Both the position numbers and the translations under genes were made by a program. From Gemmatimonadota bacterium (GTDB lineage Bacteria > Gemmatimonadota > Gemmatimonadetes > Gemmatimonadales > GWC2-71-9), in NCBI GenBank assembly GCA_003222195.1, contig QHVB01000027.1, forward strand, positions 62,001 to 126,000: a stretch of DNA of 64,000 bases. The letters run 5' to 3'. Positions 1 to 64,000 of this stretch are shown piece by piece. The notes beneath the pieces are model-generated. The model made no database searches. It was given only the letters and a program-made list of their open reading frames with translations, and was not told the DNA's origin. Each line of letters begins with the position of its first letter. Position 1 is the stretch's first letter.

Positions 1-1065
1 CGGCGCGCCTGCCTTCGCGAGGAAGGTCATGAGGGCGGCCACGATCAGGATCGCCTCGAATCCCTCACGAATCAGCAGGAAGAACGAATTGACGAACAGG
101 CTGGCCCCGGACGGGCGATCCGCGACGACCCGCTCCGCGCGCTCCAGGTCCGCAAGCAGCCGCTCGCGAATGGTATGCCGTTCCGCGTCATCGGCCTTGA
201 GGGCGCGCGTCCGGAGCCAGGCGAAATTCCCTTCGACCTCGCTGGCGAGCCCGGGATTCTTGGCGCGAATCGCGGTCTCGACCTGCTCGAATGTCATGTA
301 AGCATCGACGGCGATCTTGTCGGAGCGCTCCGCTAGTGCGGAATCGATCTGATGCCGGACGGCCGCGAAAATGGCGGCCGTTGCCGAGCCGCCGTACTGC
401 ATCGCCGCGACATACGACGCCGCCGCCCAGCGGTCTTCGGCGGAGAGGTCCTCGGCGAATTCCGGCATCGCGGTACCGGGAGTGCCGACGGCAATGCGAC
501 GGAAGATGTCGAGCAGCGACTTGTTGCCCATCACCGCCGGATCGGTCAGGTTCGCGGGCGGGGGGCCCTTCACCGATTTCGCTTTCGGTCCGTCACCGCG
601 CCCCGATTCCCCGTGGCATGCCGCGCACCGCTCACGGTAAACAACGGCGCCGCGTTCGAGCGACGGAGGCTGGGTGGGCAACGGTTCAACGACCTTGGGG
701 CCACCCGCCGCGGCGGTGATGAACGCGACCAGGCTATCGGTAACGCGGTTTACAGAATCCGGAGGGGCGAGCGAATCGAGGAGCTGCGCGATGCGCGTCA
801 GAGTCTGTCGCGACCTGGCACGCGCGGCGTGCGGCAGCCCCGGAACATCGAACTGCGCCTGTTGAACGAAGAGCCTAGCCTCGTCCACTTCCTCCGGCTG
901 GGTGATCTGACCGCCGGCCGGGACTACCCCGAGGGCGTACTCCTTGGCGGCGAGGGAGGCGGCGGCCACGACCCGCCGCGCCAGGGCCAAAGAATCAGTC
1001 GCCTGCCCCGCGAGTGGCTGAGCAAGGCAGGCGCTGAGAACCAGGGAGATGCTGCCGAACCGCAC
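1..1065 (-). CDS. Cytochrome c-FTR1 family iron permease (partial, runs off the left edge)
   Basis: Reading from a GTG at 1065 gives an open frame to the window edge. Residues 1-13 form a short hydrophobic leader ending LSAC, a possible lipobox. Around residue 120 is CAACH, a class I cytochrome c haem site, followed by a TAMPEF-type methionine region that could give the axial Met. The last visible residues contain REGFE inside a hydrophobic stretch, which matches the REXXE iron-binding motif of FTR1/EfeU permeases. FTR1 proteins move ferric iron across the inner membrane after oxidation of Fe(II); a fused haem domain could be the electron acceptor (inference). The rest of the membrane domain lies outside the window. 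The gene starts 32 bp after acpS on the same strand and is probably the last visible member of that operon. The start is uncertain because no Shine-Dalgarno sequence is visible. Confidence 0.8.
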   Translation of the reverse strand, partial: MRFGSISLVLSACLAQPLAGQATDSLALARRVVAAASLAAKEYALGVVPAGGQITQPEEVDEARLFVQQAQFDVPGLPHAARARSRQTLTRIAQLLDSLAPPDSVNRVTDSLVAFITAAAGGPKVVEPLPTQPPSLERGAVVYRERCAACHGESGRGDGPKAKSVKGPPPANLTDPAVMGNKSLLDIFRRIAVGTPGTAMPEFAEDLSAEDRWAAASYVAAMQYGGSATAAIFAAVRHQIDSALAERSDKIAVDAYMTFEQVETAIRAKNPGLASEVEGNFAWLRTRALKADDAERHTIRERLLADLERAERVVADRPSGASLFVNSFFLLIREGFEAILIVAALMTFLAKAGAP

Positions 1066-1096
1066 GGGAGGAAAGTAGAGTAATTTTGTCGGGAAT

Positions 1097-1483
1097 TCAA
1101 TCTGTTGACAGTACAGCGATTGCGATGGCCGCCTCGTGGGTATGGGAAAGGGACAGAAGGACACGTTTCACCCGGAGCTCCCGGGCACGATTGGCGGCCA
1201 GTCCGGTGAGCTCCACGTCCGGACGACCGTCGGGCGCCCGCGTCACCTCGATATCGCGCCAGCCAATCCCCCGGGCGGCATCACTGCCCTGTAGCGCCTT
1301 ATAGACCGCTTCTTTGGCGGCGAGCCGCACGGCGACATGCTCGGCGGGATCGGGGCGTGAGCGGCAGTACTCGGCTTCCGCCGGCGTGAGCAATCGGTCG
1401 AAGACGTGCGCGCCCTTGTCGGCGAGCATCGCGCGAGCGCGCGACACCTCGACCAGATCGACGCCGACGCCGATCGCGCTCAG
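1097..1483 (-). CDS. acpS: Holo-[acyl-carrier-protein] synthase
   Basis: AcpS transfers 4'-phosphopantetheine from CoA to the serine of acyl carrier protein. From residue 4 the protein reads IGVGVDLVEVSR, the N-terminal strand carrying the Mg-binding Asp, and later RLAAKEAVYKAL, which holds the second catalytic acidic residue. At 128 residues it has the usual length of the family. No ATG, GTG or TTG lies at the expected N-terminus; the open frame continues upstream only through the neighbouring gene. The best candidate is a CTG at 1483 that overlaps the TGA of the preceding gene (CTGA), the same geometry as the ATGA and GTGA junctions elsewhere in this operon. Function is certain; the CTG start is inference. 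Confidence 0.9.
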   Translation of the reverse strand: MSAIGVGVDLVEVSRARAMLADKGAHVFDRLLTPAEAEYCRSRPDPAEHVAVRLAAKEAVYKALQGSDAARGIGWRDIEVTRAPDGRPDVELTGLAANRARELRVKRVLLSLSHTHEAAIAIAVLSTD

Positions 1484-1827
1484 GGCGCCGGCCTCGCGAC
1501 GAAGAGGCGGCGTCGGTAGCGGTGCCCAGCGACATCCACGACGATGATGTAGACGCCGTTCACGACCCTCCGCGATCCTCCGAGCATGAGATCCCAAACA
1601 TATTCGTTGGTCGACGCGGGCACCGTCGTTGTGAACAGCTGCTCGCCGGTAAAGCTGAATACGAAGACCCGAGCGCTGCCCGTGGCCGCGGGCCAGGAGA
1701 TTACGACCTGATTGCTGCGCACCGGGTTCTCAGAGACCTCCGCTCCCGCCCCCGGTGAGGCCTGCGCGGCTGCGGCGGACAAGCCGCAGAGCAACAGCAC
1801 TAGAACCCCAGCTGCGCCGCGAGCCAT
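1480..1827 (-). CDS. Small exported protein made of a FlgD-Ig/T9SS-sorting-like domain
   Basis: The protein has 115 residues. Residues 1-24 are a Sec signal peptide (MARGAAGVLVLLL, cleavage after an AAAAQA stretch). The remainder begins SENPVRSNQVVISWP and ends NGVYIIVVDVAGHRYRRR, a beta-rich pattern typical of FlgD-Ig-like or C-terminal sorting domains at the ends of large secreted proteins of FCB bacteria. Here the domain stands alone, with no passenger before it. The gene overlaps the upstream membrane-protein gene by 28 bp and acpS by 4 bp, so it is translated from the same message. The role is unknown; it could be a remnant of a longer secreted protein or a small periplasmic beta-sandwich protein. 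Confidence 0.7.
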   Translation of the reverse strand: MARGAAGVLVLLLCGLSAAAAQASPGAGAEVSENPVRSNQVVISWPAATGSARVFVFSFTGEQLFTTTVPASTNEYVWDLMLGGSRRVVNGVYIIVVDVAGHRYRRRLFVARPAP

Positions 1828-2549
1828 GCGGGAGCGGGGAGATACCCGCCGAGGATCAGGCCGAGCCAGATGAGGAGCATCGCGAACGGCGTCCAGATCA
1901 CGAAGATCGGCCACAGCGAAGGGCGCCACGCGGCGAGCGCATCGATCTCCGGCGTCCAGCGCGCGCGTTCCTCGTCCACCTCGGCCTCGAGCGCGAGCCA
2001 GGCGGCCTCCAGCCGCCGCGCGACCGTCCGCAGCGCTTCCTGCCATTCGACGTGGGCGTCCTTTTCGAGGACCGACGCGTCGGCGACACGGCCGCCGGCG
2101 GCTTCCAGTGCATCGAGCGCGGCGACGAACGTGGCGCCACCCGCCCCAAGCCGCGCCGCGATCGCCCGCTTCTCCGCGCTGGTCAGCAAATGCCGTCGCA
2201 GGCGGCGGCGCGCCAGTCGCACTTGCCGCGCGGTGCGCGTGATCTCGGCGTCGAGGGCATCGGCGACCCGAGCGCCCGCCCGGCGCACCGCATGCTCCCA
2301 GGCGGCGGCCCATGCGCGGCGGCCAGTTACCTCGAGAATGCGTCCGCGATCCTGGTTCCCTTCGGCTTCACGCGCCGCCGTGGCGCGCCCGTCGCCTCCC
2401 AGCTCGAGCACGCGCGTGGCCAGCTCCTCGCGGATGTCATCGAGCGGAACCCACGGATCGAACAGCCGGCGCGGCACGATGACGCGTCCGAGCGACGGCG
2501 CCAGCTCGGGGACGCGCAGCGGCATCAGCAGTTTCAGTGGCGGATTCAT
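1800..2549 (-). CDS. Unknown protein with C-terminal transmembrane segment(s)
   Basis: The ATG at 2549 overlaps the stop of the CYTH gene (ATGA) and gives 249 residues. I do not recognise the family. Residues 1-200 are soluble, rich in Ala, Arg and Glu and predicted helical, with many heptad-like stretches (for example VRLARRRLRRHLL and LEAAWLALEAEVDEERARW). The C-terminus has a strongly hydrophobic segment, LWPIFVIWTPFAMLLIWLGLI, followed by another apolar stretch, so the protein is probably tail-anchored in the inner membrane with its bulk in the cytoplasm. Its position between a CYTH phosphatase-like gene and acpS gives no firm clue to function. Confidence 0.65.
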   Translation of the reverse strand: MNPPLKLLMPLRVPELAPSLGRVIVPRRLFDPWVPLDDIREELATRVLELGGDGRATAAREAEGNQDRGRILEVTGRRAWAAAWEHAVRRAGARVADALDAEITRTARQVRLARRRLRRHLLTSAEKRAIAARLGAGGATFVAALDALEAAGGRVADASVLEKDAHVEWQEALRTVARRLEAAWLALEAEVDEERARWTPEIDALAAWRPSLWPIFVIWTPFAMLLIWLGLILGGYLPAPAWLAAQLGF

Positions 2550-3130
2550 TCCGGTTTCGGTTCGGCGCGAGAAACCCGCGCGGTGCGACCAGTCCGTTTC
2601 TCGTACGCTTCCTTGAAGTATGGAAGCGACTCCGCCAGGAATAACTCGCGGGGCAGGCCGGTTACCGCGATGGCACGTTCGATTTCGTCTGGCGCGCCCT
2701 CGACTTCGAGCAGCACGTCCATCGCCGGATACCACTCCAGTCGCAGCGTCGCTTCGCCCAGTTTGTACTGCTCGATCGCGCGATCGATGCGCAGCACGAT
2801 CTTGTAACCGAGCCGCCGCAGCACCACGAGCGCCGCCCTGGGGTCATCGACGCGCGACTCCCATTCCTCGCGATGGCGATACCCGTCGCGGTTCCCCACC
2901 GCCCCCTTCCAGCCGAGCACGCCCCATTCGCCGGAGCGATCGGCGGGGTGAAAGACGCGCAGCCGCACGACCTCATCGCGCTTTCTCAAGCGATCCTTGC
3001 GATCGAAACGGCGATCGAGCATCGCGCCGCGATAGACGAGCTCCGCACCTGCGGCCAGTATCGCACTTCGGACCGAGGTCGGGTCGTCCACGCGAGCCTT
3101 GAGCTCGAGCTCGTCCCGGACAACGGTCAC
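2546..3130 (-). CDS. CYTH domain protein (triphosphate tunnel metalloenzyme / class IV adenylate cyclase family)
   Basis: The protein of 194 residues begins with the signature ELELKA (residues 7-12), the ExExK metal- and triphosphate-binding motif of CYTH proteins. Alternating basic residues (RLRKRDEVVRLRV, GWKGAV, REEWE) and a later LEVEG with paired acidic residues fit the eight-stranded tunnel fold. Members hydrolyse thiamine triphosphate or inorganic triphosphate, or make cAMP; sequence alone does not decide which. Translation starts at a GTG at 3130 within the stop of the HAD gene (GTGA), so the two are translationally coupled. The next gene starts in its own stop codon. Confidence 0.85.
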   Translation of the reverse strand: MTVVRDELELKARVDDPTSVRSAILAAGAELVYRGAMLDRRFDRKDRLRKRDEVVRLRVFHPADRSGEWGVLGWKGAVGNRDGYRHREEWESRVDDPRAALVVLRRLGYKIVLRIDRAIEQYKLGEATLRLEWYPAMDVLLEVEGAPDEIERAIAVTGLPRELFLAESLPYFKEAYEKRTGRTARVSRAEPKPE

Positions 3131-3828
3131 GCGAACAGCGCCTCGAGGACGGCCCGCGTGTCGCTCAGGGTCTCGAAGACGTGCGTCGCCTCCGCCGCGC
3201 GCAAGGCCGCCGTGTCGAAGAATCCCGTCGCAACGGCGACCGTGCGCGCCCCCATCGGCCGCGCGCAGGCCACGTCGTCCGGCGTGTCGCCCACGATGAC
3301 CAGATCGGCGCCGGTGAACCGGCGGCCGGTGCGCTCCGCCGCCCGCTTGGCGGCGACCGCCGGCAAGTCCGCCCGGGCGTGCGAGTCGGAGCCAAACGCG
3401 CCGATGGGAAAGCGCGCCGGATCGAGGCCCGCCGAGCGGAGCTTCAGCGCTGCGCCATGCTGCACGTTGCCGGTCAGCAGGCCCACGAGCGCGCGGCCGT
3501 CGGCTTCATAGGGCTCGAGCGCCGCGAGGAGATCCGTGATGCCGGGATACAGCCTGGTGGCCTGCGTCGGCTTCGCGAGCTCAGCGGTGAGCAGCTCGAC
3601 ATAGCGCCGGCACACCGCCGCGATGCGGTCCTCGGAATCACATTCGGGATGACCGGCCAGGGTGAGCAGCTCGCGCACGATCTGCGGATCGGTCTTGCCG
3701 TCGAAGCGATAGCCCTCGATCGGCCCAGCCGTCCCCGTCTCATCGAGCAGGGCGCGATGGATGGCGCGTCTGCCCGCACCATCGGTCCAGAGGAGAGTGC
3801 CGTCGATGTCGAAGAGGATCAGACGCAT
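3127..3828 (-). CDS. HAD-superfamily phosphatase (phosphoglycolate-phosphatase-like)
   Basis: From the ATG at 3828 the protein has 233 residues. It opens with LILFDIDGTLL, the DxDGT nucleophile motif I of HAD phosphatases. LVGLLTGNV supplies motif II (T/S), a Lys lies in the central part, and LVIVGDTPDDVACA is motif IV with paired acidic residues. A helical cap lies between motifs I and II, as in the phosphoglycolate phosphatase (Gph/PgmB) subfamily. The substrate cannot be told from sequence. The ATG is only a few bases after an AT-rich TATTTG, so the gene may have its own promoter downstream of the hairpin that follows the NlpC/P60 gene. It ends by a 4-bp overlap with the CYTH gene. Confidence 0.85.
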   Translation of the reverse strand: MRLILFDIDGTLLWTDGAGRRAIHRALLDETGTAGPIEGYRFDGKTDPQIVRELLTLAGHPECDSEDRIAAVCRRYVELLTAELAKPTQATRLYPGITDLLAALEPYEADGRALVGLLTGNVQHGAALKLRSAGLDPARFPIGAFGSDSHARADLPAVAAKRAAERTGRRFTGADLVIVGDTPDDVACARPMGARTVAVATGFFDTAALRAAEATHVFETLSDTRAVLEALFA

Positions 3829-3848
3829 GACGCAAATATCAGGTGTCT

Positions 3849-3882
3849 GGTGTCGGGTGTCAGGGTCCTGGCACCCGACACC
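3849..3882 (-). repeat. 15-bp-arm hairpin at the NlpC/P60 stop codon
   Basis: The arms at 3849-3863 and 3868-3882 are inverted copies built on GGTGTCGGGTG, with one mismatch and a 4-nt loop (GGTC). The hairpin begins at the TAG of the NlpC/P60 gene and ends 20 bp before the HAD start codon. There is no T-tract on the minus strand, so it is either a weak or factor-assisted terminator, an mRNA-stabilising 3' end, or a REP-like repeat. Confidence 0.65.
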
Positions 3883-4874
3883 TATCCCGGTCTTCGAACC
3901 CCAACCAGGTTCTCGCGCAGTCTTGCCATGCGCGGTTCGTCGCCGAGCAGATTGTCCCCCCCCACGCCGCCGCGCGAGAGGGCCGCATGCACGATCCGTC
4001 CCGCGCCCGCCCACAGCGCCACGTGCGAGACACGCCCCCGTTCCGCAAAGAACAGCAGATCGCCCGCGTCGTAGCCGGCGCCGTCGGCGGACATCGCGAT
4101 CTCCTGCCCTTCGCCAAACTGCTGATCGCTGTCCCGCGGTAGCTTGATGCCGCGCGCGCCGTAAACCGCCTGGACCAGCCCGGAGCAGTCGATGCCCCAT
4201 TCCGTCCGCCCGCCCCAGAGATAGGGTGCGCCGGCGTACCACTTCTGCGCCAACTCGGGGAGCGCGAGATACCGTGCTTCGACACGGAGCTCCTGTTCGC
4301 GCCGCACGCTACCTCCCGCCACCGCCCCGCCCTGCCCATCGGCCAGCTCCACGACGCCACGTCGAAACGCGACCCGCGCACCCGTCGGCAGCCTGCGGCG
4401 ACCATCCGACGTCACGATGTCGGCACTCAGCGAACGGGCGGTGGCGCGCTCCGCCCAGTCCTTGGCCCAGTCGGTGGGACCCGTGGCCACGTATCCCGCG
4501 TGGACCCAAGCGATATAGCCGTCGGGTGCGCGCACGCGCAGCCATTCCTCGCGCCGTTCCAGCACGTCGACGACTTCACCGTGCAGGACCTCCGTGACGC
4601 GCGGGGCCGAGGAACGCGGCTCGCCGAGGAGCGGCGCCAGCGCCGCGGTCGCGATCGCCGCCGGGTCGACGACGCCGTCGGCGGGGGGGATCAGCTCCAC
4701 CTTCTCGACCAGTCCCGCCTCGCCGGCCAAGCGGCGCAGCGCATCGCGCGCGTCGCGGCTCGACGTCACTCCCCCGACTCCCTTCGGCAGCAACGAGATC
4801 TCGAAGACGCCGAGCCGTCCGTCCGGCACCCACTTGCGGCGGATGTCGTCGACCGCGCGTTCGACCTTATCCAT
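3882..4874 (-). CDS. SH3b-NlpC/P60 cell-wall endopeptidase
   Basis: The 330-residue protein has bacterial SH3-like segments in the first two thirds (for example VVDVLERREEWLRVRAPDGY and a WVHAGYV end) and a C-terminal NlpC/P60 papain-like domain. The catalytic Cys lies in GIDCSGLVQ (about residue 230) and the His in VSHVALWAG (about residue 290). Proteins of this architecture, such as YkfC, cleave gamma-D-Glu to diamino-acid bonds in muropeptides. No signal peptide is evident, which fits cytoplasmic or weakly exported muropeptide recycling. The start overlaps the stop of the P1 peptidase gene by 8 bp; the pairing suggests that the two act on related short peptides (inference). Confidence 0.88.
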   Translation of the reverse strand: MDKVERAVDDIRRKWVPDGRLGVFEISLLPKGVGGVTSSRDARDALRRLAGEAGLVEKVELIPPADGVVDPAAIATAALAPLLGEPRSSAPRVTEVLHGEVVDVLERREEWLRVRAPDGYIAWVHAGYVATGPTDWAKDWAERATARSLSADIVTSDGRRRLPTGARVAFRRGVVELADGQGGAVAGGSVRREQELRVEARYLALPELAQKWYAGAPYLWGGRTEWGIDCSGLVQAVYGARGIKLPRDSDQQFGEGQEIAMSADGAGYDAGDLLFFAERGRVSHVALWAGAGRIVHAALSRGGVGGDNLLGDEPRMARLRENLVGVRRPG

Positions 4875-5784
4875 GACGGACCGCGCGCTCGACGGCTTCG
4901 GGAACGACGAGCGAGGCGATCGCCTCGACCTGCAGAGGCGACTTCGCCGGCACGGCCCAGGTGCTCACGGCGAAGATCACATCGCCGTCGAACAACGTGC
5001 CGTAGGGCATGATGCGCCGGGCGAGGGCATCGCTGCCCGACTGCGCGAGAGCCTGCAGCTGCACGCGATCGAGGTCGGCGTTGGTGGCGATCACGGCGAG
5101 CGTCGTGTTGCGGTTCAGGCGGTCGGGATCGCCGAGCGGTGCGCCGCCCTCGGCGAGATAGCGCACGCTGTCGACCGTGCCGGCAATGAGCTCGCCGCGC
5201 GCGTTGCGCACGTCGCCGACCGCGTTCACCACCACGAGCGCCGACACGATCACATCGCCAAACCGCGCCGCCCAGGAGCCGATGCCGGCCGGGACCATCT
5301 TGTCGAGCCCGGCGGCCTTGCTGCACGTGGCCCCGCGGCCCACGCCGACCCGCCCTTCGGCGAAGTCGGCCGTCGCGTTGTCGCACGCGCGATAGGCGTC
5401 ATCCGGACTCGGCCACCCGAGCGGCTTGCCGGCGTTCCCGAGATCGAAGATCACGGCGGAAGGCACGATGGGGATCGTTCCCTTGTCGCCAACCGGCAGG
5501 CCTCGGCCGCGCTCGCGCAACCAGCGCATGACCCCGTCGGCCGCGCCCAGGCCGAGTGCCGATCCACCCGTGAACAGAATGGCGTCGATCCGTTCGACGA
5601 GGTGGCGTGGATCCATGACATCGAGCTCGCGCGTGCCGGTCGCGCGGCCGCGCATGCACACCGCGGCTCGCAGTCCCGTCTCAGGGCCAAGCACGACGGT
5701 GCAGCCCGTGCCGTGCGTTTCAATCGTGGTATGACCGACACTGATGCCGGGGACGGCGGCGAGATTCGTACGCGCTGTGCTCAT
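4867..5784 (-). CDS. P1 family peptidase (DmpA-type L-aminopeptidase/D-amidase)
   Basis: The 305-residue protein begins with GISVGHTT, then FTGGSALGLGAADGV and, near residue 230, NRNTTLAVIATNADL. In the DmpA/BapA family the chain cuts itself just before a Ser or Thr in this last segment, and the freed residue is the nucleophile; here it would be a Thr. Family members release N-terminal residues from small peptides or hydrolyse beta-alanyl or D-amino acid amides. This is the first gene of a minus-strand operon. A TATCTTG element lies 8 nt before the ATG. The adjacent NlpC/P60 enzyme suggests work on cell-wall-derived peptides. Confidence 0.87.
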   Translation of the reverse strand: MSTARTNLAAVPGISVGHTTIETHGTGCTVVLGPETGLRAAVCMRGRATGTRELDVMDPRHLVERIDAILFTGGSALGLGAADGVMRWLRERGRGLPVGDKGTIPIVPSAVIFDLGNAGKPLGWPSPDDAYRACDNATADFAEGRVGVGRGATCSKAAGLDKMVPAGIGSWAARFGDVIVSALVVVNAVGDVRNARGELIAGTVDSVRYLAEGGAPLGDPDRLNRNTTLAVIATNADLDRVQLQALAQSGSDALARRIMPYGTLFDGDVIFAVSTWAVPAKSPLQVEAIASLVVPEAVERAVRHG

Positions 5785-5792
5785 TGACGCGC

Positions 5793-5799
5793 CAAGATA
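5793..5799 (-). promoter_or_regulatory. Putative -10 element TATCTTG for the P1 peptidase operon
   Basis: TATCTTG on the minus strand ends 8 nt before the ATG at 5784. The same heptamer recurs at the same distance upstream of other first genes in this window, which is why it is called. The transcript would have almost no leader. Confidence 0.45.
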
Positions 5800-5820
5800 A
5801 CGTCAGCAACGTTGACGGCC

Positions 5821-6435
5821 ATGACTCCTCCAAAAGTGCCCGCGGATCGCACGACCGTCCTCGTCGTGGACGATGAGGACGGCATCCGGCAAGCGCTCAC
5901 ACGCTTTCTCAGCCGGCTGGGCTATCACGTGGAGGCGGCTGCCAACGCGACGGAGGCGCTGCAGCAGCTATCGGCGCACCACCCGCAGGCGATGCTGTGC
6001 GACATCCGGATGCCCGAGACCAGTGGCGTGGAGCTGCTGCCCAAGGTCCTCGCCCAGGACCCCGATCTCGCGGTCCTGATGCTCACGGCGATCGACGAGC
6101 CTCGCACGGCGATCGAGTGCCTCAAGCTCGGCGCCTACGATTATCTCATCAAGCCGGTGGACCTCGAGGAGCTGGAGTTGTCGCTGCAACATGCGTTGCG
6201 GCAGCGGCAGCTCGAAGTGGACCGGCGCGAGCTGGAGCAGTGGCTGGCGCGCGAGGTGGCGGTGCGCACCCGCGATCTCGAAGAGCGGTCGGCGGCCATC
6301 GAAGACGTCGCGCTGGACGCGCTGGCGGCGGCGCGTGACTGGGAGGGGACCGAGGCGGCGCTGAGCAAGCTCGCCGAAGAGCTCGGCGCGCCGCGCGAGG
6401 AGCTCGTTGCCGAGCTGAAGCGGCGGCGGGGTTAG
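5821..6435 (+). CDS. Response regulator with receiver domain and helical output region (no DNA-binding domain)
   Basis: The protein has 204 residues from the ATG at 5821; an in-frame TTG at 5812 is an alternative. Residues 12-125 form a CheY-like receiver: acidic pocket at D17/D18, phosphoacceptor D61 in CDIRMP, conserved T in MLTAID and K in YLIKPVD. From residue 125 on the chain is helical and charged (LRQRQLEVDRRELEQWLARE), a coiled coil followed by a small helical end, with no helix-turn-helix, GGDEF or phosphatase motif. It may act by protein contact. It is divergent from the P1 peptidase operon. Its stop overlaps that of the zinc-ribbon gene by 4 bp. Confidence 0.85.
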   Translation: MTPPKVPADRTTVLVVDDEDGIRQALTRFLSRLGYHVEAAANATEALQQLSAHHPQAMLCDIRMPETSGVELLPKVLAQDPDLAVLMLTAIDEPRTAIECLKLGAYDYLIKPVDLEELELSLQHALRQRQLEVDRRELEQWLAREVAVRTRDLEERSAAIEDVALDALAAARDWEGTEAALSKLAEELGAPREELVAELKRRRG

Positions 6436-6614
6436 GCTTTGTTGGACTGCGCCTTCAGTTCGCAGGTCTTGCAGCGCGTGACGCCGCGGAAGGTGCAGAT
6501 CAAGCAAATGAACGTCCCGCAGTCCGCGCAGGGGTAACCCTCGGACGCCCGCTCTTCGTTTCCGCACGAACGGCACACCATTCCGTCGTGTTCTTTGAGC
6601 TTGGGTTTATCCAT
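6432..6614 (-). CDS. Small zinc-ribbon protein with four CxxC pairs
   Basis: A 60-residue protein in which four CxxC pairs (CRSC, CADC, CLIC, CKTC) fall within about 35 residues. This is enough for two structural zinc sites of ribbon or treble-clef type. The N-terminus MDKPKLKEHDG is polar, and there is no signal peptide. The function is unknown; such proteins often bind nucleic acid or partner proteins. The ATG at 6614 lies 17 bp after the NtrC-type gene, and TATCTTG sits 5 nt before the ATG, so it may also be transcribed separately. Its TAA shares the four bases TTAG with the TAG of the convergent response regulator. Confidence 0.75.
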   Translation of the reverse strand: MDKPKLKEHDGMVCRSCGNEERASEGYPCADCGTFICLICTFRGVTRCKTCELKAQSNKA

Positions 6615-6619
6615 CGCCT

Positions 6620-6626
6620 CAAGATA
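6620..6626 (-). promoter_or_regulatory. Putative -10 element TATCTTG for the zinc-ribbon gene
   Basis: TATCTTG on the minus strand with 5 nt (AGGCG) before the ATG at 6614. It is identical to the element upstream of the P1 peptidase gene. It lies between the NtrC-type stop and the zinc-ribbon start. Confidence 0.45.
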
Positions 6627-6631
6627 GCAGC

Positions 6632-7975
6632 CTAGAGGTGCAACGCGTAGGCTTTGATCTTGTTGATGAGCGTCGCGCGCGAAATCCCGAGCTCCAGCGC
6701 GGCGCGCGTGCGGTTGCCTCCATGATGGCGCAGCGTGCGCTCGATGTGTTGCCGCTCCATCTCCGACAACGACTGGGCCTGGTAGCGGCGGTCGGTGGGG
6801 GCGCGCTGCCGCAGGTCGGGCGGCAATTGCTCCCAACCGATCGTCGATTGCCCCCGCGCGAGGATCATGGCGCGCTCCAGCACATTGCGCATCTCCCGCA
6901 CGTTGCCGGGCCACGGGGCCACCAGGAGGCGTTCGAGGACGTCGGTGGTGCACTCGGTCGGGCATCCCGGTAATTGCGTCTTGAGGTCCGTCAGGATTCG
7001 CGTGATCAGATCGAGCCGGTCCTCGCGGGTTCGATCGCGCACCGGCGGCAACGTCAACGGCATAACGTTCAACCGGTAGTAGAGGTCCTCCCGGAACCGC
7101 GACGTTTCCACTTCGCGGACCAGGTCGCGGTTCGTCGCCGTCACCAGACGCACGTCCACTTCCAGCTCGCGCGTCCCACCTAGGCGACGAAACTTCTTCG
7201 TCTCGAGCACGTGCAGCAGCTTGGGCTGCAGCTCGAGCGCCAGCTCGCCGATCTCGTCGAGGAAAATCGTTCCATGGTCGGCGAGCTCGAAGAGACCGGC
7301 TTTGCGCTCCTTCGCGTCCGTGAACGCCCCTTTCTCGTGGCCGAACAGCTCCGAGTCGAGGAAGGTGGCCGACAGACCACCGCAGTTGACTTCCACGAAG
7401 GGACCGCCGGACCGCGGTGACAGGTTGTGAATCACCCGCGCCACCCAGCCCTTCCCCGTGCCGCTCTCGCCCTGCAGCAACACGGTCGATCGCTCGCTCG
7501 CCGCGAGCAGCTCAATTTGCCGTGCCAGTGCCTGCATCGCGGGCGACGCCCCCAGCGATCCGACACCCTCGCCCTCATGGTCGAGGGCGCGCAGCCGCGC
7601 GTTTTGCCGCGACAGCCGCACCTTCTCGGCGACGCGCGCGATCGCCGCCGACAGATGCGTCATGTCCACCGGCTTGGTGAGAAAATTCTCGGCGCCGAGC
7701 TGCATCGCCTTGACGGCCGTCTCGATGTCGCCCTGCCCGGTCAGCAGGACCACCGCGGCGCCTTCGCGGCGCAGGCGCTCCAGCACCACCAGCCCGCTCG
7801 CGTCGGGGAGATGCAGATCGAGGAGCACGACATCGGGACGGACCCGCTGGTAGGTGTCGATCGCCTGCTCGCCCGTGCCGTCGCGCCACACTTCGTAGCC
7901 GATGCGCTCGAAGTAGTCACCGATCGCGCGCAGCACGGCGGCATCGTCGTCGACCAGTAGGAGCGTGTCAGCCAT
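6632..7975 (-). CDS. NtrC-family sigma-54-type response regulator
   Basis: 447 residues in three domains. Receiver (1-120): D9-D11 pocket, phosphoacceptor D53 in LLDLHLP, K in FLTKPVD. AAA+ (about 145-375): Walker A GESGTGKGW, sensor segment GAFTDA, Walker B IFLDEIGE, arginine-rich FREDLYYRL and PWPGNVRE. Fis-type helix-turn-helix at the C-terminus: HHGGNRTRAALELGISRATL. Such proteins activate RNA polymerase with sigma-54. The contact motif is GAFTDA, a variant of the usual GAFTGA. The gene overlaps the DagK-like gene by 8 bp, at the end of the Omp85/tamB operon. No histidine kinase is adjacent. Confidence 0.93.
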   Translation of the reverse strand: MADTLLLVDDDAAVLRAIGDYFERIGYEVWRDGTGEQAIDTYQRVRPDVVLLDLHLPDASGLVVLERLRREGAAVVLLTGQGDIETAVKAMQLGAENFLTKPVDMTHLSAAIARVAEKVRLSRQNARLRALDHEGEGVGSLGASPAMQALARQIELLAASERSTVLLQGESGTGKGWVARVIHNLSPRSGGPFVEVNCGGLSATFLDSELFGHEKGAFTDAKERKAGLFELADHGTIFLDEIGELALELQPKLLHVLETKKFRRLGGTRELEVDVRLVTATNRDLVREVETSRFREDLYYRLNVMPLTLPPVRDRTREDRLDLITRILTDLKTQLPGCPTECTTDVLERLLVAPWPGNVREMRNVLERAMILARGQSTIGWEQLPPDLRQRAPTDRRYQAQSLSEMERQHIERTLRHHGGNRTRAALELGISRATLINKIKAYALHL

Positions 7976-8897
7976 GATGCGCCTTGAATCGGGGTCCGAC
8001 CAAAACCGACAGCGCGCCAGGCAGCAGCCGCGCCTCGAACGGGGTCTCGCCTGTCACATCACCGTCGAGCTGCACGGGTCGCGGCGCGCCCTCCAGCGCC
8101 TCCACACGAACCGTACGCCCACGAGCCCACCAGATGCGCCGGCCCTTCCCGTTTCTCGCGCGCCTCCCCCCCAGGAACAGCTCCATCACCGCGCTCGCGC
8201 TCTGAAACGCGCCATCGGCATCCAGCGCCATGACGTCGAGCCAACCGTCATCGGGAGAGAGGTCGGCACGCAGCCTGAGAAACCCCGGCGGCAGCTGGCC
8301 GCAGTTGAGCACGAGCACCATGGCGGCGCGGACGTCCTGGGACGTGCCGTCCACGGTCACGCGGTGTGCCGCGCTGCGGATCGACGGGAGCGTCAGCGCG
8401 GCGCGGGCGAGATAGGCTCCCAGCTTCCAGCGCCGCTTTTCCTGGAGACCGGTGCCCGCCATCAGCTGCGCATCGAATCCTGTCCCGGCCACGACGGCGA
8501 AGTAATGCGCGCCGTCCGGTCGTTGCACGACGCCGAGATCGATCGCTTGCGCGCGCGCGCGCAACAGGGCGCGTGCGGCGGCCGTCGTCGTCCGTGGCAG
8601 CCGCAGGTTCCCCGCCAGCACATTGCCTGTCCCGCCCGGCACGACCCCCAGCGCAATGCCTGATCCCGCAATGCCGGCCGCCACCTGCATCGCCGTGCCA
8701 TCACCGCCATGGCTCACGAGCACGTCGAACCCCTCGCCGAGCGACTCTTCGGCGATGCGCCGCGCGTCGCCCGGGCCGGTGATCGTGCGGAGGTCGACGT
8801 TCCAGCCGCCGCGCCCGAGGATCTTCAGAATCGCGGTCACGGCGTGCGCGTCGGCGCGGGCCGCGAAGGGATTGGTGATCAGGAGCGCGCGCGTCAT
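7968..8897 (-). CDS. Diacylglycerol/lipid kinase family protein (DagK/YegS-like)
   Basis: The 309-residue protein shows the ATP-binding signature HGGDGTAMQVAAGI (about residues 63-76) and VVPGGTGNVLAGNL of the DAGK catalytic domain, then the C-terminal beta-sandwich with a late DGD motif (LDGDVTGETPF). Members phosphorylate diacylglycerol, phosphatidylglycerol or sphingoid bases. Placement directly after tamB (stop and start adjacent) suggests a role in envelope lipid metabolism, for example recycling diacylglycerol (inference). It ends 8 bp inside the NtrC-type regulator gene. Confidence 0.88.
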   Translation of the reverse strand: MTRALLITNPFAARADAHAVTAILKILGRGGWNVDLRTITGPGDARRIAEESLGEGFDVLVSHGGDGTAMQVAAGIAGSGIALGVVPGGTGNVLAGNLRLPRTTTAAARALLRARAQAIDLGVVQRPDGAHYFAVVAGTGFDAQLMAGTGLQEKRRWKLGAYLARAALTLPSIRSAAHRVTVDGTSQDVRAAMVLVLNCGQLPPGFLRLRADLSPDDGWLDVMALDADGAFQSASAVMELFLGGRRARNGKGRRIWWARGRTVRVEALEGAPRPVQLDGDVTGETPFEARLLPGALSVLVGPRFKAHHG

Positions 8898-11800
8898 CTA
8901 GTAGCGGCGCTCCCAGAAGAGATCGAACCCGACCTGACGTGATAGGGGTGGCTGCGTGGTGCTGGCAAGGCTGTTGCAGCTCCGCACCGGCTCGAAGCTC
9001 GCTTCGCTGCGCCACTCCGGGCTAAAGCGGAATTGGAGACTGGCCCCGAGCAGGTTCGTGAGTCGCGAGCTCGGATTGTTCTGGTTCTGCTGGCAGAAGC
9101 CGGCGTTCAGCACCAGGAATGTCTTGCCGCCGATCGCCCACCCCGCGGCCACCTGCGCCCCAGCGAACGGGTTGTTCGGATCACCGGGACGGATCTCGAA
9201 ATAGTCGAGCGGCACGCCCAGATCTGAAACGAACGTGCGCTCGAGCTCTCCGGCGACGAGCGAGGAGAACGCATTGCGCACGAACGCCCCTTCACCCCCG
9301 CCTAGCTCGAACGTCGGCTTGCCGAACATCAAGTACGAGATGAGCTCGGTCTGCGACAGATCACGCTCCGCCGACTCCAACGTCAGTTTCGGCACCAGCA
9401 GCGTCCCCTGGATGTGCGCGATCACGGTGATGTCGTTGGTGTTCCCCGTTCCTGGTAGCGGGTGCACCACGTGCCGCGCCGAGATGTCGAGCTCCGCGTT
9501 CAGGTCCGGCGTCCCGAAGTACCGCACGGTCCCTTGGGACACGACGAATTCCCGCGTCACCACGCCGATCTGAAGGCGGTAGGTCCCCCGCGGCGCTTGC
9601 AGCGTGCCACTGAGCACGTAGTTGTTGCGGACCTTGTTGACCTGCACCGATCCCGTGAGCTGGATATTCGCTTCGTTGGATCTCAGCCATGCGTCTTCGC
9701 CCATCGTCAGCTGGAGGTTGTTGATCCGCAGGCTGTCGAAGAACACGCTTTCGAACTGTGGCCCGAGTCGCTGGGTGCGGATGAGCGAGGTGTCGATCAG
9801 ATCCTGAACCCATGGCTCGTCGAGGTTCACGACCCGCTTGGTGACCAGATCGGCGAAGTGGAGAACGCCGGAGGTGACGGTACCGCGCCCGGTAAGCGTC
9901 GCGCCAAACACCGGACCCGTGAGCGCCACGCGGCCGCTCGCGGTGAGCGCCAGATATCCCCGCAGATCCAGGGCCTTGAAGTTGGATGTGCTGATGTTCA
10001 GCGCCAGCACCGGCTTGCTGAGGCGTTCGAGGCGCATGAATCCCGTCAATTCGGCGCGTCCCTCTTCGCTGGTCGCGGTAAGGCTGTCGACGCGAATCGT
10101 ATCGCCGCGCAGCGACAGGCCGCCGTTCATGTTTGTGTAGCGCACGTTGAGCGCCGGGATCGTAGCCGCCGCGTTGCCGATCTGGAGTCCGCCGCGCAGC
10201 CGCGGCGCTTCCCACGTGCCGCCGATGCCCAGGTCTGCGCTGAACACACCGGCGACTTGCCGGACCGTCGTGGTCACAGCGGCGAGCACGCCGAGATCCA
10301 CGCTGTCGGCGCGCGCCTGGACAGAGAGCGTATCCGGCAGCTGCCGTTGGGCAACCGGTACGAGAGCGAGGTCGAGCGGCAGATGCGCGGTGACGTTCAG
10401 GATCTGCTGCCCCGACCGCCACAAATGCACCTCGCCGTTCAGCCGGCGGTTGCGGTAGTCGATGATCCCGTCCATGAACGGCGCGCGGAAGGATCCGAAC
10501 GCGGCGTCCGAGAATGCGAAGGACCCGCTATAGAGTGGATTGGCGCGCGTTCCCGTTGCGGACATGGTGGCGGTGACGACGCCCGCCACTCCCAGCGTGT
10601 CGCGCTCCGTGAGCGCGTAAATGCCGGTGAGCGGGAAGCTCTCCAGCGATACGCGCGCGTTGATCGGACCGCGGACTGGCACCTCGCCCGAGAGGGCCAG
10701 GCGACCGGCCCCCGCGCCATTCTTGAGCGCGGCGGAGTCCACACGAAGCATAGAATCGCTAAACGCCAGCGTGGCCGGCCGCTCCAGGAACCACACGCCA
10801 CTCGGCAGGAGCACCGCTAGCGAGTCCACGACCGCATGCTGAGTCGTCCCACTGCCACCGGGCTGTGCGTAACGGCCGCCTGCCAGGAAGGCGCCCAGAT
10901 CGCCGACGCGCGAGCGCGCGAACCAGGTGAGCGAATCGCGCGTGCCGCGCGCGTGCGCGGCCGCGTCACCGAATCCCAGCCGGCCATAGCCCAGCGAGTC
11001 GAGCTTGGCGTCAACCACTAACGTCGGGATCGGTCCCGGCTGATAGGCGAGCGTGCCTTCGCCTTTCGGCAGACGCCACCCGCGCCACTGCAGGTCGGCG
11101 ACACTCGCATTGGCACCGAGGGACATCGAGTCGAGCGCCCCGTCCAGGGTCAGCCGCACCTGCGCCGAGCCTCTGAGCTTCGCGTCGTTCGATGCCGCCA
11201 CGAGACTTGGCCCAGCGAACCAGGTGACAAGCGAATCGAGGACGCTGAGACTGTCGGCCGCAAAATCGAGGACCAACGTGCCGTGGTCCGGTCGCCGCCA
11301 TCCGAGCGAACCACTCCCGCCTGTGAGCAAGCCCGGCTGTTGCAGCTGGAGGGAATCGACGTAGAGCCGACGATCCGCGAAATGCACCCGCGTGGCCCCG
11401 GTATCAATCACCGCGCCGGCGAAGAGCGAAGGCGCGAGCAGGAGCGAGAATGCGCCGGTGGGGCCCGTGACGCTGTCGGCGAGAGCGGTGCCGGTCGCCG
11501 TGAACGCGAGTCGCGAGGGCGGAGCCCCACGCCGCGTCAGCCACCGCTGCAGGTTCACGTCCTGTGCGTGGAGGGTGAACTCGCGAACCCCGTAGCCGGG
11601 GTGAGCGCCGTGCGCGCCGAGCAGCAACCTGCCGTCGCCGCGCACGCCGCCACCACCACCCACCATGTCGAGGTCGGCGTGGGTTTCGAGACCACCGATA
11701 TCGCCGCTCGTTCGGATTGTGCCGGTAAGGCTGCCTCGCAACGGAAAATCCCTGATCCGGCCGGTCAGCCCGTCGAGCGACAGCGAGTCCGCGCGGACGT

Positions 11801-13307
11801 CGCTGGAGATGCCCAGCACGCCCGTCCGGAAGTCGAGTCCCACGACGCCGCGCACCACGCTTGCGGGCCGGTCGCCGTCGTGATGACGCAGCGTGCCGCT
11901 GAACATCACGTTCTTGAGAGTTCCGGTGAGCGTTCCCGACGCGTCGAGCTCGCCCTGCAGATCGAACCCCGGCACCAGTCGGCGTACGGTGCCGATATCA
12001 ATGCGCCCCGCCGTGACGGCGAACGGTTGGAACGCGAGATCTTTGCCCGCCAGACTGATCTCACCCTTGCCCCGGATCTGGCTCTCGGGCCAGCCGGGAA
12101 CCAGCGAGTCCCGGAAGGACCAGTCGGTCTCGATCTTCAGGGCGCGCATCGGCCCATCCACAATGGTCTGCCCCGTCAGCCGGCCATAAAACGGCAGCGA
12201 ATCGATGTAGACGCGCGGCAGGTCGAGGGAGAGGTCGTGCGCGGTGAGATCGCCCTCACGGAGCGCCACGAGACCCGAATCCGCGGCACTGAAGGCCGAG
12301 ACGTGCCCGGTGAGCCGGCCCTGGCCGAATGTCAGGTCGAGGGGCCGCAGCTGAATCTCGAGGACGCGGCCGCCGTGCGACGCGAGCGTCACGCCGCCAT
12401 GCAGCACGGCTTGGTCCGGGAACCGCGGGTCGATGAAGCGGACGTCGGAAAGCGTCGCCGAGTCGGCCTGCAGCGCGAGATTCCAGAGCAGCGTGTCGCG
12501 TGGCCATTGCACGGTCCCGCGCGCGCGGAACTGCGTGCCAGGGAAGCGGACGCGCGACAGATCGACGTCGAGCGTGTGCCCGTCGATCGTCACGCGGCCG
12601 ACGACGTCGGCGATGGACAGCTTCGGGTCGCTGCTCTCGGTGGCGAGCCGGAGGACGTCGATCCGGATGCCCTTCTCGCGCGGCGCCTGGATGCGCATCG
12701 CCGCGAGCCGCGCATTGAGGTGCTCGAACCGGCGCACGCGGTAGCGCCCGTCTTCGCCGGAGAACTCGATCTCTTCGTTGGCGTGCGACACCTGGCCGTG
12801 CTTTTGCAGCCGCAGCGTGAGCGAGCCGTCCTGGATTTGGACGTTGCGCAGCAGGATGAGCGAGCGGGGGCCCGGCGGGCCCAGCGGCTTCACCGTGACG
12901 GTGTCCTTCTCGCCAAGCCGCAGCAGCTCGTCGAAGTTTGTCTTGCCGTTGGCGTGCTGCACGATATTGATGATGGGCCGGTCGAGCCGCACCTCCATGA
13001 ACACCACGCGCCCCGCCGCGAAGTCGATCGGGTTGTACGCGAGCTCTGCCCGCGGCAGCCACGCGACGAGCGTGGAGTCGGGATCGAGCAGCCGCACGTC
13101 GGTGAGGACGACGCCCGTCAGTAGCGATCCCCGGACCTCTCCGACGTCGATGGATCCGGAGACCACGCCTTCGACGGCTGCGCTCGCGACCTGGGCGAGC
13201 AACGTCCGGCCCGCCCGCGTGCCGACCAGCGCATTGAGCGCGCCGAGGAGGCAGGCAAGGAAGCCAACCAGCGACCAGAGCGCGACACCCAGCGAGCGGC
13301 GAATCAC
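8898..13307 (-). CDS. tamB: TamB / AsmA-like translocation and assembly (DUF490) protein
   Basis: 1469 residues, typical for TamB. The N-terminus MIRRSLGVALWSLVGFLACLLGALNALVG is a signal anchor. The central 1000 residues are repetitive beta structure with alternating polar and apolar residues, expected for the hydrophobic groove that spans the periplasm and carries lipids or outer-membrane proteins. The last 350 residues form the conserved DUF490 domain (for example VTRKVVNLDEPWV, LQAPRGTYRLQIGVVTREF, ELISYLMFGKPTF), and the chain ends with aromatic residues (FWERRY). Its GTG start shares one base with the TAG of the Omp85 gene (TAGTG). Pairing with the three-POTRA Omp85 supports a TamA/TamB-type system. 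Confidence 0.93.
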   Translation of the reverse strand: MIRRSLGVALWSLVGFLACLLGALNALVGTRAGRTLLAQVASAAVEGVVSGSIDVGEVRGSLLTGVVLTDVRLLDPDSTLVAWLPRAELAYNPIDFAAGRVVFMEVRLDRPIINIVQHANGKTNFDELLRLGEKDTVTVKPLGPPGPRSLILLRNVQIQDGSLTLRLQKHGQVSHANEEIEFSGEDGRYRVRRFEHLNARLAAMRIQAPREKGIRIDVLRLATESSDPKLSIADVVGRVTIDGHTLDVDLSRVRFPGTQFRARGTVQWPRDTLLWNLALQADSATLSDVRFIDPRFPDQAVLHGGVTLASHGGRVLEIQLRPLDLTFGQGRLTGHVSAFSAADSGLVALREGDLTAHDLSLDLPRVYIDSLPFYGRLTGQTIVDGPMRALKIETDWSFRDSLVPGWPESQIRGKGEISLAGKDLAFQPFAVTAGRIDIGTVRRLVPGFDLQGELDASGTLTGTLKNVMFSGTLRHHDGDRPASVVRGVVGLDFRTGVLGISSDVRADSLSLDGLTGRIRDFPLRGSLTGTIRTSGDIGGLETHADLDMVGGGGGVRGDGRLLLGAHGAHPGYGVREFTLHAQDVNLQRWLTRRGAPPSRLAFTATGTALADSVTGPTGAFSLLLAPSLFAGAVIDTGATRVHFADRRLYVDSLQLQQPGLLTGGSGSLGWRRPDHGTLVLDFAADSLSVLDSLVTWFAGPSLVAASNDAKLRGSAQVRLTLDGALDSMSLGANASVADLQWRGWRLPKGEGTLAYQPGPIPTLVVDAKLDSLGYGRLGFGDAAAHARGTRDSLTWFARSRVGDLGAFLAGGRYAQPGGSGTTQHAVVDSLAVLLPSGVWFLERPATLAFSDSMLRVDSAALKNGAGAGRLALSGEVPVRGPINARVSLESFPLTGIYALTERDTLGVAGVVTATMSATGTRANPLYSGSFAFSDAAFGSFRAPFMDGIIDYRNRRLNGEVHLWRSGQQILNVTAHLPLDLALVPVAQRQLPDTLSVQARADSVDLGVLAAVTTTVRQVAGVFSADLGIGGTWEAPRLRGGLQIGNAAATIPALNVRYTNMNGGLSLRGDTIRVDSLTATSEEGRAELTGFMRLERLSKPVLALNISTSNFKALDLRGYLALTASGRVALTGPVFGATLTGRGTVTSGVLHFADLVTKRVVNLDEPWVQDLIDTSLIRTQRLGPQFESVFFDSLRINNLQLTMGEDAWLRSNEANIQLTGSVQVNKVRNNYVLSGTLQAPRGTYRLQIGVVTREFVVSQGTVRYFGTPDLNAELDISARHVVHPLPGTGNTNDITVIAHIQGTLLVPKLTLESAERDLSQTELISYLMFGKPTFELGGGEGAFVRNAFSSLVAGELERTFVSDLGVPLDYFEIRPGDPNNPFAGAQVAAGWAIGGKTFLVLNAGFCQQNQNNPSSRLTNLLGASLQFRFSPEWRSEASFEPVRSCNSLASTTQPPLSRQVGFDLFWERRY

Positions 13308-15475
13308 TAGAACGCCTGTCCCACGGCGAACTGGAGGACAATTTTTTGCCAGAATGTCTTGCCGGCCCGCAGGGGTGGATATGAAGCGCGGATCTGCGTG
13401 ATCGTGCTGGCCGTATCGCTGGTCTGATATAGGAGCGGACCACGCTGGGTAGCATACCCGTTGTACGCGGCGTCAATGCGGACCGGACCAAGAGGGGTTG
13501 TGAACCGCACGCCGGCTCCCGGGGTCACTTTCACGTCGCGGATGGTGATGACTTCCTCTCCGCGCTCCCAGACCTGGCCGACGTCCACAAACAATCCGAG
13601 CCGCATCCGTGAGGGCAGAATGGGCGAAGGAAGCCGCAGCTCGGCGTTCGCAACGATCGCCGTGTTGCCCCCGGTCGGCCGCGTTTGGACGCCCTCGAGG
13701 TTGGCCACGCGAAATACCTTTTCGCCTCCCGCCCGACGCGTCGCGGCGGTGTCGACGACCGGTGCCGAAGACGTATCTTTGGGATCCGCGGTCAGGACGT
13801 AGACCTGCGGTCCGAGTTCGTTCCGTCCATACCCGCGCACGGAGTTTGGGCCGCCTGCATAGAAGCGCTGATCCGGTGGCACGTATGCCACCTTCTGGGC
13901 GCCGATCTTGATCTTGCGAGGCAGAATCGTCCCGCCCCTGACGCGCCATGCGAACACGCTGCGACGCCCGATCGGATAGTACTTCGCGACTTCGAACTCG
14001 CCGCGATTGAATTCGTACGCGCTGTCGGACCCGATGAGCCGCGAGGCATGCAACAGATTGATCGTGGAGGTGCTCCCCTCGGTCGGGTCCAAGACGTTGT
14101 TGACCCGGTCCCGGAGGATGGTCACCGATGCTGCGCCGAAACCGTGCTTCTTGCGCAGGAACTCCTGGCTCGTCGGGTCACATACACGAAACACGCTGCA
14201 GTAAACACCCGCGTTCGCCAGCGTCCGGCCGAACGAGTAGCTGTAGCCCAGCGTCACCGGCAGCCGGCCCCGCGCGTTGAACGTCAGGTCGGCGTTCGCC
14301 CCGACCGCCTCGCGAGTATACACGGTGAACTCGGAATGCCGCTCCGCCAGCAATCCCAGTGTTCCCACGTTCCTGCGCGACAGAAAGGCCGGCTGCTTGA
14401 GCGTCACGCCGACGCTGTAATTGAGCGTGTCGAACGTCCACGCTCCGGCGAAGGGATTGCAGAACTGGTTCAGGCCGGTCGACACTTTCGGCGTTCCTCC
14501 GAGCTTCGAGACGCGCGCCGAAAGGTCGAGCGTGCGTGCGCCGCCAAGAAAGTCGTGTGCGGCCCAGCCGCCCTGAACCCGAAAGCACTCCACGCTGCCG
14601 TAGCCACCCCCAAACCGCAGCTGGTGACGGGGTCCCTCCGCAACCTGCACCAGCACGCGCACCGTGGAATCGGGCGGCCCTTGGGGCGCGATGGAATCCA
14701 GCAGGATCACGTTGACCGAATTGAACACACCCATCCCGTACAGATCCCGCTGCGTCTGATACAACGCATCCTGATTGAAGGCGTTACCTGGCCGCACCGA
14801 CGTCACGCGCCGCACGGTCCCTGTATCAACGTCGTGCAATCCACGAATCTCGACTTCCCGCACGCGCATCCGCGGGCCGGGCTGCACATCCAGCTCGACT
14901 TCGGCCTTCAGAATGCCCGCTTCCGAATCGAAGTTTCGCAGCACCTCGGCATAGGGATAGCCGCCGTTGCGCAGCCGCGCGACGATGGTATCGGCCGAAG
15001 CCTGCATGAGGAAACGATTGAAGGGATCGCCGACCTGCAGCGGAAGCTCGCGCTTCAGTCTTGCGACGTCGAAGATGCCGTCCACGCCACGCACGTCGAG
15101 CCGCGCGACGCGCACCGGATCGCCCTCATGGATCCGAAATGTCGCATACACGTCCCGGGCCGTACGCCGGACCGAGGTGTCCACGACGGCGTTCATGTAC
15201 CCGCTCTGGCGATAGAGCAGAATCAACCGGACAACATCACGGCGGAACTCGACCTCGTTGAAGTAGCGCTTCTCCCCCAACCCCAACCAGCGGACGATCC
15301 AATACCGCGCCCAGGCGCTCGATTTGGTCGTCGCGATCGCGCTCTCGAGCGTGTAGTCGTCCAGCGCCTTGTTACCGACGAACGACAGGCCCCGGACTAC
15401 CCGCTCCTGTTCTTGGGCGGGAAGGACGGGTGACGCCGCGAGGACGGCGAGCAGCAGGCACGATATGACACGCAA
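13307..15475 (-). CDS. Omp85 family outer-membrane protein (TamA/BamA-like, three POTRA domains)
   Basis: From TTG at 15475 the protein has 722 residues. Residues 1-20 are a signal peptide (RVISCLLLAVLAA, ending LPAQ). Three POTRA domains follow: VRGLSFVGNKALDD, VARLDVRGVDGIFD and VREVEIRGLHDVDT. The second half is a 16-strand barrel with the loop-6 motif FYAGGPNSVRGYGRNELGP, and the chain ends in Phe. Three POTRAs and the adjacent tamB favour TamA over BamA, which has five. Its partner tamB starts in its stop codon. Upstream starts in the open frame would disrupt the signal peptide, so the TTG is preferred. The divergent gene is the substrate-binding protein. Confidence 0.88.
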   Translation of the reverse strand: MRVISCLLLAVLAASPVLPAQEQERVVRGLSFVGNKALDDYTLESAIATTKSSAWARYWIVRWLGLGEKRYFNEVEFRRDVVRLILLYRQSGYMNAVVDTSVRRTARDVYATFRIHEGDPVRVARLDVRGVDGIFDVARLKRELPLQVGDPFNRFLMQASADTIVARLRNGGYPYAEVLRNFDSEAGILKAEVELDVQPGPRMRVREVEIRGLHDVDTGTVRRVTSVRPGNAFNQDALYQTQRDLYGMGVFNSVNVILLDSIAPQGPPDSTVRVLVQVAEGPRHQLRFGGGYGSVECFRVQGGWAAHDFLGGARTLDLSARVSKLGGTPKVSTGLNQFCNPFAGAWTFDTLNYSVGVTLKQPAFLSRRNVGTLGLLAERHSEFTVYTREAVGANADLTFNARGRLPVTLGYSYSFGRTLANAGVYCSVFRVCDPTSQEFLRKKHGFGAASVTILRDRVNNVLDPTEGSTSTINLLHASRLIGSDSAYEFNRGEFEVAKYYPIGRRSVFAWRVRGGTILPRKIKIGAQKVAYVPPDQRFYAGGPNSVRGYGRNELGPQVYVLTADPKDTSSAPVVDTAATRRAGGEKVFRVANLEGVQTRPTGGNTAIVANAELRLPSPILPSRMRLGLFVDVGQVWERGEEVITIRDVKVTPGAGVRFTTPLGPVRIDAAYNGYATQRGPLLYQTSDTASTITQIRASYPPLRAGKTFWQKIVLQFAVGQAF

Positions 15476-15500
15476 TTGACGGTGTTTGGCCGTTTCGGCT

Positions 15501-17081
15501 ATGTTGCGACACTTGCTCTCTACTGTCAACCTTTTCGACACCACGAAGCGCGCTCTGTTCCTCTGCATTCTCGCCGCCTGCCACGGTGAGTCAGGCGGTG
15601 GGGACCGAGGACGCGGGCTCATCTACTACGAGACGTACGATCCCCGCTCGCTCGACCCGGCGCTCTCCACTGATGTACCTACGGGCGAGATGGTGACGCT
15701 GCTGTTCGACGGGCTCACCCAGTTCGATGCCGACGGCCAGCTCCTGCCGGGACTATCCGACCGCTGGACCGCCGACCGCAAAGCCGTGCGCTACGTGTTT
15801 CACCTGCGGTCCGCCGTCAGATTTCATGACGGTCGCCCGCTCGTCGCCGGCGACGTCAAACGCGCCTTCCTGCGCGTGCTCAACCCGGAGACACATGGTG
15901 GGCGCGTGTGGCCGCTCATGCCCATCGCCGGAGCTGGAGAATTCGCGGCCGGGCGCGCGAGCGACGTCCGCGGCATCGAGGTCCTGGGCGACACGGCCGT
16001 GGCGTTCACGCTGAGCGAGCCGCTCGCGGTTTTCCCCAAATTCCTCGCCATGCCGGTGGCGTCAGTCGTACCATCGCCCGTTCCCGCCGACATCGGCCAG
16101 CGCCCGGTCGGCACCGGGCCGTGGCGGTTTGTGGTATGGGAGCACGATGACTATCTGCGCTTTGCGAAGAATCCCGATTACTGGGGAGGAGCGCCTGGGA
16201 GCGAATCGCTGACCGTTCGCATTATCCCCGAGCCGCTGACGCGCGCTGCCGAGTTTCTCGCCGGCCGGGTGTCCGTGACCGAGATCCCATTCGGCGAGAC
16301 GGCCAGATGGGAGCAGGAGCACCCCGACTGGTTGAAGCGCAAACCCGCGCTGCGGGCGGTGTACGTCGCGCTCAACAACCGCCGCGGTCCGCTCCGCGAT
16401 CCCAATGTGCGGCGCGCTATCAATCATGCCGTCAATGTGCCCGAAATCCTGCGGACCGTCTGGAGCGGACGTGGCGCGCCGGCGGCGGGCGCGATTCCGC
16501 CCGCGCTGGGCGGCAGCGATCCCAGCCGGCGGCCGTACGCCTACGACACCACCGAGGCGCGCCGCCTGCTGCGCACGGCGGGCTTCGCGGACGGCTTTGC
16601 GGTGCAACTCTGGCGGTCCGGGACCAACGTGGAGCTGGGGCGCGTGGCCCAGGCGATCCAGTCGCAGCTCGCCGCGGTCGGTATCCGGGTGGAGATCGTG
16701 TCGCGCGACGCCTCCAGCATGCGCGAGGCGGTTCGCAAGGGCGCTACCGACATGGCGATCCTGGACTGGTGGGCCGACTATCCGGACGCCGACAACTTCC
16801 TGTACCCGCTCTTTCACACCGCCAGCTTCGGACCCGGCGGCAACTATTCCTTTTATAGTGACCAGGTGACCGACTCGCTGATCCTCGTCGCGCGGCGCAC
16901 CGTGGATCAGCGGGCGCGCGAGGCGCTCTACGCCCGAATCGACGACCGCGTCTTTCAGGCCGCGCCCTGGATCTACCTCTGGTTCCCGGTGGATCTCTGG
17001 GCCGCCCACCCCTCGATCGACGGTTGGGACGTGCCGGTGATCTTCAATGGACAGCGCTGGACGAAGGTGCGCGTGAAGTGA
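15501..17081 (+). CDS. Peptide/nickel-type ABC transporter substrate-binding lipoprotein
   Basis: An SBP_bac_5 family protein of about 526 residues. The leader ends ALFLCILAAC, a lipobox that would anchor it to a membrane after lipidation of the Cys. The mature part starts GRGLIYYETYDPRSLDPALS, the usual DppA/OppA N-terminal strand, and later carries VPTGEMVTLLFDGLTQFD, KNPDYWG and AINHAVNVPEIL, all typical of the family. The likely ligand is a peptide, but heme, nickel or sugar ligands occur. Start candidates are ATG 15501 and TTG 15513; the second lies 6 nt after a TATGTTG element and fits the leaderless pattern seen elsewhere. Its stop overlaps the permease start (GTGA). Confidence 0.9.
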   Translation: MLRHLLSTVNLFDTTKRALFLCILAACHGESGGGDRGRGLIYYETYDPRSLDPALSTDVPTGEMVTLLFDGLTQFDADGQLLPGLSDRWTADRKAVRYVFHLRSAVRFHDGRPLVAGDVKRAFLRVLNPETHGGRVWPLMPIAGAGEFAAGRASDVRGIEVLGDTAVAFTLSEPLAVFPKFLAMPVASVVPSPVPADIGQRPVGTGPWRFVVWEHDDYLRFAKNPDYWGGAPGSESLTVRIIPEPLTRAAEFLAGRVSVTEIPFGETARWEQEHPDWLKRKPALRAVYVALNNRRGPLRDPNVRRAINHAVNVPEILRTVWSGRGAPAAGAIPPALGGSDPSRRPYAYDTTEARRLLRTAGFADGFAVQLWRSGTNVELGRVAQAIQSQLAAVGIRVEIVSRDASSMREAVRKGATDMAILDWWADYPDADNFLYPLFHTASFGPGGNYSFYSDQVTDSLILVARRTVDQRAREALYARIDDRVFQAAPWIYLWFPVDLWAAHPSIDGWDVPVIFNGQRWTKVRVK

Positions 17082-17998
17082 TTCCATTCGTTGGACGGCG
17101 GCTGCTTGCGACGATTCCCACGCTATTCGGTGTCCTCGTAGTCGCCTTCCTGCTGCTCAACGTCGTCCCCGGCGACCCGGTCGCCGAGATGGTGGGCGAG
17201 CGCGCCGACTCCGCCACGATCGCCCGGCTGCGCGCGGAGCTCCACCTCGACGAGCCGATTCCGGCGCAATTCGGCCATTATCTCTGGGGCGTCGTGCGCG
17301 GTGACCTCGGCCGCTCGTACATCACGCAGCGCCCGGTGCTCGGTGATCTGGCCGAGCGCTTCCCCAAGACGCTCCAGCTCGCCGGTGCCGCGATGCTGCT
17401 CGCCGCCACCTGCGGCATCACGCTGGGTGTGCTGGCGGCCATCCGCCCGGGCGGGGCGATCGACCGCTTCAGCATGCTGATCGCCTATGTCGGGATCTCG
17501 TTTCCGGTGTACTGGGTGGGATTGCTGCTGATCCTGCTGTTCGCCGTCGCGCTGCGCTGGCTGCCACCATCCGGCTACGGAGGCATTGCCTTTCTGGTGC
17601 TGCCGGCATTGACGCTCGGCACGCGCTCGATCGCGTTTCTCGCCCGCATGACTCGCGGGACGATGCTTGAGATTCTGCCGACGGATTACGTGCGCACGGC
17701 GCGCGCCAAAGGGCTCGCCGAGCGGCGCGTGATCGGCCGGCACGCGTTGCGCAACGCCCTGCTGCCGATCATCACCGTCCTCGGACTGGATGTCGGCAAC
17801 TATCTGACCGGCAGCATCCTGACGGAGACGATATTCTCCTGGCCGGGGGTCGGGCGATACGTGCTGCTCGCGATTCAACGGCGCGATCTGCCCGCCGTGC
17901 AGGGTAGCATTCTCTTTCTTTCCGTGGTCTTCGTGTTGGTGAACCTTCTCACTGACGTGCTCTATGCGAAAGCTGATCCTCGCATCGCTTACGATTAG
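17078..17998 (+). CDS. ABC transporter permease, DppB/OppB family
   Basis: From GTG 17078 the protein has 306 residues with about six transmembrane segments. It begins RRLLATIPTLFGVLVVAFLLLNVVPGDP, the DppB-type N-terminal helix. The coupling-helix (EAA) motif lies in DYVRTARAKGLAERRVIGRHALRNALLP, and the chain ends VLYAKADPRIAYD, as DppB proteins do. It would form half of the inner-membrane channel for the preceding binding protein. The second permease (DppC) and the ATPases that normally follow are missing here; the next gene is a peptidoglycan peptidase overlapping by 35 bp. Confidence 0.92.
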   Translation: MIPFVGRRLLATIPTLFGVLVVAFLLLNVVPGDPVAEMVGERADSATIARLRAELHLDEPIPAQFGHYLWGVVRGDLGRSYITQRPVLGDLAERFPKTLQLAGAAMLLAATCGITLGVLAAIRPGGAIDRFSMLIAYVGISFPVYWVGLLLILLFAVALRWLPPSGYGGIAFLVLPALTLGTRSIAFLARMTRGTMLEILPTDYVRTARAKGLAERRVIGRHALRNALLPIITVLGLDVGNYLTGSILTETIFSWPGVGRYVLLAIQRRDLPAVQGSILFLSVVFVLVNLLTDVLYAKADPRIAYD

Positions 17999-19454
17999 CG
18001 CCGCGGCTTCCCTTCACGCGCAGAACCGGGGGGGAGGCTCACTCGAGCAGCGCGTGACGCGGCTGATCGACCGGCCACCTTTCGATCGCGCGACGTGGAA
18101 CATCTTCGCGCAGGACAACCGCGGCCGTGTCCTGTTCAATCGCAACGGGGACCGCTTTTCGGTACCGGCGAGCAATACCAAGCTCATCGTGGCCGCCGCC
18201 GCGACGGTGCTGCTTCCCGCCGACTACCGCGTGCGCACCAGCTTGTACGCCAACGGGACGCTCGCCAATGGCGTGCTGCAAGGCGACCTCATCCTGTACG
18301 GCCGCGGCGACCCGACGTGGTCGGAGCGCTGCTACACCGTCGACACGCTCGCCCCCGGCGGCTGCGACTCGACCTGGACGGCGGTGGATGCGATTGCCGA
18401 ATCGTTGCGGGCGCGCGGGCTGCGGCGGGTGACCGGGAGGATCGTCGGCGATGGATCGTACTTCGAGCCGACGCTGACCCATCCGAGCTGGAACTCCTTC
18501 GACCTCAACTGGTGGTACGCCGCTCCGATTTCGGGACTCGGCTTTCACGACAACAGCGTCGATTTTCAGATCACGCCGGGCGCGTCGGTCGATCAGCCGC
18601 CGACGATCACATGGAATCCCGACCTGCACCTGTTCACGTTCGAGAACCGCGCCCGCACCGTGCCTGCCGAGTCATCCTCCACGATCGGCGACAACTTCTT
18701 CCGCAAGCCGGGCACGCTCGAGATCTGGGCGGAGGGGACCGTCTCACTGGGCCGGGCGCCGTGGATCGAGAGCTTCGCGCTGCCGGACCCAAACCTGTTC
18801 GCGGCGCGGGCGCTCGCGGCGTCCCTACAGAAGAAGGGGATAGCCGTGGAGGGCGGCGCGGCGAGTACCACAGACTCCATGGTGTACCGGGCGCTGCGGT
18901 GCTGCGGAAATCCGCTCGCCGAGTATCGGGGCCGGCCGCTGCCCGACGTCGTGTTCCCGATTCTGAACTCCAGCCAGAACTGGTTCGCCGAAATGCTCCT
19001 CAAGATCCTCGGACGCGAGATCGGCGATACGGCAAGTTGGACGAAGGGACTCGGCGTCGAGAAGCACTTTCTCATCGATTCCGTCAAGGTCGATTCGACG
19101 ACGTTCGCGCTGGAAGACGGCTCGGGACTCGCGGCAGGCAACCTCGTCACCCCGCACGCGTTCGTGCAGCTGCTGACCTACATGTACCGCCATCCCAAGC
19201 GGGCTCCGTTCATCGCTGGATTACCGCGCGCCCAGCAGCGCGGCTCGCTGCTCAAGCGATTCGCGGGGACGCCGCTCGAAGGCCGGGTGTTGGCAAAGAC
19301 GGGATCGATTGACCGGGTGAATACGCTGTCGGGCTACATCGAGCGGGCGGACGGGCGCGTCATCACGTTTTCGATTCAGGCCAATGCGCACGATGTGCCG
19401 ACCCGGCAGATGCTCGCGCAGATCGATTCGGTGGTGGTGCAGCTCGCGCGTTAG
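17964..19454 (+). CDS. dacB: D-alanyl-D-alanine carboxypeptidase/endopeptidase, PBP4 (S13) family
   Basis: 496 residues with a Sec signal peptide (MRKLILASLTISAAASLHAQ). The three penicillin-binding motifs are in order: S-N-T-K in VPASNTKLI (about residue 70), S-Q-N in ILNSSQNWFAE (about residue 340), and K-T-G in VLAKTGSIDRV (about residue 447). The long insert between motifs 1 and 2 is characteristic of PBP4. The enzyme trims or cross-link-cleaves peptidoglycan in the periplasm. It overlaps the permease by 35 bp, so the imported product may be cell-wall peptides (inference). Its stop shares 4 bases (TTAG) with the convergent flavoprotein gene. Confidence 0.92.
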   Translation: MRKLILASLTISAAASLHAQNRGGGSLEQRVTRLIDRPPFDRATWNIFAQDNRGRVLFNRNGDRFSVPASNTKLIVAAAATVLLPADYRVRTSLYANGTLANGVLQGDLILYGRGDPTWSERCYTVDTLAPGGCDSTWTAVDAIAESLRARGLRRVTGRIVGDGSYFEPTLTHPSWNSFDLNWWYAAPISGLGFHDNSVDFQITPGASVDQPPTITWNPDLHLFTFENRARTVPAESSSTIGDNFFRKPGTLEIWAEGTVSLGRAPWIESFALPDPNLFAARALAASLQKKGIAVEGGAASTTDSMVYRALRCCGNPLAEYRGRPLPDVVFPILNSSQNWFAEMLLKILGREIGDTASWTKGLGVEKHFLIDSVKVDSTTFALEDGSGLAAGNLVTPHAFVQLLTYMYRHPKRAPFIAGLPRAQQRGSLLKRFAGTPLEGRVLAKTGSIDRVNTLSGYIERADGRVITFSIQANAHDVPTRQMLAQIDSVVVQLAR

Positions 19455-20473
19455 TCGTCCTTCTGCCCAAACAGCGCCATGTTCGACGAGTGCCCTGGCA
19501 TGACTTTGGCTGCCGGGTTCAGGAAGTGTGCAATCTGGTTCACGGCGATACAGGCTTCCGAAAACCCCGTCGCAATGAGCTTCAGCTTCCCCGGATAGGT
19601 GGTGATATCCCCGGCGGCGTAGATGCCGGGGATGTTGGTCTCCATCGTCTGCGTCACCTTGATGTCGCCCTTCTCGATCTCGAGCCCCCAGTCCGCGATC
19701 GCACCAAGTGAAGAGATGAAGCCGAGCTGCGGAATCACGCAGTCCATCGCCAGGGTCTCTTCTGCTTTCGTTTTGTTATTGAAAATTGTGACCCGCTCGA
19801 TCCGGCTCGACCCGCCGATTTCCTTGAGCTCCCAGAACGTGCGCAGCTCCATCTTGCCGGCGGCCGCGAACGCCTGAACCTGATCCACAGTGGCCTGGTG
19901 GGCGCGAAACCCGTCGCGCCGGTGAATCATCACGATCGATTTCGCGATCCCCTGCAGGTTCACCGCCCAGTCGAACGCCGAGTCGCCCCCGCCCACGATG
20001 AGGATGCGCTTGCCCGCAAAGGCCTTGGGATTGAGCACGCGATCGTGCAGCCCTTTGTCGTTCCACTGGTCGACGTCTTTGAGCGGCAGCTTGCGCGGTG
20101 TAAACGCGCCGATCCCCCCGGCGATCAGCACCGTGCGGCCCGGATACTCGTCCTTGTCGGTGACGATCGTGAAGAGCGGCTTTCCGTTCTCCTCGCCCCG
20201 CCGCAGCCCGACGACTTTTTCGGCGAGATGGACCGGGGGCTTCCATTGCAGCCCCTGTTCCGCAAGCGCTTTCACGAGATCCTTGGCGAGGATCTTCGGA
20301 AAACCAGCGACGTCGAAGATGTATTTCTCCGGATACAACGCCGTCAGCTGTCCACCCACCTGATCGAGGTTGTCGATCAAACGATGCGACGCGCCGCGCA
20401 TGCCGGCGTAGAAGGCGGCGAACAGGCCGGTCGGGCCGGCGCCGATGATGGTGATATCTTTGGCCTCTTGCAT
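19451..20473 (-). CDS. Ferredoxin/flavodoxin-NADP+ reductase, thioredoxin-reductase-like type
   Basis: 340 residues with two Rossmann motifs: FAD site IIGAGPTGLFAAFYAG at the N-terminus and NADP(H) site ILIVGGGDSAFDWAV in the middle, then the FAD-binding GIYAAGDITTYPGK near the C-terminus. The CxxC redox pair of thioredoxin reductase is absent, which places it with YumC-type ferredoxin-NADP+ reductases of Firmicutes and Chlorobi. It moves electrons between NADPH and ferredoxin or flavodoxin. The divergent neighbour is a lipoprotein gene 15 bp away. TAGCGT lies 7 nt upstream of the ATG. Confidence 0.92.
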   Translation of the reverse strand: MQEAKDITIIGAGPTGLFAAFYAGMRGASHRLIDNLDQVGGQLTALYPEKYIFDVAGFPKILAKDLVKALAEQGLQWKPPVHLAEKVVGLRRGEENGKPLFTIVTDKDEYPGRTVLIAGGIGAFTPRKLPLKDVDQWNDKGLHDRVLNPKAFAGKRILIVGGGDSAFDWAVNLQGIAKSIVMIHRRDGFRAHQATVDQVQAFAAAGKMELRTFWELKEIGGSSRIERVTIFNNKTKAEETLAMDCVIPQLGFISSLGAIADWGLEIEKGDIKVTQTMETNIPGIYAAGDITTYPGKLKLIATGFSEACIAVNQIAHFLNPAAKVMPGHSSNMALFGQKDD

Positions 20474-20488
20474 CGCGCGAACGCTAGC

Positions 20489-21409
20489 GTGCTAATCGTT
20501 GTCGGGCTACTGGCCTGCGCCAGTGGAGGCCCGCGCGCCGCGCTGGGGTGGAGCCTCGGCGGGGAAGCGCACGTGTTCGTCAACGACGACGACTTTGCAC
20601 GCCATTTCTACCACCAGCTCACCGGGGAAGGACAGCTCGCGGACGCGCTGGCAGGTCACGAGATCGTCGCGGTAGACGCGCGCAACGCGCGCAGCGCAAC
20701 GGTCCTGTCGGCGAACGGCGCGGCGGCCGCGCGCCTGACCCTGGCCCGGTTCCACGCGCCCCGCACCTGCGGGTACTCGGGGATCGTTACGGAGCTGGTC
20801 TTCGCGTTTCCGCCGGGAGGAGCCGCCGGTCGCAGCGCGCCGCCGTCGCATGTGAGTGTCGTTGCGCTGCTCGATCAACCACCGGTCGCCGGCGGGGCCG
20901 GCAAGCCGCGACCTGCTCTGTCCGCTGCCGATGCCACGGCGCTCATCCGACGGGTCGCGGACCGGGCCGAGGTGTCGACCAGGGGACCGACCATTGGCCT
21001 GCTGCATTCCCCGACGCTGAACGCCGACCAGGCCGCCGATGCCGGCGAAGTTGTCGCATTGCGCTCGCAGTATGCGGTCGGATTTCGCGCGACATTTTCC
21101 GCCACGGTCGCCGAAAACAAGATGGATACGACGCTGATCACGGGCGTCGCGGTTACCGAGCCGGATTTGCATCACCTGCGTTGGGTTGTCCGACCGGTCC
21201 GCCTCCGCCTCGTGCGAGGAATGATCGCCCGCATCACATCCGGCGTGCGCTATTCGTTGCGCGGCGCCGTCGCGAGCGCAGGGGGCGGCGCGCTGCTTTT
21301 GGTGGACGAGATCGCCGACGTCTCCCCGCGCGACTCGCGGGTCACGGCTGTAGACGTCGCGACGCGACGTGTAGTCGCCGCGCAGCCGCTCGCGCTGCGT
21401 TGCCCCTAA
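20489..21409 (+). CDS. Putative lipoprotein of unknown function
   Basis: Starting from GTG 20489, the first residues read LIVVGLLACASGG, a short hydrophobic leader with lipobox LLAC. The 306-residue protein is otherwise rich in Ala, Arg and Val with no motif I recognise; it contains alternating strands such as VSVVALLDQPP and LRWVVRPVRLRLVRG, consistent with beta structure. It may be anchored on the periplasmic side. The gene lies between the divergent flavoprotein and the cobalamin adenosyltransferase, 15 bp from the latter. The start is uncertain: the frame stays open upstream, and TTG at 20469 is an alternative. Confidence 0.6.
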   Translation: MLIVVGLLACASGGPRAALGWSLGGEAHVFVNDDDFARHFYHQLTGEGQLADALAGHEIVAVDARNARSATVLSANGAAAARLTLARFHAPRTCGYSGIVTELVFAFPPGGAAGRSAPPSHVSVVALLDQPPVAGGAGKPRPALSAADATALIRRVADRAEVSTRGPTIGLLHSPTLNADQAADAGEVVALRSQYAVGFRATFSATVAENKMDTTLITGVAVTEPDLHHLRWVVRPVRLRLVRGMIARITSGVRYSLRGAVASAGGGALLLVDEIADVSPRDSRVTAVDVATRRVVAAQPLALRCP

Positions 21410-21424
21410 GCATACGTTCCCGGC

Positions 21425-21955
21425 GTGAAGATTTACACAAAGACGGGTGATGCGGGCGAGACCGGCCTGTTCGGCGGCGGCCGAGTGCCGAAGGACGACG
21501 CTCGCGTGCGCGCGTACGGCGAAGTGGACGAGCTGAACGCGTGGATCGGCTTCGCGATCGCGATTCATCTGCCGACCTTCGAGTCGAATGTCCTCGAGGT
21601 GATTCAGCGCGACCTGTTCTCGATCGGGGCCGAGCTGGCGACGCCCGATGCCAAGAAGCTCCGGGCGTCGCTCGACGACGCGACGGTCGGCGCTTTGGAG
21701 CGCGTCATCGATTCCTACGATCCGAAACTCAAGCCCTTGAAGAATTTCATCCTCCCGGGCGGGTCGCCGAAAGCCGCCGCGCTCCACGTCGCGCGTACGG
21801 TCTGCCGCCGCGCGGAGCGCTCCGTGGTGACGCTGGCGCGCAGCCAGCCCGTCAACCCACTGATCATCCAGTATCTGAACAGACTGTCCGATCTGCTGTT
21901 CGTGCTGGCGCGCGCCGTGAACATGCAGACCGGCCACGACGATATCCCGTGGTGA
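21425..21955 (+). CDS. Cob(I)yrinic acid a,c-diamide/cob(I)alamin adenosyltransferase, PduO type
   Basis: 176 residues beginning KIYTKTGDAGETGLFGG, the ATP-binding N-terminal signature of PduO-type adenosyltransferases. Further conserved parts are RAYGEVDELNAWIG, ELAT, PGGSPKAAALHVARTVCRRAER and LNRLSDLLFVLAR. The enzyme transfers adenosyl from ATP to cob(I)alamin to make adenosylcobalamin. It implies use of B12-dependent enzymes in this organism. GTG at 21425 is preceded by TACGTTC at 5 nt. The stop overlaps aroB by 4 bp (GTGA). Confidence 0.95.
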   Translation: MKIYTKTGDAGETGLFGGGRVPKDDARVRAYGEVDELNAWIGFAIAIHLPTFESNVLEVIQRDLFSIGAELATPDAKKLRASLDDATVGALERVIDSYDPKLKPLKNFILPGGSPKAAALHVARTVCRRAERSVVTLARSQPVNPLIIQYLNRLSDLLFVLARAVNMQTGHDDIPW

Positions 21956-23055
21956 CCATTCGCGTCCCGTTGGTCGAACAGCGGGATGCCTCCTACGACA
22001 TCCTCGTCGGACCGGGCCTGCTCAATCAGCTCGGCACGATCGTCCCGGAGTACTGCCCAGGGGCCGCCTACGCCGTCATCTCTGATTCGCACGTGGGCAA
22101 GGTGTATGGCGAGGAGCTGGTCCAGCGGCTCTCGGCGTCCGGCCAGCGGACGGAGTTGTTCACCTTTCCCGCCGGAGAATGGAACAAGACTCGCGACACG
22201 TGGGCGTCGCTCTCCGACGGGATGCTCGCGGCACAGTTCGGCCGCGATTGCGCGGTGATCGCCCTCGGCGGCGGCGTGGTCAATGACGTCGCGGGTTTCG
22301 TCGCGGCCACGTACCTACGCGGGGTACCGCTCGTGCAGGTCCCGACGTCGCTGCTCGCGATGATCGACTCGTCCATCGGTGGCAAGACGGGCGTGGACGT
22401 GCCCGCCGGGAAGAATCTGCTGGGCGCCTTTCACCAGCCGCGCGTCGTCGTGGCCGATCCGGAGCTGCTGGCGTCGCTCTCCAGCGTGCAGCTCGCGGCG
22501 GGACTCGCCGAAGCGGTGAAGCACGGCGTGATCGCCGACGCGGCGTACTTCGCGTTTCTCGAGGCGGAGTACGCGGCGATCTTTGCCAAGCATGCGCCGG
22601 CACTCGAGCGCGTCGTGCGCCGCTCCGTCGAGATCAAGGCGTCGGTCGTGGCCCAGGATGAGCGCGAGAAGGGAAAGCGCGCGATTCTCAATTTCGGGCA
22701 CACCGTCGGCCACGCGATCGAAGCGACGTCAAAGTACGCAGTGCTGCACGGCGAGGCCGTAGCGATCGGCATGGTGTACGAAGGCCGGCTCGCCGAGGCG
22801 CTGGGCATCGCCGCCACGGGCACGGCGCAGCGCATCACGGCAGCGCTGGAGCGGCTGAATTTGCCCGTCGAGCGCCCCGATGCGAGTCAGGTCGATGACC
22901 TGATCGCCGCGATGCGCGCGGACAAGAAAGTGCGCGCCGGAGAGATTCGCCTCGCCCTCCCCCGCGCGATCGGCAGCGCGCACGGTGACGATGGAAACGG
23001 GTGGACGGTGCCCGTGAACGAGGCGACGATTCGTCAGGTTCTGGTAAACACGTAG
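21952..23055 (+). CDS. aroB: 3-Dehydroquinate synthase
   Basis: 367 residues from the GTG at 21952, which overlaps the previous stop. The second step of the shikimate pathway: DAHP to 3-dehydroquinate, with NAD+ and a divalent metal. NAD-binding segment ALGGGVVNDVAGFVAATYLRG, then VPTSLLAMIDSSIGGKTGVD, and metal ligands in ELLASL...AEAVKHGVI and FGHTVGHAIE (the two His residues). Length and order fit AroB. The overlap with the cobalamin adenosyltransferase gene indicates one transcript. Confidence 0.96.
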   Translation: MTIRVPLVEQRDASYDILVGPGLLNQLGTIVPEYCPGAAYAVISDSHVGKVYGEELVQRLSASGQRTELFTFPAGEWNKTRDTWASLSDGMLAAQFGRDCAVIALGGGVVNDVAGFVAATYLRGVPLVQVPTSLLAMIDSSIGGKTGVDVPAGKNLLGAFHQPRVVVADPELLASLSSVQLAAGLAEAVKHGVIADAAYFAFLEAEYAAIFAKHAPALERVVRRSVEIKASVVAQDEREKGKRAILNFGHTVGHAIEATSKYAVLHGEAVAIGMVYEGRLAEALGIAATGTAQRITAALERLNLPVERPDASQVDDLIAAMRADKKVRAGEIRLALPRAIGSAHGDDGNGWTVPVNEATIRQVLVNT

Positions 23056-23146
23056 CCCACATTCCTTTCCACGTCTCCACAGTGCGAATCTCATCCTTCG
23101 GATTGAGTAGGCGGGAAGCGGTTAATCGCCTCGCCAGTCCTAATTT

Positions 23147-23161
23147 CCACAGCTGCTGTGG
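23147..23161. repeat. 15-bp perfect inverted repeat upstream of rpoD
   Basis: CCACAGC-T-GCTGTGG, 7-bp arms around one base. Symmetry suggests an operator or a replication-protein site rather than an RNA hairpin. Its right half runs into a DnaA-box-like TGTGGATAG (23157-23165). Confidence 0.5.
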
Positions 23162-23225
23162 ATAGTGGACAAACTCCAGAATCCCTACAAACCCAAGAAT
23201 TTGTGATGTGGAAAACTGTGTATAT
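23157..23225 (-). promoter_or_regulatory. Cluster of three DnaA-box-like 9-mers in the rpoD leader
   Basis: Three 9-mers each differ by one base from the DnaA box TTATNCACA read on the minus strand: TGTGGATAG (23157-23165), TGTGGAAAA (23207-23215) and TGTGTATAT (23217-23225). They lie in the only long gap of the window (276 bp between aroB and the sigma gene), an unusually AT-rich stretch. Binding by DnaA is inference. Confidence 0.35.
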
Positions 23226-23228
23226 TTG
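23200..23228 (+). promoter_or_regulatory. Candidate sigma-gene promoter of Bacteroidota -33/-7 type
   Basis: TTTG at 23200-23203, 17 nt, then TATATTTG at 23221-23228. This fits the Bacteroidota consensus TTTG / TAnnTTTG with its usual spacing. It would give an mRNA with a leader of roughly 95 nt before the ATG at 23332. The classical -35/-10 reading fits less well because the spacing would be wrong. The rest of the gap from 23056 holds the repeats listed separately. Confidence 0.45.
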
Positions 23229-23331
23229 CACGTATTGGCAGGAAAACCTATATTGGCGCGTGATTTAGGTGGTCTAATGGCGGCTTCGCCCGTCGTTTCC
23301 ACACCAACTCGCGTTTCAAGGGGAGTCGCGC

Positions 23332-24225
23332 ATGGCGAGGTCGAATGGCGGCAAGGCGAAGGCCTTTTTCCGCACCACCCCTTCCGGAGCATTCGACCAG
23401 TACCTGCAAGACATACAAAAACTTCCCCTCATCAAAGATCCCGCTGAAGAACGTCGCCTCGCTCGTCGCGTGCAGCGTGGCGATGAAAAAGCCGCCGAGC
23501 GTCTCGTCACTGCCAATCTGCGTTTCGTCATCTCCTACGTAAAAAAATATCAGGGCCACGGACTCGATCTCTCCGAGCTCGTCGCGATCGGCAACGAAGG
23601 TCTGCTGAAAGCGGTCAAGAAGTTCGATCCCGACCAAGGCGTCAAATTCATTTCGTACGCAGTGTGGTGGGTGCGGCAGGCGGTGCTGAAGGCGTTGGCC
23701 GAGCAGACACGGAGCGTTCGCATTCCGCTCAACCAGAATTCGCAGCTCATTCGGATGAGCCGCACCGAGACGTACCTCTCGCAAGAGCTGGGCAGAGAAC
23801 CCACCGACAACGAAATCGCGCAGGCGTTGGAAGACAGCGTCGAGAACGTGCGCACCGCGCGCCGCATGACGGCGGCGGAGCTGTCGCTCGACGCGCCCGT
23901 CGATCGCACCGACAAAGATGCCGCGACGCTCGGCGAGCGGTTCGCGGGACAAGAGGGCGGCGAGATCGAAGAGCGCACCGACGGCAAGCTGATGCGCGAG
24001 TTCATCGATCGGATCTTCCAGAAGTACCTCACGCCGCGCGAGCGCAAGATTCTCTATCTCTACTACGGACTCGAAGAGGGCAGCGAGGCGATGACGCTCG
24101 AGAAGATCGGAGCGCTGATGGGCGTCACGCGTGAGAGAATTCGTCAGATTAGAGAACGGGCATTCGAGAAACTGAGAGAATCGCCCGATGGGAAGGCTCT
24201 CAAGGGATTCTGGAGAGCGGCCTAG
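23332..24225 (+). CDS. rpoD: Primary RNA polymerase sigma factor (short RpoD/SigA)
   Basis: 297 residues, much shorter than E. coli RpoD because region 1.1 and the non-conserved insert are missing, as in Bacteroidota and relatives. Region 1.2 (DQYLQDIQKLPLI), region 2 (AAERLVTANLRFVISYVKKYQ, KFDPDQGVKFISYAVWWVRQAV, the -10 reading part), region 3 (RMSRTETYLSQELGREPTDNEI) and region 4 (LTPRERKILYLYYGL and the helix-turn-helix VTRERIRQIRERAFEKLR) are intact. It directs RNA polymerase to housekeeping promoters. The long AT-rich leader and a strong terminator after the gene indicate a single-gene transcript. Confidence 0.93.
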   Translation: MARSNGGKAKAFFRTTPSGAFDQYLQDIQKLPLIKDPAEERRLARRVQRGDEKAAERLVTANLRFVISYVKKYQGHGLDLSELVAIGNEGLLKAVKKFDPDQGVKFISYAVWWVRQAVLKALAEQTRSVRIPLNQNSQLIRMSRTETYLSQELGREPTDNEIAQALEDSVENVRTARRMTAAELSLDAPVDRTDKDAATLGERFAGQEGGEIEERTDGKLMREFIDRIFQKYLTPRERKILYLYYGLEEGSEAMTLEKIGALMGVTRERIRQIRERAFEKLRESPDGKALKGFWRAA

Positions 24226-24256
24226 GACAGGCAAAGGCTGGGCAAGTGGTCTAGAG

Positions 24257-24290
24257 GGGTCGGGACAACATGATTGTCCCGGCCCTTTTT
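24257..24290 (+). terminator. Rho-independent terminator of rpoD
   Basis: A 12-bp stem (24257-24268 with 24274-24285; core CGGGACAA/TTGTCCCG, one G-U pair) with a 5-nt loop CATGA is followed by five T residues (24286-24290). It separates the sigma gene from the glycolate oxidase operon. Confidence 0.92.
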
Positions 24291-24330
24291 GACTGTTTAC
24301 CGCGGTGCGTCTGTACATCTAGTATATAGC

Positions 24331-25755
24331 ATGTCCTCGCTTCCCCACCTTGCTCGCGATCTCTCCGCGATCGTCGGTGACAGGCATGTCCGTGCAGCGC
24401 GCGCCGAGCGCCTCACCTATTCGATGGACGGCCTGCCGACTCACCGTCGCGTTCCGGATCTCGTTGTGCTGCCTGGCTCGCGGGAAGAATTGATCGCCGT
24501 CGTACGTCTCCTCGCCGCGCTCGATGTCCCGTTCGTGCCCCGCGGGGCGGGGACAGGACTCTCGGGCGGCGCGCTGGCGGACGTGGGATCTGTGCTCCTT
24601 GTCCTGACTCGCCTCAACCGCATCCTCCGCATCGATCGCGACAATGGCCTGGCCGTGGTCGAGCCCGGCGTCGTCAACGCGAAGCTCGGCGCCGCGGCCA
24701 AGCCGCATGGACTGCAGTACGCACCCGACCCGTCGAGTCAAAGCGCCTGCACGATCGGCGGGAACGTCGCGGAGAACGCGGGCGGCCCGCACTGTCTCAA
24801 GTACGGCGTCACGGCAAATCACATCCTCGCCCTCGAGGTGCTGCTCGCCGACGGCTCGCTCGTCGAAATCGGCAGCCCGGCGGGCGAGTCGTGGGGCCCC
24901 GATCTCGTGGGCGTGTTCGTCGGCTCGGAAGGCAATTTCGGGATCGCGACGAGAATTACGGTGCGACTGACGCCGATACCTCGCGCGGTCAGAACGCTGC
25001 TTGCCGACTTCAGCGCGCTGCGCACCGCGGGCGAAGCGGTGTCAGCGATCATTGCAGCCGGCATCGTCCCCGCCGCGCTCGAGATGATGGATCAGTCCTG
25101 TATCCGCGCGGTGGAGGATTCGGTCTACGCCGCGGGATACCCGCGTGATGCCGCCGCTGTGCTGCTCGTGGAGATCGACGGCCGCAATGCCGACGCCGTG
25201 CTCGCGGAGACCGACTTGGTCACCGAGCTCCTGCGGAAATCCGGGGCACGGTCCGTGCGATCGGCAGCGAGTGAGGCCGAGCGCGAGCGGCTGTGGCAAG
25301 GGCGCAAGAAGGCGTTCGGAGCGATGGGACGATTGTCACGCGATCTCGTCGTGCAGGACGCCGTCGTCCCCCGCTCCGCCATTCCCCAGGTGCTCGAGAC
25401 GATCGCCACTATCGCGCAGCGTTACGGACTGGTGGTCAGCAACGTCTTTCACGCCGGCGACGGCAATCTCCACCCCAATATCTCGTTCGACGCGACCGAC
25501 CCAGCACTCAAACAACGCGTCGAAGCCGCGAGCGCGGAGATCATGGAGACGTGCATCGCGGCCGGTGGGACCATCACTGGCGAACATGGTGTCGGGATCG
25601 ACAAGCTCAGGTACATGCCGCTGATCTTCGATGCGGAGTCGCTTGGGGCAATGCATGCGGTGCGCAAAGTCTTTGACCCCGAGGAGCGAGTGAACCCGGG
25701 GAAGGTCGTGCCAGTCCACGCGTGTCGAGAGTGGGCGAGTCGAGCGGTGGCATGA
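24331..25755 (+). CDS. glcD: Glycolate oxidase FAD-linked subunit
   Basis: 474 residues from ATG 24331; a TAGTAT lies 5 nt before it. FAD-binding type 4 (PCMH) domain with VPRGAGTGLSGGAL and PDPSSQSACTIGGNVAENAGG, then the FAD-oxidase C-terminal domain with NVFHAGDGNLHPNISF and GGTITGEHGVG. This is GlcD of the GlcDEF complex, which oxidises glycolate (or a related 2-hydroxy acid such as D-lactate) to glyoxylate and passes electrons to the quinone pool. The following genes encode GlcE and GlcF, overlapping by 4 bp. Confidence 0.95.
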   Translation: MSSLPHLARDLSAIVGDRHVRAARAERLTYSMDGLPTHRRVPDLVVLPGSREELIAVVRLLAALDVPFVPRGAGTGLSGGALADVGSVLLVLTRLNRILRIDRDNGLAVVEPGVVNAKLGAAAKPHGLQYAPDPSSQSACTIGGNVAENAGGPHCLKYGVTANHILALEVLLADGSLVEIGSPAGESWGPDLVGVFVGSEGNFGIATRITVRLTPIPRAVRTLLADFSALRTAGEAVSAIIAAGIVPAALEMMDQSCIRAVEDSVYAAGYPRDAAAVLLVEIDGRNADAVLAETDLVTELLRKSGARSVRSAASEAERERLWQGRKKAFGAMGRLSRDLVVQDAVVPRSAIPQVLETIATIAQRYGLVVSNVFHAGDGNLHPNISFDATDPALKQRVEAASAEIMETCIAAGGTITGEHGVGIDKLRYMPLIFDAESLGAMHAVRKVFDPEERVNPGKVVPVHACREWASRAVA

Positions 25756-26960
25756 CCATCCTCGAAAAAGTCACCGCCCTCCTCGGCGAAGGCGCCGTCC
25801 TCGAAGCCGGCACCGATCGCGTGCCACGCATCGCCCCTGGCTCCCCCGACGCCATCGCTCTGCTGCTCGGCACGGCACACCAGGAAGGCTGGCGGGTCCG
25901 CATCGAAGGCGCCGGTACCTGGCTCCAGAGTGACGCCCCGGCCGACCTCGCGCTCACCACGCGCCGACTCGATCGCATCCCCGCGATCGAACCCTCCGAC
26001 CTCACCGCGACCGCGGAAGCGGGCATCGGGCTCGATCAGCTGCGCCAGCAGCTCGCCGATCGCGGCGCCTGGCTGGCGATCGATCCGCCCGGTCTCGCCG
26101 GGCGCACACTCGGCTCCGTGGTTTCCACCGCAACGGCAGGCCCGCTGCGGCACGGCTTCGGTCCGATCAAGGATCATCTGCTCGGCGTCACGTTCGTGAC
26201 GGGCGACGGTCGTATGGTGCAGAGTGGCGGGCGCGTGATGAAGAACGTCGCCGGCTACGACCTCACGCGCCTGCAGGCCGGCGGCTTCGGCGCATTCGGC
26301 GTCATCGTGCTCGTGCACCTGCGGCTGCGCACCCTCCCCCGAGCCGACGTGACGTATGTGCTCGAGGGCGCGCGCGAAGACCTGACGCAGGTCGGCGAGG
26401 ACATCGCGGCCGCGGGACTGACGCCGGCCGCGTTAGAGCTCGTCTCACCCGCGCTCGCGCGGCGCGAGCGCTGGGTCCTGGCGGTGCGGCTGGCCGGATC
26501 GCCGGCGCTCGTGGCGGCAGACGAAGCCGGGCTGGGCGCCGCCAGCGGCGGCGGCCGCTTCGCGCCGCTGCGCGCCGAGGAGGCGCACGCGTTCTGGATG
26601 CGCCTCGCGGAGGGGTTCGCCGTCCGCCCCGTGACGTTCCGCATCGGCGGCGTGCCGACCGCCAGCGACGAGCTGCTCGATCTGCTGCAGCATCAGCTCG
26701 GCGACGAATGGATCTCGGCATCGCCCGCGGCCGGCGCGATCCGCTGGACCGGTGATGCGAGCGTCGATCGCCTGCAGCGGCTGCGCCGTACCCTCGCCGG
26801 CCTCGAGGTGCCGCTCACCCTCGAACGCGCGCCCTGGGCGCTGCGTGGCGCCGTCGGTCACTTCGGGGCGTACCGTGAGGGCGTGGGTCCGCTCGTCGCC
26901 GGCCTGCGCCGCACGTTCGATCCCGGAGGTGCGCTCGTCGTCGCCACAGAAGGCACATGA
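25752..26960 (+). CDS. glcE: Glycolate oxidase FAD-binding subunit
   Basis: 402 residues, ATG in the stop of glcD (ATGA). Same FAD-binding type 4 fold as GlcD but shorter and degenerate: WRVRIEGAGTWLQS in place of the glycine-rich loop and GRTLGSVVSTATAGP for the second FAD segment; GRVMKNVAGYDLTRLQAGGFG is the GlcE signature. It forms the complex with GlcD and GlcF. Context and motif leave little doubt. Confidence 0.93.
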   Translation: MTILEKVTALLGEGAVLEAGTDRVPRIAPGSPDAIALLLGTAHQEGWRVRIEGAGTWLQSDAPADLALTTRRLDRIPAIEPSDLTATAEAGIGLDQLRQQLADRGAWLAIDPPGLAGRTLGSVVSTATAGPLRHGFGPIKDHLLGVTFVTGDGRMVQSGGRVMKNVAGYDLTRLQAGGFGAFGVIVLVHLRLRTLPRADVTYVLEGAREDLTQVGEDIAAAGLTPAALELVSPALARRERWVLAVRLAGSPALVAADEAGLGAASGGGRFAPLRAEEAHAFWMRLAEGFAVRPVTFRIGGVPTASDELLDLLQHQLGDEWISASPAAGAIRWTGDASVDRLQRLRRTLAGLEVPLTLERAPWALRGAVGHFGAYREGVGPLVAGLRRTFDPGGALVVATEGT

Positions 26961-28210
26961 CGCGAGGCGGTTTCGAAGGGCTGGACGCATGCGTGCACTG
27001 CGGGTTTTGCCTTCAAGCTTGTCCGACCTTTCTCGCCACCGGAGATGAATCCGATTCGCCGCGCGGCCGCATCGAGCTGATGCGGGGGCTCGAGCGCGGC
27101 GACATCGCCGTGACCGACCGTGCGCTCCTCTACCATTTGGATCGCTGCCTCGGCTGCCGGGGCTGTGAGCCGGTTTGCCCGTCGGGTGTGCAGTACGGCC
27201 GCGGCCTCGAAGCGGCCCGCGACCGGATCACGGCCGCCCGCGGTGTGTCGCGACTGACGCGCCTGGCGCTATGGACGCTCACGACGCCGGGGGTGAGCGG
27301 ATTCGTCTACCGGTTGGCTCGGCTGCTGCGAGCGACAGGGCTCCCGCGACTGTTCGCCGGCTGGGGCCGGTTCAGGTTTGGGATGGGGATGCTGGCTGCC
27401 ACCAAAGGCGCGGAGAGGCGCGAAAAGGCGCGAAAGGGCGCGGCAATGAACCGCGCATTTACGCGCAGTCATGCGCCGTTGCGCGCCTTCTTGTTTAGAG
27501 GATGTGTAATGGAAGGCCTCTTTCAGCACGTTCACGAGGCCACCCAGCGCACTTTGGGCGTGAACGGGTTTCAAGCTGTCGAGGTCCCCGGCCAAGTGTG
27601 CTGCGGAGCTCTCCATGCCCACGCCGGACTGCTCGACGCAGCGCGCGCGTTGGCGAGAACGAACGTGAATGCTTTCGGTGACGGTGAGGAACCGATCGTC
27701 GTGAACAGCGCGGGGTGCGGGGCCCTCATGAAAGAGTACGGACACCTTCTGGGCGATGCACGCGGCGAGCGGTTCGGGCGACGCGTGCGCGACGTCACGG
27801 AGCTGCTCGCCGGGGACACGATGAAAGGCCCGGTAGCGGGTGCCCCGCTCGATCTTCACGTGGCGTACGACCCCCCCTGTCATCTCCTCCATGCGCAAGG
27901 CGTCGCAGTGCCCCCGCTCAAGCTGTTCGCCGCGATTCCGCTGCTCGAGCTCGTGCCGGTCCCCGGGGCCGCTGAGTGTTGCGGCAGCGCGGGACTCTTC
28001 ACCCTGCTCGAGCCCGAGATGTCCCGGGACGTTCTCAACGCGAAGCTGGAGCGCATTCGCGCCGCCGCACCGCAGGTGGTCGCGACCGGGAATCCGGGTT
28101 GCCTCATGCAGCTCGGCGCCGGCCTCGCGGCCGCGGGCTTCAACGCGCGCGTGCGCCATCCCGTCGAGCTGCTCGACGATTCGTACCGCGTCGCCGGGCG
28201 CTACGAATGA
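26957..28210 (+). CDS. glcF: Glycolate oxidase iron-sulfur subunit
   Basis: 417 residues. Two 4Fe-4S ferredoxin motifs at the N-terminus: CVHCGFCLQACP and CLGCRGCEPVCP. Two CCG domains follow (VCCGALHAHAG with GCG, and AECCGSAGLF with NPGC), as in GlcF and related heterodisulfide-reductase-like subunits. It carries electrons from the GlcD flavin to quinones. The linker between the ferredoxin and CCG parts (about residues 150-177) is encoded by four tandem 10-bp repeats and a GC-rich inverted segment; it looks inserted and is basic (KGAERREKARKGA). The stop overlaps the next start (ATGA). Confidence 0.93.
   Translation: MTRGGFEGLDACVHCGFCLQACPTFLATGDESDSPRGRIELMRGLERGDIAVTDRALLYHLDRCLGCRGCEPVCPSGVQYGRGLEAARDRITAARGVSRLTRLALWTLTTPGVSGFVYRLARLLRATGLPRLFAGWGRFRFGMGMLAATKGAERREKARKGAAMNRAFTRSHAPLRAFLFRGCVMEGLFQHVHEATQRTLGVNGFQAVEVPGQVCCGALHAHAGLLDAARALARTNVNAFGDGEEPIVVNSAGCGALMKEYGHLLGDARGERFGRRVRDVTELLAGDTMKGPVAGAPLDLHVAYDPPCHLLHAQGVAVPPLKLFAAIPLLELVPVPGAAECCGSAGLFTLLEPEMSRDVLNAKLERIRAAAPQVVATGNPGCLMQLGAGLAAAGFNARVRHPVELLDDSYRVAGRYE
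27404..27443 (+). repeat. Four tandem 10-bp units inside glcF
   Basis: Units of AAAGGCGCGR (27404-27413, 27414-27423, 27424-27433, 27434-27443) in direct tandem, followed by a segment to about 27490 with GCGC runs in the opposite sense. The unit is not a multiple of three, yet the frame of glcF stays open. It resembles intergenic tandem repeats that have entered a coding linker. Confidence 0.7.
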
Positions 28211-29064
28211 CGGGAGGGGCGCGCCGCATCGCCACGCCCGACGGCGTGGAGCTCGCTTTACACCGGCTGCGCGCGCACCGCGACGGCCGGCCCGCGGTGC
28301 TGCTCGTCCACGGCGCGTTCACCAATCATCGCATGTGGCTGCATTCCACCGATGGTACCTCGCAGGGCGGCTTGGCGCATTTTCTGGGCGCCGCCGGTCT
28401 CGACGTCTGGCTCGCCGACCTGCGCCACCATGGTGAGAGCGACCGCGAACCGCGCCGCGGGGCTTGGACGTTCGAAGACTGGGTCCTGCGGGATACTCCG
28501 ACACTGGTCGCCCGCGTGCGGGAGGAAACGGACGGCGCGCCGCTCGCCTGGGTGGGCCACTCGGCGGGCGGCGCCGCCGGCCTGTGTTGGCTGGCGCGCG
28601 TGGCGGCCGCCGCGCCGGTGGGCGCGATCGTCACGCTCGGGACGCCGGGCCCGCGGCGGCTCGGGCCGGTGCGTCGCGCACTGGCGGCCGCGACCATGGC
28701 GATGTCTCGCGCGCTGGGGCATTTCCCCGCCCGCGCGCTGCGTGTCGGCAACGAAGACGAAGCGGCGGAGATCATCGCCGAATGGATGGAGTGGAACGTG
28801 CGGGGCGCCTGGCTTGGTACCGATGGCTTCGACTATTTCGCCGGCCTCGCGGCTGTGAGCACGCCGTATTTCGGCGTGGCCGGTGGCGCCGACTGGATCT
28901 TCGCGCCGCCGCGGGCGTGCCGGCAGATCGTCGATCGCGTCGGTGCCGCACGCAAGATGCTCGCGGTCGAGCCGGGGCTGTCGCATCGTGGATTGGTCCT
29001 GAGCGAGCGTGCCAGGACCGCGTGCTGGCCCAATGTCGTCGCGTGGCTCAAGGAGACGCTGTGA
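28207..29064 (+). CDS. Alpha/beta-hydrolase
   Basis: 285 residues. Oxyanion-hole segment VLLVHGAFTNHRMW (residues 30-43), LADLRHHGESD, the nucleophile elbow WVGHSAGGAAG (G-H-S-A-G) and a late His in GLSHRGL. The Asp likely lies in GVAGGADWIF. The fold is clear; the substrate is not, but lipid or ester hydrolysis is usual for this type. It is the fourth gene of the glc operon, with 4-bp overlaps at both ends. Confidence 0.88.
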   Translation: MTGGARRIATPDGVELALHRLRAHRDGRPAVLLVHGAFTNHRMWLHSTDGTSQGGLAHFLGAAGLDVWLADLRHHGESDREPRRGAWTFEDWVLRDTPTLVARVREETDGAPLAWVGHSAGGAAGLCWLARVAAAAPVGAIVTLGTPGPRRLGPVRRALAAATMAMSRALGHFPARALRVGNEDEAAEIIAEWMEWNVRGAWLGTDGFDYFAGLAAVSTPYFGVAGGADWIFAPPRACRQIVDRVGAARKMLAVEPGLSHRGLVLSERARTACWPNVVAWLKETL

Positions 29065-29732
29065 TCGAGGCGGTGTTGTTCGATTTCAACGGGGTGCTGG
29101 TCGACGATGAGCCCCAGCATTGCTGGGCGTTACAGCGTGTGCTCGCCGACGAGGGCATCACGCTGACACGCGAGCAGTACTACGCCCATTACCTTGGACT
29201 CGACGATCGCACCGGCTTCGTCGAAGCCTATCGCCGGGCGCAGCGGACCCTGACCACCGAGGTGCTGAAACATCTCGTGGAGAAAAAGTCCAAACTGTAC
29301 TTGGAGCTGGTCTCCACGTCGTTACGGATGGTCGCCGGCGCACCGGAGTTCGTGCGCGATGCCGGTCGACAGTTCCGTCTGGCGATCGTGTCGGGCGCAT
29401 TGCGGCGCGAGATCGACGCGGTCTTGAGCCGCACCGGGCTCGCTGGGGATTTCGAGACCATCGTTGCGGCCAATGACGTGCCGCGCAGCAAGCCCGATCC
29501 CGCGGCGTACCTCGCCGCGCACGACGCGTTGAACCAGCGCCGGCCGATCGCTCTCGACCGGTGCGTCGTCATCGAGGATTCTCTGCATGGGCTCGAGGCC
29601 GCGCGTTCCGCCGGGATGCCGTGCGTGATGCTGACGACCAGTCATCCGTCCCAGACGCTACAGGGCCGCGGGGCCGCGCTGGTTTGGGAGTCGCTCGACG
29701 GTCACCGCGCGAACGAATTTGCGGGCTTATGA
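29061..29732 (+). CDS. HAD-superfamily phosphatase (beta-phosphoglucomutase-like)
   Basis: 223 residues from GTG 29061. Motif I is AVLFDFNGVLVDDE: the second Asp of DxD is Asn, with the sequence D-F-N-G, a known variant. Motif II Ser in LAIVSGAL, Lys in SKPDPAAY and motif IV VVIEDSLHG follow, and a helical cap lies between motifs I and II. In a glycolate operon, phosphoglycolate phosphatase is a natural guess, but the D-F-N-G variant makes the activity uncertain. Overlaps of 4 bp with both neighbours. Confidence 0.85.
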   Translation: MIEAVLFDFNGVLVDDEPQHCWALQRVLADEGITLTREQYYAHYLGLDDRTGFVEAYRRAQRTLTTEVLKHLVEKKSKLYLELVSTSLRMVAGAPEFVRDAGRQFRLAIVSGALRREIDAVLSRTGLAGDFETIVAANDVPRSKPDPAAYLAAHDALNQRRPIALDRCVVIEDSLHGLEAARSAGMPCVMLTTSHPSQTLQGRGAALVWESLDGHRANEFAGL

Positions 29733-30796
29733 GCGACACCTTTCCCACCGCTCCGCCTGCCACTGTTACCCGCCTCGAGCGAGACGCCGTCCCGGCCGAG
29801 ATCGTCGATCGCCTGCGTGCCGGCGCCATCGTGGCAGCCGCAGAGGTCGGTGTCATCGATCTCACCGGCTCAGCCGAAGGGGCCATCACCTGCCTCCAAG
29901 GCCTCCTGACGAACGACCTCGAGAAGCCGGGGGACGGCGCGTTCGTGTACGGTGCGTTGCTCACGCCCAAAGGGATGATCGTCGTGGACGGCTGGGCGGC
30001 GCGACTGGGATCGCGCGTGCGGTACACCGTTCCGGCCGACGGGCGCGAGCGCGCGCTGGTCATCTTGCAGCGCTCCGTGCCGCCCCGGCTCGCGCGGTCG
30101 GCGGATCGCACGGATGACACGACCGTGCTGCGGCTGGCCGGAGCCCATGCCGTCGCGGTCATGGGAGCGGCGGGCCTGCCCGTCCCGCACGCCGCGAATC
30201 GCGTCATGGAGAACTCGGCCGGCGACGTGGCCTTCGAGGTAGCGCGCACGAGTGACGTCGCGCCGTTCATCTTTCAGGTCACCGTCGCCGCCGAGCACAC
30301 AGAGCAAATCCGAACGCGGTTGATCGAGGCCGGCGCGTACTCCACGAATGCCGATGCGCTCGAGCTCGCCCGCATTCTCGCGGGCTGGCCCCGACTCGCC
30401 TCGGAAGTCGACGAAAAGACGCTTCCCCAGGAAGTGCGCTTCGACGAAATCGGCGGCGTGTCGTACACCAAGGGCTGCTACACAGGCCAGGAAACGGTAA
30501 GCCGGCTCCACTTTCGCGGGCACGCCAACCGGCAGTTGCGCGGGCTGCTGTTCGAATCCGATCCCCCGGCGGCGCCCGCGAGCGGCTGGAGCGCAGTCAC
30601 GCACGATGAGCAGGACGTGGGTCGGGTGACGAGTATCGCCTGGCTGCCCGATGGCGGCGGGTCCGTACTCGGCCGGTGGATCGGCCTCGCGATCCTGCGC
30701 CGGGAAGTGCCGATCGGCGCGACGGTGCGCGCGGCGGGGCGCGAGGCGCGCGTCGTCGCCCTCCCCTTCGACGCCACCTACGTCGCTCCCGCGTGA
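29729..30796 (+). CDS. ygfZ: Folate-binding protein YgfZ/GcvT family
   Basis: 355 residues. The YgfZ hallmark KGCYTGQE is present (about residue 248, reading SYTKGCYTGQETVSRLHF), preceded by an N-terminal GcvT-like folate-binding part with CLQGLLTNDLEK. YgfZ proteins bind tetrahydrofolate and assist repair or assembly of iron-sulfur enzymes; the 4Fe-4S protein GlcF in the same operon may be a client (inference). ATGA overlap at the start and GTGA at the end. Confidence 0.93.
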   Translation: MSDTFPTAPPATVTRLERDAVPAEIVDRLRAGAIVAAAEVGVIDLTGSAEGAITCLQGLLTNDLEKPGDGAFVYGALLTPKGMIVVDGWAARLGSRVRYTVPADGRERALVILQRSVPPRLARSADRTDDTTVLRLAGAHAVAVMGAAGLPVPHAANRVMENSAGDVAFEVARTSDVAPFIFQVTVAAEHTEQIRTRLIEAGAYSTNADALELARILAGWPRLASEVDEKTLPQEVRFDEIGGVSYTKGCYTGQETVSRLHFRGHANRQLRGLLFESDPPAAPASGWSAVTHDEQDVGRVTSIAWLPDGGGSVLGRWIGLAILRREVPIGATVRAAGREARVVALPFDATYVAPA

Positions 30797-31818
30797 CGGT
30801 ACTCGTCACGGGCGCGGCCGGACTCGTCGGCACCCATGTGCTCGACGCCTTGCGCGCCCGGGGCGAGCGGACGCCCGTCAGGGCTCTGGTGCGCGAGCAT
30901 TCCCGCGCCGTCGTCGAGTCATTCGGAGCCGAGGCGGTAGTGGGCGACGTCACTGACGCCATCTCGTGGGAACGCGCCGCGAAAGGCGTCCGCGCGATCG
31001 TTCACGCTGCCGCCCTGGTTGCCTCGCACGATTCGCTCGAGGAATACACGCGCGTCAACGTCGGAGGGGCGCGGCTCGCTATCGAAGCCGCACGCCGCAG
31101 CGGCGCGCGCCTCATTCACGTCTCGACGGTCGCGGTCTACGGCCGCGCGGCCGTGTATCGAGCTGGCGCGCAGGGTGTCACCGAGGACTATCCCTTTCAA
31201 CCCCTTCCCGCCACCGACTTCTACGCGCGCAGTAAGCGCGCAATGGAGCAGGTGGTGCAACAGGAAGCCGCTCGCGACGGACTGCCCGTGATTGCGATCC
31301 GGCCCAACGTCATTTACGGTGAGCGCGATCTGCTGTTCACGCGGCGGTTGATCGCGAATCTCAAGCGTCGGTTTTTGCCGCGGATCGGGCCGGGAACGAA
31401 TCATCTGTCGTGCGTGTACGCCGGGAACGTGGCCTCGGCGATTGTGGCCGCGCTCGACGCACCCGCCAGACCGGGGTTTCGGGCGTACAACGTCACGCGC
31501 GATGCGTCACCGCTCATCACGCAGCGCGAGTTCTTCGAGACGTTCGCCGAGATGCTGGGGGTGCGGCCGCTGCGCATACCCGTTCCCGTGGCGGTCATCC
31601 GAGCCGGCGTTTTTGGGTGGAGCCTCCTGATGCGTCTCTTGCTGCCGGGCCGCTACACGGCGCTGGGCAATGCGGCGATGTCGTTTATTCTGGGAGAGAA
31701 TCCGTATTCCATCGAACGGATCCGGACGGAACTGGGCTGGACGCCGCCGTTTGACACGCGCACCGCGATTACACGCACGGTGGCGGAAACAAAAAGCCCG
31801 GGCGATGCCCGGGCTTGA
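30793..31818 (+). CDS. NAD(P)-dependent epimerase/3-beta-HSD-like short-chain dehydrogenase
   Basis: 341 residues with the N-terminal Rossmann motif VLVTGAAGLVGTHVL (GxxGxxG), HAAALV, and the catalytic Tyr-x-x-x-Lys in DFYARSKRAM. A Ser in IHVSTVAVYG completes the triad. It belongs to the extended SDR superfamily; sugar-nucleotide epimerases, sterol dehydrogenases and flavonoid reductases share these motifs. It is the last gene of the seven-gene glc operon, and a terminator-like hairpin lies inside its final codons. Confidence 0.88.
   Translation: MTVLVTGAAGLVGTHVLDALRARGERTPVRALVREHSRAVVESFGAEAVVGDVTDAISWERAAKGVRAIVHAAALVASHDSLEEYTRVNVGGARLAIEAARRSGARLIHVSTVAVYGRAAVYRAGAQGVTEDYPFQPLPATDFYARSKRAMEQVVQQEAARDGLPVIAIRPNVIYGERDLLFTRRLIANLKRRFLPRIGPGTNHLSCVYAGNVASAIVAALDAPARPGFRAYNVTRDASPLITQREFFETFAEMLGVRPLRIPVPVAVIRAGVFGWSLLMRLLLPGRYTALGNAAMSFILGENPYSIERIRTELGWTPPFDTRTAITRTVAETKSPGDARA
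31794..31816 (-). terminator. Hairpin terminator for the 31.8-kb lipoprotein, inside the epimerase 3' end
   Basis: Perfect 10-bp arms (core GCCCGGGC) around GAT. On the minus strand the stem is followed by TTTTTG, a good intrinsic terminator for the lipoprotein gene. The hairpin is part of the last codons of the plus-strand epimerase gene and could also end that transcript, but no T-run follows on that strand. Confidence 0.85.
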
Positions 31819-31839
31819 TCCCTCGACAACAGCGTGTCG

Positions 31840-32094
31840 CTACGGACGTCGTGTCGGCCTGCGCGCGGGCGCGGGCGGCGGCGTGCGCGCCGGCGGCGGC
31901 GCGGGCGTCACGTGCGCCTTCGCGGTGTCGGCCGCCATATGATGCGTGGTGTCAGCCGGCGCCATCTTCATCGAATCCGCTGCCATTTTCATCGAATCAG
32001 GACGCGTGCTCTCGGCGCCGGTGTTGCTGTTCTGCGCCTTCTTGCAGGCGCCTGCCATGACGACGACCGCCACGGCCAATGCGATGCGCTTCAT
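31840..32094 (-). CDS. Small lipoprotein with Pro/Ala/Arg-rich tail
   Basis: 84 residues. MKRIALAVAVVVMAGAC is a signal peptide ending in a lipobox (AGAC); after the Cys comes KKAQNSNTGAES. The middle has repeats of DSMKMA (ADSMKMAPAD), and the tail is PAPPPARTPPPAPARRPTRRP, likely disordered and cell-wall- or nucleic-acid-like in charge. There is no recognised family. A Shine-Dalgarno-like AGGAG lies before the ATG. The gene is divergent from the GH38 gene. Confidence 0.75.
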   Translation of the reverse strand: MKRIALAVAVVVMAGACKKAQNSNTGAESTRPDSMKMAADSMKMAPADTTHHMAADTAKAHVTPAPPPARTPPPAPARRPTRRP

Positions 32095-32173
32095 GCTAGC
32101 TCCTGTTGAGGTACGAGGTCTAGGCTCGAAGACGGCGAAACGTACATAGGGGACCTGCACAGTCAAGCAGCGC

Positions 32174-32180
32174 TAACTTA
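32174..32180 (+). promoter_or_regulatory. Putative -10 element TAACTTA for the GH38 gene
   Basis: TAACTTA with 8 nt before the ATG at 32189, the same geometry as other TAnnTT elements in the window. The 94-bp gap to the divergent lipoprotein gene holds nothing else I recognise. Confidence 0.4.
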
Positions 32181-32188
32181 TAGGAATC

Positions 32189-35137
32189 ATGCTGCCTTCC
32201 GACCGTCGCACTTTTCTCGGCGTCCTCTCTTCGCTCACGGGATGGACGGCGCTCGCACGTCGCCCGGCGCAGCAACCCGTCATCGAAGTGCGCCCCACCG
32301 CGCTCTTTCAACAGCCCGAGGGCCGCAAGAATCTCGTGCGCATCACCGTCTCGGGACTGAGCGCGCCGGCCGCCCGCGCGCGCGTGACGGACCGGCGCGG
32401 CGCCCTGGTCGGCACCGCGGGCCTCTTGCCGGCCGCGCAGGGACCCGCATTGACCGGCGAGGTGTGGGTGCCGCTCTCGGAGCCGTCCGATTTTCAGATC
32501 GACGTCGAAGTCGGACGCGATCGCGTCGCGCGGCGGCGGCTGCGTCTCACGCCCGCGAAGCGCTGGACGCTGTACTGGCTCGCTTCGATTCACACCGACG
32601 TCGGCTACACCGACCTGCAGGAGCGCGCGCTCGAGATTCATCGGAGGAATCTGGATGCGGCGCTCGCGTGGACCACGACGCACCGCGACTTCCACTTCAC
32701 GGCCGAGTGCGCGCTGCAGGTGCTGTCGTACCTGGAGAACCGCTCACCCGAGGCGGGCGACGCGCTGGTGCAGGCGATCCGCGACGGCAAGATCGGCTGG
32801 CAGGCGCTGTTCGCGAACATGCTCACTGGAATCCTCGATCACGAGACGTTCGCGCGTCTCGTCTGGCCAGCGGGTAAGCTCGCGCGCGAGCGCGGCTTGC
32901 CCTTCGTCTCGGCGCAGATCACAGACGTCCCCGGACAGTCGCTCACCTTCCCGATGCTGCTCGCGGCGAGTGGCGTGAAGTATCTGGCGAGCGGCCCCAA
33001 CCCCGAGCGTGCCGCGCCGCTGCTGCCGGCGGGGACGGGGGGGGGAACCGAGGGCACGCCGTACCCACAGCTCTACTACTGGGAAGGTCCCGACGGGAGC
33101 CGCGTGCTGCACTGGCGCGCGCATCACTATGGGGACGGGACGCGCTTCGGCTTCGACATCGGCCCGGACGAAATGGGCCATCGTCTGTCCGACTGGCTCC
33201 TCAATCAGCCCGCATTTCTGGCGCAGAATTGGCCCTACGATACGGCGCTGCTGTACGGCGCGGACTGGCACGACAATGCCCTCATGAAGGAAGCGGTCGT
33301 GGCCAACGTGCAGGAATTCGGGCGCCGGTTCACGTGGCCGCGCATCGTGGCGGGCCGCGCTGAGGACTTCTTCCGCGACATCGAGCGCCGCTACGGGACG
33401 AAGATTCCGGTGCGCCGGGGCGACACCGGCCTGTACTGGGAAGACGGCGCCGCCTCGACTGCCGCCCAGCTCGCGGCGTTCCGATCGGCGCAGCTCGCGG
33501 CCCGTGCGTCGGAGATCGTCGCGCTGTGGGATGACCGGATCGAGCCGCGGGATGATGACGCCGTCCGACGCCGCCGTGACCGTGCGGACGCCCGAGCGGC
33601 GATGTGGCGCGACCTCCTGTTGTTCGGCGAGCACACCTGGGGCGCGGACGAAAGCGTCGCGGCCCCGACATCGCGCCAGACCGTGGCCCAATGGGAGTAC
33701 AAACGGCGCTTCATCGACGCCGGAGCGGCTGCTGGGCGCGATCTGCTGAGCGATGCCCTGGTCCGGTTGGGGGGCGCGACGCAGACGGGCCGCGGCCGCC
33801 TCGTCTTCAATGCGGGAACGTGGGAACGCACGGACGTGGCGCGCGTGGCGGGCGGCGCAGGCAAGAGGCTTTCGAGCGAGGGACGCGAGCTGGCATCGGT
33901 GGATCTCGACGACGGGGACGCGCTGGTCCTGTTCCGCGAGGTACCGCCGCTCGGCTATCTCGCCCTGAGCGAAGCCGACGGCGCACCGCGCCCCCCAACC
34001 GCGGATGGCGACGCGCTCGATGCCAAAGCCGGCGGATTCGCCGTACAGATCGATCCGGCGACCGGTGCGATCCGCTCGCTCACGGGTCCGGACGGCAAGG
34101 AGCGCGTGAAGACCTCGGCCTGGTCGGGGCTGAATCAGCTGGCCTACGCCCGTGGCGGCGAGCACAGCGCGCTATGGACCTCAGGCGACCGCGACGACCT
34201 CAAGAATCCGCCGCAGCTCGAGCTCACCCAGACCAAGTTCGCGCGGTGTCGTCGCGAACGGCTTCCCGGGATTGGCGTCCGCCTCGTGGTAGAGCGCGCG
34301 CTGGAAGGCTTTCCTTCGATCACCTCGGTCGTCACGCTCTACGACGAGCTGCCGTGGGTCGACATCGAGAACCGCCTCACGAAAACGGCGACGCTCGCAA
34401 AAGAGGCGCTCTACGTCGCCTTCCCGTTCGCATTCACGAAGCCGACCGTGGAAGTCGAGGTCCCCCTCGGCCGGATGACCGTCGATGGCGATCAGCAACC
34501 CGGTAGCTGTCGAGATTGGTATTGCCACACGCATTGGGTTTGGCTGCATGAAGGGACCGACGGCATCCTCTGGAGCGGGCCGGACTCGCCGTTGTTCACG
34601 CTCAACGATCTGTTCCGTGGCGCGTGGCGGCGCAGCATCGTCCCCGATGGGACGCTGTTCGCTTACGCGATGAACAACTATTGGCACACGAACTACGCGG
34701 CATCTCAGGGCGGATCCGTGACCTTCCGCTTCCGGATTTCGTTGCTCGCCCCCGGCGATCCGGCTGAACCGGTGCGCCGTGGGTGGGCGGCCTGCGACCC
34801 GCTGTACGTAAGTCCGTCGTACCGCAATCAAACGCCCGGTCCACTCATCGCGAAGGATCGCGCGCTCTTCTACGCGGACAAGAACGTGATGATTGCCGGC
34901 GCAAAGCCCGCGGACGATGGCGACGGCGTCATCGTGAAATTGCTCGACATCGGCGGGCAGGCGCGCGCCGTGGGCGTCTGGCCTGCCGCGTACCCCTTCA
35001 AGCTCGCGCGCCGCACCACGCTCGTCGAACAAAACGGCGATCCGATTGCGGTCGGCGGCGACGGCCGAACGCCCGTCGATCTCGCGGCGTGGGGTGTTGC
35101 GGCCGTCCGGCTCTCCACACCTCCCGAGGCCTCCTGA
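32189..35137 (+). CDS. Exported glycoside hydrolase family 38-like protein (alpha-mannosidase type)
   Basis: 982 residues. The N-terminus SDRRTFLGVLSSLTG carries a twin-arginine (RRxFL) export signal. The GH38 catalytic region begins SIHTDVGYTD, in which H135 and D137 match the zinc-binding HxDxG of family 38; the nucleophile is probably D246 in QITDVPGQS. Additional His near GADWHDN and a Lys/Arg-rich middle follow, then beta-sandwich domains (about 600-980) as in alpha-mannosidases. Family enzymes release alpha-mannose from glycans. The Tat signal implies folding with metal before export. Its stop overlaps the proposed CTG start of ppc. Confidence 0.82.
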   Translation: MLPSDRRTFLGVLSSLTGWTALARRPAQQPVIEVRPTALFQQPEGRKNLVRITVSGLSAPAARARVTDRRGALVGTAGLLPAAQGPALTGEVWVPLSEPSDFQIDVEVGRDRVARRRLRLTPAKRWTLYWLASIHTDVGYTDLQERALEIHRRNLDAALAWTTTHRDFHFTAECALQVLSYLENRSPEAGDALVQAIRDGKIGWQALFANMLTGILDHETFARLVWPAGKLARERGLPFVSAQITDVPGQSLTFPMLLAASGVKYLASGPNPERAAPLLPAGTGGGTEGTPYPQLYYWEGPDGSRVLHWRAHHYGDGTRFGFDIGPDEMGHRLSDWLLNQPAFLAQNWPYDTALLYGADWHDNALMKEAVVANVQEFGRRFTWPRIVAGRAEDFFRDIERRYGTKIPVRRGDTGLYWEDGAASTAAQLAAFRSAQLAARASEIVALWDDRIEPRDDDAVRRRRDRADARAAMWRDLLLFGEHTWGADESVAAPTSRQTVAQWEYKRRFIDAGAAAGRDLLSDALVRLGGATQTGRGRLVFNAGTWERTDVARVAGGAGKRLSSEGRELASVDLDDGDALVLFREVPPLGYLALSEADGAPRPPTADGDALDAKAGGFAVQIDPATGAIRSLTGPDGKERVKTSAWSGLNQLAYARGGEHSALWTSGDRDDLKNPPQLELTQTKFARCRRERLPGIGVRLVVERALEGFPSITSVVTLYDELPWVDIENRLTKTATLAKEALYVAFPFAFTKPTVEVEVPLGRMTVDGDQQPGSCRDWYCHTHWVWLHEGTDGILWSGPDSPLFTLNDLFRGAWRRSIVPDGTLFAYAMNNYWHTNYAASQGGSVTFRFRISLLAPGDPAEPVRRGWAACDPLYVSPSYRNQTPGPLIAKDRALFYADKNVMIAGAKPADDGDGVIVKLLDIGGQARAVGVWPAAYPFKLARRTTLVEQNGDPIAVGGDGRTPVDLAAWGVAAVRLSTPPEAS

Positions 35138-37854
35138 CCGTCACAGCATCGCGCGAAGTCGAATTTGCGCCGAAGGACGCGCCGCTGCGGGACGATGTCC
35201 GTACACTCGGTGCGATCGTCGGAGACGTCCTGCGCGAGCAGTGTGGCGACGCGTTCTTCGAGCTCGTCGAGCGGGCACGCCATGCTGCGATCGCCTCGGC
35301 GGATGACGAGCTGCATGCCCTGGTCCGGGGCTTACCGACCCGCGACGCCGAAACGCTGATCCGGGCCTTCGCCACGTACTTCGAGGTCGTCAATCTCGCC
35401 GAGCGGATTCATCGCATTCGGAGGCGGCGCGACTACCTGCGCGCGGCCGCCGCTCCGCAGGAAGGCAGTCTTCAGGCAACCGTCGCGCAGCTGGCCGGCG
35501 CCGGCGTCACGTCACAACAGACCGCCGCGCTGCTCCGACGCCTTCGCATCGAGCCGGTGTTCACGGCACACCCGACCGAAGCGACGCGGCGCACCATTCT
35601 CGAAAAGGAGCAGCTGATCGGGCGACTGCTCGTGGAGCGGCTCGACCCCTCACGCACCCCAGACGAGGAGCGCGCAGCCCTGGCGCGGATTCGCGAGGAG
35701 GTCGCGATCGGATGGCAAACGGATCCAACGCCGTCAGGTCGTCCGACGGTGATGGACGAGCTGGAAAACGTGCTCTTCTACCTCACCGACGTCGTCTACC
35801 GCATCGTCCCACCATTCTACGAGGAGCTCGAGCAGACGGTCCGGAAGACGTACGACATCGCAGTGCCTCCGCCCGCGCGCGCGGTGCTGCGGTTCGGCTC
35901 CTGGGTCGGCGGCGACATGGACGGCAACCCGAATGTCGGCGCCGACACACTGCGCGCAGCTTTCGCGCGGCAACGGGAGCTGCTGCTCGCGCGATACCGT
36001 CAAGAGACCGCCGACCTCGCGCGTCGGCTGTCGCAATCGGGGACACGCACGGGCGTCAGTGACGCCGTGCGCAAGCGCGTGGCGACGTACGGCGCCCAGT
36101 TCCCGCAGGCGCTGGCCGCCATCCCGCAGCGCTATCACGACATGCCGTATCGCGTGCTGTTCGGCCTCGTGGCGGCGCGCCTCGACGCGACGCGGCGGGA
36201 TGAGCCGAACGGCTATGCCACAGCCACCGAGCTGGAGCGTGACCTCGGCATGGTCATCGCGAGCTTGCGCATACATCGCGGCGAGCACGCGGGACTGTTC
36301 GCGGTGCAGCGGCTGCTCCGCCGCGTCGAGACATTCGGCTTTCACATGGTGACGATCGATGTGCGCCAACATGCGCAGGTCCATCGCGCGGTGCTGGCGA
36401 CGCTGCTCCCCGACGCCGATTGGAGCGCCAAGGCGCCCGCGGAGCGCGTCGTGCGCTTGCGCCGGGTGCTCGAGCAGGGAGAGCAACCCGCTGGGTCGCC
36501 CGACGAGCAGGCCGCGCGGACGCTGGAGGTATTCAAGGCCATCGCCGATTGCCGCGCCCGCTTTGGGCCCGAGGCTGTGGGCCCCTACATCATCAGCATG
36601 GCACAAGGAGCCGACGACGTCCTCGCGGTCCTCGTCCTCGCCCGTTGGGGCGGGCTCGTGTCGGGCGACCGCAAGCACGCCCCGCTGGATGTCGCGCCTC
36701 TGTTCGAAACCGTCGCCGATCTCGAGCACGCGCCCAGCGTGATGGGTGCGCTGCTCGCCGATTCCTATTACCGGGCGCATCTCGCAGAGCGGGAGATGCA
36801 CCAGGTCGTCATGATCGGATACTCCGACAGCAACAAGGACGCGGGGATCGGCGCGGCGCGCTGGGCGCTGCAGCGCGCGCAGGCGGCGCTCGTCGAGACG
36901 ATCGAGCGGGCCGGTATCGATCTGACCTTCTTTCACGGCCGCGGCGGGACGGTCAGCCGCGGCGGCGGCAGGATCACGAGCGCCATTCTCAGCGCGCCGG
37001 CGGGATCGGTGCGGGGACGTCTCCGGGTCACGGAGCAGGGCGAGGCTATTAACGCGAAGTACGGGCTGCGCGGCATCGCCATGCGCACGCTCGAGCAAAC
37101 GGTGAGCGCCGTGGCGCTCGCCACCGCCCTGCCGCGCCGCGCTGACCCTCGCGAAACCGCGTGGACACGAATCATGGACGAGATCGGGCGTGATAGCCGC
37201 GAGGCGTATCGCGCCCTTGTGTACGGGGATCCGCGGTTCGTCGAATACTTCCACCGGGCGACGCCGATCGACGTCATCCAGCGCATGGAGATCGGCAGTC
37301 GCCCAGTCTCACGCCAGAGCGACGAGCCTCAGACGGGCGAGATTGAGCGGCTGCGTGCGATTCCATGGGTGTTCGCGTGGACGCAGAGCCGCCATCTGCT
37401 GCCGGGGTGGTACGGCTTGGGCACGGCGCTGGATCGTGCGGCGGAGCGCCACGGCACGGCGGCACTGGGCGAGATGCTGCGCGACTGGCCGTTTTTGCGG
37501 GCACTCATCGACGACGTCGAAATGGTGTTGGGCACGGCGGATTTCTCCATCGCGGCGCGATACGCCAGCCTGGCTGGTGAGTTTGGCACACAGTACTTCC
37601 CGGTTATTGACGCCGAGTTCGATCGCACCGTGGCGCAGGTACTGGCGCTGAAACACGAGAAGGCGCTGCTCGATTCGGATCCGGCGCTCCAGCGCTCGAT
37701 TCTGTTACGCAACCCGTATGTAGATCCAATGAGTCTGTTACAGATCGATCTGCTGCAGCGCTGGCGCACGGCGGGGCGGCCGGACGACGACGTATTCCGG
37801 GCGCTGACGGCAAGCGTCCGTGGCATTGCGCAAGGGTTGCAGAGCACGGGCTGA
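35134..37854 (+). CDS. ppc: Phosphoenolpyruvate carboxylase
   Basis: About 906 residues. PEP carboxylase fixes bicarbonate onto PEP to give oxaloacetate. Signatures: FTAHPTEATRR (catalytic His), FGSWVGGDMDGNPNV, VMIGYSDSNKDAG, LTFFHGRGGTVSRGGG and a C-terminal QSTG (QNTG in most). No ATG, GTG or TTG lies near the N-terminus. The frame could open at a CTG at 35134 that overlaps the GH38 stop (CTGA), or at GTG 35089 further inside GH38, which would add 15 residues. The CTG fits the junction style of this genome and a normal N-terminus. No regulatory phosphorylation Ser is visible. Confidence 0.93.
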   Translation: MTVTASREVEFAPKDAPLRDDVRTLGAIVGDVLREQCGDAFFELVERARHAAIASADDELHALVRGLPTRDAETLIRAFATYFEVVNLAERIHRIRRRRDYLRAAAAPQEGSLQATVAQLAGAGVTSQQTAALLRRLRIEPVFTAHPTEATRRTILEKEQLIGRLLVERLDPSRTPDEERAALARIREEVAIGWQTDPTPSGRPTVMDELENVLFYLTDVVYRIVPPFYEELEQTVRKTYDIAVPPPARAVLRFGSWVGGDMDGNPNVGADTLRAAFARQRELLLARYRQETADLARRLSQSGTRTGVSDAVRKRVATYGAQFPQALAAIPQRYHDMPYRVLFGLVAARLDATRRDEPNGYATATELERDLGMVIASLRIHRGEHAGLFAVQRLLRRVETFGFHMVTIDVRQHAQVHRAVLATLLPDADWSAKAPAERVVRLRRVLEQGEQPAGSPDEQAARTLEVFKAIADCRARFGPEAVGPYIISMAQGADDVLAVLVLARWGGLVSGDRKHAPLDVAPLFETVADLEHAPSVMGALLADSYYRAHLAEREMHQVVMIGYSDSNKDAGIGAARWALQRAQAALVETIERAGIDLTFFHGRGGTVSRGGGRITSAILSAPAGSVRGRLRVTEQGEAINAKYGLRGIAMRTLEQTVSAVALATALPRRADPRETAWTRIMDEIGRDSREAYRALVYGDPRFVEYFHRATPIDVIQRMEIGSRPVSRQSDEPQTGEIERLRAIPWVFAWTQSRHLLPGWYGLGTALDRAAERHGTAALGEMLRDWPFLRALIDDVEMVLGTADFSIAARYASLAGEFGTQYFPVIDAEFDRTVAQVLALKHEKALLDSDPALQRSILLRNPYVDPMSLLQIDLLQRWRTAGRPDDDVFRALTASVRGIAQGLQSTG

Positions 37855-37872
37855 AAGGTTTAACGTCGTGCC

Positions 37873-39363
37873 ATGACACAACCGCTGACATTGGGTGAGC
37901 TGAAGCGGACGGAGTGGGCGGCCCCGGCACGCCGGCAACGCACCGTCAAAGATGAGATGCGGGAGAACCTGATCTGCCTGCTCGAGAACGGCTCGCCGCT
38001 GTTTCCGGGCATCGTGGGATACGAGGAGACCGTTCTGCCGCAGCTCGTGAACGCGATCCTCTCGCGCCACAACTTCATTCTGCTGGGCCTGCGCGGGCAG
38101 GCGAAAAGCCGGATCCTGCGCCAGCTCGTCACGCTGCTCGACGAAGAGATTCCCATCCTCGCCGGCAGCGAAGTCAACGACGATCCGTTCGATCCGATTT
38201 CCAAGTACGGCCGGGAGCTCATCGCCGAGCGGGGCGACAGCACGCCCATCGCGTGGCTGCCGCGCGAGGTGCGCTTCGTCGAAAAGCTGGCAACGCCGGA
38301 CGTCACGATCGCCGACATCATCGGCGACGTCGATCCCATCAAGGCGGCTCGCGGCGGGCATCTCCTGTCCGACGAGCTGACGATGCACTTCGGGCTCTTG
38401 CCCCGCGCCAATCGCGGCATTTTCGCGATCAACGAGCTGCCCGATCTCGCCGGCAAGATTCAGGTGGGACTGTTCAACATCATGCAGGAAGGCGACGTCC
38501 AGATCAAAGGCTATCCGGTACGCTTGAACCTGGACGTGGCGCTGGTCTTTACGGCGAATCCCGAAGACTACACGGCGCGCGGCAAGATCATCACGCCCCT
38601 CAAGGACCGCATCGGATCCGAGATCACGACGCACTACCCGCTGACCGTCGAGCTCGGGGCGGCGATCACGGAACAGGAGGCCTGGATCGACCGGAATGGG
38701 GGCGGGGGGCGCTCCATCCGTATTCCCGACTTCATGGCCGAGCTGATCGAGCGGATCGCGTTCGAAGCGCGAGAGGACAAACGGGTGGACCGGCGCAGCG
38801 GCGTGTCGCAGCGCCTGCCGATCAGCGTGCTCGACAACGTGCTGTCGAACGCGGAGCGTCGCACGATCATGACGAAGGAGAAGGCGGTGGTCCCCCGCCT
38901 CTCCGACGTGTACGCGGCATTGCCGGCCATCACCGGCAAGCTCGAGCTCGAGTATGAAGGCGAGCTTCAGGGCTCGGAGACGATCGCCAAGGATCTGATC
39001 CGGCGCGCCGCGGGCCGCACATTCGAGGGACGCGTGGGCGGGGCGAACGTCGACGACATCGTCCACTGGTTCGACGAGGGCGGCGCGCTCAAGGTCACGC
39101 CGGAGGAGCGCTCCGAGGCGCTGTTGAAGGGCTTTACCGTGGTCCCCGGACTGCTCGACCTGATCGATCAGGTCGGGCTTGCCGGCAAGAAGGATCCCGC
39201 CACGATCGTGTCGGCGTGCGAGCTGGTACTCGAAGGTCTGGTGGCCGAGAAGCGCATCGCGCGGAGCGAAGAACTGGGATACGTGCGCGCTCGTTCGGAG
39301 CAGAAGCCGCCATTCGGCAAGGGGCCCACGGGCCCGGGACCAGGTCCCAACCTCTTCACGTAA
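37873..39363 (+). CDS. AAA+ ATPase, MoxR/ChlI-like (partner of a VWA protein)
   Basis: 496 residues. Walker A is GLRGQAKS (GxxGxxKS form) and Walker [15 protein letters not shown]; the sensor segment [17 protein letters not shown] and arginine finger region [11 protein letters not shown] follow. MoxR and Mg-chelatase I-like ATPases act with VWA proteins as metal-insertion or protein-remodelling machines. The likely partner is the VWA protein at 42.9 kb. The C-terminal tail is Pro/Gly-rich ([15 protein letters not shown]). A TAACGT lies 6 nt before the ATG. It is followed closely by the SPFH gene. Confidence 0.9.
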
Positions 39364-39387
39364 TCCCCTTCACATCCGGGAGTCGCC

Positions 39388-40314
39388 ATGGGCGAGCTAG
39401 TCTTTGGTCTCGTACTCCTCGCTGTCGCTTTCTTCCTCCGCCTCGGCGCCGCCACCGTGCGGGGTGAGACGACCGGTGGCCGTTCGATCGGCGGGATCCT
39501 GCGCATCCTCAGCTATGCCGCGCTCGCGGTCGGCGTACTCACGCTCCTCGGCTCCACGACGGTGGTGATCAACGCCGGCGAAGTCGGGGTGCGGCATGCG
39601 TTCGGCACGGTCGATCCGAAGCCATTGCTCCCCGGAATCCGCATCGTGACGCCGTGGTCGTCGGTCGAGCGCTACACGACGCGGGAAGAGCAGTACCCGT
39701 TCACCGGAGACCAGGTCGAGGAGATCGCGGCGCTGTCCAGCGAGCAGATGGGAATGACCGTGGACGTCGGGGTCCGCTGGCAGATCGATCCGCAGCAGGC
39801 GCCGCGCATCTATACGGAGATCGGCGACGAGAATCAGATCCACAGCGCAGTTCGGAACGCGATCCGCAAGGGCGTGCGGGACGGCATGGTCCAGTATTCG
39901 ATCAACGACATCGCCAAGCGCACCAGGATCGCGCAAACGATGGAGGCGCTCGTCGATTCCGCCCTGGTGACGCAGCCGCGCGCGGGGGGCCCGCCGTTCC
40001 GCATCGCGACCGTGACGGCGTTCTTTCTGCGCGACTTGCAGCCGCCAGCGCAGGTCGTGCAAGCCATCAACAACAAGATCGCGCAGGAGCAGCAGGTCGA
40101 AACCGAGCGTCACCGGGTCGAGGTGGCCCGGCTCCAGGCCGAACAGCAGAAGCTGCTCAACACGACGCTGACACCCGAGGCACTGACGCGGCAATACTTC
40201 GACGTGCTGCGGGAGCTGAAATCGTCCAACAATCTCGTGATCCTGGTGCCAACGCAGGGTGGCATTCCCATGCTGAACATTGGAGATCTGCGACGCAATC
40301 TTCGCCAGCCGTAA
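39388..40314 (+). CDS. SPFH/prohibitin family membrane protein
   Basis: 308 residues. N-terminal membrane segments (FGLVLLAVAFFLRLG and ILSYAALAVGVLTLLG) are followed by the SPFH domain: VVINAGEVGVRHAFGTVDPK, RIVTPWSSVERYTTREEQY. A coiled coil (QEQQVETERHRVEVARLQAEQQ) and a C-terminal helix complete it. Such proteins form large rings or microdomains in the inner membrane and guard proteases. A GGGAG Shine-Dalgarno motif lies before the ATG at 39388. The cytidylate-kinase-like gene begins at its stop. Confidence 0.9.
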   Translation: MGELVFGLVLLAVAFFLRLGAATVRGETTGGRSIGGILRILSYAALAVGVLTLLGSTTVVINAGEVGVRHAFGTVDPKPLLPGIRIVTPWSSVERYTTREEQYPFTGDQVEEIAALSSEQMGMTVDVGVRWQIDPQQAPRIYTEIGDENQIHSAVRNAIRKGVRDGMVQYSINDIAKRTRIAQTMEALVDSALVTQPRAGGPPFRIATVTAFFLRDLQPPAQVVQAINNKIAQEQQVETERHRVEVARLQAEQQKLLNTTLTPEALTRQYFDVLRELKSSNNLVILVPTQGGIPMLNIGDLRRNLRQP

Positions 40315-40949
40315 AGCCCCTCGTCACGATTACGCGCGAGTACGCATCGGGCGGGTCGGAGATCGCACGACTCGTGGTCGAGCGTCTCGCCGGCTGGACG
40401 CTGATCGACAATGAATTCATCGATCAGGTGGCGCATCTGGCGGGCCTGTCGACCGACGAAGTCGCGCGCCGGGAGGAGCGGGCGCCGGGGCTGCTCGAGC
40501 GGCTCGCGCGCACGCTCGCCGCCGCATCGCCGGAGATGTCGGTCACGACGGGCGGGTCGCCGCCATCGGTGGAGACGGAAGAAGAAACGATCGTCCAGAT
40601 GACCGAGCGCGTCATCGCGCAGGTGGCGGCCGAAGGGCGTGCCGTGCTGGTCGGCCGCGGCGCGCAAGCGGTGCTCGCGACGCGCGCGAATGCGCTGCAC
40701 GTCTACGTCATCGCACCCAAGCCGTTCCGCCGGAAAATCGCCATCGAACGGCTCGGTATTGACCCGGCGAACGTCGACAAGGTGATGCAGGAAACCGACG
40801 AGCACCGCGATCAGTACATCAAGACACATTACGGCCGGGACCGGCGGGACCTCACCCAATACGACCTCGTGTTGAACGCGGAGCGGCTGGGATTCGACGG
40901 GGCGGCGGAGGTGATTGTCGGTGAGGTAAAGCGACGCCGTTGGGTGTAG
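40311..40949 (+). CDS. Cytidylate-kinase-like family protein (start codon unresolved)
   Basis: The protein starts VTITREYASGGSEIARLVVERL, the N-terminal strand and P-loop-like segment of cytidylate-kinase-like proteins (normally M-x-I-I-T-I-S-R-E-F-G-S-G-G). Later GRAVLVGRGAQAVLA and RDRRDLTQYDLVLN match the family; the latter is its usual tail. No ATG, GTG, TTG or CTG exists in this frame for more than 25 codons upstream. The frame starts near GTA 40311, which overlaps the SPFH stop, and an ATT at 40329 is the only rare start near the expected place. The function (nucleotide phosphorylation) is by family only. Confidence 0.8.
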   Translation, partial: VKPLVTITREYASGGSEIARLVVERLAGWTLIDNEFIDQVAHLAGLSTDEVARREERAPGLLERLARTLAAASPEMSVTTGGSPPSVETEEETIVQMTERVIAQVAAEGRAVLVGRGAQAVLATRANALHVYVIAPKPFRRKIAIERLGIDPANVDKVMQETDEHRDQYIKTHYGRDRRDLTQYDLVLNAERLGFDGAAEVIVGEVKRRRWV

Positions 40950-40973
40950 GGGCGCAGCATGCTGCGCCCCTAC
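40946..40973. terminator. 28-bp perfect palindrome between convergent genes
   Basis: Two perfect 14-base arms with no spacer (left arm GTAGGGGCGCAGCA) end the cytidylate-kinase-like gene and precede the last codon of the MFS gene on the other strand. It has no T-tract on either side. It may serve as a bidirectional terminator or belong to a dispersed REP-like family. Confidence 0.6.
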
Positions 40974-40974
40974 C

Positions 40975-42198
40975 CTACGCGGCCCGGATTTCGGGAACCA
41001 TCCACCCCGCGATCGTAACGGCCAGCGCGACGATCACGCCACCAGCCGCCAGCGTGGCCGGCGCGCCAACGTGCTCGGCCACGAGCCCAAAGAGAAACGC
41101 GCCGAACGGCGCCATGCCCACGAAGACGAACGAGTAAAACCCCATGACGCGGCCGCGTAGGTGATCGGGCGCGGTCGTTTGGATCAGCGTGTTCGTGAGG
41201 GAGTTGTTGACGATCATCGCGCACCCCGTGAGGGCGAGCAGCGCCATGGAGAGTCCCAGGACGCGAGACGCCGAAAACAGGATGAGCAGGATTCCGAAGG
41301 CCGTGCCGCCCGCCAGCATCAGGCGGCCGCGCGCGCGAATGCGCGCTGAGGCGAGCGCGATCCCCAACGCGCCGATCACCGCACCGATACCGATGGACGA
41401 TGTCAGGGCCCCGTAACCCGTCGCGCCGCGATGCAGTACGTCGCGCGCGAAGACGGGCATCATTGCGATGTACGGAAAGCCGAACACACTGATCACGGCC
41501 GTCAGGATCATCAGCACGCGCAACCGCCGGTCGTCCCGCAGGTAGGCGAGCACCTCCCGGAATCCCGTCCACGCGGACGCGGCCCTGGCCGGCGGGGCGC
41601 GCGGCGGCAGTTGCATCAGCAGCAGGCCGGCGATGACCGCGATGTAACTCACGCCGTTCAGGAAATAGCACCACGCGATCCCGACGGCGCCGATCAGAAA
41701 TCCCGCGATGGCCGGACCGATGACGCGCGCGCCGTTGAACAGCGACGAGTTCAGCGCGATCGCGTTCATCAAGTCGTCCTTGCCCACCATCTCCACGACG
41801 AACGACTGGCGCATCGGGATATCGAACGCACTCGCGATGCCGAGGATCGTCGCGAGCAGCAAGACCTGCCAGACGGCGACGACCCCGGTCCACACCAGGA
41901 TCGAGACGGCGAACGCCTCGAGCATGAACGCGAGCTGCATGAAGATGATGAAGCGCCGCTTGTCCACGCGGTCGGCGATGACGCCGGCGTACAGACTGAA
42001 GAGCAGGACGCCGAGCGAGCTGAGCGCCGCGGTGAGTCCGACGTAAAACGGCGAATTGGTCAGCGTGAGGATCAGCCAGCCCTCGCCGACGTTCTGCATC
42101 CACGTGCCGACGAGGGAAATGCCCTGACCGATGAAGAAGAGGCGGAAGTTGCGGTGGGCGAGGGCCCCGAATCCGTAGCGTCGCGCCGCTTCGGTCAT
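40975..42198 (-). CDS. MFS exporter (EntS/MFS_3-like)
   Basis: 407 residues with 12 predicted transmembrane helices. FFIGQGISLVGTWMQNVGEGWLIL and LFSLYAGVIADRVDKRRFIIFMQ hold the family-typical first-loop motif (DRxDKRR). The second half repeats the pattern. Such transporters export siderophores or drugs by proton antiport; the substrate here is unknown. ATG 42198 has TAATTTG 6 nt upstream on the minus strand. Confidence 0.87.
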   Translation of the reverse strand: MTEAARRYGFGALAHRNFRLFFIGQGISLVGTWMQNVGEGWLILTLTNSPFYVGLTAALSSLGVLLFSLYAGVIADRVDKRRFIIFMQLAFMLEAFAVSILVWTGVVAVWQVLLLATILGIASAFDIPMRQSFVVEMVGKDDLMNAIALNSSLFNGARVIGPAIAGFLIGAVGIAWCYFLNGVSYIAVIAGLLLMQLPPRAPPARAASAWTGFREVLAYLRDDRRLRVLMILTAVISVFGFPYIAMMPVFARDVLHRGATGYGALTSSIGIGAVIGALGIALASARIRARGRLMLAGGTAFGILLILFSASRVLGLSMALLALTGCAMIVNNSLTNTLIQTTAPDHLRGRVMGFYSFVFVGMAPFGAFLFGLVAEHVGAPATLAAGGVIVALAVTIAGWMVPEIRAA

Positions 42199-42204
42199 TG
42201 CCCC

Positions 42205-42211
42205 CAAATTA
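42205..42211 (-). promoter_or_regulatory. Putative -10 element TAATTTG for the MFS gene
   Basis: TAATTTG on the minus strand, 6 nt before the ATG at 42198. The divergent HAD gene starts 8 bp beyond it. Confidence 0.4.
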
Positions 42212-42218
42212 ATGGACC

Positions 42219-42866
42219 GTGCAAATCCGGTGTGCCGCGTTTCTGTTTGACTTGGACGGGGTGCTCGTCGATTCTCGTCGCGTCGTCGAGCGCACCTGCC
42301 GCCGTTGGGCCCTCCGCCATCAGCTCGATCCTGAGCTGGTCCTGCGGATCGCGCACGGCCGGCGCTCACGCGACACGGTAAAGACCGCCGCCCCGCATCT
42401 CAACACGGAGGAAGAGGCAGCGTGGCTCGACGCCGCGGAACTCGCCGATGTCGACGGCCTGATTGCGTTAGCGGGGGCCGGGAAACTGCTGGCGACATTG
42501 CCGCCCGACCGATGGGCTGTGGTCACGTCCTGCGGACGAGCCCTGGCTGAGCGACGGCTCTCGTCCGTCGGACTTCCGCTACCGCAGACTCTCGTGACCG
42601 GTGAAGACGTGCCGCATGGCAAGCCCGCGCCTGATGGATATCTGCTGGGAGCAAGACGCCTCGGTCGAGCCGTCGCCCGGTGTATCGTGTTCGAGGATGC
42701 GCCCGCCGGTATTGCCGCTGCCCGCGCCGCGGGAGCTCAGGTGGTGGGCGTGACTTCGATGGTGGCAGCATCAGATCTGACTGGTGCGGACGCAACGATT
42801 CGCGATTTCGCCGCTCTTCACGTGCGCCCGGACGATGATGACTTTGTCGTTTCCGGTTTGTGCTAG
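42219..42866 (+). CDS. HAD-superfamily phosphatase (sugar-phosphatase-like)
   Basis: 215 residues from GTG 42219. Motif I AFLFDLDGVLVDS, motif II Ser/Thr in WAVVTSCGRA, Lys in HGKPAPDGY and motif IV VFEDAPAGIAAA: all four HAD motifs with DxD intact, and a small helical cap. Similar to hexitol or 2-deoxyglucose phosphatases; substrate unknown. It overlaps nothing; only 20 bp separate its start from the divergent MFS gene. It is followed 11 bp later by the VWA gene, whose putative -10 lies in its final codons. Confidence 0.86.
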   Translation: MQIRCAAFLFDLDGVLVDSRRVVERTCRRWALRHQLDPELVLRIAHGRRSRDTVKTAAPHLNTEEEAAWLDAAELADVDGLIALAGAGKLLATLPPDRWAVVTSCGRALAERRLSSVGLPLPQTLVTGEDVPHGKPAPDGYLLGARRLGRAVARCIVFEDAPAGIAAARAAGAQVVGVTSMVAASDLTGADATIRDFAALHVRPDDDDFVVSGLC

Positions 42867-42870
42867 ATTA
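42864..42870 (+). promoter_or_regulatory. Putative -10 element TAGATTA for the VWA gene
   Basis: TAGATTA at the stop of the HAD gene, 7 nt before the ATG at 42878. Confidence 0.4.
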
Positions 42871-42877
42871 GTGATCG

Positions 42878-44176
42878 ATGCGATACACGACCTACAGCCG
42901 CTACGTCGCCGGTCTACTCGAGACGCTCAACCTGCAAGCGTTGCTCGATCAGCTCGCCGACTTCCTGTTGCAATCTGGCTTTGCCGGCGGCCCATATTCG
43001 CACCCCTTCTGGGGCGAGTTCGGCGAGGAAGACCCCGACCGCTCACTCGACGCGCTGCGCCACGCGATTCTCCAGGCGCTGATGGATTCGGGCCAGCTCA
43101 CGCCCGAAATGCTGGGCGCCCTGCGCGGCGAATCGACCGGCGACGCCCAAAAGGACGCCGAGCTGCAGAAACAGCTGGCCGATCTGCTCGATCAGATCGT
43201 GCAGAAGCTGATCGAGGAGGGCTACCTCAACCTGCAGCAGGCGCCCAAGATGCCGGGCGCGCAGCAGCCGGTCCTCGGTCCTGGTGGCATGGCGAAAGAG
43301 GCCGCCCAACAGGTGCAGTTCAATCTGACCGATAGGGGCATCGATTTCCTCGGCTACCGGACGTTGAAGCACCTGCTCGGCAGCATTGGCAAGTCGAGCT
43401 TCGGGGCGCACGACACCGAGCATCTCGCGACCGGCGTCGAGGCCGAGGCCGCGAGCAAGCGCTACGAGTACGGCGATACGCTCAATCTCGACGTCAATGC
43501 AACCCTCTCGCACGCGCTGAAACGCGAAGGCCTCGGCGTCCCGATCAACCTCGAGTACGATGATCTGATGGTGCACCAGGCCGAGTATCGCTCGTCATCG
43601 GCGACGGTGCTGATGCTCGACTGCTCGCATTCGATGATCCTCTACGGCGAAGACCGCTTCACGCCGGCGAAGAAGGTCGCGCTGGCGCTCACCCATCTCA
43701 TTCGCACGCAGTTCCCGGGCGATACGTTGCGCGTCGTGCTGTTCCACGACACCGCAGAGGAGATCCCGATCGGCCAACTCGCGCACGCGCAGGTGGGCCC
43801 ATATCACACGAATACGACGGAAGGGTTGAAGCTGGCGCGCCGCATTCTGATGGGACAGCGCAAGGACATGCGGCAGATCATCATGATCACCGACGGCAAG
43901 CCGTCGGCGCTGACGCAGCCCGATGGTCGGATCTACGTGAATTCGATGGGCCTGGACCCACACATTTTGCAGGCGACCTACCGGGAAGTCGCGCTGTGCC
44001 GCCGCAGCGGCATCTTGATCAACACCTTCATGCTGGCGCGCGACAGGAGCCTGGTCGAGTTCGTGAAGAAGGTCTCCGCGATCTGCCGCGGCAAAGCCTA
44101 CTTCACGAACACGATGACGCTCGGCCAGTTCATTCTCATGGACTTCATGCGAAGGAAGACGCGCCGCGTCAGTTAG
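42878..44176 (+). CDS. VWA-domain protein (CoxE/ChlD-like partner of MoxR-type ATPase)
   Basis: 432 residues. The N-terminal half is helical and rich in Gln/Leu ([30 protein letters not shown]). From about residue 235 comes a von Willebrand A domain with the MIDAS metal site DCSHSM (DxSxS), a T in TEGLKL and the D in [13 protein letters not shown] proteins work with MoxR/ChlI ATPases such as the one at 37.9-39.4 kb; this gene is separated from it by four genes, one of them on the other strand. The stop shares TTAG with the convergent amtB gene. Confidence 0.88.
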
Positions 44177-45513
44177 CGCTTCTTGGCGGCACGCCGTTCG
44201 GGTTCAGGGGGCCCCGGATCCTCCGCCACGATCACGCTCTGTGCCAACGAGCTGACGCCGAGTGCCGCTTCGCCCCCGAAGTACGCTTCTTCCCCATGTT
44301 CGGTCAGATCCAACCCAATCATTTCGTCCGCAATCTGCGCCCGCGCGCCGAAGACCGCACGCACGATCGCAAGGATCACGACCGTCCCCACGGCGGCGAT
44401 GATCACCGCCGCGAGGACCGCGTAGAGCTGCACGAGCATCTGCCCCGGATTCCCCGCAAATAGCCCGTCATTGCCGGCGGGATTCGCGAGCTTCGTCGCG
44501 AAGACGCCCGTAAGCAGCGCCCCGGCGACGCCGGCAAGCCCGTGGCAGGAGAAGACGTCGAGCGAATCGTCCAAGCGGCTGCGCGAGCGCCGCTGGATCG
44601 CGAAATAGCTCACCAAGGCACACAGCACGCCGATGGCGAGTGCGGCCGGCGGCGTCACAAAGCCGGCCGCCGGCGTGATGCCCACAAGCCCGACCACCGC
44701 GCCCGTCGCAGCGCCGACCGCCGTCATCTTTCCCGTCCGCGTGGTGTCGAGCAGCGCCCAGGTGAGCACCGCCGCAGCCGCCGCGGTGTTCGTGTTCACG
44801 AACGCCAGTGCCGCGAGCCCATTCGCCGCCAACGCCGACCCCGCATTGAATCCGAACCACCCAAACCACAGCAGACCCGCGCCGATCAGGACGAGCGGCA
44901 CGTTGTGCGGTGACAGCGGCATGCGACGAAAGTCGCGGCGCGGTCCGAGGAACCGAGCGGCGACGAGTGCCGACACGCCGGCGCTGATGTGCACCACGGT
45001 GCCGCCGGCGAAATCGAGCGCGCCCATCTGCTGCAACCAGCCCCCCGCCCCCCAGACCCAGTGGGCCAGCGGGGCGTAGACCACGGTGGACCAGAGAACC
45101 AGGAATGCCAGATACGCGCGGAACCGCATCCGCTCCACGATCGCGCCCGAGATGAGCGCGGGCGTGATGATCGCGAACATCGCCTGATAGATGGCGTGCG
45201 CATGCTGCGGGATCGTGGCGGCGTAGGCCGGGTTGGGTTCGCCGCCGACGTGTCGAAACAGCACCCATTGGAGCCCGCCCAGCCAGCTCGACCCCGGCGC
45301 GAACGACAGCGAGTAACCGACGAGCACCCATTGCACGCTGATCGCGCCCATGGCCACGATGCTCATCATCATCGTGTTGAGCGAGTTCTTCGAGCGCACC
45401 AGCCCGCCGTAGAAACACGCGAGCCCGACCGTCATCAGAAGCACCAGGGCGCTCGAGGCGAGTACCCACGCGGTATCGCCGGCGGAGATTGCCGGGGGGG
45501 GCGCCTGTATCAC
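44173..45513 (-). CDS. amtB: Ammonium transporter
   Basis: 446 residues with 11 transmembrane helices. Pore twin histidines occur in VVHISAGVSA and in FSCHGLAGVAG; the gate Phe region ends MFAIITPALISGAI. AmtB conducts ammonia/ammonium in the inner membrane and is blocked by PII under nitrogen sufficiency. The C-terminal tail (ADEMIGLDLTEHGEEAYF) is the PII-contact region. It starts with GTG in the stop of the PII gene (GTGA) and ends in TTAG shared with the VWA gene. Confidence 0.95.
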   Translation of the reverse strand: MIQAPPPAISAGDTAWVLASSALVLLMTVGLACFYGGLVRSKNSLNTMMMSIVAMGAISVQWVLVGYSLSFAPGSSWLGGLQWVLFRHVGGEPNPAYAATIPQHAHAIYQAMFAIITPALISGAIVERMRFRAYLAFLVLWSTVVYAPLAHWVWGAGGWLQQMGALDFAGGTVVHISAGVSALVAARFLGPRRDFRRMPLSPHNVPLVLIGAGLLWFGWFGFNAGSALAANGLAALAFVNTNTAAAAAVLTWALLDTTRTGKMTAVGAATGAVVGLVGITPAAGFVTPPAALAIGVLCALVSYFAIQRRSRSRLDDSLDVFSCHGLAGVAGALLTGVFATKLANPAGNDGLFAGNPGQMLVQLYAVLAAVIIAAVGTVVILAIVRAVFGARAQIADEMIGLDLTEHGEEAYFGGEAALGVSSLAQSVIVAEDPGPPEPERRAAKKR

Positions 45514-45905
45514 GCTTCGTCGGCGGCGCGCAACGCCGCCTGCTGGACCTCGGTGGCGTTCACCGCGGTGAGCGCCTCATTGTTCTGCTCGCCCGTGCGA
45601 ATGCGGATCACCCGCTCGATCGGCTGGACGAAGATCTTGCCGTCTCCCACCTCTCCTGTGCGGGCGGACGACAGAATCGCGTCGATGCAGGGCTGCACGA
45701 ACGGCTCCGAACAGACCATTTCGATTTTCACTTTCTCGTGGAACTCCATGACGAGCGTGGTGCCGCGGTACTGGCTGACGATCTCGTGCTCGCCCCCATG
45801 GCCGCTCACGCGGCTCAGCGTGATGCCGGTGATGCCGGCCCGGAACAGCGCCGCCTTGACTTCCGGCACGACCTCCGGCCGCACGATCGTCGTGATCAAT
45901 TTCAT
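45510..45905 (-). CDS. glnK: Nitrogen regulatory PII protein (GlnK/GlnB family)
   Basis: 131 residues, the last 20 an extra tail. Align without gaps to E. coli GlnB: MKLITTIVRPEVVPEVKAAL, T-loop region GHGGEHEIVSQYRG, the RG at 47-48 and VKIEMV then GDGKIFVQPIERVIRIRTGE, the ATP-binding C-terminal part. Residue 51, the uridylylated Tyr of enteric PII, is Leu; residue 39, normally Gln that helps bind 2-oxoglutarate and Mg, is Glu. Tyr46 is kept. It would control the co-transcribed AmtB, but modification by GlnD at Tyr51 is not possible. ATGA overlap with the preceding gene. Confidence 0.93.
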   Translation of the reverse strand: MKLITTIVRPEVVPEVKAALFRAGITGITLSRVSGHGGEHEIVSQYRGTTLVMEFHEKVKIEMVCSEPFVQPCIDAILSSARTGEVGDGKIFVQPIERVIRIRTGEQNNEALTAVNATEVQQAALRAADEA

Positions 45906-46777
45906 CGTTGCCTCCGAGCGTCGAAGACGAGCTTCGATAAGTCGCGCACCGCCGCGTGCGCGTCGGCGTCCTTCTGAATGGCGCCGGTCAACACCACCAG
46001 GACGTATCGGCCACCGTTCGGCGGCTCGACCAAGGCGGCATCGTGATAAACGACCTGCCCGATCCACCCGGTCTTGTGATACACGGTCGTCCCCGGTGGC
46101 AGACCGGCCGGAATGCCTTCGTTGAATTGCTGCCGGCCGAGAATAGCCAGCATTTCGCGACACGACGCCGCCGACGCTGCTTTCCCGTTGGCGATGGCCG
46201 CGAGCAGCATGCCGAGGTCGCGCGCGGTCGTCGTGTTGTTAAGACCGGCGCGGTACGCTTTGTCGTCCTCGACGCCCCGCAACACCAGGATCGAATCGGC
46301 GCCGAGCGCGTGCGCGGTGGCGTTGGCGCGCTTCGCGTCGACCTTCGCGATCAGCAGGTTGGTCGCGAGATTGCTCGAAACCGTTTCCATCAGCTCGATC
46401 AGCTGGCGAATCGACGCCCACTGGCCGAGCCGCTTGTAGAGCGATGAATCGGAATCGTCCGTCACGTCGAGCCGGTACGGCGAGCTGTCGACGATCGACC
46501 GGAACGTATTCGTGATCGTCACCGAATCGTCGAGCGACAACAATCCCGCATCCCGGTCGCGGAACAGCTGGATCATCACCGGAACCTTCATCGTGCTCGC
46601 GGCGTGGAACCGCACGTCCGACCCGACGGTTAGCGAGTCGCCGGTCGTGAGATCGCGGTAGTACAACCCGACAGCGCGAGCAGGCGTTTGCAGAATCCGG
46701 GCCTGAACGCGGGCTTTCAGAGAGACATTGGGGGCTGGGGTTTGAAGCAGGATCAGCGCGAGGGAGAGCAATGCCAT
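45902..46777 (-). CDS. Class A beta-lactamase-like serine hydrolase
   Basis: 291 residues with a short signal peptide (ALLSLALILLQ). Motifs: S-T-M-K in HAASTMKVP (active Ser), S-S-N in ETVSSNLATN in place of SDN, an Omega-loop-like RGVEDDKAYRAGLNN with the Glu for E166, and K-T-G in YHKTGW. This fits the PF13354 group, which contains true beta-lactamases and D-Ala-D-Ala-binding hydrolases; resistance cannot be inferred. Its linkage to glnK and amtB is unusual. Starts 9 nt after TATCTTA. Confidence 0.85.
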   Translation of the reverse strand: MALLSLALILLQTPAPNVSLKARVQARILQTPARAVGLYYRDLTTGDSLTVGSDVRFHAASTMKVPVMIQLFRDRDAGLLSLDDSVTITNTFRSIVDSSPYRLDVTDDSDSSLYKRLGQWASIRQLIELMETVSSNLATNLLIAKVDAKRANATAHALGADSILVLRGVEDDKAYRAGLNNTTTARDLGMLLAAIANGKAASAASCREMLAILGRQQFNEGIPAGLPPGTTVYHKTGWIGQVVYHDAALVEPPNGGRYVLVVLTGAIQKDADAHAAVRDLSKLVFDARRQR

Positions 46778-46786
46778 TCTGTCACA

Positions 46787-46805
46787 TAAGATACCTTATA
46801 GATTG
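46787..46805. promoter_or_regulatory. Divergent promoter between the beta-lactamase-like gene and kgd
   Basis: The 34 bp between the two start codons hold TATCTTA (minus, 46787-46793, 9 nt before the ATG at 46777) and TAGATTG (plus, 46799-46805, 6 nt before the GTG at 46812). The two -10 elements are 5 bp apart with no space for separate -35 regions. Transcripts would have little or no leader. Confidence 0.5.
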
Positions 46806-46811
46806 CAGTTT

Positions 46812-49800
46812 GTGAGCGAATTCGTTTTCGGTACCTACGACGCCGCCTTCGTACAGGCCATGTACGAGGACTACCTGCGCGATCCTGCGTCCGTAGGTCA
46901 AGAGTGGCGTGAATTGTTTGACAACGGCAGGCTCGCAGAGTTGCCGGTGATCCCCGAACCACCTGGGGCGCGGTCCGCGGTGAGCGGTACGCGGGAAAGC
47001 ACACCGCCCCCTGCTCCAGAGCCGCCCGCGCACCCTTCGGGAGCCACGCCAATCACGGGGCCAGCAGCCCGGCTCGTCGCCAACATGACCGACTCACTGT
47101 CGGTCCCCACGGCGACCTCGTTCCGCGACATCTCGGCCACCGTTCTCGACACCCGCCGCAAGGCGCTCAACGCCCAGCTGGCCGCGACGGGCAAGAAGAT
47201 CTCCTTCACCCACCTCATCGGGTACGCGATCGTCCAGGCCGCCAAGCGCTTCCCGGTGATGACGCACACGTTCCAGGACATCGACGGCAAGCCGTACCGC
47301 GTCAATCCTGGCGCGATTGGACTCGGCCTCGCAGTGGACGTCGAGAAGAAGGACGGCAGCCGCGCGCTGGTCGTGCCGGTCATCAAGCACGCCGAAACGA
47401 TGGACTTCGCGACCTTTCATGCCGCCTACGAGGCGCTGGTCGAGAAAGCCCGCACCAACCGCCTGATGCCCGATGACTTCGCGGGCGGCACGATCCAGCT
47501 CACCAATCCCGGCACGCTGGGTACGGTCGCGTCCGTGCCGCGACTCATAAAGGGCCAGGGCTCGATCATCGCGACCGGGACGATCCGCGAAATCGCCGGC
47601 GCGAAGATCATCACTATCACCAGCACGTACGACCACCGGATCATCCAGGGCGCGGAGTCGGGGATGTTTCTTCGACACCTCGATTCCCTCCTGCAAGGCG
47701 AAGAGCGGTTCTACGAGGGAGTGACGGAGAGCCTGGCGGGAGGGGAAGCGGGACGGGGGAAGGGGGAGGGGTACACCCCAGCGCCTCCGACACCTGCGCC
47801 CGTAGCGAGCAGTCCCCCTCCCTCGTCCCCCGTCCCTCCTCCCCAACCGGGTGGAGTGGGAATCGAGGATCTTAAGCATGTAGCCGCAGCTTATGCGCTC
47901 GTCCGTGCACATCGAAATTTCGGCCACCTCGCCGCCCACCTCGACCCACTCGGCAGCGAGCCTCCGGGCGACCCGTCGCTCGACACCGGACGCCTCGGAC
48001 TCACGCCCGTGATCATGGCGCGCATTCCGGTCGAGGTGCTGCGGATCTACGTGCCCGGCAAGACGCTCGCCGAGGCGTTGCCGGCGTTGCACGCGACCTA
48101 TTGCGGCACGATCGCGTACGAGGTCGAGCACATCGGCAGACACGAAGAGCGTGTGTGGCTCCGTCAGGTGATCGAATCAGGCGAGCATCGCCGGCCGTTG
48201 TCCGCCCAGGGCAAGCGCCAACTGCTCGCCCGTCTCACCGCCGTCGAAACGCTCGAGCGGTTCCTGCACAAGGCGTATCTGGGCCAGAAGCGGTTTTCGA
48301 TCGAAGGACTCGACATGACGGTACCGATGCTCGATTTCACGCTCGAGCTCGCCGCGGCGCACGGCACGCGCAAGGCGGTCATCGGCATGGCGCACCGGGG
48401 GCGGCTCAACGTGCTGGCGCACGTCGTCAACGTGCCCTATGAGACGATCCTGGCGGAGTTCGAGGGTGGGCATCGCGAAGAGACAGCCGAATCGGAAGGC
48501 TGGAACGCCGGCACGGGCGACGTGAAGTACCACCACGGCGCCGAAGGCGTCTACAAGACCACGATCGGTAAGGACATCGCGGTCACGCTGTCACCTAATC
48601 CCAGCCATCTCGAGTCGGTCAATCCGGTCGTCGAAGGGCGGGCGCGCGCCGATCAAACCGATCGGCAGACTCCGGAGGCGAAGCACGACTGGAACGCCTC
48701 GCTGCCCGTCCTGCTGCACGGCGACGCGTCGTTCGCGGGACAGGGCGTCGTCGCCGAGACGTTCAACCTGGCGCGGCTGCAGGGCTACACAACCGGCGGC
48801 ACGATTCATCTGATTCTGAATAACCAGATCGGTTTCACCACTGAGCCGCGGGAAGCCCGCTCGACCGACTACTCCAGCGATCTCGCCAAGGGCTTTGATG
48901 TCCCGATCATCCACGTCAATGCCGACGATGCCGAAGCGTGCCTGGCGGCGGTGCGGCTCGCCTTGATGTACCGCGAGAAATTCCATGCCGACGTGGTGAT
49001 CGACCTCGTAGGCTACCGACGCTACGGCCACAACGAGGCCGACGAGCCCGCGTACACGCAGCCGGTGATGTACGAACGGATCAAGCCGACGCCCTCGGTG
49101 CGGCAGAAATACGCCGCGCAGCTCGCGAGCGAAGGCGTGGTGGACTCGCGCACCGCCGAAGCCGACGCGGAGGCTGCCTATCAACGCCTCGCCACCATCC
49201 AGCAGGCCGTCAAGTCCGGCCAGCGGGCCGAGGAACCGCAGCGCATCAAGCGTGAGAGCGCTCCCGAGCCTGCTACCGCGGTCGCCGCCGATCTCCTCAA
49301 GAAGCTCAATGACGAGCTGGTCGCGGTTCCGGACGGCTTCACCGTACATCCGAAGCTGCTCAAACAGCTGGAGCGACGGCGCGATTCGCTCACCTCAGCC
49401 GAGGGAATCGAATGGGCGCACGCGGAAGCACTCGCCCTCGCGTCGTTGCTAGTCGACGGCACACCGATCCGCCTGACGGGCCAGGACACGGAGCGCGGCA
49501 CGTTCAGCCAGCGGCACCTCGTGCTGCACGACATCCACAACGGCAACCGCCACGCGCCGATCCAGCATCTTCGGGATGCGAAGACCCCCTTCGAGCTCCA
49601 TAACAGCCCGCTGTCGGAATACGGCTGTCTCGGATTCGAATACGGCTACGCCGTCGAGGCGCAGAACGCGCTCGTGCTCTGGGAAGCGCAGTTCGGCGAT
49701 TTCGCCAACGGCGCCGAGGTGATCATCGATCAGTTCCTGATCGCCGGCCTGGCCAAGTGGGGCGAGACATCGCGCCTGACGCTGCTCCTGCCCCACGGCT

Positions 49801-50435
49801 ACGAGGGCCAGGGCCCAGAGCACTCGAGCGCCCGGCTGGAGCGGTTCCTGGCGCTCGGTGCCGAGGGCAATATCCGCGTGGCCAACTGCACGACGCCGGC
49901 GCAGTACTTCCATCTGCTGCGCCGCCAGGCGCTGCACGCCGAAATTCGGCCGCTCGTCTTGATGACGCCGAAGAGCTTGCTCCGGCTTCCCGCCGCGGCC
50001 TCGCAGGTCAATGATCTCGTGCTCGGCAAATTCAGAACGGTGCTATGGGACCGGGACCGCACCTGGCCCGAGAAAGTGACGCGGCTGGTGCTCTGCAGCG
50101 GGAAGGTTTACTACGACATCGTCGCCTCCCCGCGCCGTGCCCAGGCGCCCCAGGTGAAGATCGGACGCGTCGAGCTGCTGTATCCATTCCCGGGGAACGA
50201 GATTGGGGAATACGCGCGCCGCTATCCCAATCTCAAGGAAGTCGTCTGGGTCCAGGAAGAGCCGCGCAACATGGGCGCGCGGAAGTTCGTGCTGCCGAAG
50301 ATTCGCGATCTGCTGCCGAAGGGCGTGACCTTGCTGGACGTCTCACGGCCCGAGCGTTCGAGCCCCGCCGAGGGCTATCCCGCTGCGCACAAGGTCGAGC
50401 AGGATCGGATCGTCGCCGCCGCTTACGGCTCGTAG
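46812..50435 (+). CDS. kgd: Multifunctional 2-oxoglutarate decarboxylase/dehydrogenase E1 with succinyltransferase (E2) domain (Kgd type)
   Basis: About 1207 residues. Residues 1-40 form the E1 N-terminal peptide (SEFVFGTYDAAFVQAMYEDYL). After a Pro/Ala linker, an E2-type acyltransferase domain (about 85-300) carries DHRIIQGAESG with His275. A second low-complexity linker (310-350) leads to E1: GMAHRGRLNVLAHVV, the TPP segment GDASFAGQG (about 638) and IGFTTEPREARST. No lipoyl domain is seen. The enzyme decarboxylates 2-oxoglutarate to succinyl-CoA (or semialdehyde/2-hydroxy-3-oxoadipate) in the citric acid cycle. A TTG at 46803 is the alternative start, but it overlaps the -10 element. Confidence 0.92.
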   Translation: MSEFVFGTYDAAFVQAMYEDYLRDPASVGQEWRELFDNGRLAELPVIPEPPGARSAVSGTRESTPPPAPEPPAHPSGATPITGPAARLVANMTDSLSVPTATSFRDISATVLDTRRKALNAQLAATGKKISFTHLIGYAIVQAAKRFPVMTHTFQDIDGKPYRVNPGAIGLGLAVDVEKKDGSRALVVPVIKHAETMDFATFHAAYEALVEKARTNRLMPDDFAGGTIQLTNPGTLGTVASVPRLIKGQGSIIATGTIREIAGAKIITITSTYDHRIIQGAESGMFLRHLDSLLQGEERFYEGVTESLAGGEAGRGKGEGYTPAPPTPAPVASSPPPSSPVPPPQPGGVGIEDLKHVAAAYALVRAHRNFGHLAAHLDPLGSEPPGDPSLDTGRLGLTPVIMARIPVEVLRIYVPGKTLAEALPALHATYCGTIAYEVEHIGRHEERVWLRQVIESGEHRRPLSAQGKRQLLARLTAVETLERFLHKAYLGQKRFSIEGLDMTVPMLDFTLELAAAHGTRKAVIGMAHRGRLNVLAHVVNVPYETILAEFEGGHREETAESEGWNAGTGDVKYHHGAEGVYKTTIGKDIAVTLSPNPSHLESVNPVVEGRARADQTDRQTPEAKHDWNASLPVLLHGDASFAGQGVVAETFNLARLQGYTTGGTIHLILNNQIGFTTEPREARSTDYSSDLAKGFDVPIIHVNADDAEACLAAVRLALMYREKFHADVVIDLVGYRRYGHNEADEPAYTQPVMYERIKPTPSVRQKYAAQLASEGVVDSRTAEADAEAAYQRLATIQQAVKSGQRAEEPQRIKRESAPEPATAVAADLLKKLNDELVAVPDGFTVHPKLLKQLERRRDSLTSAEGIEWAHAEALALASLLVDGTPIRLTGQDTERGTFSQRHLVLHDIHNGNRHAPIQHLRDAKTPFELHNSPLSEYGCLGFEYGYAVEAQNALVLWEAQFGDFANGAEVIIDQFLIAGLAKWGETSRLTLLLPHGYEGQGPEHSSARLERFLALGAEGNIRVANCTTPAQYFHLLRRQALHAEIRPLVLMTPKSLLRLPAAASQVNDLVLGKFRTVLWDRDRTWPEKVTRLVLCSGKVYYDIVASPRRAQAPQVKIGRVELLYPFPGNEIGEYARRYPNLKEVVWVQEEPRNMGARKFVLPKIRDLLPKGVTLLDVSRPERSSPAEGYPAAHKVEQDRIVAAAYGS
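47740..47845. repeat. Imperfect G-rich/C-rich inverted repeat in the kgd linker
   Basis: A G-rich run of several G3-G5 tracts (47740-47772) is followed about 40 nt later by a C-rich run (47812-47845); GGGACGGGGGA in the left arm recurs as TCCCCCGTCCC on the right. The arms encode the linker between the E2 and E1 domains. The G tracts satisfy a G-quadruplex pattern on the plus strand. Confidence 0.55.
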
Positions 50436-50441
50436 TGAGCC

Positions 50442-51020
50442 ATGTCTCCGACTAGCCCAGCGCTTCGCTACGCCGTCCTCGGGCTCGTTGTCCTGGCGGC
50501 ACTCGTGGCGCTCGGCTCGTGGCTCATCCGCACGCGCCGGGTCTCCCCCTTTGGTGTCCTTGGCCGCGCGCTGCGCGCGATCACCGATCCGATCGTGAAG
50601 CCCGTCGAGCGGCGGCTCGTCCGCATGGGCGGCAATCCGGTGCACGCCGGCGGTTGGTTGCTCGTGATCACGGCCGTCGCGGGGATCGTGTTCCTGTCAT
50701 TGGCAGGCTGGTTCGTGGCAACGTTTCAGACGGTGCACGCCGCGGCGAGCGGCGGCCCACGCGCGACGGTCGCGCTGATCATCGATTTGGCGTACCGAGT
50801 TCTCTTCGCGGCGCTCCTGGTTCGCGTGATCGCCGCCTGGTTCGGCATGTTTCGCTATTCGCGCTGGGTCCGGCCCGCCTACATCCTGACCGACTGGATC
50901 GTCGAGCCGATGCGCCGTATCGTGCCGCTCGTCGGCGCATTCGACTTGAGCCCGCTGGTCGCGATGATCGTGCTCAGCCTCGTGCGGCAAATACTCCTTT
51001 CCTCGCTGAGGCCCGGATGA
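50442..51020 (+). CDS. YggT family membrane protein
   Basis: 192 residues with two YggT-like halves: LRAITDPIVKPVERRLV and YILTDWIVEPMRRIVPLVGAFDLSPLVAMIVLSLVRQIL, each a short cytoplasmic loop before a transmembrane helix. Total four or five segments. YggT/YlmG proteins sit near cell division or osmotic functions, but a biochemical role is not established. ATG 50442 is 6 bp after the kgd stop. The end overlaps the small next gene (ATGA). Confidence 0.85.
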   Translation: MSPTSPALRYAVLGLVVLAALVALGSWLIRTRRVSPFGVLGRALRAITDPIVKPVERRLVRMGGNPVHAGGWLLVITAVAGIVFLSLAGWFVATFQTVHAAASGGPRATVALIIDLAYRVLFAALLVRVIAAWFGMFRYSRWVRPAYILTDWIVEPMRRIVPLVGAFDLSPLVAMIVLSLVRQILLSSLRPG

Positions 51021-51172
51021 AACTTCTCAAAGCGCTCGTCAGCTTCATCGTCGGCACGCTGGCCGGCGCCCTTGGCAGTAAAATCTTCGGCCCATTCGGC
51101 GGGGTACTCGGTTTTATTGCCGGGGCACTGGCGGCGTGGTGGGTGGCGCAACGGATGGCGTTCTTCGACTGA
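51017..51172 (+). CDS. Small glycine-zipper membrane protein
   Basis: 51 residues, starting in the stop of the YggT gene. Two hydrophobic segments rich in Gly and Ala (VSFIVGTLAGALGSKIF, and LGFIAGALAAWWVAQRM) with GxxxG spacing, a glycine-zipper pattern. No catalytic motif or homologue recognised. Translational coupling to YggT suggests a role with that protein. Confidence 0.65.
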   Translation: MKLLKALVSFIVGTLAGALGSKIFGPFGGVLGFIAGALAAWWVAQRMAFFD

Positions 51173-51193
51173 GTTCCCGCCACCGCGCCCCGC

Positions 51194-52036
51194 TCATTTG
51201 ATCTGGGCGATCCGGTCCTTGATCCGCTGCTGCATGTCGGGGAATGCGTTGCCCAACCGCTCGAGCACCGCACGCGCAGAATCGGGCTTTCCGGCGGCGA
51301 CATAGGCGTCGGCTTTCAGGAATCCCACGCGCAGCTGCAGCCGGCGATCATCCGCCGGCAGCGGGAATCGCGACAGTGCGGCCAGCGCCACACGTCCATC
51401 GTTCCGGTCGCGGACCAGCGATTCGATCGCCAGCAGCCGCACGTTCGTGTCATTCGGGAATTCTCGCTCGAGCTTCCCGAACAACTCGGCCGCCCGCGCG
51501 CTGTCGTGCTGGGTCCTGGCTTGCTGCGCCGCTTGATAGAGACCGGCGAGGTACAGCCGGCTGACGTCCGCAGTATCGCCGGAACGAGTCCCGACGCCAC
51601 CCGCGTAGCTGTACACGAGATCGCCGCCGAGATCAGCGGCTTCGAACAACGGGAACACGCCGATCAGTCCCACGATCGCGGATCCCCACAACGCGCCGCG
51701 GGCCTTCTCGAGACGGCCCCGGCGGGTGAGAATCAGCGCCGCAATCTCAATCGCCCCGACGATGAGGAAGATGTTGCGGGTACGCTTGCCCCACTCCTCG
51801 TGCTCGCCGACCGCTCGTCGGGCACCCGGGATGCGCTCGACCGGTCCGTGCGCGTCTAATCCGGAGTGGGCGGCCAGGGCGGCGACCGCGGCTCCCAGGA
51901 TCAGAAGCGTCGCGGCCGCGGGACCAGTGAAGGCCGCGCGGCCGGAGAGTGAGACCCAGCGGAAGATCACGCCGAGAATCAGCAGCGCGATCACGAAGTG
52001 GACGATGACCGGGTGGTAGGCGCCGATGTTTGGCAT
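51194..52036 (-). CDS. DUF2231 membrane protein with TPR-like C-terminal domain
   Basis: 280 residues. The first 150 hold four transmembrane helices, starting YHPVIVHFVIALLILGVIFRW, the N-terminal His-Pro-Val-His pattern of DUF2231, with further His and Glu (GLDAHGPVE; HEEWGKR) that may bind a ligand or metal. Residues 155-280 are helical pairs (YLAGLYQAAQQARTQHDSARAAELF; VGFLKADAYVAAGKPDSARAVLE), TPR-like and outside the membrane. Function unknown. TATGTTC lies 5 nt before the ATG. Confidence 0.8.
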   Translation of the reverse strand: MPNIGAYHPVIVHFVIALLILGVIFRWVSLSGRAAFTGPAAATLLILGAAVAALAAHSGLDAHGPVERIPGARRAVGEHEEWGKRTRNIFLIVGAIEIAALILTRRGRLEKARGALWGSAIVGLIGVFPLFEAADLGGDLVYSYAGGVGTRSGDTADVSRLYLAGLYQAAQQARTQHDSARAAELFGKLEREFPNDTNVRLLAIESLVRDRNDGRVALAALSRFPLPADDRRLQLRVGFLKADAYVAAGKPDSARAVLERLGNAFPDMQQRIKDRIAQIK

Positions 52037-52071
52037 CGGGAGAACATACGCACACCCTCCGGCTTTTGCTG

Positions 52072-52722
52072 TCAGCGGGGCCTGATGGCGTCCCGGATGA
52101 TGTCGTCCACGGCGAACTTGATGAACTCGGTTCGCTTCTCGCGCCGACGCTGGCTCTCGGCACGGACTTCGGCGAGCCGTCGCTCGATGTCGGCAATCTC
52201 TCGCGCGCGCAGCTGGTCCTCGAGATCGAAGTGCTGCGAGATGAGGCCCTCGATCTTCGCACGGATTGCAGGACGGCTGCTTTCGGAGCCGGTGCGGTAT
52301 GCGCGCTGCTGCGCGCGCGCGTTTGCCTCGAGTCCAAACATTTTGCCGACAAGCTGCGCTCGCACGCTATCGCGCTGACTGAGCTTTTGCACCATGTCGA
52401 ACTGGACGGTGAGCTGCGCGACCTCCATCCAGTATTGGTCTTGCGCCGGCGGCCCCGAGACGGGCACGCCGTCCACCACGTAGACCGGCTGATTGTTCGA
52501 CGCCTTGGCCTGCTCTCGCAGCGAGTCGAGTCCGTTCACTCGCTCCGGAGCGACCAGGATGAGAAATGCGCGTGCCGCCGCTTCGGCTTCCCGCGGCCGC
52601 TGCTGCATGATCTGCTGCACCTGCATCTGCATCGCCTGGGGATTCGGCATGTCCTGCGCCGCGCCGGCTGAGGCGGCCAGGAAACCGAACACACCAATCA
52701 CACCACTAATTCGGCCGGCCAT
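52072..52722 (-). CDS. Exported coiled-coil protein in an ECF sigma operon
   Basis: 216 residues with a signal peptide (GVIGVFGFLAASAGAAQ). The remainder is rich in Gln, Arg and Glu with long helices (MQMQVQQIMQQRP; REIADIERRLAEVRAESQRRREKR) and probably a coiled coil. It overlaps the anti-sigma gene by 17 bp and is co-transcribed with the sigma pair, so it may sense or respond to the same envelope stress (inference). Confidence 0.75.
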   Translation of the reverse strand: MAGRISGVIGVFGFLAASAGAAQDMPNPQAMQMQVQQIMQQRPREAEAAARAFLILVAPERVNGLDSLREQAKASNNQPVYVVDGVPVSGPPAQDQYWMEVAQLTVQFDMVQKLSQRDSVRAQLVGKMFGLEANARAQQRAYRTGSESSRPAIRAKIEGLISQHFDLEDQLRAREIADIERRLAEVRAESQRRREKRTEFIKFAVDDIIRDAIRPR

Positions 52723-53092
52723 AGTACCGCTCCTGTTCGAGTCGAGTGAGCTGCGCGTCGATATCCACCATTGCCCTGTCTGTCACATATCCGGCCGTCG
52801 CCGACCACGTTGTGGTCGGCGTCCAGCGCGTGGTCGGGTCGTGGGCGGGACCCGGCCTCGCCATGACCAACCCTGCGAGCACCGCCGCGGCCGCGAGCGC
52901 GATCCACATCCGCGTCGAGCGCCGGCGCGGCGGCAATGCGACGTCCAGCGCCACGCGCCCCCGTTCGAGCTCGACGAGCGTCGCCCGGCACGTGTGGCAG
53001 GCGGCCACGTGGGACTCGATTGCCGCGTTCCGCGGTTCTGGGACCTCGCTGTAAGCGAGCAGCAGCAGTTCGGCGTCGGTCGGATGATTCAT
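52706..53092 (-). CDS. Anti-sigma factor with N-terminal zinc finger
   Basis: 128 residues. The N-terminal ESHVAACHTCRA (H-x3-C-x2-C) is the zinc-binding anti-sigma (ZAS/zf-HC2) motif. A single transmembrane helix follows (MWIALAAAAVLAGLVMA), and about 45 periplasmic residues end RYYGRPN. It likely holds the adjacent ECF sigma factor at the membrane until a signal arrives. ATGA overlap with the sigma gene. Confidence 0.88.
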   Translation of the reverse strand: MNHPTDAELLLLAYSEVPEPRNAAIESHVAACHTCRATLVELERGRVALDVALPPRRRSTRMWIALAAAAVLAGLVMARPGPAHDPTTRWTPTTTWSATAGYVTDRAMVDIDAQLTRLEQERYYGRPN

Positions 53093-53595
53093 CGATAGTT
53101 CTCCAAGGCCGCACTGATTCGCGCGAGCGCGGCGCGCATTTGCGTCAGGACAGTGCCCAGCGGCCGGTTGAGCCGGTCGGCAATCTCCTGGAACGTGAGG
53201 CCAGGCTGCTGGCGGAGCTCCACAACTTCGCGCTGAGCCGCCGGCAGAGCGCGGACAGCGTCGCGGACCGCGGTTCGCAGCTCCCGCTCCAGCAATCGGG
53301 CATCGGCGGCGTCAGCGAGCGCTCGCTCCCCCGACTCCATTAGGGCCGCCGCGCGGCGGCGGACGAGCTCACGGCGCAAGTGATCGCGCCAGACGTTGGC
53401 CGCGATTCTGAAGAGGTAGCCCCGCGCGTTGCCATTCAGCGAGAGCCGGGGCGTCGCCGTCACGAGGCGCGCGGCCACTTCCTGCAGCATTTCCGCGGTC
53501 AAATCGGCGTCGCGGCAACGCGCGCCGAGGAAGTTTCGGAGCGCCGGCGTGTGCTCCGCCAGGAGTTGTTCGGCCGCGATTTGCGTCATGGTCAC
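53089..53595 (-). CDS. ECF-family RNA polymerase sigma factor
   Basis: 168 residues. Region 2 (FLGARCRDADLTAEMLQEVAARL and GNARGYLFRIAANVWRD) and region 4 (ALPAAQREVVELRQQPGLTF with helix-turn-helix EIADRLNRPLGTVLTQMRAAL) with a short linker: an ECF sigma factor. Regulated by the anti-sigma protein encoded in overlap with its stop. The start is GTG 53595 or ATG 53589. The gene lies 37 bp from the divergent methyltransferase gene. Confidence 0.88.
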   Translation of the reverse strand: MTMTQIAAEQLLAEHTPALRNFLGARCRDADLTAEMLQEVAARLVTATPRLSLNGNARGYLFRIAANVWRDHLRRELVRRRAAALMESGERALADAADARLLERELRTAVRDAVRALPAAQREVVELRQQPGLTFQEIADRLNRPLGTVLTQMRAALARISAALENYR

Positions 53596-53632
53596 CTAAG
53601 AGTACGCGCGAAGGGGGTTATTATTTTCCCCT

Positions 53633-55468
<1,836 letters not shown>

Positions 55469-55481
55469 ATAGCATCCGGCA

Positions 55482-56387
55482 ATGCCGGAGCTCCCCGACA
55501 TCACGATCTACCTCGAGGCGCTGGCCCCACGGATCGTGGGCCAGCCCCTCGAGCGCGTCCGCATCGTCAGTCCCTCGCTGCTGCGCACGGTCGACCCGCC
55601 GGTCGCGGCGGCGGTGGGCCGCAAGGTCGTGGCCCTGAGGCGCATCGGGAAACGCATCGTGTGGGAGCTGGACGGCAAGCTCTTCCTCGTCTTCCATTTG
55701 ATGATCGCAGGGCGATTCAAATGGCGGCCCGCGGGCACGAGTCCTCCCGCCAAGATCGGGCTCGCATCATTCGACTTTCCAACGGGCACACTGTTGCTCA
55801 CCGAGGCCAGCTCCAAGAAACGCGCGTCGTTGCATGTCGTCGCGGGCGAGGCGGGCCTGGCAGCGCACGATCCCGGCGGGCTGAACGTGCTCGAAGCCGA
55901 TCTCCCCGCGTTCCGCGAGCGCCTGCAGTCCGAGTCGCACACCTTGAAGCGCGCGCTGACGGATCCGCACGTGTTCGACGGCATCGGGAACTGGCTATCG
56001 GATGAGATTCTGCACGCCGCGAAGCTTTCGTTGTTTCAGCTCACCGGAAAACTGAGCGACGCTGAGATCGCGCGCTTGTATGAGGCAACGCAGAAGACCA
56101 TACGCTTCTGGATCGAGAAGCTGCGCGCCGAGACGAACCGCGGCGCCAAGTTTCCCGAGAAGGTGAGCGCGTTCAAGGAGGGCATGGCCGTGCACGGCCG
56201 CTACAGGCAGCCCTGCCCCGTCTGCGGCTCGCCCGTCCAGCGCATCCGCTACGCCGACAACGAGGCGAACTACTGCGCCACCTGCCAGACGGGTGGCCGC
56301 GTGCTCGCCGATCGCTCGCTCTCTCGCCTCCTCAAGGCCGACTGGCCCCGATCGCTCGAAGAATGGGAAGCGAAGCTCGGGCGCTGA
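55482..56387 (+). CDS. Formamidopyrimidine-DNA glycosylase / endonuclease VIII family
   Basis: 301 residues starting MPELPDI: after Met removal, Pro2 is the catalytic amine and Glu3 the acid. K in [12 protein letters not shown] matches the conserved Lys. [12 protein letters not shown] is the helix-two-turn-helix, and a C-terminal zinc finger CPVC...CATC with arginine completes the enzyme. It removes oxidised bases. PELPDI is less usual than PELPEV, as in some Nei-like members, so Fpg versus Nei stays open. TAGCAT lies 6 nt before the ATG. It overlaps the GNAT gene by 25 bp. Confidence 0.92.
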
Positions 56388-56905
56388 CGATCCGCCGCGC
56401 ACTCAGCGACGACGCCACAACCGTGGCGCACATCCACGTCGAGTCGTGGAATGTCGCGTACCGCGGCATCATGCCGGACGAGGTCATCGCCAGAACCGAC
56501 CTCGCGTACCGCACTGCGTTCTGGGCCGAGCGAATTGCCGATCAGGAATGGCCGGTCTTTTTGCTGGAAGAGAACGGCAAGTGCATCGCCTTCTGCCAGA
56601 TGGTTCCCACACAGGATTCCGATGACGACGCGGCACGTGTCGGCCATATCCCCTCGTTGCACGTGCTGCCGCAACTGCGCGGCCATGGCCATGGGCGCGT
56701 CCTCATCGATCACGTGTTTGCGGAATTCCGGCGCCGCGGCTTCGCCGAAGTGACGCTCTGGGTACTCGAAGAAAACCGGAATGCCCGGCGGTTTTATGAG
56801 AAGTCCGGGTTCCGTCTGGATGGCGGAAGTCGAAGCTATCCGCGGACAAATGTCCCCGAGGTACGGTATCGGATCGGTTTGAACCGTGCCCTAAAGGGCG
56901 GTTAA
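56363..56905 (+). CDS. GNAT family N-acetyltransferase
   Basis: 180 residues. N-terminal [29 protein letters not shown] is typical of GNATs with an N-terminal SLW-type segment. The acetyl-CoA motif A reads [18 protein letters not shown], with Q/RxxGxG/A, and [19 protein letters not shown] is motif B. Substrate unknown. It overlaps the glycosylase gene by 25 bp, so both are on one transcript. Confidence 0.9.
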
Positions 56906-56941
56906 ATTCCAACTCTCCTAATCATCAATCGGAGTTGCACC

Positions 56942-58585
56942 GTGCGACGCGTTCTTACGGCCACCGCCCTACTTGCCACCCTCGTCACCATCAGAGCGAA
57001 CGCGCAGTTTCCGCAGCCATCCGGTTTCGTCGTCGAAAATCCCGTCGTGCGCCGCATCTGGGCAATCGGCAACGATAGCTCGCAGCTCCCGCGTCTCGCG
57101 CAGGCGCTGTTCGATTCCCTCGGCCCGCGCCTGACGGCGTCGCCGGGGATGACCGCGGCGCAGAACTGGTTGATCGCCACGTACAGCTCGTGGGGCATCA
57201 CTGCGCGGAAGGAGCAGTACGGTACCTGGCGCAGCTGGCGGCGCGGCCCGACGCATGTCGACCTCGTGTCGCCGCGCGTGCGCTCGCTCGAAGGCACGAT
57301 GCTCGCGTGGAGCCCGCCGACGCCGAAGGGGCGGCCGGTGCGCGCACCCGTTGTGATCTTGCCGGATGTCGCCGATACCGCCGCGTTCGTCGCCTGGCTG
57401 CCGCAAGCGAAGGGCAAGTTCGTGCTTGTCTCGTTCGCGCAGCCGACTTGCCGGCCCGACGACAGCTGGGAAAAGTGGGCCACGCAGAGCACCGCCGACT
57501 CCATGAAAGCGCGACGCACGGCCGCCCAGCAGGCGTGGCAGCAACGCCTGCAGCGCACCGGCTATACGGGCACGGGCACCGTCGCCGCCGTTGCACCGCT
57601 ATCGCGCCGGCTCGAGGCCGCGGGAGTCGCGGGCATCATCGGCAGTCTCTGGTCACAAGGTTGGGGCGTCCAGAAGATCTTCCAGGCCTACACCGATCGC
57701 GCGCCGGTGCTCGACGTCGCCTGCGAGGACTACGGCCTGCTGTACCGCCTGGCCGACAGCAAGCAGGCGCCTGTCGTTGAAGTCACCGCCGAGTCACAGG
57801 CGTTGGGAGAAGTGCCGGTGTTCAATGTGATCGGCGAAATGAAGGGGACCCAGCTCCCCAACGAATACGTCATGCTCTCAGCGCACTTCGACTCGTGGGA
57901 CGGTGGCTCGGGCGCGACCGACAACGGCACCGGCACGATCACCATGCTCGAGGCGATGCGCATCCTCAAGCTCGTGTATCCGAACCCGCGCCGCACGATC
58001 CTGGTCGGCCACTGGAGCGGTGAGGAACAGGGACTCAACGGCTCACACGGCTTCGTGGCCGATCATCCCGATATCGTGGGCGGCCTGCAGGCCCTGTTCA
58101 ATCAAGACAACGGCACGGGCCACATCGAAAACATGAGCGCCTCGGGCTTCCCCAACGCGTCCGCGAGTCTGGGGCGCTATCTGTCCCGCGTACCCGCCGA
58201 CATCACGCGAAACATCAAGTTCTCGTTCCCCGGCGCGCCGGGTGGCGGCGGAACCGACCACGCCTCCTTCGTCTCGTGCGGCGCGCCCGGATTCAACCTT
58301 GGCTCGGGCGACTGGGATTACGGGCGCTACACCTGGCACACGAACCGCGACACGTACGACAAGATCAGTTTCGACGACGTCAAGAACAACGCGGTGCTCG
58401 CCGCGATGCTCGTCTATCTCGCGTCCGAGGACACGACCCGCGTGCCGCGCGAGCGGCGCGACGTCTTCCAGCCGCGCCCGAACGGTCAGCCGGGGGCGTG
58501 GCCCGATTGCCAGCAGCCCCAGCGGTCGACCCCGCCGCTCGTGCCGACTCCGCCCCCGGCTCCGGCGCCGACTCCCAGGCCGTGA
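56942..58585 (+). CDS. M28 family metallopeptidase, exported
   Basis: 547 residues from GTG 56942. Signal peptide RVLTATALLATLVTIRANAQ. PA-domain-like region to about 290, then the M28 zinc site: H315 in SAHFDSWDGG, D in GATDNGTG, EE in SGEEQGLNG, D in FNQDNGTGH and H in TDHASF. This covers the two-zinc set. It is probably an aminopeptidase or carboxypeptidase of the periplasm or surface. A proline-rich tail (PPLVPTPPPAPAPTPRP) may span the cell wall. It overlaps the next gene by 4 bp (GTGA). Confidence 0.92.
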   Translation: MRRVLTATALLATLVTIRANAQFPQPSGFVVENPVVRRIWAIGNDSSQLPRLAQALFDSLGPRLTASPGMTAAQNWLIATYSSWGITARKEQYGTWRSWRRGPTHVDLVSPRVRSLEGTMLAWSPPTPKGRPVRAPVVILPDVADTAAFVAWLPQAKGKFVLVSFAQPTCRPDDSWEKWATQSTADSMKARRTAAQQAWQQRLQRTGYTGTGTVAAVAPLSRRLEAAGVAGIIGSLWSQGWGVQKIFQAYTDRAPVLDVACEDYGLLYRLADSKQAPVVEVTAESQALGEVPVFNVIGEMKGTQLPNEYVMLSAHFDSWDGGSGATDNGTGTITMLEAMRILKLVYPNPRRTILVGHWSGEEQGLNGSHGFVADHPDIVGGLQALFNQDNGTGHIENMSASGFPNASASLGRYLSRVPADITRNIKFSFPGAPGGGGTDHASFVSCGAPGFNLGSGDWDYGRYTWHTNRDTYDKISFDDVKNNAVLAAMLVYLASEDTTRVPRERRDVFQPRPNGQPGAWPDCQQPQRSTPPLVPTPPPAPAPTPRP

Positions 58586-59328
58586 CGTTCGCGGATCATT
58601 TCTCCGGCGTATCGGCGGCCTATGCCGCTTTCCGGCCGCGGTATCCGGACGCGTTGTTCGATTTCCTCGCGCAGGTAACCCCGGCGCATGACGCAGCCTG
58701 GGACGCCGGGACGGGGTCCGGACAGGCTGCCGTGGGGCTGGCCCGGCATTTCAGGAGTGTCGTTGCGACGGATGCCAGCCGGTCGCAAATCGAGCATGCG
58801 ACACCGGACCCGCGCGTCAGCTACCGCGTGTCCCCCGCGGAGGCGAGCGGCTTGGACACGGCGTCAGTCGATTTGGTGACCGCGGCGCAGGCCCTCCATT
58901 GGTTCGACCGCCCGCGTTTTTGGACCGAGGCCCGCCGCGTCTTGCGGGCGCGGGGAGTGATTGCTGTTTGGACATACGTGCTGTTCGAGATCGAGCCGCA
59001 GATCGATGAAATCGTGCGCCGCTTCTACAGCGGCGTGGTCGGGCCGTTCTGGCCGCCGGAACGGCGCATCACCGAAGCGCGTTACCAGACCATCGAGTTT
59101 CCGTTCGCTGAATTTGCCGCACCCCACTTCGTGATCGAGCAGCAGCTGACCCTGGACGAGGCGGCCGGCTATATCCGCACCTGGTCCGCCACGCGCGCGT
59201 TCGTGAAGGAGCGTGGCCAGGATCCGGTGGAGGGTCTGCTGGACGAGCTGGCGCCGGCCTGGGGGGCTTCGCTGCAATCACGGTTTGCACGCTGGCCGGT
59301 GGCCATGCGGATCGGGAGAATGACATGA
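58582..59328 (+). CDS. SAM-dependent methyltransferase
   Basis: 248 residues. DAGTGSGQAAVGLA (about residue 45) is the SAM-binding glycine-rich motif I, ATDAS the acidic turn, and VSPAEASGLDTASVDLVTAAQALHWF matches post I and motif II; LHWF is typical for the class I methyltransferase_11 group, sometimes linked to ubiquinone or trans-aconitate methylation. Substrate unknown. Junctions with both neighbours are 4-bp overlaps. Confidence 0.9.
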   Translation: MTFADHFSGVSAAYAAFRPRYPDALFDFLAQVTPAHDAAWDAGTGSGQAAVGLARHFRSVVATDASRSQIEHATPDPRVSYRVSPAEASGLDTASVDLVTAAQALHWFDRPRFWTEARRVLRARGVIAVWTYVLFEIEPQIDEIVRRFYSGVVGPFWPPERRITEARYQTIEFPFAEFAAPHFVIEQQLTLDEAAGYIRTWSATRAFVKERGQDPVEGLLDELAPAWGASLQSRFARWPVAMRIGRMT

Positions 59329-59822
59329 AAGAGTGGATTACCAACGTCATCACGCGCGAGCTGAAGGCGCTGCGCCGTGAAATCGAATCGTACCCAAGCG
59401 AGACCGACCTGTGGGAAATTCCGGCCGGCATTGCGAACCCCGGCGGCAACCTCGCGCTGCACCTCGCCGGCAATCTCCAGTACTTCGTCGGCAACGTGCT
59501 CGGCAAGAACGGGTATGTGCGCAATCGCGACGCCGAGTTCGGCAGCCGCGACGTCCCGCGGGCCGACCTGCTACGCGAAATCGACAACGCGATCGCGGCG
59601 GTGGAAAGCGGCATGAGCAAGATCAGTGAAGCCGATCTCGCCAAGCCCTTTCCCGAGAAAGTCGGCGGCGTCACCTCGTCGACCGGCGCGTTTCTCGCGC
59701 ACTTCGCCACGCATCTCGCCTACCATCTCGGCCAGGTGGACTACCACCGCCGCATCCTCACGGGCGAGGGCAAGACCGTGAAGGCCATGGCGCTCACGGA
59801 GCTGGGAGGAAGCGCGTCATGA
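59325..59822 (+). CDS. DinB/DUF1572-like four-helix protein
   Basis: 165 residues. Helices with NLALHLAGNLQYFVGNVLG and AHFATHLAYHLGQVDYHRR give the three His residues of the DinB metal site. DinB-like proteins are four-helix bundles, some thiol-transferases. This is the first of two adjacent DinB-like genes, overlapping by ATGA. Confidence 0.85.
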   Translation: MKEWITNVITRELKALRREIESYPSETDLWEIPAGIANPGGNLALHLAGNLQYFVGNVLGKNGYVRNRDAEFGSRDVPRADLLREIDNAIAAVESGMSKISEADLAKPFPEKVGGVTSSTGAFLAHFATHLAYHLGQVDYHRRILTGEGKTVKAMALTELGGSAS

Positions 59823-60364
59823 ACACGCGAACCGCCGGACGGCCGGAGCCCGACGAGATTCCATCGCATTATGTCGGCTACATCAAGCGCGTTCCCGAGC
59901 TCGACCCGGTGATGGTGTGCGCGGCGCAGATCGAAGAGACGATCAACCTGCTGCGCGGCCTCTCCGACGCGGAGGCGATGTACCGGTACGAGCGCGGCAA
60001 GTGGAGCATCAAGGAAGTCGTCGGCCATCTGTGCGATATCGAGCGCATCATGGCGTACCGCGCGCTGCGAATCGCGCGCGGCGACACCACACCGTTGCCC
60101 AGTTTCGACGAAAACGCCTATGTGCCGGTCGCCAAGTTCGACGGCCGCTCGCTCGCCGATCTCCTTGGAGAGCTCCGTACCGCGCGCGCGTCGACCGTGA
60201 CGCTGCTGCGCACGTTCGATGCCGACGCCTGGCGCCGGCGCGGCGTCGCGAGCGGCAAGCCGGTCAGCGTCCGAGCGCTCGCGTACATGATTCCCGGGCA
60301 CGAGCGCCATCACGCCGAGATCCTCAGAACCCGCTACGGTGTTGGCGGCGCCGCGAAAGCGTAG
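59819..60364 (+). CDS. DinB family protein
   Basis: 181 residues. SIKEVVGHLCDIERIMAYRALRI and MIPGHERHHAEILRTRYG provide the helix pairs with His-x3-Asp/Glu and HxxHH-like metal ligands. It differs from its neighbour by a Cys beside the first His (GHLCDIE), and by only about a quarter of positions in the helices being the same. Possible role: metal-dependent thiol transfer; no direct evidence. Confidence 0.86.
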   Translation: MNTRTAGRPEPDEIPSHYVGYIKRVPELDPVMVCAAQIEETINLLRGLSDAEAMYRYERGKWSIKEVVGHLCDIERIMAYRALRIARGDTTPLPSFDENAYVPVAKFDGRSLADLLGELRTARASTVTLLRTFDADAWRRRGVASGKPVSVRALAYMIPGHERHHAEILRTRYGVGGAAKA

Positions 60365-60379
60365 ATGCCGTCGCTCGAG

Positions 60380-60386
60380 TAGATTA
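60380..60386 (+). promoter_or_regulatory. Putative -10 element TAGATTA for the selenoperoxiredoxin gene
   Basis: TAGATTA lies 26 nt before the GTG at 60413, further than in leaderless genes. An AAGGA Shine-Dalgarno motif lies 8 nt before the GTG. The DinB gene ends 15 bp upstream of this element. Confidence 0.35.
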
Positions 60387-60412
60387 CTCACCGCCTACAA
60401 CAAGGACCCGTC

Positions 60413-60982
60413 GTGCTCACGACATTCGTTCTCGCCGCACTGCTGCAGCAGCCGGCGACACCGCCACCACCGCCACCGGGCCCGCCGGCGCTCGCAGTCG
60501 GTGCCCAAGCGCCTGACTTTTCGATTCCCGGCGCCACGCGCTACGGGACGCTCAAGAACCCCGCGCGGCTCAGCGACTACAAAGGGAAAACGGTCGTCCT
60601 CGCGTTCTTCTTCAAAGCACGAACGCGTGGCTGAACGATTCAAATGAATGCGTACCGTGATCAGTACGCACAGGTTTTCAAAAACGGCCGCAACGTCGTC
60701 CTCATCGCCATCAGCGCGGATGTCGACACCGCGCTCGCCTCGTGGGCGCGCGACGCGGACTATCCGGTCCTCTTTGCCAGCGATACCGGCTCAGCGGTTG
60801 GAAAAGCGTACGGCGCCTTCAATGCCCAGTACAAGCTCGACAACCGCAATCTGTTCGTGGTAGGACCTGATGGGAAAATCGCCTATCGCGCGACGCCGTT
60901 CCGCGAGATCGATCCGACCGCGTATACGGAGCTGGCGACGGCCATCAACAAGCTGGTTCCCGCGGATACAACGGCGCATTAA
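60413..60982 (+). CDS. Peroxiredoxin with in-frame UGA at the peroxidatic position (probable selenoprotein)
   Basis: One frame from GTG 60413 to TAA 60982 gives 189 residues with a single in-frame TGA at 60632-60634 (residue 74). Residues 1-11 are hydrophobic (LTTFVLAALL), possibly a signal peptide; a Pro-rich spacer follows. The Prx core VGAQAPDFSIPG and VVLAFFFKARTRG-U-TIQM places residue 74 exactly where Prx enzymes have the peroxidatic Cys (TxxC). The PxxxTxxC proline is Phe here. The part after TGA is complete: VVLIAISADVD, LFVVGPDGKIAYR. No Cys is present, so it would be a one-Sec enzyme needing an external thiol reductant. The alternative is a nonsense mutation or pseudogene. The neighbouring TlpA and CcdA suggest periplasmic electron supply. 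Confidence 0.82.
60649..60670 (+). promoter_or_regulatory. Candidate bacterial SECIS stem-loop
   Basis: Perfect 7-bp stem TGCGTAC (60649-60655) / GTACGCA (60664-60670) with an 8-nt loop CGTGATCA, beginning 14 nt after the TGA. Bacterial SECIS elements are small stem-loops just downstream of UGA with G and U at the loop start; here G is the second loop base followed by U. The G lies 22 nt after the UGA, inside the known range. It lies in the coding sequence, as bacterial SECIS elements do. Recognition by SelB is not shown by sequence. Confidence 0.6.
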
Positions 60983-61001
60983 CGAGTCAGTCCGCGAAGA
61001 T

Positions 61002-61032
61002 GACGGGGCCCGCAGAGCGGGCCCCGTCTTTT
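61002..61032. terminator. Terminator shared by the selenoperoxiredoxin and tlpA genes
   Basis: Perfect 12-bp stem (GACGGGGCCCGC and its complement) with loop AGA and four T residues on the plus strand. It lies in the gap between the convergent genes; the last bases touch the TAA of tlpA. Confidence 0.9.
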
Positions 61033-61540
61033 AGCGGAGCGCGCGCCTCAAGGCTGCTTCGATATCCTGGTCCTCACCGACACCAGTGTAAACAACCTTT
61101 CCTTTCGAATCCAAGACTGCGATGTACGACGTCGAGGGGGCCTGGAACGCCCTCACCGCGGCACCATTGCCGTCCCACAGGAAGGTGAAGGGCATCGGAT
61201 CGCGTTCCAGGTGACGGCGCACGCTGTTTCTGCTCTGATTCACGGCGACCGCGACCACGAGAAACTCCGCTTGATTCCCATACTTTTTCTGCGCGGCTTC
61301 CATCCGCGGCAACAGCGCGGCGCAAATCGGGCACCACGTCGCCCAAAACTCGATGATGACCGGCTTCTTGCCGATCCATTGCGACAGCGCGACCGAATCG
61401 CCGTTGAGATTTTCGAGGGTCACAGCCGGCGGCGTCTCGCCAACCGGAATGCCGATAATGTCCTGAGCGTGCAGCGACACGGGTGCGAAGAGCAACGCCG
61501 CCACGAACGACGCACGACGGACGACGCACGTCTTTACCAT
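61031..61540 (-). CDS. TlpA-like thioredoxin-fold protein
   Basis: 169 residues with a Sec signal peptide (SFVAALLFAPVSLHAQ). The active site is WATWCPICAALLPRM (C-P-I-C), with cis-Pro in APSTSYIAVLD. Such periplasmic thioredoxins (TlpA/ResA) reduce cytochrome c cysteines or peroxiredoxins. The gene overlaps ccdA by 7 bp, so it is translated with it. It faces the selenoperoxiredoxin gene, whose product has no resolving Cys and needs such a donor (inference). Confidence 0.92.
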   Translation of the reverse strand: MVKTCVVRRASFVAALLFAPVSLHAQDIIGIPVGETPPAVTLENLNGDSVALSQWIGKKPVIIEFWATWCPICAALLPRMEAAQKKYGNQAEFLVVAVAVNQSRNSVRRHLERDPMPFTFLWDGNGAAVRAFQAPSTSYIAVLDSKGKVVYTGVGEDQDIEAALRRALR

Positions 61541-62229
61541 ACCTGCCCCGCTTTGACGAAATAGTATTCGGCCATGAGCAGTAGAACCACGCCGGCGACC
61601 TTTTTGATCCACGACATCCAGGCGCCGGCGCGCGGCAGCGCCGCGAGCGCCCCCGAGAACACGCCGACCACGACGAGCAGCGCCGACATGCCCAGCGAAA
61701 ACACGAACAGGTACAGGAATCCAAGCACCGCGCTGCGCGTCGTCGCGACCCAGGTGAGGACGGCGGCGAATGCCGGCGCCCCACAGGGCGCGGCGACGAG
61801 TCCCGACGTCGCGCCCAGCAGAAACACGGCCGGATAGGAGCCGCCGCCGAGGCTCCCCGCCCAGGCGGAAAGCCGCGCGGGCAGTCGCACGGGAATGACC
61901 TCGAGCAACGCCAGGGCGAAGACGAGGAGCAGGTTGCCGATGATGAGCCGGGCCCAGAAGCTCGCGCCGATCGTGCCGAAGAGCGATCCCGACATCCCAG
62001 CGATCATGCCGAGGAGCGCATAGAACAGCGCGAGACCGCTGACGTAGGTGAGCGTCAGCCCGACGGTGCGCCGCCGAGTCCGGCCTTCGACATTGACGCC
62101 GGCGAGTGTCCCCGCGGTGATCGGAATCATCGGATAGATGCAGGGATTCAGGCTCGTCACGATTCCCGCGACGAAAAGCAGTCCCATCGCCAGCAATGGT
62201 TGATGTTGCAACGCCTCAGAGATTCCCAC
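61534..62229 (-). CDS. ccdA: Cytochrome c biogenesis protein CcdA/DsbD-like transmembrane reductase
   Basis: 231 residues from GTG 62229. Six transmembrane helices. Conserved redox cysteines in TSLNPCIYPMIP and AAPCGAPAFA. CcdA moves electrons from cytoplasmic thioredoxin across the membrane to periplasmic partners such as TlpA. A TATTAT lies 6 nt before the GTG on the minus strand. A longer upstream open frame exists but has no membrane or cysteine features and runs through the divergent gene. Confidence 0.93.
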   Translation of the reverse strand: MGISEALQHQPLLAMGLLFVAGIVTSLNPCIYPMIPITAGTLAGVNVEGRTRRRTVGLTLTYVSGLALFYALLGMIAGMSGSLFGTIGASFWARLIIGNLLLVFALALLEVIPVRLPARLSAWAGSLGGGSYPAVFLLGATSGLVAAPCGAPAFAAVLTWVATTRSAVLGFLYLFVFSLGMSALLVVVGVFSGALAALPRAGAWMSWIKKVAGVVLLLMAEYYFVKAGQVW

Positions 62230-62235
62230 GGCGAG

Positions 62236-62293
62236 ATAATAACGCTTTCCGTACAACACGAGCCATCGGGCCAGAGGATTACCGCGTATCTTG
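62236..62293. promoter_or_regulatory. Divergent putative -10 elements between ccdA and the phosphatase-like gene
   Basis: On minus, TATTAT (62236-62241) lies 6 nt before the ccdA GTG at 62229. On plus, TATCTTG (62287-62293) lies 26 nt before the ATG at 62320. The rest of this 90-bp gap is unremarkable. Confidence 0.4.
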
Positions 62294-62319
62294 TAAACGG
62301 CAAACTCAAAGGACTTCGT

Positions 62320-62949
62320 ATGACAACCTGTCGAGCAATCATCACCGCAATGGTCTCGGCCGCTCTTGTGGTCGTGCCGCGCGCCGGTGTGGCGCAGCAG
62401 TTCACGCGGCGAGGACCCATCGCCGCGGTGCCCGCACCGGTCATTCTCGATACGACCGGATTGTTCTTGGATCGCGCCGCCCGCGTGGGCGAAGACATTT
62501 TCGTCACCGGGCAGCCCACCGAGCGCGCGCTCCGCGAGTTGAAGACGCAAGGGGTAACGACGGTCGTGAACTTGCGGACACCGGAAGAAATGACGCGGAA
62601 CGTCAAGTTCGACGAGCCGGCGCTCGTTGCGTCGCTCGGAATGCAGTATGTGTATCTGCCCGTGCGGGGGAACGACCAGTATCCGTACTCTCCCGCAACC
62701 CTGACGAAGTTCGCCGACGCCGTAAGCAACGCGAAGGGGAAGGTGTTGCTCCACTGCACGGTCGCGTGGCGGGCGAGTCACCTGTGGGCCGCATACCTGA
62801 TCAACCGTGGGATCCCGGTCGACTCGGCCCTCGCGAACGCGCGGGCGATCAACCTCATGGACGACCACCGCATGGGCTCGAACGGGCGCCAACCGATCGA
62901 GGACTTTCTCGACAGGACGCTGCCCACGCTGGGCCACCCGCCGCACTAG
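62320..62949 (+). CDS. Exported protein-tyrosine-phosphatase-like protein (DUF442/BLH type)
   Basis: 209 residues with signal peptide (CRAIITAMVSAALVVVPRAGVAQ). GQPTERALRELKTQGVTTVVNLR and LLHCTVAWRASHLW are typical of the DUF442/dual-specificity group. The catalytic loop is HCx4R (C-T-V-A-W-R), one residue shorter than the classical HCx5R of tyrosine phosphatases, as in beta-lactamase-hydrolase-like proteins. The role is unknown; it may work on small phosphate esters in the periplasm. Confidence 0.85.
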   Translation: MTTCRAIITAMVSAALVVVPRAGVAQQFTRRGPIAAVPAPVILDTTGLFLDRAARVGEDIFVTGQPTERALRELKTQGVTTVVNLRTPEEMTRNVKFDEPALVASLGMQYVYLPVRGNDQYPYSPATLTKFADAVSNAKGKVLLHCTVAWRASHLWAAYLINRGIPVDSALANARAINLMDDHRMGSNGRQPIEDFLDRTLPTLGHPPH

Positions 62950-62955
62950 GGCGGC

Positions 62956-63618
62956 GTGAGTCGCACCGCCCTCGTTGCAGGCGCGACTGGCCTGGTCGGC
63001 AGTCACGTTCTCGAGCTTCTCCTCGCCGATCCGCAGTGGTCCCACGTTGTCACCGTGGGCCGTCGGAAGACGTCGAATCACAACGCCAAGCTCGAGCAGC
63101 GCGTGCTGAACCTGAGTGAGCTCGACAGCGTGACCGACCTCCCGCACGTCGACGACGTTTTCTGTTGCCTCGGCACCACGATCAAGCAGGCAGGCTCACA
63201 GCCGGCGTTCCGGCTCGTCGATCACGAATTCGTGGTCGGACTCGCCAGGGCTGGACTGCGCGCCGGCGCCACACAGTTTCTGCTGGTGAGCGCCATCGGC
63301 GCCGACCCGGAGTCGCGGGTGTTCTATAGCCGCGTCAAAGGAGAGACGGAAGCCGCGATTCGGAAACTTTCCTACCGCGGCATCCAGATCTTCCGCCCCT
63401 CCCTCCTCCTCGGCGACCGTTCCGAGTTTCGCCTTGGCGAGCGGATCGCGATGCTGGGCGCTCCCATGCTCCCCCTCCTGCTGGTCGGGAGGTTGCGGCG
63501 CTATCGACCGATTCAGGCGGCCACCGTGGCACGCGCGATGATCAGCATCGCGCACGACGCCCCGCGCGGGCCGAATGTCTTCGAGTACGACGCCATGCGC
63601 GCCAGCCAAGTCGCGTGA
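62956..63618 (+). CDS. NAD(P)-binding oxidoreductase (HTATIP2/atypical SDR-like)
   Basis: 220 residues from GTG 62956. Rossmann motif ALVAGATGLVGSHVLELLL (GxTGxxG), then VFCCLGTTIKQAGS and FLLVSAIGADPESRVFYSRVKGETE with Tyr and Lys of an atypical SDR. It resembles HTATIP2/TIP30-type NAD(P)-binding proteins. Substrate unknown. It overlaps the deaminase gene by 4 bp. Confidence 0.86.
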   Translation: MSRTALVAGATGLVGSHVLELLLADPQWSHVVTVGRRKTSNHNAKLEQRVLNLSELDSVTDLPHVDDVFCCLGTTIKQAGSQPAFRLVDHEFVVGLARAGLRAGATQFLLVSAIGADPESRVFYSRVKGETEAAIRKLSYRGIQIFRPSLLLGDRSEFRLGERIAMLGAPMLPLLLVGRLRRYRPIQAATVARAMISIAHDAPRGPNVFEYDAMRASQVA

Positions 63619-64000
63619 CAGACCCCTTTCTCGCCGCCGCCATCGCCGAGGCAGAGCAAGGCCTGCGCGAAGGCGGCATTCCGATCGGCGCCGTGATCGT
63701 CGCCCAGGGCAAGATCATCGGGCGCGGGCACAATCGACGCGTGCAGAAAGGCAGCGCGGTACTACATGGAGAGATGGACGCTCTGGAGAACGCCGGCCGG
63801 CAACCGGCTTCGGTGTATCGCGGCGCGACGCTGTACACCACGCTGTCGCCCTGCGCGATGTGCAGCGGGGCGATCCTGCTCTATGGAATCCCGCGCGTGA
63901 TCATCGGCGAGAACAATACGTTTGAAGGCGAGGAGGCGCTGCTCAAGAGCCGCGGCGTGTCAGTCGAGGTGCGTCAAGATGCGCGGTGCATTGCGATGAT
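63615..64000 (+). CDS. Cytidine/cytosine-type nucleoside deaminase (partial, runs off the right edge)
   Basis: GTG 63615 overlaps the previous stop (GTGA). About 128 residues are visible. Zinc motifs VLHGEMDAL (H-x-E) and SPCAMCSGAIL (PCxxC) are intact, with GGIPIGAVIV and RGHNRRVQKGS ahead. The HGEMDAL form resembles yeast-type cytosine deaminase and CodA-unrelated small deaminases (Fcy1-like), so cytosine to uracil is a reasonable guess. The end of the gene lies beyond 64000. Confidence 0.88.
   Translation, partial: MTDPFLAAAIAEAEQGLREGGIPIGAVIVAQGKIIGRGHNRRVQKGSAVLHGEMDALENAGRQPASVYRGATLYTTLSPCAMCSGAILLYGIPRVIIGENNTFEGEEALLKSRGVSVEVRQDARCIAM

Follow-up and report, generated by a model that had tools for sequence, protein, structure and literature searches.

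Selenocysteine (Sec)-containing peroxiredoxins (Prx) of the TxxU type are an established family, and reviews list Prx TxxU among the known selenoproteins. One survey counts 91 Prx TxxU in 78 organisms, and a 2026 review describes selenoproteins as rarely kept by aerobes. The phylum Gemmatimonadota is not mentioned in the selenoprotein reviews and surveys searched by term, and the titles and abstracts of the searchable literature, which leaves out most subscription papers, describe no Gemmatimonadota selenoprotein. Members of the TxxU family (COG1225/PF00578), such as PrxU of Eubacterium acidaminophilum (Sohling 2001; listed in the tables in PMC9312934 and PMC13188914), share the AhpC/TSA fold with the protein predicted here. 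The likeness extends to a peroxidatic residue that is Sec instead of Cys, to the TxxU motif and to a bacterial SECIS element directly downstream.

Our gene lies near the end of the window, the whole 64-kb stretch of DNA from a soil bacterium of the Gemmatimonadota that was analysed, and occupies positions 60413..60982 of the plus strand, with a GTG start preceded by AAGGA, a TAA stop and a UGA that is apparently read through. An earlier sequence-only reading had described a single frame interrupted by one TGA, and re-reading confirmed that the TGA at 60632-60634 is the sole in-frame stop between GTG 60413 and TAA 60980-60982. Frame reading and homologue alignment place this codon at the peroxidatic residue (TRGUT), as that reading had proposed, with Cys homologues carrying TGC or TGT at the same codon. 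The read-through translation of 189 aa contains no Cys, again in line with the earlier claim, and residue 74 would be Sec, within FFFKARTRGUTIQM. Conventional calling yields the two shorter ORFs foreseen there, 60413-60634 (73 aa) and 60644-60982 (112 aa), and gene callers would enter two such fragments per genome.

The AhpC/TSA domain spans residues 29-158 of the joined protein, which scores 92.8 bits against Pfam AhpC-TSA (PF00578; cut-off 26). An AlphaFold model (pLDDT 89.5) has a confident Prx fold, and a PDB fold search gave solely Prx among the 50 matches listed, the 1-Cys AhpE included; together, profile and fold place the protein in the Prx superfamily. Thr71, C/U74 and Arg145 are invariant in an alignment of 25 sequences, and from a further alignment we read Arg145 as the likely catalytic Arg. 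Downstream of the UGA, dN/dS values are 0.08-0.19 against six relatives, which indicates that this half is translated and under selection.

The interrupted frame recurs across the phylum. A search of 61 genomes (that of the window and 60 relatives) recovered, by hand tally from the search table, 44 genomes whose orthologue is interrupted by exactly one TGA in frame, with identities of 47-89% once the window's own genome is excluded. In a wider phylum sample, 128 of 150 genomes matched at E 1e-25 or better, the majority with one TGA. Drawing on both samples, we took 112 homologous genes, of which 80 have UGA and 32 have Cys (TGC/TGT) at the same codon. Aligning Cys homologues, a check suggested by the sequence-only reading, placed a Cys codon at the Sec position in 32/112 genes, and other stops or frameshifts in all close relatives, an outcome named there as refuting, did not occur; UGA is kept at this very codon in 80 genes. 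A Cys copy of this Prx adjoins the UGA copy in tandem at L070, L238, L239, L241 and L266. One homologue (L274, genome G138) has an additional in-frame TAA besides its TGA, possibly reflecting decay or a match that extends past the gene end.

Downstream of the UGA, a bacterial SECIS-like hairpin occupies 60649..60670 on the plus strand, with a 7-bp stem (60649-60655/60664-60670) and an 8-nt loop (CGTGATCA). Bacterial SECIS elements, as formulated in bSECISearch, are stem-loops shortly past the UGA that carry an early loop G at a distance of 16-37 nt; here the loop G is at 60657, 23 nt past the UGA. The hairpin lies 15 nt past the UGA in all 80 UGA genes and occurs in no Cys gene. Its near-invariant 20-nt core (60650-60669, plus strand; GCGTACCGTGATCAGTACGC) is exact in 72/80 UGA genes and has one mismatch in the remaining 8/80, as against three to eight mismatches in the 30 Cys genes compared. 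The codons GCG TAC CGT GAT CAG TAC are near-fixed in UGA genes and variable in Cys genes; the residues AYRDQYA are often common to Cys genes, and the freezing of codons is confined to UGA genes.

The closing base pair of the stem joins the third positions of two codons; it is G-C, C-G or T-A in 63 of the 80 genes and A-T in one. This total of 64/80 standard pairs compares with a mean of 26 and a maximum of 41 in 2000 shuffles, which ignore relatedness, and the pair underwent 16 state changes on the tree. The folding energy of the 60-nt context is unremarkable (z-score 0.08), and that of the hairpin cut to 26 nt is favourable (z-score -2.99). The argument for the hairpin is one of conservation and covariation. 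Neither Rfam at gathering thresholds nor ARAGORN gave a match on the 64-kb window. Judged from these sequence patterns, the hairpin is evidently maintained by selection at the RNA level.

Scanning named genomes with the hairpin core matched at least 118 stretches, and among the matches listed most records bear the name of Gemmatimonadota or of one of its subgroups. Of those listed, 80 loci were opened, and in every one a TGA stands exactly 18 nt upstream of the core and in a peroxiredoxin frame. The records L103, L135, L147 and L161 are named as Acidobacteria, Gammaproteobacteria or Terrabacteria; since their sequence or neighbours match Gemmatimonadota loci, binning or naming errors are likely. 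A record named Anaeromyxobacter (L168 682-719) has the identical 20-nt hairpin and a UGA in a Prx of another kind, with an identity of about 41% over 144 residues and with the motif Pro kept, for which transfer, shared ancestry and misbinning are alternative origins.

The sequence-only reading had pointed to selA, selB, selC and selD as the genes to look for: selA, tRNA-Sec (anticodon TCA) and selD are present in the window's genome, which is therefore not one devoid of Sec machinery, and selB was not found in this assembly (rated 99.8% complete, 95 contigs). The selD gene shares its contig with the window and has its own UGA in SHGAGUACK (L217 1531-1533, G000:C17); selD of this genome is itself a selenoprotein gene (GAGUACK). 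Congeners do have selB, and in five of them it is flanked by clpB on one side and cobalamin-transport-like genes on the other. In congener G008 this block (btuF-like, selB, clpB, tadA) covers ~15 kb, and the 18-kb stretch around its selB (L086 1-18001) has no orthologous match in the window's genome. A match to the clpB stretch of G008 was rejected as clpB, being clpC at 47% identity. Because the whole surrounding gene block is also missing, an assembly gap is likelier than a true loss of selB, and the absence of selB is weakened as an argument against Sec. Counting fragments, selA and/or selB occur in 43/44 genomes with the UGA form and in 0/4 that have the Cys form alone, of which two are single-contig assemblies (Fisher p 3e-5, for a small contrast hand-tallied from search tables that ignores relatedness).

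We consider it very probable that the gene encodes a Sec-containing, Cys-free peroxiredoxin: the conserved UGA, the hairpin linked to it, the Cys orthologues and the Sec machinery all support the functional selenoprotein that the sequence-only reading had put forward. A lone in-frame stop in an assembly of 95 contigs would ordinarily be taken as a sign of decay, or as a sequencing or assembly error in a single genome, yet the identical TGA recurs in dozens of independently assembled genomes, purifying selection continues past it and the hairpin is linked to it. Pseudogenization or error is ruled out by this phylum-wide conservation, and we leave it practically no probability.

Reassignment of UGA, or its reading by a near-cognate tRNA with insertion of Trp, Arg or Cys and no use of selenium, would fit an assembly in which selB is not seen, but it sits badly with a genome that has tRNA-Sec, selA and selD, with orthologues that have Cys at the UGA codon, with a hairpin exclusive to UGA genes and with the lack of selA and selB in genomes that have only the Cys form; we regard it as highly improbable. 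Scarcely more credible is termination at the UGA followed by re-initiation at ATG 60644, giving two working pieces or a selenium switch. That ATG lies 9 nt past the UGA and is kept in 78/80 UGA genes, but the same Met occurs in 27/30 Cys genes, where re-initiation is needless, and the Prx fold would be cut at its active site.

With a Sec-containing product as the preferred reading, gene context suggests where and how the enzyme may work. The N-terminus (60413..60472, plus strand) consists of a hydrophobic stretch (MLTTFVLAALLQQPA) and a Pro-rich linker, a weak signal peptide, whereas that of most relatives is clear, and 95/110 homologues pass a simple, crude signal peptide test of our own making. 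Members of this genus have a short start that carries no charge, and this gene lacks the positive charge, which makes export of its product less sure. Convergent to the Prx gene lies a TlpA/ResA-like thioredoxin-fold protein with a WCPIC motif (61031..61540, minus strand), and a CcdA/DsbD transmembrane electron carrier follows (61534..62250, minus strand). A tlpA-like gene is found within 2.5 kb in 70/110 loci, mostly at 0.5-0.7 kb and convergent, with ccdA usually beyond; some loci in this count appear under two identifiers, and some of the 40 without tlpA are cut short.

We propose that SelB, whose gene the congeners have, would bind the hairpin and bring Sec-tRNA to the UGA, and that the enzyme would work outside the cytoplasm, as the signal peptides of its relatives suggest. 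By analogy with Prx chemistry, its selenolate would reduce peroxides and be converted to selenenic acid. Cys is absent from the matched domain in 77/80 UGA proteins, which thus have no resolving thiol, and recycling of the oxidised enzyme would need a thiol from outside. Gene neighbourhood makes the CxxC protein TlpA the most likely reductant, which may in turn receive electrons from CcdA, both genes adjoining that of the Prx.

Prx enzymes have a PxxxTxxC active-site motif. At the position of its Pro, alignment places Phe67 (TTC, 60611..60613, plus strand), and this gene consequently departs from the motif, which a 2026 review describes as highly conserved in Sec forms (PxxxTxxU). Replacement is common in these homologues: the Pro is replaced in 68/80 Sec forms, mostly by Phe or Tyr, and kept in 32/32 Cys forms (Fisher p 1e-17 over 110 genes, relatedness ignored). 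The tree shows 10 changes between Sec and Cys and 8 changes at the Pro, and where Cys genes are nested within groups of Sec genes they have the Pro. A test of independent pairs falls below significance because well supported branches supply only three pairs, none of them in the opposite direction. The link between Sec and loss of the Pro is striking but not proven. More tentatively, at a level just short of an even chance, the homologues may form a distinct, Gemmatimonadota-wide class of exported one-Sec Prx in which Sec released the motif Pro and TlpA/CcdA provide recycling outside the cytoplasm.

Gemmatimonadota, a phylum familiar mainly through metagenomes of soil and water, appear to use selenium-dependent peroxide defence outside the cytoplasm. 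The near-fixed 20-nt hairpin offers a ready probe for such genes, and the Pro change, found only with Sec, amounts to a natural experiment on the role of the motif Pro in peroxiredoxins.

Comparison with described systems helps to place this protein. A second UGA peroxiredoxin in the same genome (L003 1501-1887; G000:C94, minus strand) is PrxQ/BCP-like, reads FYPGNNTPGU/TPGUNRQL, and keeps its UGA and subsequent nucleotides in 8/10 relatives read. It likewise would have Sec at the peroxidatic position; it differs in its 28% identity to our protein, its retained Pro and its other sequence downstream, and no signal peptide was seen in the stretch read. AhpE, the 1-Cys Prx of Mycobacterium tuberculosis (1xvw, 1xxu), resembles our protein in fold (TM-score 0.87 over AhpE) and in having a single catalytic residue, but that residue is Cys, the Pro is in place by alignment and identity is about 30%; AhpE is not known to have a signal peptide. 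Against the PrxU equivalog model (NCBIfam NF040737) our protein scores 57.4 bits, below the cut-off of 270. Unlike TxxU-type Prx, the Gemmatimonadota form is without other Cys, has a secretion signal in most members and in most carries Phe or Tyr at the motif Pro. The TxxU family itself is already known; the apparent novelty lies in a branch of exported proteins with one Sec and no Cys, whose Sec forms mostly replace the motif Pro.
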